Assembly: GCA_018660225.1 (NCBI GenBank)
Contig: JABJKT010000203.1
Span: forward strand, 1-36,147
DNA: 36,147 nucleotides
From: Kordiimonadaceae bacterium
Lineage (GTDB): Bacteria > Pseudomonadota > Alphaproteobacteria > Sphingomonadales > Emcibacteraceae
Direction of reading: 5' to 3'
This document shows, one piece after another, positions 1 to 36,147 of the stretch. Both the position numbers and the translations under genes were made by a program. The first letter of the stretch is position 1; every line of letters begins with the position of its first letter. The notes beneath the pieces were generated by a model that was not told where the DNA came from, made no database searches, and saw only the letters and a program-made list of their open reading frames with translations.

Positions 1-1173
1 AATATTACCAAAATTCATTCTGAGCGGCTCTATGGCCTTGGTAAATTCATCTATATTGCTGGCCCGCTGCATATTATACTACTGGTCAAGCCAGCCCGGC
101 TGATCAAAGGTGGCAAAATTGCCGCTGAGGAACTTTTCGTCCCGAAGCGCAACGACAGCACCATGATGGGTTTTACGGTATTTAACGCTGCGCACTTCGC
201 CGCCTTTTATCTTAATCTCACCGTTCCACTGCGTCGCCTCGCGTGTGCCGTCGCCGTAAGTATAGCTTAGCGGGCTTTCAGGATCGTCAAAATGCTCAAT
301 CCAGCTGTCTTCTTGATTGGCAAAATTATCTGTGCTCATCCAACCAAGGTTTTCACCAAAACCAATATAAGGAAGCGGATAACCGAAGCGGGCGTATCCT
401 GTGAAATTCCAACCTTCATCCGACATCATATGCGCTTCATAAGTCTGACCGATACCAAATGCGGGAAGATGCGGGTTTATAAATAAATATGACCCTGTCC
501 CATCAATTTTTGTGCCGTTAACCGCCCATGCGTTGGAGCCAAATTCTTTTCGGTCTTCCGGATCATAATAGGGAATTTTCAACTGTGCGAGTTCAAGTGG
601 TGTTTCGTTAATGGCTTCGAAAGCAGCGGTACGCTCCCCCGTTGTGAAACGAAGACGGCTAAGGAAGCCACCAAGATAATACCAGCGGCGAATGAGCGCT
701 AGCGAATACCATGGTTCAATATGATCCAGTAACTTAACCTCAAGCTCAGGATGTGTTTCCATATAATAATTGATGCCAGCGGCATAACCATCAAGCAGTG
801 ATTTCACCGCAGGAACAGCGTTTTCATAATCGCGCTTCGAAAGTTCATTATTTTCAAAACTATGGACAACCCAATCAGAAAGAAGTGCGCTTTCCCCCAA
901 ATGTTCCGCCGAACGGCCAATGCCCATAATAAAGCCAAGCTCAAGCTGATTAAAATTATCCTCCGCCTGTGCGTATCCCATACCAAATGCTGTATCGCCA
1001 TCAGTTTTGCCGTGAATATGCGGCACCCCCCATTCGTCACGATAAATTGTAACATTCTGCGATTGGTGCGCTACAGTCACCTCACTACTGGCATTATTAT
1101 CAGATTCTGAACCACAAGAAGTGATCAAAAGAACAGCCATAAATCCAACAAGAATTTTCCCTACTTTACTCAT
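1..1173 (-). pseudogene. Penicillin acylase family lipoprotein, interrupted by in-frame TAG and cut by window edge
   Basis: N-terminal part of an Ntn-hydrolase of the penicillin/acyl-homoserine-lactone acylase family, which cleaves amide bonds in the periplasm after self-cleavage into two chains. A lipobox (ITSC, Cys20) follows a hydrophobic stretch. The family signature RDxWGVPHI-like segment is near residues 45-54, and the nucleophile motif GSNAW places the expected N-terminal Ser of the beta chain at 213. A strong GGGAGAG ribosome site precedes the ATG at 1173. The frame hits TAG at 79-81, but translation beyond it stays open to base 1 and reads YNMQRASNIDEF..., which is what acylases have next (the family has QW-Y-x-M-x-x-A). 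The TAG therefore most simply replaces a TGG Trp codon. The enzyme would lose most of its beta chain. Either the gene is inactive or the base is wrong; the rest of the gene lies outside the window. Confidence 0.8.
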
Positions 1174-1243
1174 AAGTCTCTCCCAAAACTTTAAATTACT
1201 TTTTTATAGGAAGACTTTATCAGTTCAGGAAAATGAGTCAACT

Positions 1244-3931
1244 TCACCTTAAGGCCCGCGAATGGGCCGGGCCTCTTATGATGGCGTTCATCAGTAGGGT
1301 GTTTAGTCCGTCTACGTAGGCGCGGGTGGTCGGGCTATAGGCGAAGGCGATGACATTTCCTGCCCCGGTGGGTTCAACCATAACGAATGGCTTAAAGGCA
1401 AGCTGTGTTTTGGTTTCATCGTAAATATAGCCACTTTGCAGCACCTCGTCCGCTGCCGCCATATAAGCGACATTTGTCCCATCATTCAGTTTTAGCGGCG
1501 AATAAATATCGCTGCGGCGCATAACCACATTTATTTCATCCGCAAGTCCGGCTGACATCCAATGGTTTTTATCCACTTTGGCCTTTACGATAAATCCGGC
1601 TAGCCTTGAAGGGGCCTGATTTTCCGGTGTTATCGCCTGCTGGTAGCCATCCGCATCAAGTGAGGCTCCTTCGGTCCTTGTTGATGCGTTATCACCACCG
1701 GTCGCGTCCTGATCAGGATTATAGGCAAGTTCAAGCTTTGAAGAAAGCAGGCCTATATCTTCTGAAATAAGATAATTAAGCGCCGAACCAAGCGCGATTA
1801 AAGTACCGCCACGCTCGACCCAGTTTTTTATATTATCAGCACCAGCTTTACCAAGCACACTCGCATAACCGCCACGGCTCTGCGGCATAATAAGCACTTG
1901 AAAGCGGTCAATGGACTGTGATTTTAGCTGATCGGTTCTGATCACTGTCACCGGATAGCCAAGTTGGCGTTCAATGACAAAGCGGGTGTTGCCAGTCGAA
2001 TAAGGATCGGTCGGCACGTCCCATAATATGCCCACTTTTGGTGGTAAAATGACCGGTGTTTTACTGCTGCCAAAATTTGGCCCTTCCATGATCCAGCTAT
2101 CATTGACACCCACGACACTCGCGCCTGTTTCCTGCGCCAGCATGGCAAGTTTATCACCAAGACCATCTTCATTGAGGTGTTTTAGAAAAACCAATGTACC
2201 CGACGGAAATTCCTGAGCGCCATTTACAAATTTTTCATCACTTGATTTCACATGAAGCCCCATATGAAGCGCGCGGCTAAGCAGGTTTGACGCCGTCGTT
2301 TCCCCCCACGGCACAAGATAAGCAAAACTTGCGTCTGCATTCATAACCATACCGGGCCTGATAAGATTTGGCGCAACCACTACGGTTTCTTCGGTCAGGT
2401 TTTCAGAGCATTCCGCTACATCAACGCCCCACATAAGCGGTAGCGACCATGAGGTCACGTCATAAATTTTTGATCTTTGGCCTAGGCTATGAAGTCTTTC
2501 TTCCTCTGCTATAAATTCGTCACTCATGGGCACGGATTTATCAAGCAGCACCCGAATGAAACGTTTTGTCGGCTGGGCGGTGTTAATAATATAACTTCCC
2601 GCCGGATAATTGGCGCGACACGCACTGAACGATGATGTCGCTTCACCGATTTCTACATCCTGCATCGCCATTAATCCAACAAGTTTATTGGCCCCGGCCT
2701 GATTTTTCTGAACCGGGATGATGAATGATTTTATGTCGTCATTCTCGGCTTCTTCAATACCGGATTTTCCGTAATCATAAAAATCACCAAGCAGTTTTTC
2801 ACGGTTATTCGCAACCGTTTCCCCCACAGATATCGAGCCAACAAATTGACGCCGCACTGCGCCCCTATAATGGGCAACTGTTCCGTCCTTGCGGCGGTAT
2901 GTCATGCCACGCACCGATGGCTGTTCAAACAACATACCAATGGCGCCATAATAAGATGGCGTGGTTGAAACATAACCCGGGAAAAATTCGTCGAACACTT
3001 CGCGGGTAAAATAATCAAAACCGAAATTATCAAAATGTCTGGCGTGATTAGCGGCAAACAGCATCACATTGTTATGACGCACTTCCGTATCATGGGGATT
3101 AAATGGTGCGGGCTCGGGATCAAAATAAAAATTACCGTCGCCGCCCTGCTCATGAATATCCATCACCACAAGCGGGAAATACTGGCGAAGCGCCATTGCC
3201 TGATTGCGGGTTTCCGGCTGGGTAAGCACAAATCCATCACGGTTTAAATCAAACAGATAATGATTGGTACGACCGCCCGGCCAGGGCTGGTCATGTTCTG
3301 CGGAAATCCGTTCTTCTTCGTCCATCATCCCTTCAGCGGAAAGAAAACTGTTTACAAAGCGGTCCCGCCCATCAGGGTTTGATGTGGGATTAATAAAAGT
3401 CACGACATTTTGGCGGATATTATCAACAATAGGATCATTTTGAGCCGCAAGGATATGATAAGCGGTCATCATTGCCGCATCATTTGATGATGTCTCATCG
3501 CCGTGAATACCGTAACCAAGCCAGATGGTGCCGGGCAGGTCTTTTATAAGTTGGTCCGCCTGCGCCTGATCGGTAATGCGGCTGTCATGAAGCTGGTGCA
3601 TTCCCGTCTTTAAATCTTCGAGCGCGCTTATTCGTTCGGCTGATCCCACAGCAATATAAATAAGCCGTCTGCCCTCCCACGTTTTACCTATATCAAAAAA
3701 CCTGACCCGGTCTGGAACGGCCGCAGCGAGCGCTTCAAAATATTTGATAATATTCGCGCTTGATGAAATCTGGTCACCAATATCATAACCGAGCACATCC
3801 ATGGTTGTCGGGATTGAGCTATCATAGCTAACACCGGGCCAAAACTCGAAGCCTTCCTTTTCTTGCGCAAAGGTAAGTGATGCGCTTATAAAAAAGATAA
3901 ATATTCCAACGATAGTTTTAATGCCGGCCAT
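1244..3931 (-). CDS. M14 family zinc carboxypeptidase, exported, with C-terminal extension
   Basis: Predicted 895-residue secreted metallopeptidase that trims peptides in the periplasm or outside the cell. A signal peptide covers about residues 1-22 (cleavage near TFA/QEK). The M14 zinc motif HxxE is HGDE at 143-146, the third ligand is probably His260 in DIHEQ, and NPDGRDR (185-191) and LNRD (229-232) fit the substrate-binding segments of the family. The roughly 500 C-terminal residues include a segment resembling the class I amidotransferase-like fold often fused to such bacterial M14 proteins; this part is inferred. The ATG at 3931 was chosen over one 57 bases upstream because GGAGGAAATC directly precedes it and the signal peptide begins there. 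It reads toward the acylase gene with a gap of about 70 bases, so co-transcription is likely. Confidence 0.88.
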   Translation of the reverse strand: MAGIKTIVGIFIFFISASLTFAQEKEGFEFWPGVSYDSSIPTTMDVLGYDIGDQISSSANIIKYFEALAAAVPDRVRFFDIGKTWEGRRLIYIAVGSAERISALEDLKTGMHQLHDSRITDQAQADQLIKDLPGTIWLGYGIHGDETSSNDAAMMTAYHILAAQNDPIVDNIRQNVVTFINPTSNPDGRDRFVNSFLSAEGMMDEEERISAEHDQPWPGGRTNHYLFDLNRDGFVLTQPETRNQAMALRQYFPLVVMDIHEQGGDGNFYFDPEPAPFNPHDTEVRHNNVMLFAANHARHFDNFGFDYFTREVFDEFFPGYVSTTPSYYGAIGMLFEQPSVRGMTYRRKDGTVAHYRGAVRRQFVGSISVGETVANNREKLLGDFYDYGKSGIEEAENDDIKSFIIPVQKNQAGANKLVGLMAMQDVEIGEATSSFSACRANYPAGSYIINTAQPTKRFIRVLLDKSVPMSDEFIAEEERLHSLGQRSKIYDVTSWSLPLMWGVDVAECSENLTEETVVVAPNLIRPGMVMNADASFAYLVPWGETTASNLLSRALHMGLHVKSSDEKFVNGAQEFPSGTLVFLKHLNEDGLGDKLAMLAQETGASVVGVNDSWIMEGPNFGSSKTPVILPPKVGILWDVPTDPYSTGNTRFVIERQLGYPVTVIRTDQLKSQSIDRFQVLIMPQSRGGYASVLGKAGADNIKNWVERGGTLIALGSALNYLISEDIGLLSSKLELAYNPDQDATGGDNASTRTEGASLDADGYQQAITPENQAPSRLAGFIVKAKVDKNHWMSAGLADEINVVMRRSDIYSPLKLNDGTNVAYMAAADEVLQSGYIYDETKTQLAFKPFVMVEPTGAGNVIAFAYSPTTRAYVDGLNTLLMNAIIRGPAHSRALR

Positions 3932-4083
3932 GATTTCCTCCATATTTTTATATATCAGGAAGATTAACCGTTCTGGTGGATATATCAAGTAGGGAACAAA
4001 AATGTGATCGGCTGTTATTAGTATCTGGCTAATTAAGCTGTATTTATACTATTATTCAATTAATTTATTAAAAAAGGCGGCCA

Positions 4084-4890
4084 ATGCTAAGACTTATTAT
4101 TATATTTTGTTTGAGTTTATTATTTATCCAAACGTCACAAGCGGATGAGTTTGATCATTCTATTTGGGACGATCTGCTTAAAAGTCATGTAGTAAATCTG
4201 AATGAAGATCAGCCAAATCAAGCCACCGCAATGGATTATGACGCTTTATCGGTTAATCAGACCGCACTTCAAAATTATCTTGAACAGGTTTCAAAAATTT
4301 CCAAATCAGACTTTGATAATTGGCCAGTGGATGAACGGCTGGCCTTCTTGCTTAATGTCTATAATGCAGCAACGGCTCAGCTGGTCCTCACCGCTTACCC
4401 GGATATTAAATCAATCCGTGATATCGGCAGTTTCTTTAATTCACCTTTTCGAAAGGATTTTATCTCGCTGTTCGGTGAGACGATATCGCTTGATGATATC
4501 GAAAAAGGAATGGTGACCGGCGACGATAATTATAATGACCCGCGCGCTCACTTCGCACTGAATTGCGCCAGCATCAGCTGTCCGGCGCTAAGACGCGAAG
4601 CATACTCAGGTGTAGATCTTAATGAGCAGCTTAATGAGCAGATGAGGGCTTTTCTAGTCGATCGGTCCAGAAACCAACTAGAAGGAAATACCCTGCGGGT
4701 TTCAAAAATATTTGACTGGTATGATGATGACTTTGAAAGTGGTTGGATGAACATTGAACGTCTGGAAGATTTCCTTGCCCTAAACGCCGATGCGCTTGGC
4801 CTTAGCTCTGCACAAAGTGACGCTTTAAAAGCAGGTGATATAAAAATCAGATATTTTGATTACGATTGGAGCCTTAATCGACTAAGGTAA
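4084..4890 (+). CDS. DUF547 domain-containing exported protein
   Basis: 268-residue protein with a signal peptide (about residues 1-20, ending SQA/DEF). The DUF547 family is recognised from NVYNAATAQLV, the DDIEKGMV segment and the DPRAHFALNCASISCPALR block, whose conserved Asn-Cys and Ser-Cys-Pro residues are all present. The biochemical role of DUF547 is unknown; its conserved Cys and His residues make a hydrolase or transferase role conceivable. It is the first gene of a closely spaced plus-strand run (27, 30 and 12 bases to the next genes) with a DUF4440-like protein, an MFS transporter and a LytTR regulator. An AAGGCGG ribosome site lies just before the ATG. Confidence 0.85.
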   Translation: MLRLIIIFCLSLLFIQTSQADEFDHSIWDDLLKSHVVNLNEDQPNQATAMDYDALSVNQTALQNYLEQVSKISKSDFDNWPVDERLAFLLNVYNAATAQLVLTAYPDIKSIRDIGSFFNSPFRKDFISLFGETISLDDIEKGMVTGDDNYNDPRAHFALNCASISCPALRREAYSGVDLNEQLNEQMRAFLVDRSRNQLEGNTLRVSKIFDWYDDDFESGWMNIERLEDFLALNADALGLSSAQSDALKAGDIKIRYFDYDWSLNRLR

Positions 4891-4917
4891 GCTAATTAAA
4901 AAATTAGGAAGCCTCAC

Positions 4918-5358
4918 ATGCGATATATTTTATTACTACTTTTTATTCTGCCACTACCCGTGCAAGCCCAAGAAAAAGACACGGTTGAGATACTTTTTGC
5001 GCTCGACCGGGAATTTGTTCAGTACCGGCTTGAAAACGGAACCTATAAAGCTTTTGCCAAATATCTGGCCCCTGATGCCATAACATTACCGCCCGGTGAA
5101 GCACCAAAAATTGGCCTTGAAGCCATATTACGTGACGCTGGTGATAAGCCAAATACCACCGTCACCTGGGAGCCGGAAACCGGTGATATATCCGGTGATC
5201 TCGGGTTTACCTGGGGGCTTTTTTCAATAAATACCACCGGTGCTGATGGCGCGGTTAGCAAGCAGCACGGTAAATATGCTACCGTCTGGAAACGTCAAGA
5301 TGATGAGGAATGGAAAATTGTCATCGATAGCTTTAGTCTAAACCCGCCACCAATGTAA
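4918..5358 (+). CDS. DUF4440/SnoaL-like (NTF2 fold) exported protein
   Basis: 146-residue small protein with a signal peptide (about 1-17, VQA/QEK). The remainder fits the NTF2-like DUF4440 fold: an N-terminal helix with ALDREFVQYRLENGTYKAFAKYLAPDA, then strands ending in GKYATVWKRQ and WKIVIDSFS, a typical DUF4440 ending. The family holds small ligand-binding proteins and some enzymes, and nothing here identifies a substrate. It sits between the DUF547 gene and the MFS gene and is probably in the same transcript, with an AGGAAG ribosome site before the ATG. Confidence 0.75.
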   Translation: MRYILLLLFILPLPVQAQEKDTVEILFALDREFVQYRLENGTYKAFAKYLAPDAITLPPGEAPKIGLEAILRDAGDKPNTTVTWEPETGDISGDLGFTWGLFSINTTGADGAVSKQHGKYATVWKRQDDEEWKIVIDSFSLNPPPM

Positions 5359-5388
5359 TTAAAACGACTACTCAGGGGAAAAGCCTGC

Positions 5389-6705
5389 ATGGCTGATCAA
5401 AATAATATAATCCGCGAGCGAATTGATAGCGGCCCGATGACAAGGGCGCAAATCATTATTGTTGCCCTAGGCTTTATTCTTAATTGTGTTGACGGCATTG
5501 ATGTGGTGTCCATGTCTGTCGCAGCACCAGTTCTTAGTGAAAGCTGGCAAATCTCATCGGTTGAAGTTGGCTATATTTTAAGTGCAGCGCTCGTAGGAAT
5601 GTGTATTGGCGCCATGTTCCTTGCACCACTGGCCGATCAATACGGCCGTAGGAAGATAGTGCTTTATTCGGCGCTTCTAACTGGCTTTTCAATGATTGCT
5701 ACTGGGTTTGTTGATAGATCAGTGGAAATGATGATCCTGATCAGGGCCATATCCGGCCTTGGGATTGGGGCTATTTTTGCAAGTGCTGCCACTTTTGGCG
5801 GTGAATTTACCCCTGAGCGTTTTAAAAATTTCACCGTGACAATTATTGTATCCGGTTATCCCTTCGGCGCTGCCGTTGTCGGACCAATAGCGGCCTATAT
5901 CCTTCCAGCCTACGGCTGGCAAACACTGTTTATCTGCGCTGGCATTGCAACGCTTTTCATTTGTTTTTTGGCCTTTTTGTTACTCCCTGAATCAGTGCAG
6001 TATCTTGAACGGTCCAAGGGCGAAGCGTCAGAAAAAATTGCCGCTATCAATAAGGTTCTTGTCCGTATCAGCCGTGAACCGATTGATCAATTACCTGAAA
6101 TTGACAAAACGACAGAAATAAAAGCAGCCGATGTTAAAAGTCTTATTGGGCCAGATCTTATAAAAACGACGCTGAAACTCTGGGCGATTTTCTTTACAGG
6201 ATATCTTGGTATTTATTTTATTATTTCCTGGGTTCCATCGCTATTTGTGAATAGCGGCTGGACAATGAGCCAGGGTATATATGCCCTTACCTTAAGCAAT
6301 GTAGGCGCTGTGTTTGGCACCACCTGCATCGGCCTTATTACAACGCGCTTTAAGCAGGCCGTTCCCATTGGCATCTTTTTTGGGCTAACCGCAATGCTGA
6401 TGATTTATTTCACAGTTTCAGAACCAACCGAACTAATGATGCTTTATATTCTGATCTTCCTGATAGGCGTTTTCTTAAATGGTGCCTTTAGTGCCATGTT
6501 TGCCGTCGCCGCGCGCACATACCAGACATCCATCAGATCAACCGGTATAGGATGGTGCGCCGGGCTTGGACGCACAGGGGCAATTGTCGCACCGATCCTC
6601 GCCGGTTATCTGGTCGCACAGAATTTTGATATGTATGCACTATTCGCCGTTTTTGCCGTGCCGGTCATCATAGCGGCGGCATTAATTGTCACGATTAAAG
6701 TTTAG
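5389..6705 (+). CDS. MFS transporter, aromatic acid:H+ symporter (AAHS)-like
   Basis: 438-residue inner-membrane carrier with about 12 hydrophobic segments. The first helix has the DGIDVVSMSVAAPVL pattern typical of the AAHS (PcaK/BenK-like) group, where the acidic residue is functional. The loop 2-3 motif appears as LADQYGRRKIV, matching the MFS G-x-x-x-D-R-x-G-R-R signature in form. Known AAHS members import aromatic acids with protons; the substrate here is not evident. The gene ends in TAG, whose last bases overlap the AGGGAG ribosome site of the LytTR gene, so the two are likely translationally linked. This TAG also shows that the codon is an ordinary stop in this genome. Confidence 0.82.
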   Translation: MADQNNIIRERIDSGPMTRAQIIIVALGFILNCVDGIDVVSMSVAAPVLSESWQISSVEVGYILSAALVGMCIGAMFLAPLADQYGRRKIVLYSALLTGFSMIATGFVDRSVEMMILIRAISGLGIGAIFASAATFGGEFTPERFKNFTVTIIVSGYPFGAAVVGPIAAYILPAYGWQTLFICAGIATLFICFLAFLLLPESVQYLERSKGEASEKIAAINKVLVRISREPIDQLPEIDKTTEIKAADVKSLIGPDLIKTTLKLWAIFFTGYLGIYFIISWVPSLFVNSGWTMSQGIYALTLSNVGAVFGTTCIGLITTRFKQAVPIGIFFGLTAMLMIYFTVSEPTELMMLYILIFLIGVFLNGAFSAMFAVAARTYQTSIRSTGIGWCAGLGRTGAIVAPILAGYLVAQNFDMYALFAVFAVPVIIAAALIVTIKV

Positions 6706-6717
6706 GGAGCAAATATA

Positions 6718-7506
6718 GTGAACCGCTTTAAAATAATACTAATCGGAACGTTAAGCGTCACTATGCTCTTTTCGGTTATTATTTATTTACGGGTAAATAT
6801 GGCTCCAGACGGTAAGAATTTTATACCTATATTTTTATGGCAAATGGTTGTCTGGTCACCGTGGCTTCTCTATGGTCACTTAAACAGCTGGCTCGATCAC
6901 CGCTACCCGATTGTTGAGCAACCGATATTATATTGGGTGCTGCGACATAGCGCTCTTTGTGCACTGGTTGTAGCCTCTCATGTGGTGTGGTTTTTTATGA
7001 TCAGTAGTAATTTTAGTCCGTTTTTGGGCGTGGAAAATACTGGCTACGGCGCCTTCTTTTTCTTCTTTATCATGTGGGGCATCTGTGATTTTCTTATTTA
7101 CTGGACGCTGCTTGGTATTTATGCGCTTCAACAGCTTCTGAGCGTATCACCGTCTGAGGCTGAACAAGCAAAGCCAAAACCTGATTATTTTCTGCTTAAA
7201 ACCACGGGACAGCAATCTTCCGTTCGCATTTCGGACATTCTTTGGATCGAAGCAGAGGATTATTGCTGCCGGGTTCATACAGAAACAGATAATTATCTGG
7301 TGCGTCAGTCCTTAAATTCATTTGAAAAATCATTGCCTGGTGAAAATTTCCTGCGCATTCACCGATCAACCATAGTAAATGTCGCCCAAGTTGAATTGAT
7401 CGAAAAACAGCAAAACAAACGTCATATTGTCAGATTAAGAAACGGCACTCAGCGCGCTATTAGTCCTAATGGCCGCCAAAAGCTGCTTGAAATTCTTGAA
7501 AAATAA
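6718..7506 (+). CDS. Membrane-anchored LytTR-family DNA-binding regulator
   Basis: 262 residues. The N-terminal half has about four hydrophobic helices (roughly 8-28, 38-50, 70-95, 105-140). The C-terminal 100 residues are a LytTR DNA-binding domain, seen from ISDILWIEAEDYCCRVHTE, SLNSFEKSLP and FLRIHRSTIVNV. There is no receiver domain, so the membrane part may sense a signal or simply hold the regulator at the membrane. The start is GTG, supported by AGGGAG eight bases upstream. It is co-directional with the MFS gene (12-base gap). A pair of direct repeats 21 bp apart directly downstream (7522-7551) matches known LytTR operator geometry and suggests control of the following receptor gene. 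Confidence 0.88.
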   Translation: MNRFKIILIGTLSVTMLFSVIIYLRVNMAPDGKNFIPIFLWQMVVWSPWLLYGHLNSWLDHRYPIVEQPILYWVLRHSALCALVVASHVVWFFMISSNFSPFLGVENTGYGAFFFFFIMWGICDFLIYWTLLGIYALQQLLSVSPSEAEQAKPKPDYFLLKTTGQQSSVRISDILWIEAEDYCCRVHTETDNYLVRQSLNSFEKSLPGENFLRIHRSTIVNVAQVELIEKQQNKRHIVRLRNGTQRAISPNGRQKLLEILEK

Positions 7507-7521
7507 ATAGATCCCTGCTTG

Positions 7522-7551
7522 TTTACTGCAACAAATGACCATTTCACTGCA
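7522..7551. promoter_or_regulatory. Candidate LytTR operator (two 9-bp direct repeats, 12-bp spacer)
   Basis: TTTACTGCA (7522-7530) and TTCACTGCA (7543-7551) are direct repeats differing at one base, with 12 bases between them and a 21-bp repeat distance. On the other strand they read TGCAGTAAA and TGCAGTGAA, similar to the ACAGTTAA-type half sites bound by AgrA-like LytTR domains, which also sit as direct repeats about 12 bp apart. The pair lies between the LytTR gene and the TonB receptor gene, 62 bases before the receptor start. The assignment is an inference from geometry and neighbours. Confidence 0.55.
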
Positions 7552-7613
7552 TTGGTCTTTAGTTAAGACATCCCGCCAATTAGCTTAATCATATATTCAA
7601 TTACAGGAATTTT

Positions 7614-9647
7614 ATGATGAAGTCTTTCAAGTGTGTTATTTGTTTTTTTCTATTGATGAGCCAATATGGGTTTGCGCAAACTAGCGCCGGTAGCGTGACC
7701 GTTTATGATAAAGTATATCTGGCGGGTATCATCAATGCAGTAAATGCCCTTGATCTGGCAATGAAAGTTCCGGGCGGGCAGGTTATTCTCAGCCGCAGTG
7801 AAAATAGCGCGCGCGGATTTGGCAGTAATGATGACGGTATTTTGATCAACGGCAAAAGATTATCAGGCAAAAATAACAATAGTGAAGCCGCTCTTGGCAG
7901 AATTGCTGTTTCTCAGGTGCTTCGCATAGAAATTATTCGCGGCTCATCACCGGATGTAAAAGTATCAAGCCAGGAAGCCATGATGAATATCGTGCTGGTG
8001 GGGGATAACAGCAGCGGCAGCGGTACTTTTGATGTTGGCGCGCGTATTCTGCCGGGCGGGCGCCTTTTTCCACTTGGGTTATTATCCTATAGCGGCAGTT
8101 CCGGTAAGCTCGATTATTTTATGGAAGCATCCCAGTCGGGCTATATTACCGATTATTTCAGAGACGATAATATTATAAACGGTGACGGCATTACCGAAAA
8201 ATCCCTTATTGACAAAGGTGATCAGTATTTTCATAGCCGTGCCCTATCAGGCAATATAACGTATAGCTTTTCTGATAGCGACCAGCTCCGCCTTAATGCT
8301 CGCCTAACCAATGACAGATCACGGGTCAATTGGAACGGTGAGGTGGATAATTTTTCACCGCTCGGTGTTTTAGAGACAAGTGGCGAAGCCCTGCAAAAAA
8401 TCGCCATGGATAAGCCCGGCTTTGAAGTGGGGGGAGACTATACGGGTAATATTTCTGACAAATGGGGTTATAAATTATTGGGTATCTACACCAGTAGTGA
8501 CGCTAAAACCAACCAGAAAAGAGATGCGCTAATCACAGAAGAACCAGCCCTTTTTGATAGCGATACGACATTTTTCAGTAATGCCCGTGAAGCCATTTTC
8601 CGCCCAAACTTAAGCTATAATATGACAAGCGGTGGCGAGCTGAAAATAGGATCGGAACTGGCCTATAACAGTGTTGAAGCGGGACTAGATGAAAATGACT
8701 TAGTTACAGTTAAGGAAACCAGATCAGAAAGTTTTATAAATTATACCGGAAAACTGAGCGATAATTTAAACCTCGACACAGCCTTAAAATATGAATATTC
8801 AAAAATTTCTCAAATAAGCGATAGTCGTAACAGATCAGAGAACTTCTCATTTTTAAAACCAAGCATTGATCTTCGTTATGATTTAGGGGCGCAAAATCAG
8901 TTCCAATTATCTGCGCGGCGTGAGGTATCCCAACTTAATTTTAATGATTTCGCCGCCTCGGTTGATGAAGACAATATCTTTTTTGGTGGCAATCAAGATC
9001 TTGTGCCTGAAAAAAGCTGGGGCATTGAAGGCTCTTTTGAGCGACGTTTTGCAAACGATCAAGGCCATATCAAAATTGGTCTTAAACATGAACGCATTTC
9101 TGATCATATTGAACTGATTGAAGTGGCGCCAAATATTGCCGGTGTTGGTAATGTGGGAAATGCCACACAAAACACATTAAACCTGAGCACCAGTCTAAAG
9201 TTTGGCTTTATTGGCCTTGAAAATGTGGTGCTTGACGGTAGTATTGAATTTTTTGATACCAACACGGTTGATGCTTTTAGCGGTCAGCAAAGAGATTATA
9301 ACAGTGATCAGACTTTTGCTTCAACCGGTATATTGCGGCACGATCTTGAAGAGCTCGGCCTCAGTTACAGCTTGCAATTCTGGTACTACGGACCGCAAAA
9401 AATATATTCAATAGACCAGTTAACCGACCGAAATCACGACATACTGCATCTAAGTTTCAGCGTCAGTTACAATATATTTAAAAATATGGTCCTGACAGCA
9501 TCGGTAGATAATCTGGCAAATGCCAACGAAAGCCGCATCAGAACAATTTATGCTCCTAATAGGACAAGTGGTATGATTTCTTTTATCGAGGACAGAGAAC
9601 AACATTTAGATAAAAGGTTTCGCCTCAGATTGAAAGGGACTTTTTAA
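7614..9647 (+). CDS. TonB-dependent receptor-like outer-membrane protein
   Basis: 677-residue outer-membrane protein with a signal peptide (about 1-21, FAQ). A possible TonB box (SVTVYD) follows, then a plug domain that includes ARGFGSNDDGILINGKRL, the VLRIEIIRGSS segment and a final MNIVL stretch like the plug end INIVTK. The rest alternates in beta-barrel style and finishes with aromatic Phe (RLRLKGTF), the usual barrel-assembly end. Such receptors take up large or scarce ligands using TonB energy; the ligand is not identifiable. An ATG-ATG pair gives starts at 7614 or 7617 after an AGGA site. It is probably regulated by the upstream LytTR protein. Its 3' end overlaps the convergent Fe-S gene by 23 bases. 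Confidence 0.82.
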   Translation: MMKSFKCVICFFLLMSQYGFAQTSAGSVTVYDKVYLAGIINAVNALDLAMKVPGGQVILSRSENSARGFGSNDDGILINGKRLSGKNNNSEAALGRIAVSQVLRIEIIRGSSPDVKVSSQEAMMNIVLVGDNSSGSGTFDVGARILPGGRLFPLGLLSYSGSSGKLDYFMEASQSGYITDYFRDDNIINGDGITEKSLIDKGDQYFHSRALSGNITYSFSDSDQLRLNARLTNDRSRVNWNGEVDNFSPLGVLETSGEALQKIAMDKPGFEVGGDYTGNISDKWGYKLLGIYTSSDAKTNQKRDALITEEPALFDSDTTFFSNAREAIFRPNLSYNMTSGGELKIGSELAYNSVEAGLDENDLVTVKETRSESFINYTGKLSDNLNLDTALKYEYSKISQISDSRNRSENFSFLKPSIDLRYDLGAQNQFQLSARREVSQLNFNDFAASVDEDNIFFGGNQDLVPEKSWGIEGSFERRFANDQGHIKIGLKHERISDHIELIEVAPNIAGVGNVGNATQNTLNLSTSLKFGFIGLENVVLDGSIEFFDTNTVDAFSGQQRDYNSDQTFASTGILRHDLEELGLSYSLQFWYYGPQKIYSIDQLTDRNHDILHLSFSVSYNIFKNMVLTASVDNLANANESRIRTIYAPNRTSGMISFIEDREQHLDKRFRLRLKGTF

Positions 9648-10620
9648 GCGTTCTCTTTAGTTTCTTTTTCGCTATTTTTTTAATCAGGTTGCTTGGTACA
9701 CCGGGGCGGGCCCATGGGCAGGCGGCAAGACACATGCCGCAGCCGGTATGTTCATTAAAAAATGGCAGGCATTTATCAAAATCTACGTACCATTTTTCAA
9801 CGCCGCGCACCATCTGCTTTTCTGGTGAAATCGCTTCTGGCAGACAGGCGGTTTCGCACGCTCTGCAATTTATGCAAAAATCATCAACACCAAAACTGTC
9901 GGCGCTATCAAGGTCAAGTGGCATATTGGTCACCAACGCCCCAAGACGAAGCACAGAACCATGCTCGCGGTTAATAAGCGAGCCATGTTTGCCAAGCTCA
10001 CCTATACCGCCTTCAAGGGCCGGTGGGACAAGCAAAATAGGGACATTTTTTGAACCGCCGTAACTTTCCGCGTTCCAGCCCTGCTTATGAATCCATGCGG
10101 CAATGGCGTTTGAGACAAGATGCGCTTCACCGTACTGCTTGATCACTTCGATGGCGGCAATGACTTCAGGTGCGGTTTTAAGATTTTCAAAATCCATCGC
10201 TACACCAATGGAAATCACCGTGTCATAAGGCACATCAAATGTTTCTATCACCCATTCAGGGCGTAATTTTGTAATTCCAACGGCAACTGCACCGTGGTCA
10301 AAACCAACTTTTTTTGCAAGCTCTGTCCATTCACCAGACGGTTTTTCAAGCCGGACAGGTGAGGCTGGCGGAATTTCCTGTGACCTTATCACATCCGCTT
10401 CCATTTGGGTTTTATAAAGCTCTTCATCGCGCGGCGCGTGATCTTCAAAAAATTGCATCAGTGGGCCAAACGGAGTGAGCGATGCTTCCTGCCAATATAT
10501 TGGCGTCGAGCGACGTACTTCCGTTTCGCCAAGACCGTTTAGATCATTGCCCGACACACCATCAGGCCAGATATCCATCTGCTCTTTACTGGGTACAAAT
10601 TTTTCTTTGATCTTTCTCAC
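9625..10620 (-). CDS. Reductive-dehalogenase-like / epoxyqueuosine-reductase-like 4Fe-4S protein
   Basis: 331 residues with two ferredoxin-type clusters: Cys249, 252, 255, 259, and Cys284, 294, 297, 301 with the CPWARPG ending. Before them, GGIGELGKHGSLINREHGSVLRL followed by LVTNMPL closely follows the GELGRHG...vRl...TDLPL block of RdhA-type and QueG-related corrinoid-dependent reductases. It has no Tat or other signal peptide, so it is likely cytoplasmic, unlike respiratory RdhA. A corrinoid cofactor and the substrate are inferences. The start is GTG (10620), one base after the SGNH gene stop, in the PhoD-SGNH operon. A basic Lys-rich tail (KKIAKKKLKRTLKK) ends the protein and overlaps the TonB receptor gene end. 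Confidence 0.75.
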   Translation of the reverse strand: MRKIKEKFVPSKEQMDIWPDGVSGNDLNGLGETEVRRSTPIYWQEASLTPFGPLMQFFEDHAPRDEELYKTQMEADVIRSQEIPPASPVRLEKPSGEWTELAKKVGFDHGAVAVGITKLRPEWVIETFDVPYDTVISIGVAMDFENLKTAPEVIAAIEVIKQYGEAHLVSNAIAAWIHKQGWNAESYGGSKNVPILLVPPALEGGIGELGKHGSLINREHGSVLRLGALVTNMPLDLDSADSFGVDDFCINCRACETACLPEAISPEKQMVRGVEKWYVDFDKCLPFFNEHTGCGMCLAACPWARPGVPSNLIKKIAKKKLKRTLKKSLSI

Positions 10621-10621
10621 T

Positions 10622-11506
10622 TTAATTTCTAATCCGGCTTATTTCTGCTCTTAATATCGGGTCCCATAGCTCATATCCTAGCGGATTTAAATGCATTCCA
10701 TCGCCAAGGAATATTTCAGCTTTCAGGCTTCCGTCCGCCTTTATCATCGCACTGGTAATATCAATATAATAAAGATTATCGTGTTCGTCGCTATATTCAA
10801 TTAGTTTTTGATTGGTAAGAAGCTTGTTATTACGCACTTCTTTTCCAAGCAGATCATCAATCAACGTTGGCTTCATAGAGAGCAACAAAATTGGCGTGCC
10901 CGGAAAATCCTGATCTACTTTATCAATAAGTTCTTTAAAGGCATTAACCGAAAATTCGGGTGATTTTCCTGCTTCAACATCAATATCGCAGTAGACCACC
11001 ATCATTGACGGGTTATGCTTTTTAACTACATCATCATAATAGTGGATCACTTCTGGCAGGCTAGCGCCCCCAAATCCACGATTAACAACCGGATATTCAG
11101 GAAAAGAATTGGCGGTTGGCCAGTAAACGATGCTTGAGCTTCCCACAAACAATATAGGGTTTTCGGGGGCTGTATTTCTCACATCAAAGCGTCTGAAATT
11201 TTCTATGGTGCTTTCAAATCGATCAATTTTTGTGGTTCGTGTGCGAACATATTTGACCTGACCGCGGTGATATAGGGCCATGGCGGCGGCATATTTTTCC
11301 GGATTATCGTTATAATCATCTTTACTCCCCATCCAAAAATCGCGGCCTCTACTATAAAACTCTGCTAATGTTTCATCATTTACCGCACTACTTGTTACTG
11401 CCTTATTCAGATAGCTTGAATATTGCTCTAAACTCATGGACTGAGCTTGTGCAAAAGTCGGTAAAACAAAGAGAGCCCCAATTAAGATTATTAGTGTTTT
11501 TAGCAT
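10622..11506 (-). CDS. SGNH/GDSL-type hydrolase, exported
   Basis: 294-residue predicted esterase-fold protein with a signal peptide (MLKTLIILIGALFVLPTFAQA). Block I is GSSS near 122-125 (nucleophile probably Ser124), block II is NRGFGGAS, and the catalytic pair Asp-x-x-His is DGMHLN near the C terminus. Block III normally reads GDND, but here it is YCDIDV with the Asn of the oxyanion hole replaced and one residue missing. The start at 11506 was preferred to an ATG 60 bases upstream because the latter lies inside the PhoD gene, while AGGAT plus the signal peptide fit 11506. The gap from the PhoD stop is 10 bases and to the Fe-S gene 1 base: a tight operon. Substrate unknown; related proteins act on esters or acyl groups. 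Confidence 0.8.
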   Translation of the reverse strand: MLKTLIILIGALFVLPTFAQAQSMSLEQYSSYLNKAVTSSAVNDETLAEFYSRGRDFWMGSKDDYNDNPEKYAAAMALYHRGQVKYVRTRTTKIDRFESTIENFRRFDVRNTAPENPILFVGSSSIVYWPTANSFPEYPVVNRGFGGASLPEVIHYYDDVVKKHNPSMMVVYCDIDVEAGKSPEFSVNAFKELIDKVDQDFPGTPILLLSMKPTLIDDLLGKEVRNNKLLTNQKLIEYSDEHDNLYYIDITSAMIKADGSLKAEIFLGDGMHLNPLGYELWDPILRAEISRIRN

Positions 11507-11516
11507 TATTATTATC

Positions 11517-13208
11517 CTATTTATTTGGAATATCTTCCAGAGTGACTTTTCCGTCGGCGCAGTCACCTAACGTATATTTTAAGGTTTTACGCTTGGTTAA
11601 ATCAAATTCCTTTTTTTCAATATCTGAAACAAAATACCAGCTCGCCGTCGTATCTTCTGGCGTAATGGTGAGCGTCATATATCCCCGCCCCAATATACTG
11701 ACATAGGCCATATGGTCCATATGATCATAATAAGCCTGTTCAACCTGTTTTACTTTTCCGATCCGGTTACCGCGACCGGGTGAGGTTATAGCCCCAGTTC
11801 CAAATTCAGCACCATAATGTTTGCCACCCATTTTGTCGGTAAGTGACATGGCCCAGCAAGAATGGGTGTCACCCGTAAGGACGACGGGATTACCGGGATG
11901 TTTTTCAAACATGTCAAAAACTCTACGTCTGACCGGCTGATAACCGTCCCAGGCATCGGGATTATAAAATCCACCCTGTTCTTCAGCGACGGCCATGCTG
12001 AGCTGCTCACCGCCAGAAAACTTTTTCATTTCTTCCGGCGTAAAAACGGATGATAAAGGCGGTTCAGGACGGTAGCTCATAATAATTTGCTGACCGAGAA
12101 TTTGCCACGGAATACCGTCTGTTACTGATTTTTCCAATGTCTTATCAAGCCATGCTTCCTGCTCAGCGCCAAGCAAAGATCGCTCTTCCTCCTCCAAACG
12201 CTTATGAAAGGCGGCATAATCAGGTTTCTGATTTTCATCAAGTTCCACATCAAGGCCATATTCAAGTGGACGTTCGCGCCCGACAATACGCGTATCAAGC
12301 ATGGCGAGGGTTGCCAGTTTTCCAAAATTAAAAGACCGCACCGTTGGCAGCTCAGCAATTGGCACACGAACCGGTAGCCATTCCATAAAAGCCTTGGTCG
12401 CGGCGCGGCGGCGCGTCGCCCAGTCACCTTCCGTTTCATCATGATTTAAGGCGCCCGTAGAATAAGAATTGTTGGTAAATTCGTGATCATCCCATGCACA
12501 AATAAAAGGGTATTTCCGGTGGATTGCCTGCAAGTCATCATCAGTCTTGTAGAGTGCATAACGAAGGCGATAATCGGACAGTGAAACTATTTCATGAGGC
12601 GGATCAAGCATACGGCCCATGCTCTGCGCATTTGGTGAACCATAACCACCATCACCGCGTTCATAAATATAATCCCCCAGATGAAGCACAACATCAAAAG
12701 GACCATTATCAGCGATAGCACGGTAACCATGGAAATAACCAAATGGATAGTTTGAGCACGAAACCACGGCCATCTTAATCGTGTCCATTCCATCCTTATG
12801 TAAAGTTTTAGTCTCCCCTACCTGTGAGATTTCATCACCAACCATAAAACGGTAAAAATAATTCTGAGCAGGCTCAAGTCCCATGACATCTTCTTTAACG
12901 GTAAAATCTCTGTCAGGGTTCGTGGTGAAGGAACCACTTTTAACAATTTCATTGAAATTGTTATCCATGGCCATTTGCCACGCAACGCTGACAGCGCCGG
13001 CATAGGTCGCATCAGTTGGCGTAACGCGTGTCCAGATGATAACCTGGTTATGAAGTGGATCACCACTAGCGACGCCATGGTTAAAGCTTACCGGGATAAC
13101 TTGCTCGGGTTTTTCTGAATTTCCACAGCCACTCACTGCAAAGGCGGCCCCGGCTGGTAGTGTTTTTAAAATCCCCCGGCGATTGATAGAATATTTATCC
13201 TTGGTCAT
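11517..13208 (-). CDS. PhoD-like alkaline phosphatase D family protein, Tat-exported lipoprotein
   Basis: 563 residues, matching the usual PhoD size. The N terminus has a Tat signal (S-x-N-R-R-G-I-L-K, Arg10-Arg11) followed by a lipobox ending in Cys28 (AVSGC). The PhoD N-terminal domain starts at FNHGVASGDP with IIWTRVTP. Metal-binding motifs are LHLGDYIYE, AWDDHEF and LTGDTHSCW. The family hydrolyses phosphomono- or diesters outside the cytoplasm, using Fe3+/Ca2+ in the well-studied Bacillus enzyme; the substrate here is open. It is the first gene of the operon with the SGNH and Fe-S genes and ends in TAG at 11517-11519, so TAG works as a stop in this genome. The ribosome site before the ATG is weak. 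Confidence 0.88.
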   Translation of the reverse strand: MTKDKYSINRRGILKTLPAGAAFAVSGCGNSEKPEQVIPVSFNHGVASGDPLHNQVIIWTRVTPTDATYAGAVSVAWQMAMDNNFNEIVKSGSFTTNPDRDFTVKEDVMGLEPAQNYFYRFMVGDEISQVGETKTLHKDGMDTIKMAVVSCSNYPFGYFHGYRAIADNGPFDVVLHLGDYIYERGDGGYGSPNAQSMGRMLDPPHEIVSLSDYRLRYALYKTDDDLQAIHRKYPFICAWDDHEFTNNSYSTGALNHDETEGDWATRRRAATKAFMEWLPVRVPIAELPTVRSFNFGKLATLAMLDTRIVGRERPLEYGLDVELDENQKPDYAAFHKRLEEEERSLLGAEQEAWLDKTLEKSVTDGIPWQILGQQIIMSYRPEPPLSSVFTPEEMKKFSGGEQLSMAVAEEQGGFYNPDAWDGYQPVRRRVFDMFEKHPGNPVVLTGDTHSCWAMSLTDKMGGKHYGAEFGTGAITSPGRGNRIGKVKQVEQAYYDHMDHMAYVSILGRGYMTLTITPEDTTASWYFVSDIEKKEFDLTKRKTLKYTLGDCADGKVTLEDIPNK

Positions 13209-13352
13209 ACTTCAGTTACTCACTAAATTTTTTGATGTTTTTTCCAGCATACCACTAAGCGAAATGAGATACAAACTATTGGATATAGGCTTTATTAGTA
13301 AAATTCAGAATTCTATTACTTCAATATTAAATAAAATTGCAAATAGTCCTTA

Positions 13353-13388
13353 ATGGTCCTTTAAGTCACATAGACTAATAAAGACCAT
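13353..13388 (+). promoter_or_regulatory. Inverted repeat in the divergent phoD / repeat-protein gap
   Basis: ATGGTC (13353-13358) pairs with GACCAT (13383-13388), TTTA (13360-13363) with TAAA (13379-13382), and AGTC (13364-13367) with GACT (13373-13376). A one-base and a two-base bulge interrupt the arms, and the loop is ACATA. This makes a 14-pair hairpin or operator about 50 bases before the likely start of the next gene. There is no T tract after it, so it is not a terminator. It may be a protein-binding site or a leader structure. Confidence 0.45.
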
Positions 13389-13438
13389 AGTAAATTCAGC
13401 AATCTAGCAGAATTTTTCTTTTTAACGGGGTAAACGTT

Positions 13439-14980
13439 ATCGTTTCATCAGTTGACAGTGCAGCAGGATCTTTTGCAAGTACGGCAGCTTATGCGCTATC
13501 GCATAACCCCCGAAATCAGTCCGTTCAAATTGACCATGGCGAAAAAAAGAAAGAAATAAGCCTACGTCAAAGCGATGCTGAATATGCCCGCACAGCCAAA
13601 AAACTGGATACCAGACGCAGTCAAGAGCATAAACAATCTGTCAAAGAAGACAGCACTCTAATCAAGCTTGAAATTCCCACTAAACAAAATAATGGCTCGA
13701 GCCGTCCATTGGCGGGTAAACCATTGGTTTCACCCGATAATGTGCTTGCGCTATTGCAAAATCGTGACAAAAATACTGTAAAAGTTACTACAGAAGATGC
13801 CGTTAAAGACCGTAAAGGAATAAAAGCCAGTGTTGAAATAGAGCAGTTAACGAACAAAAAGAACGTTAAAGATAATCAAAATGAATACGTTGCTGATAGA
13901 ATACAAAGCAAAAAACATGCATCGTTAAAATTAGAAATTTCAAGAGCGGCAAATGCTGCTCCAGACATTAATATTTCCAAATCCAAGCCTGCACCGGATC
14001 TAGAACCAATTAAAATACAAATTCCCCGTAGAGAAGCCGCCCCTAAAGAAGTAGAATCGGCGCCCCCTCCTGTTGTTGCAAAACTAGCTGTCAATTCAGG
14101 TGAGAAGCATATTCCTGAAAATAAAAATGATCCCTTAGCGCCAACGGACATTAAAATTCCCAGAAGCACTCCGGAAACAAATGAAGCGCCCGTTAAATTA
14201 AAAGCACCCTTTGCTGAAATTGCCGCCAAGGATATAAAGCCAGCTTCCAATTTCAAGCCTGATACAAAAGAAAATGAGAATAATTTCATAGCCCCGCCGG
14301 ACTTTAAAATCGCAAAAAATGAACCAACAGAAAACAAAGAGCCCCTTAATTTAAAAATTGCCCCAAAAGAGGCCCCAGCCAAGGAAGAAGACACTAAGTC
14401 TAATCCAGCTCCTGATGCAGTAGTCGTTGAAAATTCAGAAGAGAAAGCTACCCCTGAGCAAGCCGCGGCCAAGCAAGGAAAGCCTGCCTCTAAATCAACG
14501 GCTGAAGAAATAGTCGTTGGAAATGCTGTAGAGACCGAAAACAAAGAAAATCAAAATCAATATGTGTCTGACAGAAAATCATTTAAACATGACACATCAC
14601 TCGGCGGCGAAAACGCAAGACCTGAAGCGGCGGCTCCTGACATAAAAATTGCCGCTGCAACACCGGCGGCGGGTGACGATACAAATAAACTAAAAATCGC
14701 CCGTGAAGAAGAGGCCTCTAAAAAAATAAAAGCGACTTCCGGACCTGAAATTGAGACAATTGCAAATAAAACCCCCGCTAAAAAAGAAACCAATGAGAAA
14801 AAAGAACTTAATCTTTCCATTCCAAGCAAGCCACAAGGTCAAAGCACAGAAGCAAGCAGTGAAGGTGGTGAAAATTCTGAAGCGGGCGTAGAAGGTTCAC
14901 AAGCAGGCGGCGAAAATTCTCAATCCGGTGGTGTTTTAGGTGAAGGTTCAGAATTCAAGCTCGATAGTTTCACAATATAA
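13439..14980 (+). CDS. Disordered Lys/Ala/Pro/Glu-rich repeat protein, probable ATC start
   Basis: Unrecognised protein. From TTG at 13709 it is 423 residues, but the same frame is open back to a TAA at 13391-13393 and reads plausible protein (IVSSVDSAAGSFASTAAYALSHN...). No ATG, GTG or TTG lies in this extension. A GGGGTAA site (13427-13433) stands eight bases before ATC 13439, the start used here (513 residues). The sequence has no signal peptide or membrane segment, is highly charged and looks disordered. About four imperfect repeats share the pattern KENxNxYVA...APDIKI...EPxKLKI...EAxxKE (bases about 13871-14743), and the C terminus is Gly/Ser/Glu rich (GGENS twice), ending FKLDSFTI. It is followed after 38 bases by the SNase-like gene. 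The function is unknown; a scaffold or surface-related role is possible but unsupported. Confidence 0.6.
   Translation: MVSSVDSAAGSFASTAAYALSHNPRNQSVQIDHGEKKKEISLRQSDAEYARTAKKLDTRRSQEHKQSVKEDSTLIKLEIPTKQNNGSSRPLAGKPLVSPDNVLALLQNRDKNTVKVTTEDAVKDRKGIKASVEIEQLTNKKNVKDNQNEYVADRIQSKKHASLKLEISRAANAAPDINISKSKPAPDLEPIKIQIPRREAAPKEVESAPPPVVAKLAVNSGEKHIPENKNDPLAPTDIKIPRSTPETNEAPVKLKAPFAEIAAKDIKPASNFKPDTKENENNFIAPPDFKIAKNEPTENKEPLNLKIAPKEAPAKEEDTKSNPAPDAVVVENSEEKATPEQAAAKQGKPASKSTAEEIVVGNAVETENKENQNQYVSDRKSFKHDTSLGGENARPEAAAPDIKIAAATPAAGDDTNKLKIAREEEASKKIKATSGPEIETIANKTPAKKETNEKKELNLSIPSKPQGQSTEASSEGGENSEAGVEGSQAGGENSQSGGVLGEGSEFKLDSFTI
13871..14743 (+). repeat. Degenerate protein-coding repeats inside the disordered gene
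   Basis: Four imperfect units are visible in the translation, beginning near 13871 (DNQNEYVADR... APDINI ... IKIQIPRREAAPKE), 14117 (ENKNDPLAPTDIKI ... VKLKA), 14267 (ENENNFIAPPDFKI ... LNLKIAPKEAPAKE) and 14543 (ENQNQYVSDR ... APDIKI ... KLKIAREEEASKK). Units are about 45-68 codons and diverged, so the DNA repeats are weak. The first and fourth are closest over their first 35 residues. Confidence 0.6.
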
Positions 14981-15018
14981 AATTTTACTCCCCTTACACA
15001 AATGATTATGGTTAGTTC

Positions 15019-15819
15019 ATGCGGCTCGTTAAATTAACCATTATTTTTCTACTCCTTCAGGCAAATACCTCATTTGCCTACGATAGTGCTGAGTTAATAG
15101 AAAAACTTAAACCTGAAAAGTCAGAATATTTTAAATCGCGTGTTATCCAGATCGTTGATGGCGATACGGTGTTGCTTGAAAATAATATGGAAGTGCGCCT
15201 TGTCGGCCTTCAGGCACCTAAAATTGCCCTTAGCCGAAAAAATTTCAAAGAATGGCCGCTTGGTTACGAATCCAAAGATGCTTTAAGTGAAATTACCCTG
15301 GGTAAACAGGTTATGCTTTATTACGGTGGCCTAAAAATGGACCGTTATGGCCGCGCGCTTGCGCATCTGTTTCTGGATGACGGCACATGGGTGCAGGGCG
15401 AGATGCTAAAACGCGGCATGGCCAGACTATACAGTTTTGCCGATAACCGCAGTATCATCCCTGAAATGAGAGCAGAGGAGAAAACAGCCCGACTTAAAAA
15501 TATAGGCATTTGGGATCTGGATTTTTATAAAATAAAGCCGCAGGAAATAAGCGGCAAGCATACAAACAGTTTTCAGGTAATATCTGGGCGGATCATTGAT
15601 GTAGCGACGGTTGGAAGCAATACATATTTAAATTTCGGCGATGACTATAAAACCGACTTCACCATTGTCGTGCCGGGCCGGGTTAACACAATGTTTAAAA
15701 AACAGGACATAAATTTGGCTGATTTGGAAGGTAAGATTATATTTGTTCGCGGTTGGCTAAAATATTATAATGGCCCGTCCATTGACCTCACGCATCCCGA
15801 ACAACTGATTATTCAATGA
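15019..15819 (+). CDS. Thermonuclease (SNase-like) family protein with altered catalytic residues, exported
   Basis: 266 residues with a signal peptide (about 1-20, SFA/YDS) and an SNase OB-fold domain from about residue 40 to 165. IVDGDTV keeps both Asp residues of the calcium site (Asp47, Asp49), Arg60 in EVRLVG matches nuclease Arg35, and Arg112 in DRYGRALAHL matches Arg87. Where SNase has D-T-P-E (Asp40, Glu43), this protein has Q-A-P-K (65-68), losing one metal ligand and the general base. It may bind rather than cut nucleic acid, or use a different mechanism. A second small domain (about 175-266) follows. Its TGA stop overlaps an upstream ATG of the next gene, which suggests joint expression with the M48 protease. 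Confidence 0.82.
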   Translation: MRLVKLTIIFLLLQANTSFAYDSAELIEKLKPEKSEYFKSRVIQIVDGDTVLLENNMEVRLVGLQAPKIALSRKNFKEWPLGYESKDALSEITLGKQVMLYYGGLKMDRYGRALAHLFLDDGTWVQGEMLKRGMARLYSFADNRSIIPEMRAEEKTARLKNIGIWDLDFYKIKPQEISGKHTNSFQVISGRIIDVATVGSNTYLNFGDDYKTDFTIVVPGRVNTMFKKQDINLADLEGKIIFVRGWLKYYNGPSIDLTHPEQLIIQ

Positions 15820-15830
15820 AGGAGAATAAA

Positions 15831-17324
15831 ATGAAATTTGGAAATTTATTCAAAAAGAGACTTATCTTTATTTTTCCATTGATACTAAGCGCCTGCACCA
15901 CGGTAAATCCTGCCACTGGTTCGCGGGACTTTACCCCTTTTATGAGCCCTGCCAAAGAGCGTTCTTTAGGGCGCGAAGCCCACCCCGGTATTTTAGAGCA
16001 AAATGGCGGCGTTTATAGCGACGCGCGGGTAAATCAGTATGTGAATGATTTGGGCCAGAGGCTTGTAGCAAGCTCTGAACTTAGTGATTATCCCTTTACG
16101 TTCACCGTTCTTGATACACCGCTTGTCAATGCATTCGCGCTGCCGGGTGGTTATGTTTATGTTACCCGCGGCATAATGTCGATGGTGGGGAGTGAGTCTG
16201 CGCTTGCTTCCGTCATAGGCCATGAAATTGGTCATGTCACGGCGCGCCACTCAGCCAAGAGGTATAATAATCAAATGTTCACCGGTCTTGGCGCCGCTTT
16301 GTTCGGCGCGGTCACGGGTAGTAACGGCATTACAAACAGTATTAATCAGGGCGCGCAGCTCTATTTGATGGGCTATTCCCGAAATCAGGAATACCAATCT
16401 GATGAGCTTGGTATTCGTTATTCAAGCCGTGCAGGGTATGATCCATACGCTTCTGCTGATATGCTTCGTTCGCTTGATGCAGAGCATAAATTACAGCTCG
16501 TGCTGGCCGAACGGGCCGGTGAAGGCGAAAAATCAGATTTTTTCTCTACCCATCCAAATACACAGGATAGAGTTAGCCGCGCCTTTAATGCCGCGACGAA
16601 AACACAAATTGCGCAAAGTTCCCGCGACCGCAGGCAAGGTCTTTATTTTAATATTCTCGACGGTATGATGTGGGGCGACGATCCTAAGCAGGGTGTTATT
16701 AATGGACGTGATTTTATCCATCCTACTATGAAGCTAAAATTCACCGCCCCTGAAAAATATACGCTGCAAAATACATCTGATACTGTACTAGCGCGCGGAA
16801 CAGGTGAGGCTGAAGGAAGCATAGTTCTTTTTGCTGGTGCAAGCAAAAAAGACATGACCATCAAACAGTACGGTGAAAAAGTCTGGCAAGCTTATAAAAT
16901 TGAAAATACCATGGAAGACATTCAGGATATCCAGATCAACAATATGAACGCGACGACCGGTTCGACGACAATGGTCATAAATAAACAAAATTATATTGTC
17001 CGTCTGGTGGCCATTGAGCATTCCGGCGAGAGTGCCTACCATTTTCTAATGCTAACACCGCAAAGTAAATTTCAAGCTCTTTCAGAGGGTCTTCAACGTA
17101 TGTCCTATAGCTTTAACAAAATATCACAGGCCGAAGCCAATAATATAAAAGGGCGTAAAATCCGCATAGCCACAGCACAGCCTGGCGATACGGTAGAGAG
17201 CATCGCCAAATATATGGCCTTTGATGATTATAAAGTTGAGCGTTTCATCGCCCTTAATGGCCTATCTCAAGGGCAGACACTTAGTGCAGGTCAGCGCTTG
17301 AAACTAATCGTCATGGAGGATTAA
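15831..17324 (+). CDS. M48 family zinc metalloprotease lipoprotein with LysM-like tail
   Basis: 497 residues. The lipobox LSAC places the lipidated Cys at about 22. The M48 core has HEIGH (about 131-135) and the downstream acidic ligand in NQEYQSDELG (Glu about 187), as in BepA/LoiP-type periplasmic proteases that handle outer-membrane protein quality control. The C-terminal part ends in a LysM-like segment (PGDTVESIAKYMAFDDYKVERFIALNGL ... AGQRLKLIV) that may bind peptidoglycan. An ATG at 15816 overlaps the previous stop, but AAGGAG six bases before the ATG at 15831 favours the latter. The gene ends one base from the convergent MFS gene. Confidence 0.88.
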   Translation: MKFGNLFKKRLIFIFPLILSACTTVNPATGSRDFTPFMSPAKERSLGREAHPGILEQNGGVYSDARVNQYVNDLGQRLVASSELSDYPFTFTVLDTPLVNAFALPGGYVYVTRGIMSMVGSESALASVIGHEIGHVTARHSAKRYNNQMFTGLGAALFGAVTGSNGITNSINQGAQLYLMGYSRNQEYQSDELGIRYSSRAGYDPYASADMLRSLDAEHKLQLVLAERAGEGEKSDFFSTHPNTQDRVSRAFNAATKTQIAQSSRDRRQGLYFNILDGMMWGDDPKQGVINGRDFIHPTMKLKFTAPEKYTLQNTSDTVLARGTGEAEGSIVLFAGASKKDMTIKQYGEKVWQAYKIENTMEDIQDIQINNMNATTGSTTMVINKQNYIVRLVAIEHSGESAYHFLMLTPQSKFQALSEGLQRMSYSFNKISQAEANNIKGRKIRIATAQPGDTVESIAKYMAFDDYKVERFIALNGLSQGQTLSAGQRLKLIVMED

Positions 17325-17325
17325 A

Positions 17326-18510
17326 TCACGCGGCCTGCTTTTTTTCAGACCAGATAAATTCATTGCCGGGTGAGGGTGCATGGGGGATTAAATTTGACGC
17401 GATCAGCGAGAGGACAGCAAAACCAGCCCCGGCATAAAACACCAACGACGGATCATACATCCATACATAACCGAATGTGACCGGAATAATGACCGATGCA
17501 ATATGGTCAATAGTGAAGCTGACACTAGCGGTAGCGGCCATGTCTTTGCTATCGGCTATTTTCTGAAAATAGGTTTTAATGCCGATGGCCATAGCGAAGA
17601 ACAGATGATCCAATATGAATAAAGCCGCTGCGATCAAGGCATCATCTACGAGCGCATAACCAATAAAAACAGCGATAAGCCCCGTATATTCAATGGACAA
17701 AGCCCTGCGTTCACCAATTTTTTCAATAATTTTACCGATTAGTGGCGCAACGAAAATGTTGGCGGCTTTATTAGCCAGCAGCAACATAACCACTTCATCA
17801 AGACTATAACCAAATTTTTCAACCAGCAAAAAGGCGGCGAATACCATGAATATTTGCCGCCGCGCTCCTTTTAAGAATGTAAGAACATAATAAACCCAGT
17901 ATTTCTTCCGAAGGAACAGATGTTTATGTTGGGGGACCACATTTTCGAACTTGGGAAATATCCACCATAAATGAACGACCATAGCAAGGCCAACCGCACC
18001 AAAAATTGTGAACAGCACCACATAATCAAAACCCAGTGTTTTATAAAAAAGCCATATAATGCCGTAGGATACCAGTGCAGCAATTGAGCCATAACCGATC
18101 ACCTTACCGAGAAACGCCGGAGCTTCAGCCTTTTGAAGCCATTGAAGGCTAAGACTGCTATTGATGGTTTCAAAATAATGAAATCCTATTGACATAAGGA
18201 CGGTTGTTGCGATTAGGCCATATTTACTTGGAAAATAACCGGTAGCCAGCACGCCAATGCAAAGCAGGACGAGCGCAAGAATAGCAAATGTCTGCTCCCT
18301 TAAAAAAAGCAGTACAAACACGGCGGAGAAAGCAAGAAAGCCTGGAATTTCACGAAAAGATTGCAGATCACCCATGTCAGAGCCAGTAAAAAACACTTCT
18401 TCGACCGTAAAGTTAGTCAGCATCGCGCTCCAACCGGAAAAGACAAAAGCCATGATCACGGCCATATATATAAGCGCCAGTTTTGATTTTTTGGCGTTAA
18501 CTTCATCCAT
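17326..18510 (-). CDS. MFS transporter
   Basis: 394-residue inner-membrane protein with about 12 predicted membrane helices and short loops. It looks like a general MFS carrier: a basic segment (EKIGERRAL) after helix 7-8 resembles the loop motif, but the classic N-terminal D-R-x-G-R-R loop is not clear. The substrate cannot be assigned. AGGGT eight bases upstream of the ATG supports the start at 18510. It is divergent from the MFS gene at 18668, with which it shares a 157-base promoter region, and is convergent with the M48 gene. Confidence 0.75.
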   Translation of the reverse strand: MDEVNAKKSKLALIYMAVIMAFVFSGWSAMLTNFTVEEVFFTGSDMGDLQSFREIPGFLAFSAVFVLLFLREQTFAILALVLLCIGVLATGYFPSKYGLIATTVLMSIGFHYFETINSSLSLQWLQKAEAPAFLGKVIGYGSIAALVSYGIIWLFYKTLGFDYVVLFTIFGAVGLAMVVHLWWIFPKFENVVPQHKHLFLRKKYWVYYVLTFLKGARRQIFMVFAAFLLVEKFGYSLDEVVMLLLANKAANIFVAPLIGKIIEKIGERRALSIEYTGLIAVFIGYALVDDALIAAALFILDHLFFAMAIGIKTYFQKIADSKDMAATASVSFTIDHIASVIIPVTFGYVWMYDPSLVFYAGAGFAVLSLIASNLIPHAPSPGNEFIWSEKKQAA

Positions 18511-18667
18511 AAATATTACCCTGTTCTCTTTTTTCGGACACTAACAGCATTTAATAAAAATAGCTCTTAAAAAGATGGACTGTGTTAATTCTGTTTGATT
18601 TCTTGTGAAACCTGATGCCTCATGATAAAAAAACTAAAATTATAATGATAAATTATGGGAAAACAAT

Positions 18668-19888
18668 ATGCCGAAATATTTTCATGGTTGGAACATTGTC
18701 GCCGCTTCAATTTTCGGCTTTTCAGCAAGCCCCGGACAATTTGCCTTTGCGGCGCTTGGCATATTTACTATTCCGCTAGGTATTGAATTTGGCTGGAGTA
18801 GAGAAGAAATAAGTCTGGCAGCGACAATTTTTACCCTAACGCAAGCCTTTGCCACAGCCATCATCGGCAGGGTGGTAGACCGCATCGGCGCAAAAGAAGT
18901 TCTCGTGCCGTCGATTATTATCTTTGGCCTTCTGCTTGGCTTAGTCCCGCTTTTAGTATCAGAGCTATGGCATCTTTATTTGTTATTTTTTCTAATCGGC
19001 GCGCTTGCTGCCGGTTCTGCTGCCGTGCCGTACCTGCGGATTATAAGTGCCTGGTTTAAGAAAAATCGCGGTCTGGCTTTTGGTATTACCATGGCTGGTG
19101 GCGGGCTGGGCTATATGTATGTGCCGCCTATGCTTCAGTATCTTATCAGCAATCACGGATGGCGCTATGGCTACTATGCGCTAGCGGCTATTGTGCTTCT
19201 GGCAGCACTGCCGCTGGTCGCCAAGGTTCTAAAAAACACACCGCACGAAGTGGGTCTTGCCCAGGACGGAATAGAGCAGCAAACAACTGAAATTACAGAA
19301 GAGGGTGAAGCTCTATTATCCTTAAGCGATCTTATTAAAGACCGGGTGTTCTGGATAATATATGCCACCATTGGTCTGCTTACATTTAGCCTTTTTGGTT
19401 TAATGTTTCATTTTGTCCCTATGCTCATTGACAGGGGAACAGAAGAGATGACCGCCGCATTGGCCTTTACATATCTTGGCACAACTGTGGTTATTGCCAG
19501 AGTTGGTGTCGGTTACCTGCTTGATAAATTTTTTGCCCCGCGTCTGGCAATGATCTGTATTTTGCTTTCAACGCTGGGCGTTATCATTTTATCGACAGGC
19601 GTAAGCGGACCTATGACGTTTGTTGCAGCAGTGTTTCTTGGTTTTAGTATCGGTGCGGAACTTGATCTGCTTGCTTACCTGACGACCCGCTATTTCGGGC
19701 TTGGTTCATTTGGCATGGCTTACGGGGTTTTGTTTTCTGCCTTTTTGTTCGGTGTTTCAACCGGACCACTTGCTTATGGCATCGCTTATGAAAGCTATGG
19801 CTCCTATATCAACATTCTAGGAGTATGCGTCGCGGTTTTAATCACGGCAGCGTCACTGATGTTTTTAATGCCAAAATACAGGGAATAA
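18668..19888 (+). CDS. MFS transporter, monocarboxylate/oxalate-formate (OFA)-like
   Basis: 406 residues with about 12 membrane helices. The N terminus (FHGWNIVAASIFGFSASPGQFAFAALGIFTIPL) and FGWSREEISLAATIF followed by VVDRIGAKEVL resemble the monocarboxylate/OFA branch of MFS carriers, and WRYGYYALA is also typical of that branch. A loop of about 25 polar residues in the middle separates the two halves. The exact substrate is unknown, though small organic acids would fit. Transcription probably ends at the strong hairpin that starts two bases after the stop codon. Confidence 0.78.
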   Translation: MPKYFHGWNIVAASIFGFSASPGQFAFAALGIFTIPLGIEFGWSREEISLAATIFTLTQAFATAIIGRVVDRIGAKEVLVPSIIIFGLLLGLVPLLVSELWHLYLLFFLIGALAAGSAAVPYLRIISAWFKKNRGLAFGITMAGGGLGYMYVPPMLQYLISNHGWRYGYYALAAIVLLAALPLVAKVLKNTPHEVGLAQDGIEQQTTEITEEGEALLSLSDLIKDRVFWIIYATIGLLTFSLFGLMFHFVPMLIDRGTEEMTAALAFTYLGTTVVIARVGVGYLLDKFFAPRLAMICILLSTLGVIILSTGVSGPMTFVAAVFLGFSIGAELDLLAYLTTRYFGLGSFGMAYGVLFSAFLFGVSTGPLAYGIAYESYGSYINILGVCVAVLITAASLMFLMPKYRE

Positions 19889-19889
19889 A

Positions 19890-19915
19890 AAAAGCGGGCT
19901 AGACTGCCCGCTTTT
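19890..19915. terminator. Bidirectional Rho-independent terminator
   Basis: AAAAGCGGGC (19890-19899) and GCCCGCTTTT (19906-19915) form a perfect 10-bp stem around a six-base loop (TAGACT). The A tract on one side and T tract on the other let it work on both strands. It lies between the MFS gene on the plus strand and the end of the RND pump gene on the minus strand. Confidence 0.9.
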
Positions 19916-19920
19916 GATAA

Positions 19921-22900
19921 TTATTCTGCCGTAATATGATCAGGGTTGGTCCCTTTAAAGAGCCCAAGAATATTTTTCCTGAAGTCATTAAAGTATAGAT
20001 AAACAATCGGTACCAAAAAGAGCGTAGCGATAGTCGAAAAGAGCACCCCAAAAGCAAGAGCGACAACGGTCGGGATTAGGAACTGCGCCTGAAGGCTTGT
20101 TTCCATCATCATCGGCGCAAGACCGATGAAGGTGGTGAACGATGTCAGGAAGATAGGCCTGAACCTTTCTTCTGCCGCTATTTCCACCGCCCTTAAGGCC
20201 GTCTCCCCTTTGGAGCGAATTCTATTAATATAATCAAGCAGTACCAAATTATCATTAACCACCACGCCAGCCGCTGCAATAATGCCAAGAATGGAATAAA
20301 GACTGAAATCCATACCAAGGAAGAAGTGACCGAGCACCGCCCCCATATAAGCAAACGGAAGAGCGGTGAGAATAATCAAAGGCTGGCTATATGAATTAAA
20401 CGCCACGGCGAGCAGGATATAAATCGCGATTAGTGCAAAGCCAAACCCAGCCATCAGTGAGGTGGTAAACTCCGATTGCATCTTTTGCTGGCCTTCAAAA
20501 CTTACTTCCACCTCCGGATATTTAAGTTTCCACTGATCAAGATATTTAGCTTTAATATCTTCAACAATTTCTACCGTATTTGCCGTTTCTTTATCTACAT
20601 TTGCCCTAACGGTTAGTGTGCGCTGTCGGTCGGTACGGGTAATAGAGGTATAGGCGCGCTGATAATTCACATCCGCCACTGATTCGAACGGAACCTGCCC
20701 ACCAGCACCTGTGCGTATGCGCATTTCATCGAGCGTATCAAAAGAACGCCTGTCTTCCTGCGGCAAGCGAACCATCACTTTTACAGTGTCTTTACCGCGG
20801 GCAATTCTTTGCACTTCCTGTCCGTAAAAAGCCTGTCGCACTTGGCGCGCTAGATCGGTAAGAGTAAGGCCCATATTTTCCGCGCTCGGCATTATGGAAA
20901 GCACGGCTTCTGTACGGGCGGTATCGGCCGAATCTGTAATACTGTATAGGCCATTATAGTCAGCATAAACTTCTTTAAGTTCTGCCGCCATAACATCAAG
21001 CACGTCACTATTTGCCGATTTGAGCATAATATTTATGCTTTCACCAGATCCGCCGGCTGTGGAAAAATTAAATGACATTTCTTTGGCATCCGGGATCACT
21101 GGCATAAGCTCGCGCCAGCGCGCGGCGTATCTTTCCACATCGAAGTTTACTTCTTCCATATTCTGGAAAACCAGAAATGCAAACGCCATCGAACCACCAC
21201 CATCTGACATCACGAGCAGATCTTTAAACAAATCCACATCAGGATATTCAGCTTTTAGTTCCGCTTCAATAATCCGTGCTTTTTCTTCTAATATGTATGA
21301 TGCTTCATCAACAATGTCGTAGGGAGCACCGGACGGGAACTGCACCCGAGCCTGAATGAAATTCATCGCCACTTCTGGCTGAAATGTCACCTTAATCCAA
21401 CCCGCCAAATGAATGGAAACAATAACCGCACTAAGGCAAAGAATCGAAATAAGTGAAAAGCCCTTATGATGAACGGCCTTATCAAGAAATGGCCGGTAAA
21501 GATCCTGGATTAGATAATTTAAAAAACCTTGGGCTTTATCCTGAAGCATTCCAGTTAACCGAGTGGCGCCGAAAATGACGAAATTTGGCACAAAAATCAG
21601 AAAGATGCGCGCGAAGTCATTTGCTTTCTTATCGCTCAGATGGCGCAGATGCGACGGAAGAATAAACAGCGATTCAAGAATTGAAAATGACAGACAAAGA
21701 ATAATCACAATTGGAATGCCAAGAATGAAACTGCCTATCACCCCTTCAACAAATAACATAGGAGAGAAGAAGATCATCGTGGTAAGGGCCGAGAATATAA
21801 CCGGACGCGCAACCTTGGTCGCGCCGTCGACAGCACCCTGATCCCCTGTATTTCCATTTTGATTTTCCCGATGGACACTTTCACCAATAATAATCGCGTC
21901 ATCAACCACAATCCCGAGAATAAGCAGGAAGGCAAAAAGACTGATCATACTGAGTGATACACCGGTATAAGGAAGAAGTGCAAAGCAACCCAAAAATGAA
22001 ATTGCAATGCCCGCAGATACCCACCCTGCAAGCGCAGGGGAGAGGAAAATAAGCAAACCAAAAAACACAAGTGTGAGACCGGTTATCGCATTCCACATTA
22101 ACATATCAAGCCGGCTTTCAAATATTTCCGAGGTATCAAACCAGTTGGTAATTTCTATGCCTTCAGGAAGGGTCGGAATAATTTCTTCAGCCAGAACGCG
22201 GTTTATTTCCTTGCTCAAAACGACCACATCAGGTGTTGATTCCGAACGGATGAACAGAAACAGTCCCGGCTTACCGTTCATGCGCAGGAGTAAATGATCA
22301 TCGGTAAAACCATCGACCACATTGGCCACATCCTTAAGCAGAACACGTGTACCATCTTTATTTTGCAGCACGATAATTTCTTCAAAATCTTGCTTATTAT
22401 AAGCCTGACCACGGGTCACAATCTGAATTTGACCGGCCGTGCTGTCCACTCTACCAGCCGGAAGGTTGGTTGATGATTTTGAAATGGCGTTTGAAATCTG
22501 ATCAAAAGTCAGATTATATTTCTGTAGCTGAAGCTCGGAAATCTCAACGGAAACCTCATATTGTCTGTCGCCGTTAAGAGCCGTTTTTGCTGCGCCCGGA
22601 ATGGCGGCCAAGCGGTCACGCACACTGCGTCCGATTTCCTTAAGTTCATATTCCGGTGCATCACCGTAGATAGCCAAATTCATAACATCCATCTGCACGA
22701 ATGAACGCGAAACAATCGGTCGCTCAGATAGGCCAGGGAAGGTATTAATAGCGTCAACTCGGGCTTTAACTTGGTTAAGCATGCTTTCAACATCTTCGCC
22801 TTCGTTAATTTCGATGGTCACCGAACCGACGCCTTCTCTGGCGCGTCCCGTTAAGCGCTTAATACCGCGAATATCAAACACTGCTTCTTCAAGGCGGATC

Positions 22901-23094
22901 ACGATCCGGTCTTCAACTTCCTTTGGTCCAGCGCCAAGATACGGCACACTGACATTAATGATATCCATAGCCGCAGACGGCATAGCGGTTTTACCGACAT
23001 TGATATAACCAATGACCCCAAGACCTAAAATCACCAACATAATAAGATTGGTCGCAACAGGATTTTTGACGAACCACTTAATATAGTTACTCAT
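19921..23094 (-). CDS. RND family efflux pump, inner-membrane permease subunit
   Basis: About 1057 residues, the normal size for an AcrB-type pump. The N-terminal helix (NPVATNLIMLVILGLGVIGY) is followed by the porter domain, with the membrane relay region GIVVDDAIIIGESVHRE carrying the adjacent Asp pair used in proton transfer, and a second periplasmic domain and helix set at the C terminus (FALIAIYILLAVAFNSYSQPLIILTALPFAYMGAVLG). It exports compounds with the adaptor and outer-membrane factor genes directly upstream. Of several in-frame starts, the second ATG of an ATG-ATG pair (23094) best fits AGGAG seven bases upstream. The start overlaps the adaptor stop by eight bases, indicating translational coupling. 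Substrates are unknown. Confidence 0.92.
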   Translation of the reverse strand: MSNYIKWFVKNPVATNLIMLVILGLGVIGYINVGKTAMPSAAMDIINVSVPYLGAGPKEVEDRIVIRLEEAVFDIRGIKRLTGRAREGVGSVTIEINEGEDVESMLNQVKARVDAINTFPGLSERPIVSRSFVQMDVMNLAIYGDAPEYELKEIGRSVRDRLAAIPGAAKTALNGDRQYEVSVEISELQLQKYNLTFDQISNAISKSSTNLPAGRVDSTAGQIQIVTRGQAYNKQDFEEIIVLQNKDGTRVLLKDVANVVDGFTDDHLLLRMNGKPGLFLFIRSESTPDVVVLSKEINRVLAEEIIPTLPEGIEITNWFDTSEIFESRLDMLMWNAITGLTLVFFGLLIFLSPALAGWVSAGIAISFLGCFALLPYTGVSLSMISLFAFLLILGIVVDDAIIIGESVHRENQNGNTGDQGAVDGATKVARPVIFSALTTMIFFSPMLFVEGVIGSFILGIPIVIILCLSFSILESLFILPSHLRHLSDKKANDFARIFLIFVPNFVIFGATRLTGMLQDKAQGFLNYLIQDLYRPFLDKAVHHKGFSLISILCLSAVIVSIHLAGWIKVTFQPEVAMNFIQARVQFPSGAPYDIVDEASYILEEKARIIEAELKAEYPDVDLFKDLLVMSDGGGSMAFAFLVFQNMEEVNFDVERYAARWRELMPVIPDAKEMSFNFSTAGGSGESINIMLKSANSDVLDVMAAELKEVYADYNGLYSITDSADTARTEAVLSIMPSAENMGLTLTDLARQVRQAFYGQEVQRIARGKDTVKVMVRLPQEDRRSFDTLDEMRIRTGAGGQVPFESVADVNYQRAYTSITRTDRQRTLTVRANVDKETANTVEIVEDIKAKYLDQWKLKYPEVEVSFEGQQKMQSEFTTSLMAGFGFALIAIYILLAVAFNSYSQPLIILTALPFAYMGAVLGHFFLGMDFSLYSILGIIAAAGVVVNDNLVLLDYINRIRSKGETALRAVEIAAEERFRPIFLTSFTTFIGLAPMMMETSLQAQFLIPTVVALAFGVLFSTIATLFLVPIVYLYFNDFRKNILGLFKGTNPDHITAE

Positions 23095-24313
23095 CATTTG
23101 GCTCCTGTGTAATGGTCTGATTACCATTTACAGATGATGCGGCCAGCATTTCAGCACTGGTTTTCGCGCGCACGGTTGTTGTTTCCACCAGTGTGCCATC
23201 AACGCTTATGCCTAACTGCGATAGATTAACCAGATCGCCGTCCTCAATACCACTTGCGACAACAATATATTCATTATTGGCTTCAATTACGTCAACCATG
23301 CGTGTGCGAAGTTTATTATCTTTATCGACGATCAGAACCTGATTACCTTGACGCAGGCTCTCTCTGGGTAGCTTTACTACATTATCGAAAGAGCGCCCTT
23401 CAATTTGCGCACTGACAAATTGACCGATGGTTATGGGAGTACCGCCGTCCGGTGAGAATAACTCTCCCCCTTTAAGTTCGGCAACCACATATAAAATCCG
23501 GCTATTGACATCAATGATACCTTCCGTGCGGACGACGCGACCATTCCAGCTGCTTTCTTTATTGGCAAACTGACCCGTTAGACGAACGGCATACTCTTTA
23601 TCGCCATTTTGAAGACCAGCCAGATCAAATTGGGCAATATCGCGGTTGGTGAGCGGTAACCTTATTTCCAATGTTTCAGTGGAATAATATTTTCCTACCT
23701 TGTTGCCGCGGCTCAAAAATTGGCCCAGATCAACATTCTTCTCCGTTAAAATACCTTCGAAAGGTGCTTTTAGAACGGTACGTTCCAAATCAAGATTTGC
23801 ACGTTTAAGACTGGCTTCCGCTGATTTAAGGGCGGCCATAGCGCCTTCTCTTTGTGGTTTACGAAGTGTCAAGTCCGAGGCTTCACCTTGGCCAAGCTGT
23901 GCCCATTCTGCCTTTGCAAGCTCAGATTCTGCTTCTTCCTGCAACAGCTTTTGATTACGTTCAGCGATGCTGGCCTCTGCGGTAATAACGGCAAGCTCAT
24001 AATCACGAGGATCAATTTTAATGATCACTTCGCCCTTCTTAAAGCGGCCACCAGCGACAAATTTTGGCGAAACATATTGAATTTCACCTGACACTTGAGG
24101 AATTACGTCAATCACTTGTTTGGCAGCTACCGTGCCCTGGCTTTCGACTAAAAGCTTAACATCCGTAGACGTAGCTTCCACCGCGCGGATGGTTCTGGCG
24201 AGAATCTCTAGCTTGGCGCTTTCTGGCACAGGTTTAAATATAAAAATCGCTGATGAAACAGATGCGGCAACACCGATTACAATTAATCCCGGTATGATCC
24301 TACGAATATTCAT
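23087..24313 (-). CDS. RND efflux periplasmic adaptor (membrane fusion protein)
   Basis: 408 residues. A single N-terminal membrane anchor (about 5-25, IIPGLIVIGVAASVSSAIFIF) is followed by a lipoyl-like half motif (VAAKQVIDVIPQVSGEIQYV), a coiled-coil hairpin of about 75 residues (ITAEASIAERNQKLL... LKRANLDLERTVLKAP), then the barrel regions with FEGILTEKNVDLGQFL. This is the standard MFP layout linking pump and outer-membrane channel. The ATG overlaps the outer-membrane factor stop codon by four bases (ATGA), and the 3' end overlaps the pump gene. Confidence 0.9.
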   Translation of the reverse strand: MNIRRIIPGLIVIGVAASVSSAIFIFKPVPESAKLEILARTIRAVEATSTDVKLLVESQGTVAAKQVIDVIPQVSGEIQYVSPKFVAGGRFKKGEVIIKIDPRDYELAVITAEASIAERNQKLLQEEAESELAKAEWAQLGQGEASDLTLRKPQREGAMAALKSAEASLKRANLDLERTVLKAPFEGILTEKNVDLGQFLSRGNKVGKYYSTETLEIRLPLTNRDIAQFDLAGLQNGDKEYAVRLTGQFANKESSWNGRVVRTEGIIDVNSRILYVVAELKGGELFSPDGGTPITIGQFVSAQIEGRSFDNVVKLPRESLRQGNQVLIVDKDNKLRTRMVDVIEANNEYIVVASGIEDGDLVNLSQLGISVDGTLVETTTVRAKTSAEMLAASSVNGNQTITQEPNDE

Positions 24314-25782
24314 GGTGTTAGCGCCTCATTATCAGTGGATATAGTATCATCCGTCTGAACCTCTTCTATCTGTATATTAGCATTTTCTTGCGTATTTGTC
24401 GCATTATTAGAGGAAAAGTCACCCCCGAGCGATAAATAAAGCGAAATACGATTATTAATCCGTTGCTTCTTTATATTTAGTAACTGACTTTGCTGTGTCA
24501 AGCTTGAGCGCTGTGATTGAAGCAGAGTTGAGATTCTAATCAGCCCCTGAGAATATTGCTCAAGCGCCACTTGCTCAGCGGCAATAGCATTCTCTGCTGC
24601 CAGCGCCGTATGTTCTACCCGCTCAGCAAGGGAGCGGTCATTATCAAGTGCATCTTCCACTTCTTTAAAGGCGCGAAGCAGGGTCTGTGCATAATTTTGT
24701 TTTTGCGCTTCAAAATTCATTTGTTCTGCTTTGGCACTATAACGTAGCTGTCCGCCCTGGAAAATAGGTTGGGCAATACCGCCAACAAGATTCCAGAAAA
24801 TATTGTCAAATTTTAAAAGTTGGCCAAATTCTTCGGAAGTATTGCTGCCGCGTGCAGTAATGGAAATGCTCGGCAGCAATGCTTTGTTTGCCGCCTGTGA
24901 ACGGTAGCCCGCGCCATATAGACGTGATTTTGCTGACTGGAGGTCTGGACGACGTTCGAGTAAATCAAGCGGAACACCCACTGGAATTTCAATTAACTGA
25001 TCAGGAATTTCACCGGAAACCGCAATTGATGCAGATGGATAACGACCGGCAAACAATTCTATTTTTCTAAGAGCCTGCCGATAAGTAGTTTCACGCTGTT
25101 TTTCTCTGGCTTTTTCTGCTTCTAATGTTGTGATGCTAAGCCTTAGATCAAGTCCGCTTGAAAGCCCTCTTTCAAATCTGTTGCGAATGATTGTCGTGGC
25201 ACGTTCGTAATTTTCCACTGTGCTTGTGGAAAGGTCCAGTTGCTGTTTGGCCTCTATTACATCAAACCAGCTTTGTGCCACTTGTGCGGCTAAGGAAAGT
25301 CGTGCGCCGTAAAAATCATATTCTGCCACTTCATAAGTTGACCTTGCTACGGCCGCATTAGCGGATAGCTTCCCCCATACATCCGCTTCCCAACTAGCAT
25401 CAAGGCCCAAGCTAAAGCTGTTTGAGGTATTTTCTACCGGGCTTTCCACACCAGTGCGCCCTGCGCTACCGGAAGCGCCAATGCGCGGCAGAAGCCTTCC
25501 TCGTGCAGCATCGGCATTAAAGCCGGCAGCCTGCATTCTTAAAGCAACTTCATTATAATTTGGATTACTGCGCATTACTTCAGCCACAAATGAGCTGAGT
25601 TCTTCCATCGCGAGGTCATCAAGCCAACCATCCTGAACGGCTAACATCTGTTCACCGCTGGCTTGCCACTGACTGTTAATGTCAACGGCGTTAGAAAGTT
25701 CACTTTCGTTAATAGGAAGTGTCGCACAGGCGCTCAATGCTAACATCATCGCTGATGAGGCCCACAGTTTAGACGTATTCAT
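24310..25782 (-). CDS. RND efflux outer-membrane factor lipoprotein (NodT family)
   Basis: 490 residues. The N terminus has a lipobox (ALSAC, Cys19) typical of NodT/OprM-like factors. Two repeated outer-membrane-efflux halves are visible: ARGRLLPRIGASGSAG and NKALLPSISITARGS are the matching strand segments, and long helical stretches (QLDLSTSTVENYERATTIIRNRFERGLSSGLDLRLS...) lie between. It forms the tunnel that carries substrates out. It is the first gene of the three-gene efflux operon. The C-terminal 40 residues are a polar Asn/Thr/Glu-rich tail absent from well-known members. Upstream lie 200 bases that should hold the promoter. Confidence 0.9.
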   Translation of the reverse strand: MNTSKLWASSAMMLALSACATLPINESELSNAVDINSQWQASGEQMLAVQDGWLDDLAMEELSSFVAEVMRSNPNYNEVALRMQAAGFNADAARGRLLPRIGASGSAGRTGVESPVENTSNSFSLGLDASWEADVWGKLSANAAVARSTYEVAEYDFYGARLSLAAQVAQSWFDVIEAKQQLDLSTSTVENYERATTIIRNRFERGLSSGLDLRLSITTLEAEKAREKQRETTYRQALRKIELFAGRYPSASIAVSGEIPDQLIEIPVGVPLDLLERRPDLQSAKSRLYGAGYRSQAANKALLPSISITARGSNTSEEFGQLLKFDNIFWNLVGGIAQPIFQGGQLRYSAKAEQMNFEAQKQNYAQTLLRAFKEVEDALDNDRSLAERVEHTALAAENAIAAEQVALEQYSQGLIRISTLLQSQRSSLTQQSQLLNIKKQRINNRISLYLSLGGDFSSNNATNTQENANIQIEEVQTDDTISTDNEALTP

Positions 25783-25982
25783 ATAAATACTCTTTTATTT
25801 CGTTGATCCAGTAAGCATTTTGTTTTTGTTATAGCTTCCAAATCTTAATTTTTATTGAAATATCTTCCTAAACCTAAAATAACCGACCTTGAGCGCTGAT
25901 ACTAGGGGGAAAATGCCGCTTTATCTCAAATTTTCGTGATTTCGTCTCAAAAAAGCAATGATTTTGCAATTGAATGATGATT

Positions 25983-26810
25983 TTAGCTGGTTATTTCATC
26001 ATGTTTGATGCCGTCCGGGGTAAAACAAATTGCATGTAATTTGCCGCCGCGGCCACATCCGCCATCAATTGTCGCCGTAAATTGGCCATTCAGATCAATC
26101 CCACTATTGGAATGATCGTAGCCTCTGATCACTTTTATAAATTCAGAGAATTTTTGATCCAGCTTATCAAACGCCCCATTATCCCACCAAAATTGATCCT
26201 TTTGCATGGTAAGTGGTCTTGTTTTATCAATGCTCGCATGAACAAAAAGCAGGTTCCCATCGTCGGTGAAACAGGCACGTTTTAAGTTATTGGTTAAATC
26301 AATATGGCCTGGACAGGATTGAATTTTTCGTCGAATACCGTTTGTCCAGCGGCTAAGGGCCATTGTCCCCTGACGAACAATTGCTATGGCCGTTTTTTCA
26401 TCTTCGCCATATGCCGCAAGAGAACTGGCCATGCCATGTTCAAGAAGCCACTGCATCACCTCAACGGGGTTCGGGGCAAAGTGTAGCTGCAATAATTTGA
26501 AAAACATTTCTTCGCGAGCACCGCGCAGATAGCAAAAATCTTCGGGCATAAAAACTTCGGGAAGAGACATAAGGCGGCGGCGTGTGATCAGAATTTCATC
26601 AAAAACCAGCTTATTATCTTCACTATCACCAAAATAATTTCCAAGATAAACCAGCTTATCGCCGCGGCGAAACTTGGAGACGAGCGCCTCATGAACTTTG
26701 CGCAGTTCGGTAAGCTCCCCGTGAATTGAGCCGATGGCCCAGACACGTTTAGCATTTTTTAAAAGGCCATACCTGTTATCATCAAGGCCAGATAAATCAC
26801 GAACGTCCAT
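25983..26810 (-). CDS. Metallophosphoesterase-like protein with degenerate metal-binding motifs
   Basis: 275 residues with the order of motifs found in PPP-type serine/threonine phosphatases and ApaH-like enzymes, but changed at key positions. GDxHG is GSIHG (27-31, Asp to Ser), GDxxDRG is GNYFGDS (57-63, Asp to Asn and Arg lost), GNHE is RGARE (96-100, Asn and His lost). FVHASI and a late RGYDHS still resemble the remaining His motifs, and TIDGGCGRGGKLHAICF matches the usual C-terminal strand. The fold is likely kept, but metal binding and catalysis look impaired, so it may be a pseudophosphatase with a binding or regulatory role. No signal peptide is seen. It lies 200 bases upstream of the efflux operon on the same strand. 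The ribosome site (AGGGGA) is unusually far, about 12 bases, from the ATG. Confidence 0.7.
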   Translation of the reverse strand: MDVRDLSGLDDNRYGLLKNAKRVWAIGSIHGELTELRKVHEALVSKFRRGDKLVYLGNYFGDSEDNKLVFDEILITRRRLMSLPEVFMPEDFCYLRGAREEMFFKLLQLHFAPNPVEVMQWLLEHGMASSLAAYGEDEKTAIAIVRQGTMALSRWTNGIRRKIQSCPGHIDLTNNLKRACFTDDGNLLFVHASIDKTRPLTMQKDQFWWDNGAFDKLDQKFSEFIKVIRGYDHSNSGIDLNGQFTATIDGGCGRGGKLHAICFTPDGIKHDEITS

Positions 26811-26878
26811 AAAACTAATATTCCCCTGCCTTATTTATCAAAGCAAAAATCTAACAACATTATTATCAATAAGATACA

Positions 26879-26909
26879 AAAAAAGCCCACTACTGAAGCA
26901 GGCTTTTTT
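26879..26909 (-). terminator. Rho-independent terminator after carD
   Basis: On the minus strand the sequence reads AAAAAA-GCC, a short loop region, GGC-TTTTTT. The stem extends inward with wobble and Watson-Crick pairs (TGCT against AGTG), leaving a five-base loop. It lies 22 bases after the CarD stop codon and should end that transcript before the phosphatase-like gene. Confidence 0.8.
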
Positions 26910-26930
26910 AAATTTTGTTATAAATTAAAT

Positions 26931-27503
<573 letters not shown>

Positions 27504-27521
27504 TAAAAACTCTCCGTATTA

Positions 27522-27567
27522 ACTCAAGTATCAAAGTACAACATTAATTCTTATAAAGAACTTGAGT
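27522..27567 (-). promoter_or_regulatory. Inverted repeats in the carD leader
   Basis: ACTCAAGT (27522-27529) is the exact reverse complement of ACTTGAGT (27560-27567). Between them TTCTT (27548-27552) pairs with AAGAA (27556-27560) over a three-base loop; the two elements share base 27560. The near arm is about 20 bases from the carD start, close to its ribosome site. It could act as an operator or a translation-affecting mRNA structure. Confidence 0.4.
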
Positions 27568-27678
27568 ATTAATCTATAAAATATATTACCCATGATATCC
27601 GTAGTGCGAGAGGCCAGATTTACTGCTTTTAAAAAGTCTTTAAATATAAAAATTACAAAAATGCCCGACCAAAGCCTC

Positions 27679-27697
27679 TTTCCGCTTCGGCAGGAAA
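27679..27697. other. Compact hairpin with UUCG-type loop
   Basis: TTTCCGC (27679-27685) and GCAGGAAA (27690-27697) pair around TTCG with one bulged A, closed by the stable C-(UUCG)-G form on the plus strand. No T tract follows on either strand, so it is not an obvious terminator. Its role is unclear. Confidence 0.35.
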
Positions 27698-27875
27698 TAT
27701 ATTAATATGATTAAAAAATTTGCAGAATCAATTAGTTAACATCTATCCCGGTTAAAATACCATGTTCAATAGTATATAGTATAACATAATATTAGGGTAA
27801 AATATAGCCTATATCTCACATGTAATATAAATCATTGCATATGCTAGCTGATAATGAATTGAAGCAATTTGGAGC

Positions 27876-28214
27876 TTAGTTTCCTTCGCCGGGATTTGCA
27901 CTGAAATATTTGTTAAATTTATCAGCTTCGGAAACAACGTCATCGGCACCCGGAAGAGGATCTTTTTGCTCAGTAATATTAGGCCAGTCACCTTCATATT
28001 TTTCAGCAAGCTCGGCCCATTTTTCCATTCCGTCTTCCGTATCGGGCAGAATAGCTTCAGCGGGACATTCAGGTTCACAAACGCCGCAATCTATACATTC
28101 GCTCGGGCTAATGATCAGCATGTTTTCACCTTCGTAAAAACAATCAACCGGGCAGACTTCAACACAGTCTGTATATTTACATTTAATACATGCTTCTGTG
28201 ACCACATATGTCAT
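27876..28214 (-). CDS. fdxA: 7Fe ferredoxin FdxA
   Basis: 112 residues, the usual length for FdxA-type [3Fe-4S][4Fe-4S] ferredoxins. Cys9, Cys17 and Cys21-Pro fit the 3Fe site pattern (with a nearby Cys12), and Cys40, 43, 46 and 50-Pro form the second cluster in [16 protein letters not shown]-terminal acidic helical tail follows ([20 protein letters not shown]), typical of the Azotobacter-type FdI/FdxA group. It is a cytoplasmic low-potential electron carrier; the partner is unknown. AGGAG six bases before the ATG supports the start. In many alphaproteobacteria fdxA lies beside an S4-domain gene and carD; here TerB, TetR and a retropepsin gene intervene. Confidence 0.92.
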
Positions 28215-28305
28215 TGAGCTCTCCTAAAATTTCTTAATTATCGATTTTTATTATCTTACATATAAATTTCATATAGCATTTTTCTTAAAGGCGTCAAATT
28301 CTAAA

Positions 28306-28776
28306 TTACAAAAGATTATTTTCCCGCATTACTTTTTTTCTTAATTCGCCGCTTTTTTTATCGGATATATATAATAATCCTGCGATACGGCGCATCAGGT
28401 TACTTTCATAGTTATCTTCTTCACCGTCGGCAAAAACCACTTCCCACAACATTTCCATGATGTGTTCGCGGCCCTCTTCTTCAAAATGATTTTTTATTTC
28501 TTTTGTGAAAGAAAGAATTTGAATGGACTGGCTTTGTTTATCTTCTGCCTGGCTAAGAAGCTCAGCGGCATCTTCGCTTGATAAGTTAAGTTTTTCCGTA
28601 AGCGATTTTTCGATAATATTTCTCTCGGCATCATCAAACTCGCCGTCCTGAACGGCCACTTCAACCATAAGAGCCGCCGCTGCTAATTTCTCAGCATCGA
28701 TGTTTTTGTTTATCTTGTCGTTAGTGGAAACTTTATCATCATGAAATATGCTTGAAAGCTTTGCAAAAATAGACAC
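28306..28776 (-). CDS. TerB-family protein
   Basis: 156 residues, all-helical, with the TerB/DjlA-type repeat features AAALMVEVAVQDGEFDDAERNII and WEVVFADGEEDNYESNLMRRIAGLL, whose Asp and Glu residues fit metal binding in TerB. The family is named for tellurite resistance but many members stand alone, and the function here is unknown. The start is GTG at 28776 with AAAGG about 11 bases upstream. It follows the TetR gene by 15 bases and is probably co-transcribed. Confidence 0.82.
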   Translation of the reverse strand: MSIFAKLSSIFHDDKVSTNDKINKNIDAEKLAAAALMVEVAVQDGEFDDAERNIIEKSLTEKLNLSSEDAAELLSQAEDKQSQSIQILSFTKEIKNHFEEEGREHIMEMLWEVVFADGEEDNYESNLMRRIAGLLYISDKKSGELRKKVMRENNLL

Positions 28777-28791
28777 CTGAATTATTACCTT

Positions 28792-29406
28792 TTATTTTTC
28801 GAACAATGACCTTGTATAAAAGGATATAACCTCTCTTACAACAGTTCTTTTCTCCGCATCTTTGGGCACGTCATCATTGAGAACTTCATTTAAAATCAGG
28901 TTGGCAAGCCCGTGAACCAATGACCAACAGGATAAGCGCACCATTTCTGATGAAAGTTTTGGCGCTCCCGGCAATTTCATACATCTATCAACAACCGACT
29001 GAACCAATTCATAATTTTGTTGCTCTGTTGCTATCAGGGAAGTGTATTTATCTTTATTTTCCAGATTACCACCAAACATCAGTCTGAAATGTGCAGGATG
29101 GTCCTGGGAGAAATCATAATAAGCAAGACCCATATTTATCATTTGCTCAACAGGGTCATTGTCTATTTCACACGCAAGTTGCATACTTTCATGCAATAGC
29201 GCCGACCCTTCCTGAATGAGGACTACAATCAGCGCTTCTTTATCTTCGAAATGTCTGTATGGGGCGGTTTGAGAGACACCAGCTTTACGGGCCAGAGCCC
29301 GCAAGCTTAAATCCTGCAATGTGCCCTCTTTTAATATATCGAGCGCAGATGCAATAAGCACCTCACGTAAATTGCCGTGGTGATATGTAGATTTTTTTAT
29401 ATTCAT
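28792..29406 (-). CDS. TetR/AcrR-family repressor with WHG-type C-terminal domain
   Basis: 204 residues. The N-terminal helix-turn-helix reads YHHGNLREVLIASALDILKEG then LSLRALARKAGVSQTAPYRHFEDKEAL, strongly TetR-like. The C-terminal region (AYYDFSQDHPAHFRLMFGG ... WSLVHGLANLILN) matches the WHG domain group, named for the Trp-His-Gly found here as W-x-x-V-H-G. The effector is unknown. A GTG two codons earlier (29412) is an alternative start; the ATG at 29406 was used, and neither has a strong ribosome site. It may control itself and the TerB gene that follows. Confidence 0.85.
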   Translation of the reverse strand: MNIKKSTYHHGNLREVLIASALDILKEGTLQDLSLRALARKAGVSQTAPYRHFEDKEALIVVLIQEGSALLHESMQLACEIDNDPVEQMINMGLAYYDFSQDHPAHFRLMFGGNLENKDKYTSLIATEQQNYELVQSVVDRCMKLPGAPKLSSEMVRLSCWSLVHGLANLILNEVLNDDVPKDAEKRTVVREVISFYTRSLFEK

Positions 29407-29482
29407 TTTCACTTATAAATTGTTCCCTAGCCCCCATTCTAGAAATAATGTTTACAGTGTCAATATAAATATTACATGTAAG

Positions 29483-30004
29483 CTATTGTTCAAATATAAG
29501 TTTTTGGTCACTAAACTCGAAACGGTTTAGCCTGTTTAGGTAATTCATCCCGAGAAGTGACACTGTAAGCATTCCTTCACGGGCAACAAAGGCTTTCACA
29601 TTCCTAAGTTCGATTCCACCCACTTTTATCATATCAAGGGTCACTTCCGCCATTGTCGTGCGACCGGCGGCTGTGTTCACGCTAATTTTATAATCATTTT
29701 CAAAAAGGTTGAGGCTTAGCTTTTTAGCATCTTCGTGACTGAGTGTTACGAAACTCGCCCCGGTATCAACGATAAAATTAACATCATTATAATTGACATT
29801 CATATTGACCCAGTAATGGCCGTCACCTTGGATAGGAATTTGAATAGAGGAAGACGCTGAGGCCGAGCCAATGATAGAAGGGGATTTTGTCCCGCCGTTA
29901 TCAAGCTGCTGATCACCAACACTATCAACGATATCATTTCCAAAAAACGACACGAAAAGTGCAGCCAATATGCCTAAAAATGCTGTTTTAATAACCAGAT
30001 TCAT
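29483..30004 (-). CDS. Retropepsin-like clan AA aspartic protease (TIGR02281-like)
   Basis: 173 residues with one N-terminal membrane helix (about 4-22, VIKTAFLGILAALFVSFFG), a linker rich in Ser and Gly, and a single aspartic protease domain with FIVDTGASFVTLS (catalytic Asp80) and LLGMNYLNRL, the C-terminal strand seen in the family. Active enzymes are expected to be dimers, with the protease domain in the periplasm. The ATG at 30004 was chosen over one 42 bases upstream because AAGGA lies seven bases before it and the membrane helix starts there. It is downstream of the S4-domain gene on the same strand with an 85-base gap. Substrate unknown. Confidence 0.83.
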   Translation of the reverse strand: MNLVIKTAFLGILAALFVSFFGNDIVDSVGDQQLDNGGTKSPSIIGSASASSSIQIPIQGDGHYWVNMNVNYNDVNFIVDTGASFVTLSHEDAKKLSLNLFENDYKISVNTAAGRTTMAEVTLDMIKVGGIELRNVKAFVAREGMLTVSLLGMNYLNRLNRFEFSDQKLIFEQ

Positions 30005-30089
30005 CAAGAAATCCTTATTTTCAGTACATAACATACATATCATCATTTAATATGTGCTTAACATTACCTAAAAGTATTTTAGAGTACGA

Positions 30090-30476
30090 CTAATCCCTGT
30101 TCATCAATTTATCGATAGCGCGGCGTTCATTTTTTGTTGGCCGTCCTGCCCCCTTATAACGGGGGGCGGTTACATTTTTTTGGGATTTTTTCTGAATTTC
30201 CTGTGGCGGCGTTAGGTCTTCATAAAGCATTTGTGCCTCGGGCGCGGGACCGCGCCGAGAAGCGATTGAAATTATTTTTGCGATCAATATCTGATCAGCG
30301 CGGCTGAATGTTAAAATATCCGACGGCGAAACAGTTGTGCTAGATTTTTTACAGATATTACCATTAAGTCTTACCTTGCCACCGCGGACCATTTTTGTTG
30401 CTAGTGATCTGGTTTTATAAAAACGCGCATGCCATAACCACACATCGATTCGCTGTGTGGCTGGCGTATCTGCCAT
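30090..30476 (-). CDS. S4-domain RNA-binding protein (Hsp15/HslR-like)
   Basis: 128 residues. The S4 domain starts at QRIDVWLWHARFYKTRSLATKMVRGGKVRLNG, the standard Hsp15-like order, and continues to DILTF. The C-terminal part is basic (RYKGAGRPTKNERRAIDKL). Hsp15 in E. coli recycles stalled 50S subunits carrying peptidyl-tRNA; the same role here is inferred from family. The start lies one base after the helicase stop codon, so the two genes are almost surely co-translated. Confidence 0.88.
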   Translation of the reverse strand: MADTPATQRIDVWLWHARFYKTRSLATKMVRGGKVRLNGNICKKSSTTVSPSDILTFSRADQILIAKIISIASRRGPAPEAQMLYEDLTPPQEIQKKSQKNVTAPRYKGAGRPTKNERRAIDKLMNRD

Positions 30477-30477
30477 A

Positions 30478-33351
30478 TTATTTTTTGCCTTTTAATTGCT
30501 CTTTTAAGCCGGCGAGGGCGGCAAAAGGCGAATCAGGATCAAGGGGGACAGGTTTTGACTGTGGTTTCTTGCGCCCTTTTGCAGCAGCTTTTTTATGGTG
30601 AACTTGCCCTTTGATTGTTGGCTTCTTTTTTCCTTTAACTGGAAATGGCTTTTTATGAACCGTTTTTTTCCTTAATGCTTCCGGCCTGTGAGTAAAGATC
30701 AATATTTTTTCCGGCTTTGCTGAAGCTTTAGGTTTTTCTGCCTCAGGCTTTTCCACTTCTGCTTCTTTAGTATCTGCCGCTTTAGAAACTTCTTCTTTAG
30801 GGGCTAGTTCTTTGGCATCTGCTTCTTTGGCCTCAACTGGCTTTTCTTCCGGTGCTTTTTCAGCATCACTACGTTTCGCCAGAATTTTTGCCGCCGCTGC
30901 TGCGTCATATTCTTTTGTCACATAACCAAGGTGAGCCATGATTTCAATAAAATCACCACCGCTTGTTCCAACCAGACTCATAAGATCCGCATCTAGCGGA
31001 AACGGACCCTTCATAGAGACTTCCCGAGCCGCATTGGCAAGACGTTCCAGCATATCAAGGCGCACGGCATTTTCACCGACCACCCGGTAGCCCGATACTT
31101 CATAAAATACCTTTGAGGCTTCTTTATCAACTTTTATGGTGCAAAGTCCGGCCGGCGGAATATTCGGCAGCTTATCCTGATCATTAAAAAGCGCCCACAG
31201 CAAAAGCCGAAGCCCGGCTGGAGCCGGTTTTAATAGTGCCGGGATATAAAGGCTTGTTGCACCAAGCCATACGCCAAGCTTTTTAATCTGGAAGCGGCCA
31301 GCGCTATCGACTTCTTTAAAATCTTTGGCAATAAGACGTCTTGGAATTGTGCCGAGCTTTTCCACCATCTGAAAAGCGATGCCGCGAGCCATACCACCAA
31401 TCCGCTCGTTTCCTTCTTCGTCTTTTGAACCATTTACCGCTTCTTGAAGTGAAAAAAGTGGCGTCAGGATTTCAGCCACATGGGCTTCGAGCCAGCGGTC
31501 CAGTTTTGCCTGCACTATACTAAGCGCGTCGCCCTGAAGCACCGGCGTCGGTTTCACTGCCGCTTTTGGCGATAATATTGAAGGCCCTTTTTGGACACGT
31601 CCAACAACGATACCGCGCCAGTTTATGGTGCTGCGTGTGAGCGGGTCGCCGTAAATAAGGCTTATCTCGCCGTCCTCTGCTTCGTTAAAATCGCCTGCGC
31701 GTTTTAAAATTTCTTCCGCGAGAACTTTTGTGGCTGCATTTCGAAGCGTTTTACTGTCTTCACCAAATGCGCCTTCGTCTTCCCTGAACTGAAATCCTTC
31801 TATGGTGCCGATAAAGTGATCTTCAACATAGACGCTGCCATCCATTTCAATATTTGCCATTAACTTTCCTTTTTGGCGAAGTTCCCGCATTAATACGGTG
31901 GTTCTTTTACTTACAAATCGTTTCGTCAACCGTTCATGTAGCGCATCTGATAGCCTGTCTTCAATATCTCTTGTGCGTGACTGCCAATATTTTTGGTTTT
32001 CGCACCATCCATTTCGGTTAGAAATATAGGTAAGAGTTCGCATATGAGCAATGCGTGTAGAGAGTGTATCTATGTTACCATCCGTCCGCTCAAGTGGCTT
32101 ACTCATTTCAGAAAACCAGTCCTCTTTTATAACGCCGTGATCCGCAGAAATCTGCTGATAAATGCTCGTACAAAGTTTTGCATGTTCATCATCAGACACC
32201 TGTCTAAAATCAGGAATTTGACACACTTCCCACAGCATTTTCACCGCCGCTGTGCCACCTAATTTACCCTTAACATTAGGGTCAGAGGATAATTTTACAA
32301 AAGTATCCATATCAAGCTTTTCCATGGTACGGGTCAGGCCAAATCGGTCCGGAGCGACCCTTAGAGAACGAATCACTGCGCCCGCGCTGCTAAAATCAAT
32401 GAAACTGTTTCGCCACTGAAGCACTGTGAGCGGGGCAAATTGATGATTTTCAATGGCATATACCATTTCCGCTGAAAGCCCTGCCCGAAAATCCGTCCCT
32501 TCGGTCAAGCAGCCGAAGGTTCCGTTATTCATATATCTGCCAGCGCGTCCTGCAATTTGCGAAAGCTCAGGTGGGCTAAGATCGCGCATTTGCCGTCCAT
32601 CAAATTTTGATGTTGCCGCAAAGGACACATGATCAATATCCATATTTAGCCCCATACCGATTGCATCGGTGGCCACCAGATAATCCACATCACCATTTTG
32701 ATAAAGCTCCACCTGCGCGTTTCTGGTCCTCGGGCTCAGTGCGCCCATTACCACGGCTACGCCGCCCTTGGCCCGTCTAAGCATTTCTGCGAATGCATAA
32801 ACATTGGCGGTGCTGAAGGTGATCAGCGCGCTTCGCCTAGGCAAGCGGCTCAGTTTTTTCGGCTCAACATAAATAAGTTCTGAAAAACGAGGACGAGTTA
32901 TAAATTCAACATCTGGCACCAGTTTGTAAATTAACGGGCGAATAATCTCGGAACCAAGCAGCATCGTTTCCTGCCGCCCTCTGGCGCGAAGCAGTCTGTC
33001 AGTAAAAACGTGACCCCTGTCAAAATCTGCCGCGAGCTGAACCTCATCGATCGCCATAAATTCGACGGTTTTTTCGATCGGCATGCTTTCAACGGTACAG
33101 ACATAATACCGGGCATGCTTTGGGATGATTTTTTCTTCACCGGTAATAAGCGCAACATGAGAAGCACCCTGCCTTGCGACAATACGGTCATATATTTCCC
33201 GCGCCAGAAGTCTGAGCGGCAAGCCGATCATACCGGAAGCATGACCAAGCATCCGCTCGACCGCGAGATGGGTTTTACCGGTATTGGTTGGGCCAAGGAT
33301 AGCTTTTACATGACTTTTGCTATCAATGGCTCTGTTTGAAATATCTTTCAT
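30478..33351 (-). CDS. SUV3-like DExH helicase with basic C-terminal extension
   Basis: 957 residues. Walker A is GPTNTGKTH (20-28), motif II is DEVQ (102-105), and motif VI is QIAGRAGR (265-272), matching bacterial homologues of the mitochondrial RNA helicase SUV3 (called MgpS in some alphaproteobacteria). The middle region is the expected helical bundle. The last 120 residues are Lys, Ala, Glu and Pro rich (KEADAKELAPKEEVSKAADTKE...) and probably disordered, possibly binding RNA. It likely unwinds RNA during turnover or ribosome-related processes. The S4 gene follows by one base. The ribosome site before ATG 33351 is weak. Confidence 0.9.
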   Translation of the reverse strand: MKDISNRAIDSKSHVKAILGPTNTGKTHLAVERMLGHASGMIGLPLRLLAREIYDRIVARQGASHVALITGEEKIIPKHARYYVCTVESMPIEKTVEFMAIDEVQLAADFDRGHVFTDRLLRARGRQETMLLGSEIIRPLIYKLVPDVEFITRPRFSELIYVEPKKLSRLPRRSALITFSTANVYAFAEMLRRAKGGVAVVMGALSPRTRNAQVELYQNGDVDYLVATDAIGMGLNMDIDHVSFAATSKFDGRQMRDLSPPELSQIAGRAGRYMNNGTFGCLTEGTDFRAGLSAEMVYAIENHQFAPLTVLQWRNSFIDFSSAGAVIRSLRVAPDRFGLTRTMEKLDMDTFVKLSSDPNVKGKLGGTAAVKMLWEVCQIPDFRQVSDDEHAKLCTSIYQQISADHGVIKEDWFSEMSKPLERTDGNIDTLSTRIAHMRTLTYISNRNGWCENQKYWQSRTRDIEDRLSDALHERLTKRFVSKRTTVLMRELRQKGKLMANIEMDGSVYVEDHFIGTIEGFQFREDEGAFGEDSKTLRNAATKVLAEEILKRAGDFNEAEDGEISLIYGDPLTRSTINWRGIVVGRVQKGPSILSPKAAVKPTPVLQGDALSIVQAKLDRWLEAHVAEILTPLFSLQEAVNGSKDEEGNERIGGMARGIAFQMVEKLGTIPRRLIAKDFKEVDSAGRFQIKKLGVWLGATSLYIPALLKPAPAGLRLLLWALFNDQDKLPNIPPAGLCTIKVDKEASKVFYEVSGYRVVGENAVRLDMLERLANAAREVSMKGPFPLDADLMSLVGTSGGDFIEIMAHLGYVTKEYDAAAAAKILAKRSDAEKAPEEKPVEAKEADAKELAPKEEVSKAADTKEAEVEKPEAEKPKASAKPEKILIFTHRPEALRKKTVHKKPFPVKGKKKPTIKGQVHHKKAAAKGRKKPQSKPVPLDPDSPFAALAGLKEQLKGKK

Positions 33352-33379
33352 GGGCGCGGATTAGCACATTCGTGCGCTA

Positions 33380-34528
33380 TTATCTAGCGTATTTCTTAAG
33401 GATTTCACGGACTTTATCAACAGGAAGCTCATCAATTGTCCTTGTTTCTCCTGTTCTGACATTTTTGCTCGTTACGCTTCTTGCCATCAGGAGCGAATTA
33501 TAAACGGCTTCTTCTGTTGCTTCTGCCACTGCCTGAAATAACGGTGAAATACTATTATTGGGAACTTCTTCAAATTCTGCATTATTATTACGGCGCACCG
33601 CTGTGCGCCTCACGCTATCAGCCGTTGAAAAGCTGATTACATAATCCCCACTGCCATTGGTCATCGCGGAGCCTGTCCGCGCCAAGCCGGTAAGCGCGCG
33701 TTTGGCTAGTCGTTCAAGATTTCTGTCTGAAAGCGGTGCATCTGTTGCGACAACCATCATAATAGAACCGTCGGCAATATCGCTGTCCACATATCCTTTC
33801 AGATAATATTGGTTAAGTTCTTCGCCGACCGGGACCCCGTCCATCATCAATGTACCGCCGTAGTTACTTTGAACCAACACACCAACCGTATAACCGCCAA
33901 GGGTACCCGGAAGAACGCGCGACGATGTTCCGATACCGCCTTTCCATCCAAAAGCTGATGTTCCTTTACCGGCGCCAATATCGCCTTCTGCTACTGGGCC
34001 TCTTTTTGCGTCCTCTATAGACCTCATTATAATTTCAGGTGTCAGATGACGACCACGAATATCATTTAAGCCCGCATCATTGGTTTCACCAACCACGGTA
34101 TTTACAGAGCGGACCGCTTCATTTCCGTCCTGACGCAACGTCCAGTCAAGAATAGCATCAGCCGCGCGGGGCACACTAAGCGTATTGGTAAGCACGATCG
34201 GCGTTTCAATTTCGCCGAGTTCGTGAATTTGCGAATAACCCATCATTTTACCAAAGCCGTTTCCGATAACGACGGCTGCGGGAACTTTATCCTGATAAAT
34301 ATTTCCGCCGTGGGGCAGGATCGCCGTTGCGCCTGTGCGGATGCTATCACCTTTCATCAAAGTAACGTGCCCAACCAGAACACCTTCCACATCGGTAATC
34401 GCGTTATGAGTTCCGGTATTAAGTATGCCCGGCTTTATACCAAGATCCCGAGCACGAACCTGTTCGGCAGAAACAGAGCTGTTAAAAACAAAAATAAATA
34501 AACAGGTTGAGAGGATAGTTTTATACAT
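33380..34528 (-). CDS. P1/S58 family peptidase (DmpA / beta-peptidyl aminopeptidase-like), exported
   Basis: 382 residues with a signal peptide (about 1-21, VSA/EQV). DmpA-family blocks are present: GILNTGTHNAITDVEGVLVGH, SVNTVVGETNDAGLND, the GAGKGTSAFGWKGGIGTSSR loop and GVLVQSNYG. Self-processing is expected between Gly254 and Ser255 in DGSIMMVVATDAPL, as this precedes the beta chain whose N-terminal Ser is the nucleophile in DmpA/BapA enzymes. Such enzymes remove D- or beta-amino acids from short peptides. The gene is read away from the Lrp regulator gene, sharing its 185-base promoter region; whether they are co-regulated is not known. A GGACT-like site before the ATG is weak. Confidence 0.87.
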   Translation of the reverse strand: MYKTILSTCLFIFVFNSSVSAEQVRARDLGIKPGILNTGTHNAITDVEGVLVGHVTLMKGDSIRTGATAILPHGGNIYQDKVPAAVVIGNGFGKMMGYSQIHELGEIETPIVLTNTLSVPRAADAILDWTLRQDGNEAVRSVNTVVGETNDAGLNDIRGRHLTPEIIMRSIEDAKRGPVAEGDIGAGKGTSAFGWKGGIGTSSRVLPGTLGGYTVGVLVQSNYGGTLMMDGVPVGEELNQYYLKGYVDSDIADGSIMMVVATDAPLSDRNLERLAKRALTGLARTGSAMTNGSGDYVISFSTADSVRRTAVRRNNNAEFEEVPNNSISPLFQAVAEATEEAVYNSLLMARSVTSKNVRTGETRTIDELPVDKVREILKKYAR

Positions 34529-34683
34529 AGGGTAAGGACTCCATTAATTTTCAGCAGACTATAATATATACTGTCACTTTATAAAAATGATATTATTTAA
34601 CACCATTAAACACTATTAAATGCTTTTTTATTCCTTAAAATGTCCAATTTACTATGTACAAATGTATTTTTACTGCGTATATT

Positions 34684-34689
34684 GTTCAT
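34684..34689 (+). promoter_or_regulatory. Single GTTCAT box upstream of the Lrp gene
   Basis: ATTGTTCATT matches the boxes found downstream of the Lrp gene and lies 24 bases before its ATG. This suggests autoregulation, but one six-base match in AT-rich DNA is weak by itself. The same gap holds a 10-bp tandem pair (CACYATTAAA, 34601-34620). Confidence 0.35.
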
Positions 34690-34713
34690 TCATATCACAA
34701 ATAGGTAAGAAAT

Positions 34714-35151
34714 ATGGATTTACAGAAAAGTGAGAAAAAACTGCTTGATTTGCTTAAAATCAATAGCAGAATGAGCGCTGCGGAGCTTGGCCGTAAGCTA
34801 AACTTGGCCCGTTCGACCATTCATACGATGCTCAGTCGCCTTGAAGAGAAAGTCATTGATTGCTATACGGTGAAGCTTAAATCCGATACCATAGATCATG
34901 ATGCGCGCTGTTATGTTACAATAACCCGTGACCCTAAGAAATCCGCGCAAATTGAGGGTTCCCTTTATAATATGGCAGAGGTAGATTGCCTAGCCACTGT
35001 CGCCGGATCCATTGACTTTATGATATTGGTTAGAACCGATAATAACCAGCAAATGGATGAGGTACTCACCAACATCGCCATGCTCGACGGGGTGATAAAT
35101 ACTGAAAGCCATATAATATTATCATCAAAGTTCAACAGAATGCCACAATAA
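34714..35151 (+). CDS. Lrp/AsnC-family transcriptional regulator
   Basis: 145 residues, typical Lrp size. The N-terminal winged helix is KSEKKLLDLLKINSRMSAAELGRKLNLARSTIHTMLSRLEEK, and the RAM effector domain follows (CYVTITRDPKKSAQIEGSLYNMAEVDCLATVAGSIDFMILVRTDN, ending with ESHIILSSKF). Lrp-like proteins form dimers and octamers that bind amino acids and wrap DNA. It reads toward an aldehyde dehydrogenase gene of a type often used in amino-acid breakdown. Three evenly spaced boxes lie between the two genes, making it the likely regulator of that gene. A weak AGGTAAG ribosome site precedes the ATG. Confidence 0.9.
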   Translation: MDLQKSEKKLLDLLKINSRMSAAELGRKLNLARSTIHTMLSRLEEKVIDCYTVKLKSDTIDHDARCYVTITRDPKKSAQIEGSLYNMAEVDCLATVAGSIDFMILVRTDNNQQMDEVLTNIAMLDGVINTESHIILSSKFNRMPQ

Positions 35152-35182
35152 TCACACATAATGAATGATATATTATATATTT

Positions 35183-35230
35183 GTTCATTATGATTTGACA
35201 TATGTTCATATTTTATAATATATCGTTCAT
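35183..35230 (+). promoter_or_regulatory. Three GTTCAT boxes at exact 21-bp spacing (candidate Lrp operator)
   Basis: GTTCAT occurs at 35183-35188, 35204-35209 and 35225-35230, each 21 bases from the next, within AT-rich flanks of the form ATNN-GTTCAT-NAT. Two helix turns between sites would place regulator dimers on the same DNA face, as expected for an Lrp-type oligomer wrapping DNA. The array is between the Lrp gene and the aldehyde dehydrogenase gene and overlaps a plausible promoter. Binding by this Lrp is inferred. Confidence 0.55.
35195..35224 (+). promoter_or_regulatory. Possible sigma-70 promoter of the aldehyde dehydrogenase gene
   Basis: A perfect TTGACA (35195-35200) is followed after 18 bases by TATATC (35219-35224). 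A perfect TATAAT also sits at 35214-35219, but only 13 bases from the -35, which is too close. The elements lie among the GTTCAT boxes, with one box inside the spacer. The leader to the start codon would be about 140 bases. Confidence 0.4.
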
Positions 35231-35368
35231 ATATTCAATTTTTAATAAGAAAATAAATTTAACTCAATAATAATTTAGCATTAGACGATAATTTTATCGA
35301 AACAATAAACATTCGTCACATTTTAAAGAATTTTATACAGACTCAACAATTAAGTAAGGAATATCGAA

Positions 35369-36147
35369 ATGATGAACACTCAAGAAATATACGCAGCACT
35401 CGGACTTAGCGATGCTGATGTTAAAGGCGGCGACCTTAAAGTTTATAGCCCAATTGATGGCGCAGAAATTGCAGCCGTTAAAATGGACACCGTTGCTGGA
35501 ACTGAAGCAAAGATCGCTAAATCAGTAGAAGCCTTTAAAGCATGGCGCAATGTCACAGCCCCTCGCCGCGGTGAACTGGTTCGCATCCTTGGAAACATTC
35601 TTCGTGATAAGAAAGAAGCCCTTGGCTCCCTTGTATCGCTTGAAGCTGGTAAAATTTATCAAGAAGGTCTTGGCGAAGTTCAGGAAATGATTGATATCTG
35701 TGATTACGCCGTTGGCCAAAGCCGTATGCTTCATGGCCTAACCATCGTTTCAGAACGCCCTCTTCATAAAATGCGTGAAATTTGGCAGCCGCTTGGCCCT
35801 GTTGGCATTATCAGTGCCTTTAACTTCCCAGTAGCCGTTTGGTCATGGAATGCTGCCCTTGCTCTTGTGTGTGGTAATTCAACGATTTGGAAATCATCTG
35901 AAAAATCACCGGTTACTGCCCTTGCCTGTCAAAAACTTTTCGATATGGCTTGTGCTGAATTTGGTGATGATGCGCCGGAAAACCTTTCAATTATTCTTAC
36001 AGGTGAACGTGACATTGGTGAAATTCTTGTATCTGATGAGCGCGTGCCGCTTATTTCCGCAACAGGAAGCAGTGCAATGGGTAAAATCGTTGGACAAAAT
36101 GTAGCCGCTCGTTTCGGTAAATCAATTCTTGAACTTGGTGGAAACAA
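35369..36147 (+). CDS. Aldehyde dehydrogenase family protein, ALDH7-like, 5' part only
   Basis: Open frame of 259 codons running off the window end. Translation gives MMNTQEIYAALGL..., then RRGELVRILGNILRDKKEALGSLVSLEAGK, GPVGIISAFNFPVAVWSWNAALALVCGNSTIWKSSEKSP and RVPLISATGSSAMGK, ending in LELGGN where the conserved catalytic-pocket Glu of aldehyde dehydrogenases lies. The catalytic Cys is beyond the window. FNFPVAVWSWN and FGKSILELGGN fit ALDH7 / piperideine-6-carboxylate (aminoadipate semialdehyde) dehydrogenases, which oxidise a lysine-breakdown intermediate with NAD(P)+. The substrate is inferred. Start at 35369 or at the next ATG (35372), with AAGGA upstream. The adjacent Lrp regulator supports an amino-acid catabolism role. 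Confidence 0.85.
   Translation, partial: MMNTQEIYAALGLSDADVKGGDLKVYSPIDGAEIAAVKMDTVAGTEAKIAKSVEAFKAWRNVTAPRRGELVRILGNILRDKKEALGSLVSLEAGKIYQEGLGEVQEMIDICDYAVGQSRMLHGLTIVSERPLHKMREIWQPLGPVGIISAFNFPVAVWSWNAALALVCGNSTIWKSSEKSPVTALACQKLFDMACAEFGDDAPENLSIILTGERDIGEILVSDERVPLISATGSSAMGKIVGQNVAARFGKSILELGGN

Follow-up and report, generated by a model that had tools for sequence, protein, structure and literature searches.

Membrane-bound LytTR factors are common in Alphaproteobacteria and, to our knowledge, little is known about their sites and targets. LytTR direct-repeat operators have already been described, as have membrane-bound LytTR regulators such as CoxC and HigX. CoxC of Afipia carboxidovorans is, like the protein studied here, an alphaproteobacterial, membrane-bound one-component LytTR regulator (accessible part of PMC11347149). 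HigX of Caulobacter crescentus is likewise a four-helix membrane LytTR factor, and its regulon is rich in envelope and transport genes, with a TonB receptor gene near one peak (available text of PMC13384398). The LytTR regulatory systems HdrRM/BrsRM of Streptococcus mutans use 9-bp direct repeats, usually with a 12-bp spacer and a few bp upstream of the -35 element, and activator LytTR sites are given as 9-bp repeats with 12-bp spacers located 4-11 bp upstream of the -35 element (PMC6193735, in the portion available). The repeats of AgrA are centred near -60, according to the accessible part of PMC4227749.

Here, we provide evidence from sequence, conservation, position and domain content that a pair of direct repeats in a Kordiimonadaceae bacterium very probably serves as the activator operator of an adjacent one-component membrane LytTR regulator. 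The window (the whole stretch of 36,147 nucleotides that was analysed) contains the regulator gene, the repeat pair and a TonB-dependent receptor gene as the proposed target (Table 1). A preliminary description had claimed two 9-bp direct repeats TT[TC]ACTGCA, 21 bp apart with a 12-bp spacer, between a membrane-anchored LytTR gene and an outer-membrane receptor gene. Repeats and location were both confirmed: TTTACTGCA and TTCACTGCA stand in the same direction on the plus strand at 7522-7551, with a period of 21 and a spacer of 12, repeat 1 begins 15 bases past the LytTR stop, which ends at 7506, and 62 bases (7552-7613) lie between repeat 2 and the receptor ATG (7614). The motif is present and conserved but its better form is TTNNCTGCA, with positions 3 and 4 differing between relatives. 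As this mask was loosened only after the relatives had been seen, results for the original motif are reported alongside.

Table 1. Features of the LytTR-receptor locus, in coordinates of the window
Feature	Coordinates	Strand	Basis
MFS transporter, gene before LytTR	5389-6705	+	Domain search; neighbourhood in relatives
LytTR regulator with membrane anchor (262 aa, GTG start); LytTR domain preceded by four long helices	6718-7506	+	Pfam, structure model
Operator repeat 1, TTTACTGCA	7522-7530	+	Seen in sequence, conserved in alignment
12-bp spacer	7531-7542	+	Diverged between relatives
Operator repeat 2, TTCACTGCA	7543-7551	+	Seen in sequence, conserved in alignment
Proposed weak -35 element TTTAGT	7558-7563	+	12-site alignment, first T 12/12
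Proposed weak -10 element TAGCTT, 17 bp past -35	7581-7586	+	12-site alignment, last T 12/12
Predicted transcription start, approximate	7593	+	Inferred from -10 position
TonB-dependent outer-membrane receptor, 677 aa, proposed target	7614-9647	+	Pfam Plug; orthologs adjoin LytTR in 5/5 genomes

Exact TTYACTGCA-N12-TTYACTGCA occurs nowhere else in the window, and the motif pair with up to three mismatches has three matches against a shuffle mean of 0.13. A reverse-strand pair with two mismatches, located at 7736-7765 within the receptor gene, was discounted. Single half-sites (at most one mismatch) are not enriched in the window (19 versus a shuffle mean of 20.5). With no motif specified, shuffling the 107-bp gap yields a 9-bp pair of period 21 (no more than one mismatch) in 0.9% of cases, or in 3.3% if spacers of 10-13 are admitted; the whole window contains 23 such period-21 pairs, versus 5-8 at periods 19, 20, 22 and 23. 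Given this gap-shuffle P of about 0.01-0.03 and the 23 pairs in the window, the bare repeat is modest evidence that proves little; it is conservation in relatives that raises the pair far above chance.

In the regulator, Pfam (cut-off E 0.001) identified a LytTR domain, with 78.6 bits, and no other domain. Together with four long helices predicted ahead of this domain, which would anchor the protein, this upholds the earlier designation as a membrane-anchored LytTR gene. The structure model (mean pLDDT 85.3, pTM 0.52; 15 sequences) has helices at residues 3-26, 35-62 (kinked), 70-99 and 114-141, followed by the LytTR beta fold, and no periplasmic domain; the four N-terminal helices would presumably span the membrane. 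The modelled LytTR fold matches the LytTR domains of AgrA and Bacillus cereus with Foldseek TM-scores of 0.80-0.84 by target length. Among 15 relatives, invariant residues form the clusters W-Q...W, SPF and G...FF-W in the membrane part and W-A-Y and HRS in the LytTR domain. HRS is the counterpart of FFRCHNS in AgrA, which the accessible part of PMC4227749 implicates in DNA binding. The most conserved part of the membrane domain is SPFL...TRYGAF..FF between helices 3 and 4.

Searching the LytTR protein against 99 whole genomes retrieved five close orthologs, own gene included (100, 70, 63, 64 and 58% identity; genomes G000, which is the own genome, G003, G004, G008 and G009). Loss of the repeat pair in relatives had been named as a refuting outcome for the operator. 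The pair was found at period 21 directly behind the LytTR gene in all five genomes, each time before the same receptor gene, while the spacers have diverged. The five pairs are TTTACTGCA/TTCACTGCA, TTAACTGCA/TTCCCTGCA, TTTACTGCA/TTGCCTGCA, TTAACTGCA/TTCCCTGCA and TTAACTGCA/TTCGCTGCA. Of 60 genomes searched, only these five have close orthologs of the receptor (at least 60% identity), which invariably adjoin LytTR, with the next best receptor at 38%; six loci with remoter receptors (at most 38% identity) had no pair with fewer than three mismatches in the first 1700 bases. A ferredoxin-type gene sits between the MFS and LytTR genes at L058, and at L059 the stretch examined contained no MFS gene. 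LytTR and receptor genes are thus a stable unit, as close receptor orthologs always adjoin LytTR while MFS and ferredoxin genes come and go, and the MFS gene, which is not always adjacent in relatives, is not part of the minimal module. In wider searches for the window-type LytTR protein, the own genome was the only one of 385 genomes of the class to encode it at E 1e-28, and two gammaproteobacterial samples yielded 1 of 369 and 3 of 279 genomes. Locus L207 from these samples has the same sequence as L063 and no pair behind its LytTR gene.

Ahead of the LytTR gene, positions 79-6705 of the window encode penicillin-amidase-like, M14 carboxypeptidase, DUF547, DUF4440 and MFS proteins. The penicillin-amidase-like and DUF4440 genes remain near LytTR in three relatives, which may point to the import and degradation of an amide or peptide compound. 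At its other side, the end of the receptor gene overlaps a convergent ferredoxin-type gene (9625-10620, minus strand) by 23 bp (9625-9647).

In genomes G010 and G060, the gene after a remoter LytTR gene (34 and 28% identity) encodes not the receptor but a type I phosphodiesterase/PafA-like phosphatase (Pfam PF01663), and the gap again holds a pair, TTCACTGCA/TTCACTGCA in G010 and TTCGCTGCA/TTCCCTGCA in G060. This phosphatase was found in only 2 of 60 genomes at E 1e-60. On another contig, the own genome encodes this phosphatase with about 62-64% identity to the G010 protein; it scores 227 bits against NCBIfam PafA, below the model cut-off of 650. Both genomes have the gene order RidA-YkgJ-DUF1697-phosphatase in common. 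The own-genome locus has no counterpart to the LytTR gene found there in G010, yet it keeps CTTACTGCA-N12-TTCACTGCA 60 bp upstream of the ATG. Most simply, the window LytTR protein probably serves this phosphatase gene in trans. A membrane-signal-to-uptake switch, as initially suggested, is consistent with the conserved pair before the receptor but is too narrow, since pairs also precede the PafA-like phosphatase and other exported proteins.

The exact pattern TTNNCTGCA-N12-TTNNCTGCA has 17 matches in 15 of the 99 genomes, versus two for the reversed pattern, and seven of the 17 lie directly behind LytTR genes. The remaining ten were read as chance: eight fall within frames of at least 297 aa, and the others within one of 145 aa and one of 82 aa. 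In the own genome, only the pairs before the receptor and phosphatase genes are outside long frames; other matches there were rejected (L003 in a 675-aa frame, L005 in a 156-aa frame, L004 inside the receptor gene). Marinicella has exact TTNNCTGCA pairs at loci L165 and L156 (1501-1530 in each), with distances of 37 bp to an exported peptidase-like frame and 362 bp to a TonB-dependent receptor downstream, both possible further targets.

A genome scan with the LytTR alignment yielded 71 loci, the nearest from Kordiimonadaceae and Emcibacteraceae MAGs, which suggests that the window belongs in this part of the Alphaproteobacteria. By a rough hydropathy criterion (count of at least 2), 19 of the 71 were kept as membrane loci and 52 left out. 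Without any motif, a repeated 5-mer at distance 21 was found between 40 bp before and 150 bp after the LytTR stop in 16 of the 19 membrane loci (next best distance, 8 of 19); distance 21 was also commonest in the 52 loci left out (32, next 26). The original motif pair (at most three mismatches) does not lie upstream of the LytTR gene in any of the 19 (260 bp upstream plus 60 bp of the gene). A fresh sample of 199 Flavobacteriaceae-type genomes contained 13 with a flavobacterial membrane LytTR gene, of which 11 were new, and in nine of these 11 loci TTNNCTGCA pairs (at most two mismatches) stand 9-24 bp behind the stop. Both sets combined make 30 membrane-LytTR loci, which come from Proteobacteria and Bacteroidota. 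Between 40 bp ahead of the LytTR stop and 110 bp past it, 19 of them contain the original motif (at most three mismatches) at period 21, against a mean of 0.02 in 200 shuffles. Period 21 is the sole peak, with no more than two of the 30 loci at any other period from 15 to 30, and the reversed motif was found in none of the 30. Kinship inflates these locus counts, though spacers and flanks have diverged. Since L056-L059 and L066 duplicate L012-L015 and L017, the close-ortholog and 30-locus results are not fully independent. The pair, conserved at five of five close orthologs and at period 21 in 19 of 30 membrane loci, supports the reading as a LytTR-type operator that had been proposed at the outset.

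Seven of the 30 loci lack the pair even with the loosened motif (L063, L065, L067, L068, L113, L185 and L191). At L063, the gene after LytTR runs in the opposite direction, and a one-mismatch pair at 5080 precedes an exported-protein frame upstream of LytTR (found post hoc and not counted). Loci L065 and L068, whose membrane LytTR genes have no CTGCA pairs, share GCGGGCGGTT in the gap after the stop, perhaps a changed operator. In five Flavobacteriaceae loci (L093, L109, L114, L182 and L186), the membrane-LytTR gene is followed by a second repeat pair about 50-75 bp from the first, weaker in L182 and L186 (three mismatches); these are possibly two promoters or a cooperative array. A related half-site also occurs in another LytTR group: cytosolic LytTR genes of Runella (L102, L104, L096, L099 and L117) have TTCACTGAA-type repeats with a 21-bp period about 105-220 bp past the stop, in three copies in L102 and L104. 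The contig of L096 is labelled Alphaproteobacteria (D1_MAG_00039) and is probably mis-binned; its LytTR domain is identical to the Runella ones.

Twelve proteobacterial sites, i.e., those before five receptor, three phosphatase and four FG-GAP protein genes, were aligned. CTGCA of repeat 1 is conserved in all 12 at four of its five positions and in 11 at the fifth; TT and CTGCA of repeat 2 are conserved throughout, and outside the repeats all 12 sites have T at alignment positions 37 and 65. A -35-like hexamer starts 6 bp after repeat 2 and is followed, after 17 bp, by a -10-like hexamer, which reads TTGAAA-N17-TTCAAT at the phosphatase sites of G000 and G010. A sigma-70 consensus scan returned nothing at the window site, where the proposed elements are poor consensus matches; the promoter proposal is drawn from the alignment only. 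AGGA precedes the receptor ATG. Relative to the predicted start, the repeats would span about -72 to -43, a placement as in the activator LytTR promoters described in the accessible parts of PMC6193735 and PMC4227749.

We infer a mechanism in which the LytTR protein is held in the inner membrane by its four-helix domain, and its cytoplasmic LytTR domain, as a dimer, would contact both CTGCA half-sites on one helix face (21 bp being two turns), at about -72 to -43 and just upstream of a weak sigma-70-type promoter. RNA polymerase recruited by LytTR would then transcribe the receptor gene. The membrane domain probably reads a signal, with SPFL...TRYGAF..FF as candidate segment, and the same protein probably also switches on the PafA-like phosphatase gene on the other contig of its genome.

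Activation is not certain because CoxC, also a membrane-bound LytTR protein and with related half-sites (TTNNNGCN), is a repressor (PMC11347149, in its accessible part). A CoxC-like site, at which the membrane protein keeps the receptor promoter silent and dissociates upon a signal, would accord with repeats just 6 bp from the proposed -35 element. We nevertheless regard it as unlikely, as the CoxC operator overlaps the -35 element, whereas all 12 sites leave 6 bp between the window-type pair and the proposed -35 element, and this and the -10 element are weak, as expected of an activated promoter. It is still less probable that another LytTR protein of the cell, a response regulator or C174, reads the site and that the adjacency is incidental. 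The genome does encode five LytTR proteins, the window one and four others including C174 as a second membrane LytTR protein, but the pair tracks the window LytTR family between genomes, no such pair was found near the own genes of the other four, and in a domain tree of 72 rows these four paralogs are separated by a branch from all 15 site-bearing rows, with weak support (64/88). That the repeats arose by chance or as a by-product of an RNA hairpin or transcription terminator belonging to the LytTR operon is hardly credible. In favour of this, GACCA...TGGTC could form a stem around repeat 2, and the P of the bare repeat in the gap is about 0.01-0.03. Yet the RNA fold is no stabler than shuffles (z -0.17), no terminator was called at the site, and relatives keep both CTGCA cores and the 21-bp period but not the hairpin arms.

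With the pair read as the activator operator of its neighbouring membrane regulator, one membrane-LytTR family gains a sharp predicted operator, a promoter geometry and, in the own genome, a putative two-gene regulon of receptor and PafA-like phosphatase. Since this operator is also found after membrane-LytTR genes of Bacteroidota, a simple search could reveal the targets of membrane LytTR proteins and so link uncharacterised exported proteins and receptors to a membrane signal. Genes that follow such operators encode the receptor, the phosphatase, an FG-GAP repeat protein, a beta-propeller and an NHL protein. We lean, with some reserve, towards the broader proposal of a previously undescribed, phylum-crossing mobile one-gene switch, in which a four-helix sensor-LytTR protein with its own operator behind its gene drives the next exported gene, the operator and LytTR domain staying constant while the target and probably the signal are exchanged. 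Targets could outlive their local regulator and be served in trans, as exemplified by the own-genome phosphatase locus without a LytTR gene. The half-site, the layout with the operator behind the regulator's own gene and the exchangeable targets were not found in the literature searched, to which most subscription journals did not belong.

Among the known systems, HdrRM/BrsRM differ in having a separate membrane inhibitor protein, whereas the membrane part of the window protein is fused to the DNA-binding domain, and in repeats that drive the regulator's own operon instead of standing behind the regulator gene (PMC6193735, as far as accessible). The gene next to the window LytTR gene is that of the receptor and not of a separate membrane inhibitor, and no pair (at most three mismatches) was found upstream of the LytTR gene in the window. 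The HigX motif is an 8-bp inverted repeat, ATGTTASC/GSTACCAT, with no spacer, in contrast to 21-bp direct CTGCA repeats, and as given in the available text of PMC13384398 it is absent from 7507-7613. AgrA and ComE share the LytTR fold but are phosphorylated response regulators with no membrane domain. CoxC has a half-site, TTNNNGCN, that resembles TTNNCTGCA, and differs by an MHYT domain, which Pfam (E 0.001) did not find in the window protein, and by seven helices, three repeats, an operator overlapping the -35 element and repression (accessible part of PMC11347149). RcoM of Paraburkholderia xenovorans, as described in the same part of PMC11347149, is a soluble heme-PAS LytTR sensor with three 8-bp repeats and in this differs from the window protein, but it resembles the proposed activator system of the window in its half-site TTCNNGCA, its 12-13 bp spacing and its role as an activator.

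Follow-up and report, generated by a model that had tools for sequence, protein, structure and literature searches.

A conserved GTTCAT array with a 21-bp phase before an aldehyde dehydrogenase gene of Emcibacteraceae, a candidate operator of the adjacent Lrp-family regulator

The analyzed stretch of DNA (the window, 36,147 bp) originates from a Kordiimonadaceae bacterium and carries close to its right end a gene for a regulator of the Lrp/AsnC family (lrp, 34714-35151, plus strand, 145 aa), followed on the same strand by an aldehyde dehydrogenase gene (ALDH, 35369-36147) truncated by the end of the contig. Domain analysis of the lrp product yielded the N-terminal helix-turn-helix (PF13412/PF13404, HTH_24/HTH_AsnC) and the C-terminal AsnC/RAM ligand domain (PF01037, AsnC_trans_reg), above the gathering scores. 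Homologs in the Protein Data Bank were PH1519, LrpA, AsnC, and Lrp. Since the best NCBIfam matches scored far under their cut-off (LysM, 56.7 vs 180), the protein belongs to no named equivalog. The best family of the truncated ALDH was NF050084 (359.9 over 234 residues), corresponding to the L-piperidine-6-carboxylate (P6C) dehydrogenase type, and the full-length orthologue in genome G013 passed the cut-off of this family (794.1 vs 730). By way of this full-length orthologue, ALDH is predicted to be a probable enzyme of lysine catabolism. The window end at 36147 interrupts the protein at residue 259, whereas its residues 206-506 are encoded on another contig (G000:C199:51798-52700); two contigs carrying these parts indicate an assembly break inside ALDH, with overlap. 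An S58 peptidase gene (33380-34528, minus strand) is divergent from lrp and lies beside it in all 11 genus members. Its promoter falls within the same intergenic region as the lrp promoter, and the two might be co-regulated.

An earlier note on this DNA had pointed to three identical GTTCAT boxes at exact 21-bp steps before the ALDH gene, placed around a TTGACA-type promoter directly after the Lrp gene. Both claims were confirmed in the window sequence. The hexamer occurs on the plus strand at 35183, 35204, and 35225, and a perfect TTGACA is located at 35195-35200 between box 1 and box 2. Box 1 begins 31 bp past the lrp stop codon, and the end of the array lies approximately 140 bp upstream of the ALDH ORF. 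The pattern GTTCAT-N15-GTTCAT had two overlapping matches in the whole window, both in the array, with 0.02 expected from dinucleotide shuffles, and the triple appeared in none of 200,000 mononucleotide shuffles of the 217-bp lrp-ALDH intergenic region. In the 3.04-Mb MAG (G000), the looser pattern GTTCA-N16-GTTCA was found 17 times vs 12 times in the reversed control; going by the 17 matched sequences themselves, the ALDH array was the single strongly AT-rich case.

Each box overlaps a 13-mer site on the plus strand. Site 1 (ATATATTTGTTCA, 35175-35187, hexamer box 35183-35188) is positioned just 5' of the -35 and is kept in 11 of 11 genus members. Site 2 (TGACATATGTTCA, 35196-35208, hexamer box 35204-35209) occupies the spacer between the -35 and the -10, and its GTTCA is invariant in all 11. 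The -35 hexamer (TTGACA, 35195-35200, plus strand), with TTGA[CT] at the same position in the 11 members, possibly serves also as the left half of site 2. Site 3 (AATATATCGTTCA, 35217-35229, hexamer box 35225-35230) overlaps the probable -10 and the start. This probable -10, TATATC (35219-35224, plus strand), lies 18 bp after TTGACA and was assigned solely by its position and the alignment; the promoter consensus scan omitted it since its sixth position is C. A 17-nt inverted repeat was also noted (35161-35177/35214-35230, arms 36 nt apart, 94% complementary), whose right arm holds box 3 and whose left arm holds an inverted ATTCAT box. This repeat was not seen by eye in the sequences of the relatives.

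Conservation was assessed in MAGs of relatives (Emcibacteraceae and Kordiimonadaceae), which are marine bacteria. The gene order S58 peptidase, lrp, ALDH is common to 11 genus members, and the array, including TTGA[CT] between boxes 1 and 2, is kept in every one of these genomes having lrp beside ALDH. Conservation of the spacing had been named beforehand as a test that could refute the proposed operator, and the proposal passed it. Boxes 1 and 2 are separated by 21 bp in all 11 members and boxes 2 and 3 by 21 bp in 10 of them (20 bp in G002); G003 and G008 carry a degenerate box 3. The mean pairwise identity among the 11 members reached 0.89 in the box columns and 0.94 in TTGAC, compared with 0.58 in the other between-box columns, 0.42 in the flanks, and 0.37 expected by chance. 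Because the identity of the flanks is near chance, box sequence and phase have been kept while the surrounding neutral DNA was nearly randomized.

A sequence-only profile (R1) was built from the 11 genus arrays and run on 33 genomes of the family. Outside the training set, its best genomic match was the promoter of ALDH, or of an operon of a TPP enzyme and ALDH, in seven genomes (G031, G015, G025, G009, G023, G022, and G027), and weaker matches were located at the corresponding promoter in G032, G014, and G030. In some genomes outside the genus, a TPP enzyme gene (PRK08199 type) precedes ALDH. In several of the seven, another gene separates lrp and ALDH (an O-antigen-ligase-like gene in G015), yet the array is still located at the ALDH operon. 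In most of the extracted loci, a second GT(T/C) keeps register with GTTCA and TTGAC; outside the genus, usually boxes 1 and 2 alone survive. As the -35 contributes to the profile signal, these matches support promoter and boxes jointly. Inspection of the next-best R1 matches in G006, G015, G008, G003, and G004 for further regulon targets yielded none that was convincing; these matches fall in coding sequence or before genes without a clear link to lysine. In G015, which belongs to another genus, a match to TTGACATTTGTTCAT (G015:C1:3792815-3792839) precedes a LuxR-type gene that has ectoine-synthesis-like genes nearby; it is possibly a second target, or a mere promoter match.

Orthologues of lrp were present in 22 Emcibacteraceae genomes, and none was detected outside the family at E<=1e-27 among 384 other Alphaproteobacteria sampled. 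Across the orthologues, the HTH residues 19-46 are 86% identical pairwise vs 69% in the ligand domain. Among the 33 family genomes, 22 have both the orthologue and ALDH, none has lrp only, three have ALDH only, and eight have neither (Fisher 1.2e-5, uncorrected for phylogeny and with incomplete MAGs). The three genomes with ALDH only comprise G018, which has no array, G030, which has just TTGAC and a box-2-like GTTCT, and G005, which is cut by a contig end.

The related box that the earlier note had seen before the Lrp gene was found again: GTTCAT at 34684-34689 stands right behind TATATT (34678-34683), the -10-like hexamer of a TGTACA-17-TATATT promoter identified by the promoter scan. In eight of the ten genus members with readable sequence, GTTCAT likewise follows a TATATT-like hexamer, approximately 24 bp before the lrp start. 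A PWM trained exclusively on the ALDH arrays revealed additional sites at distances of 20-21 and 41-42 bp upstream, in the genus as well as in other genera. The strong site (CGTATATTGTTCA, 34676-34688, plus strand) overlaps the -10, the middle site (TGTACAAATGTAT, 34655-34667, minus strand) overlaps the -35-like TGTACA (34655-34660), and the weak site 1 (CTTAAAATGTCCA, 34634-34646, plus strand), 42 bp from the strong one, is better kept in G004, G007, G010, and G011. The summed score at lag 21 amounted to 44 in the genus and 75 in other genera vs mononucleotide-shuffle maxima of 19 and 24, respectively. Additional peaks at lags 28 and 35 are probably echoes: on reverse reading, GTTCA also yields a weak site at a 7-bp offset. 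The lrp promoter carries sites at the same phase as the ALDH array, which fits autoregulation. Multiple imperfect sites at whole helical turns, with the regulator's own promoter included (the 21-bp array and the lags of 20-21 and 41-42 bp at lrp), are the arrangement of clustered Lrp-type operators. The proposal of a phased, autoregulated Lrp operator was supported on these sequence grounds, since the array accompanies ALDH or its operon in further genera as well and the lrp promoter repeats its phase; observation and proposal withstood each computational test applied.

The same note had regarded the hexamer itself as the unit. The GTTCAT boxes are real, but the comparison suggests a larger unit. 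Of the two lrp-promoter sites, one is inverted in other genera (TGAACATTCGTCA), and the centres are still 21 bp apart; in G014, G016, and G015 this centre spacing persists despite the inverted site, as expected of dimer sites. An inverted site with unchanged centre spacing suggests that the unit is not the bare hexamer but a 13-bp pseudo-palindromic dimer site, TGAC-N4-GTTCA, with GTTCA as its putative strong half. Site 2, the lrp sites, and a distal element described below match this pattern more or less, whereas sites 1 and 3 have weak left halves. The palindrome is therefore imperfect, and the boxes are also readable as plain direct repeats. The conservation of the left half of site 2 has a second explanation, since it coincides with the -35.

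The distal element is an inverted 13-mer on the minus strand (TGACGAATGTTTA, 35306-35318), whose centre lies approximately 110 bp from that of site 2. In ten genus members with long enough leaders, it scored 7-8 of 8 in seven; its distance from the -35 is 111-113 bp in six of these and 102 bp in the seventh. By comparison, 500 mononucleotide shuffles gave a mean of 0.52 genomes and at most four. Similar weaker sequences were seen by eye at about equal distance in G004, G006, and G007. As its distance to the start codon varies, the element appears tied to the promoter. The lrp-ALDH intergenic region of G008 (contig C25) contains a short in-frame ORF joining the first ~24 and the last ~44 codons of a TPP (acetolactate-synthase-like) enzyme gene. 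Other genera carry such a gene between lrp and ALDH, and the ORF is a deletion relic recording its loss in the genus. In G008, the element (CAAACATTGGTCA) falls within the coding sequence of this relic, so its origin may be coding sequence, and it is conceivable, although we consider it the less probable case, that the element is a mere leftover of the lost gene and not a fourth site. Against this, most members hold the element at ~111 bp though its surroundings diverged, and other genera have an almost identical inverted copy upstream of lrp. Only tentatively, the ALDH control region might be a four-site nucleoprotein switch formed by three two-turn-phased dimer sites and the inverted site ~110 bp downstream. 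In such a switch, a single Lrp octamer would wrap the leader DNA and the weaker three-site copy would set the regulator level, which is equally speculative.

As a whole explanation, we consider it likely that the array is the operator of the adjacent, family-restricted Lrp, acting through promoter-blocking dimer sites and negative autoregulation. The Lrp encoded upstream would bind three 13-bp dimer sites, each with a box as its strong half; because the centres of these sites are two helical turns (21 bp) apart, one DNA face could accommodate three adjacent dimers. With TATATC as the -10, transcription would start near 35231 and the site centres would lie at roughly -50, -29, and -8. A weaker copy of this layout over the lrp promoter would confer negative autoregulation, and a metabolite of the lysine pathway would loosen or rearrange the complex, whereupon P6C dehydrogenase would be made. 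From the comparison of sequences, binding of the array by the Lrp encoded just upstream is very probable. Repression rather than activation is favored with moderate confidence, since sites at the -35, the spacer, and the -10 would block RNA polymerase at the ALDH promoter. With slightly less confidence, we infer a lysine-type effector.

The same operator and the same Lrp could also act as an effector-dependent activator or dual regulator, with Lrp staying bound and remodeling the promoter in the presence of the amino acid, as PutR does at putA. In Caulobacter, PutR activates its neighboring catabolic gene in a proline-dependent manner (PMC6168545), Lrp proteins often work both ways (PMC2995911), and the conserved distal element ~110 bp off suggests a larger complex. 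Nevertheless, this appears rather unlikely, as all three sites lie inside the core promoter, where bound protein normally shuts out polymerase, and as the perfect TTGACA of the -35 should need no activator. It is improbable that the boxes are the operator of some different regulator controlling both lrp and ALDH: GTTCAT direct repeats are no typical textbook Lrp consensus, but the array is present at both promoters and tracks the presence of the lrp orthologue, and its spacing and pseudo-palindrome are typical of Lrp proteins. The LexA/SOS box of Alphaproteobacteria is a direct repeat GTTC-N7-GTTC. This repeat had no match in the window, which speaks against a different regulator, and since the GTTC repeats of the array have 17 bp between them, an SOS box was rejected. 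A chance origin, or one from a 21-bp unit recently duplicated in place, to which the strong AT-richness of the region and the agreement of two boxes at 10 of 11 bases from GTTCAT onward might point, has a negligible probability in view of the shuffles and of spacers that differ within each array, and was refuted by the persistence of the array in 11 genomes whose flanks are near saturation.

Among known regulators, Rv3291c (LrpA), which we take to be the protein of the Protein Data Bank entries 2qz8, 2vbw, and 2w25 and to be encoded next to the lysine aminotransferase gene of Mycobacterium tuberculosis, is a detectable, distant homolog of the lrp product (E about 1e-9). It resembles the present case, in protein and gene context, as an Lrp-type regulator tied to the route from lysine via P6C to aminoadipate; it differs in its clade and in its distant sequence. 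Sites two or three helical turns apart on one face, clustered in autoregulated promoters, are documented for the Lrp family (PMC2995911). It is likewise established that Lrp proteins bind as cooperative dimers at two-turn intervals on one face, wrap DNA, and regulate their own genes (PMC2995911, PMC10201364). The own control region of Ss-LrpB from Sulfolobus solfataricus similarly comprises three sites on one DNA face in an autoregulated promoter, and three interacting dimers condense ~100 bp (PMC2995911). In contrast to the ALDH array, it has an archaeal promoter, another box sequence, another target, and no known amino-acid effector. BarR of Sulfolobales is likewise an Lrp-type regulator beside an amino-acid catabolic target, and the region between the two genes holds several semipalindromic sites at regular intervals (PMC10201364), but it is archaeal, belongs to a divergent gene pair, and has 15-bp sites, spacers of 15-17 or 27-29 bp, and beta-alanine. 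PutR/putA of Caulobacter and other Alphaproteobacteria also combines a local Lrp-type regulator with an adjacent amino-acid catabolic dehydrogenase, although its genes are divergent, the amino acid is proline, and PutR, as are several alphaproteobacterial catabolic Lrp regulators, is an activator; PMC6168545 describes no binding motif or phased array. An earlier description of the array, or of Lrp at a bacterial P6C dehydrogenase gene, was not found in the literature searched.

The array is thus well supported as a new candidate Lrp operator, well conserved, predictable, and with a clear target, while the kind of control element is familiar. Lrp-family sites are usually too degenerate for prediction; here, an almost invariant hexamer in a fixed phase provides a clean, predictable candidate operator in which spacing, dimer cooperativity, and autoregulation become directly testable on short DNA. 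For the poorly studied Emcibacteraceae, the array links a family-restricted Lrp to a probable step of lysine catabolism.
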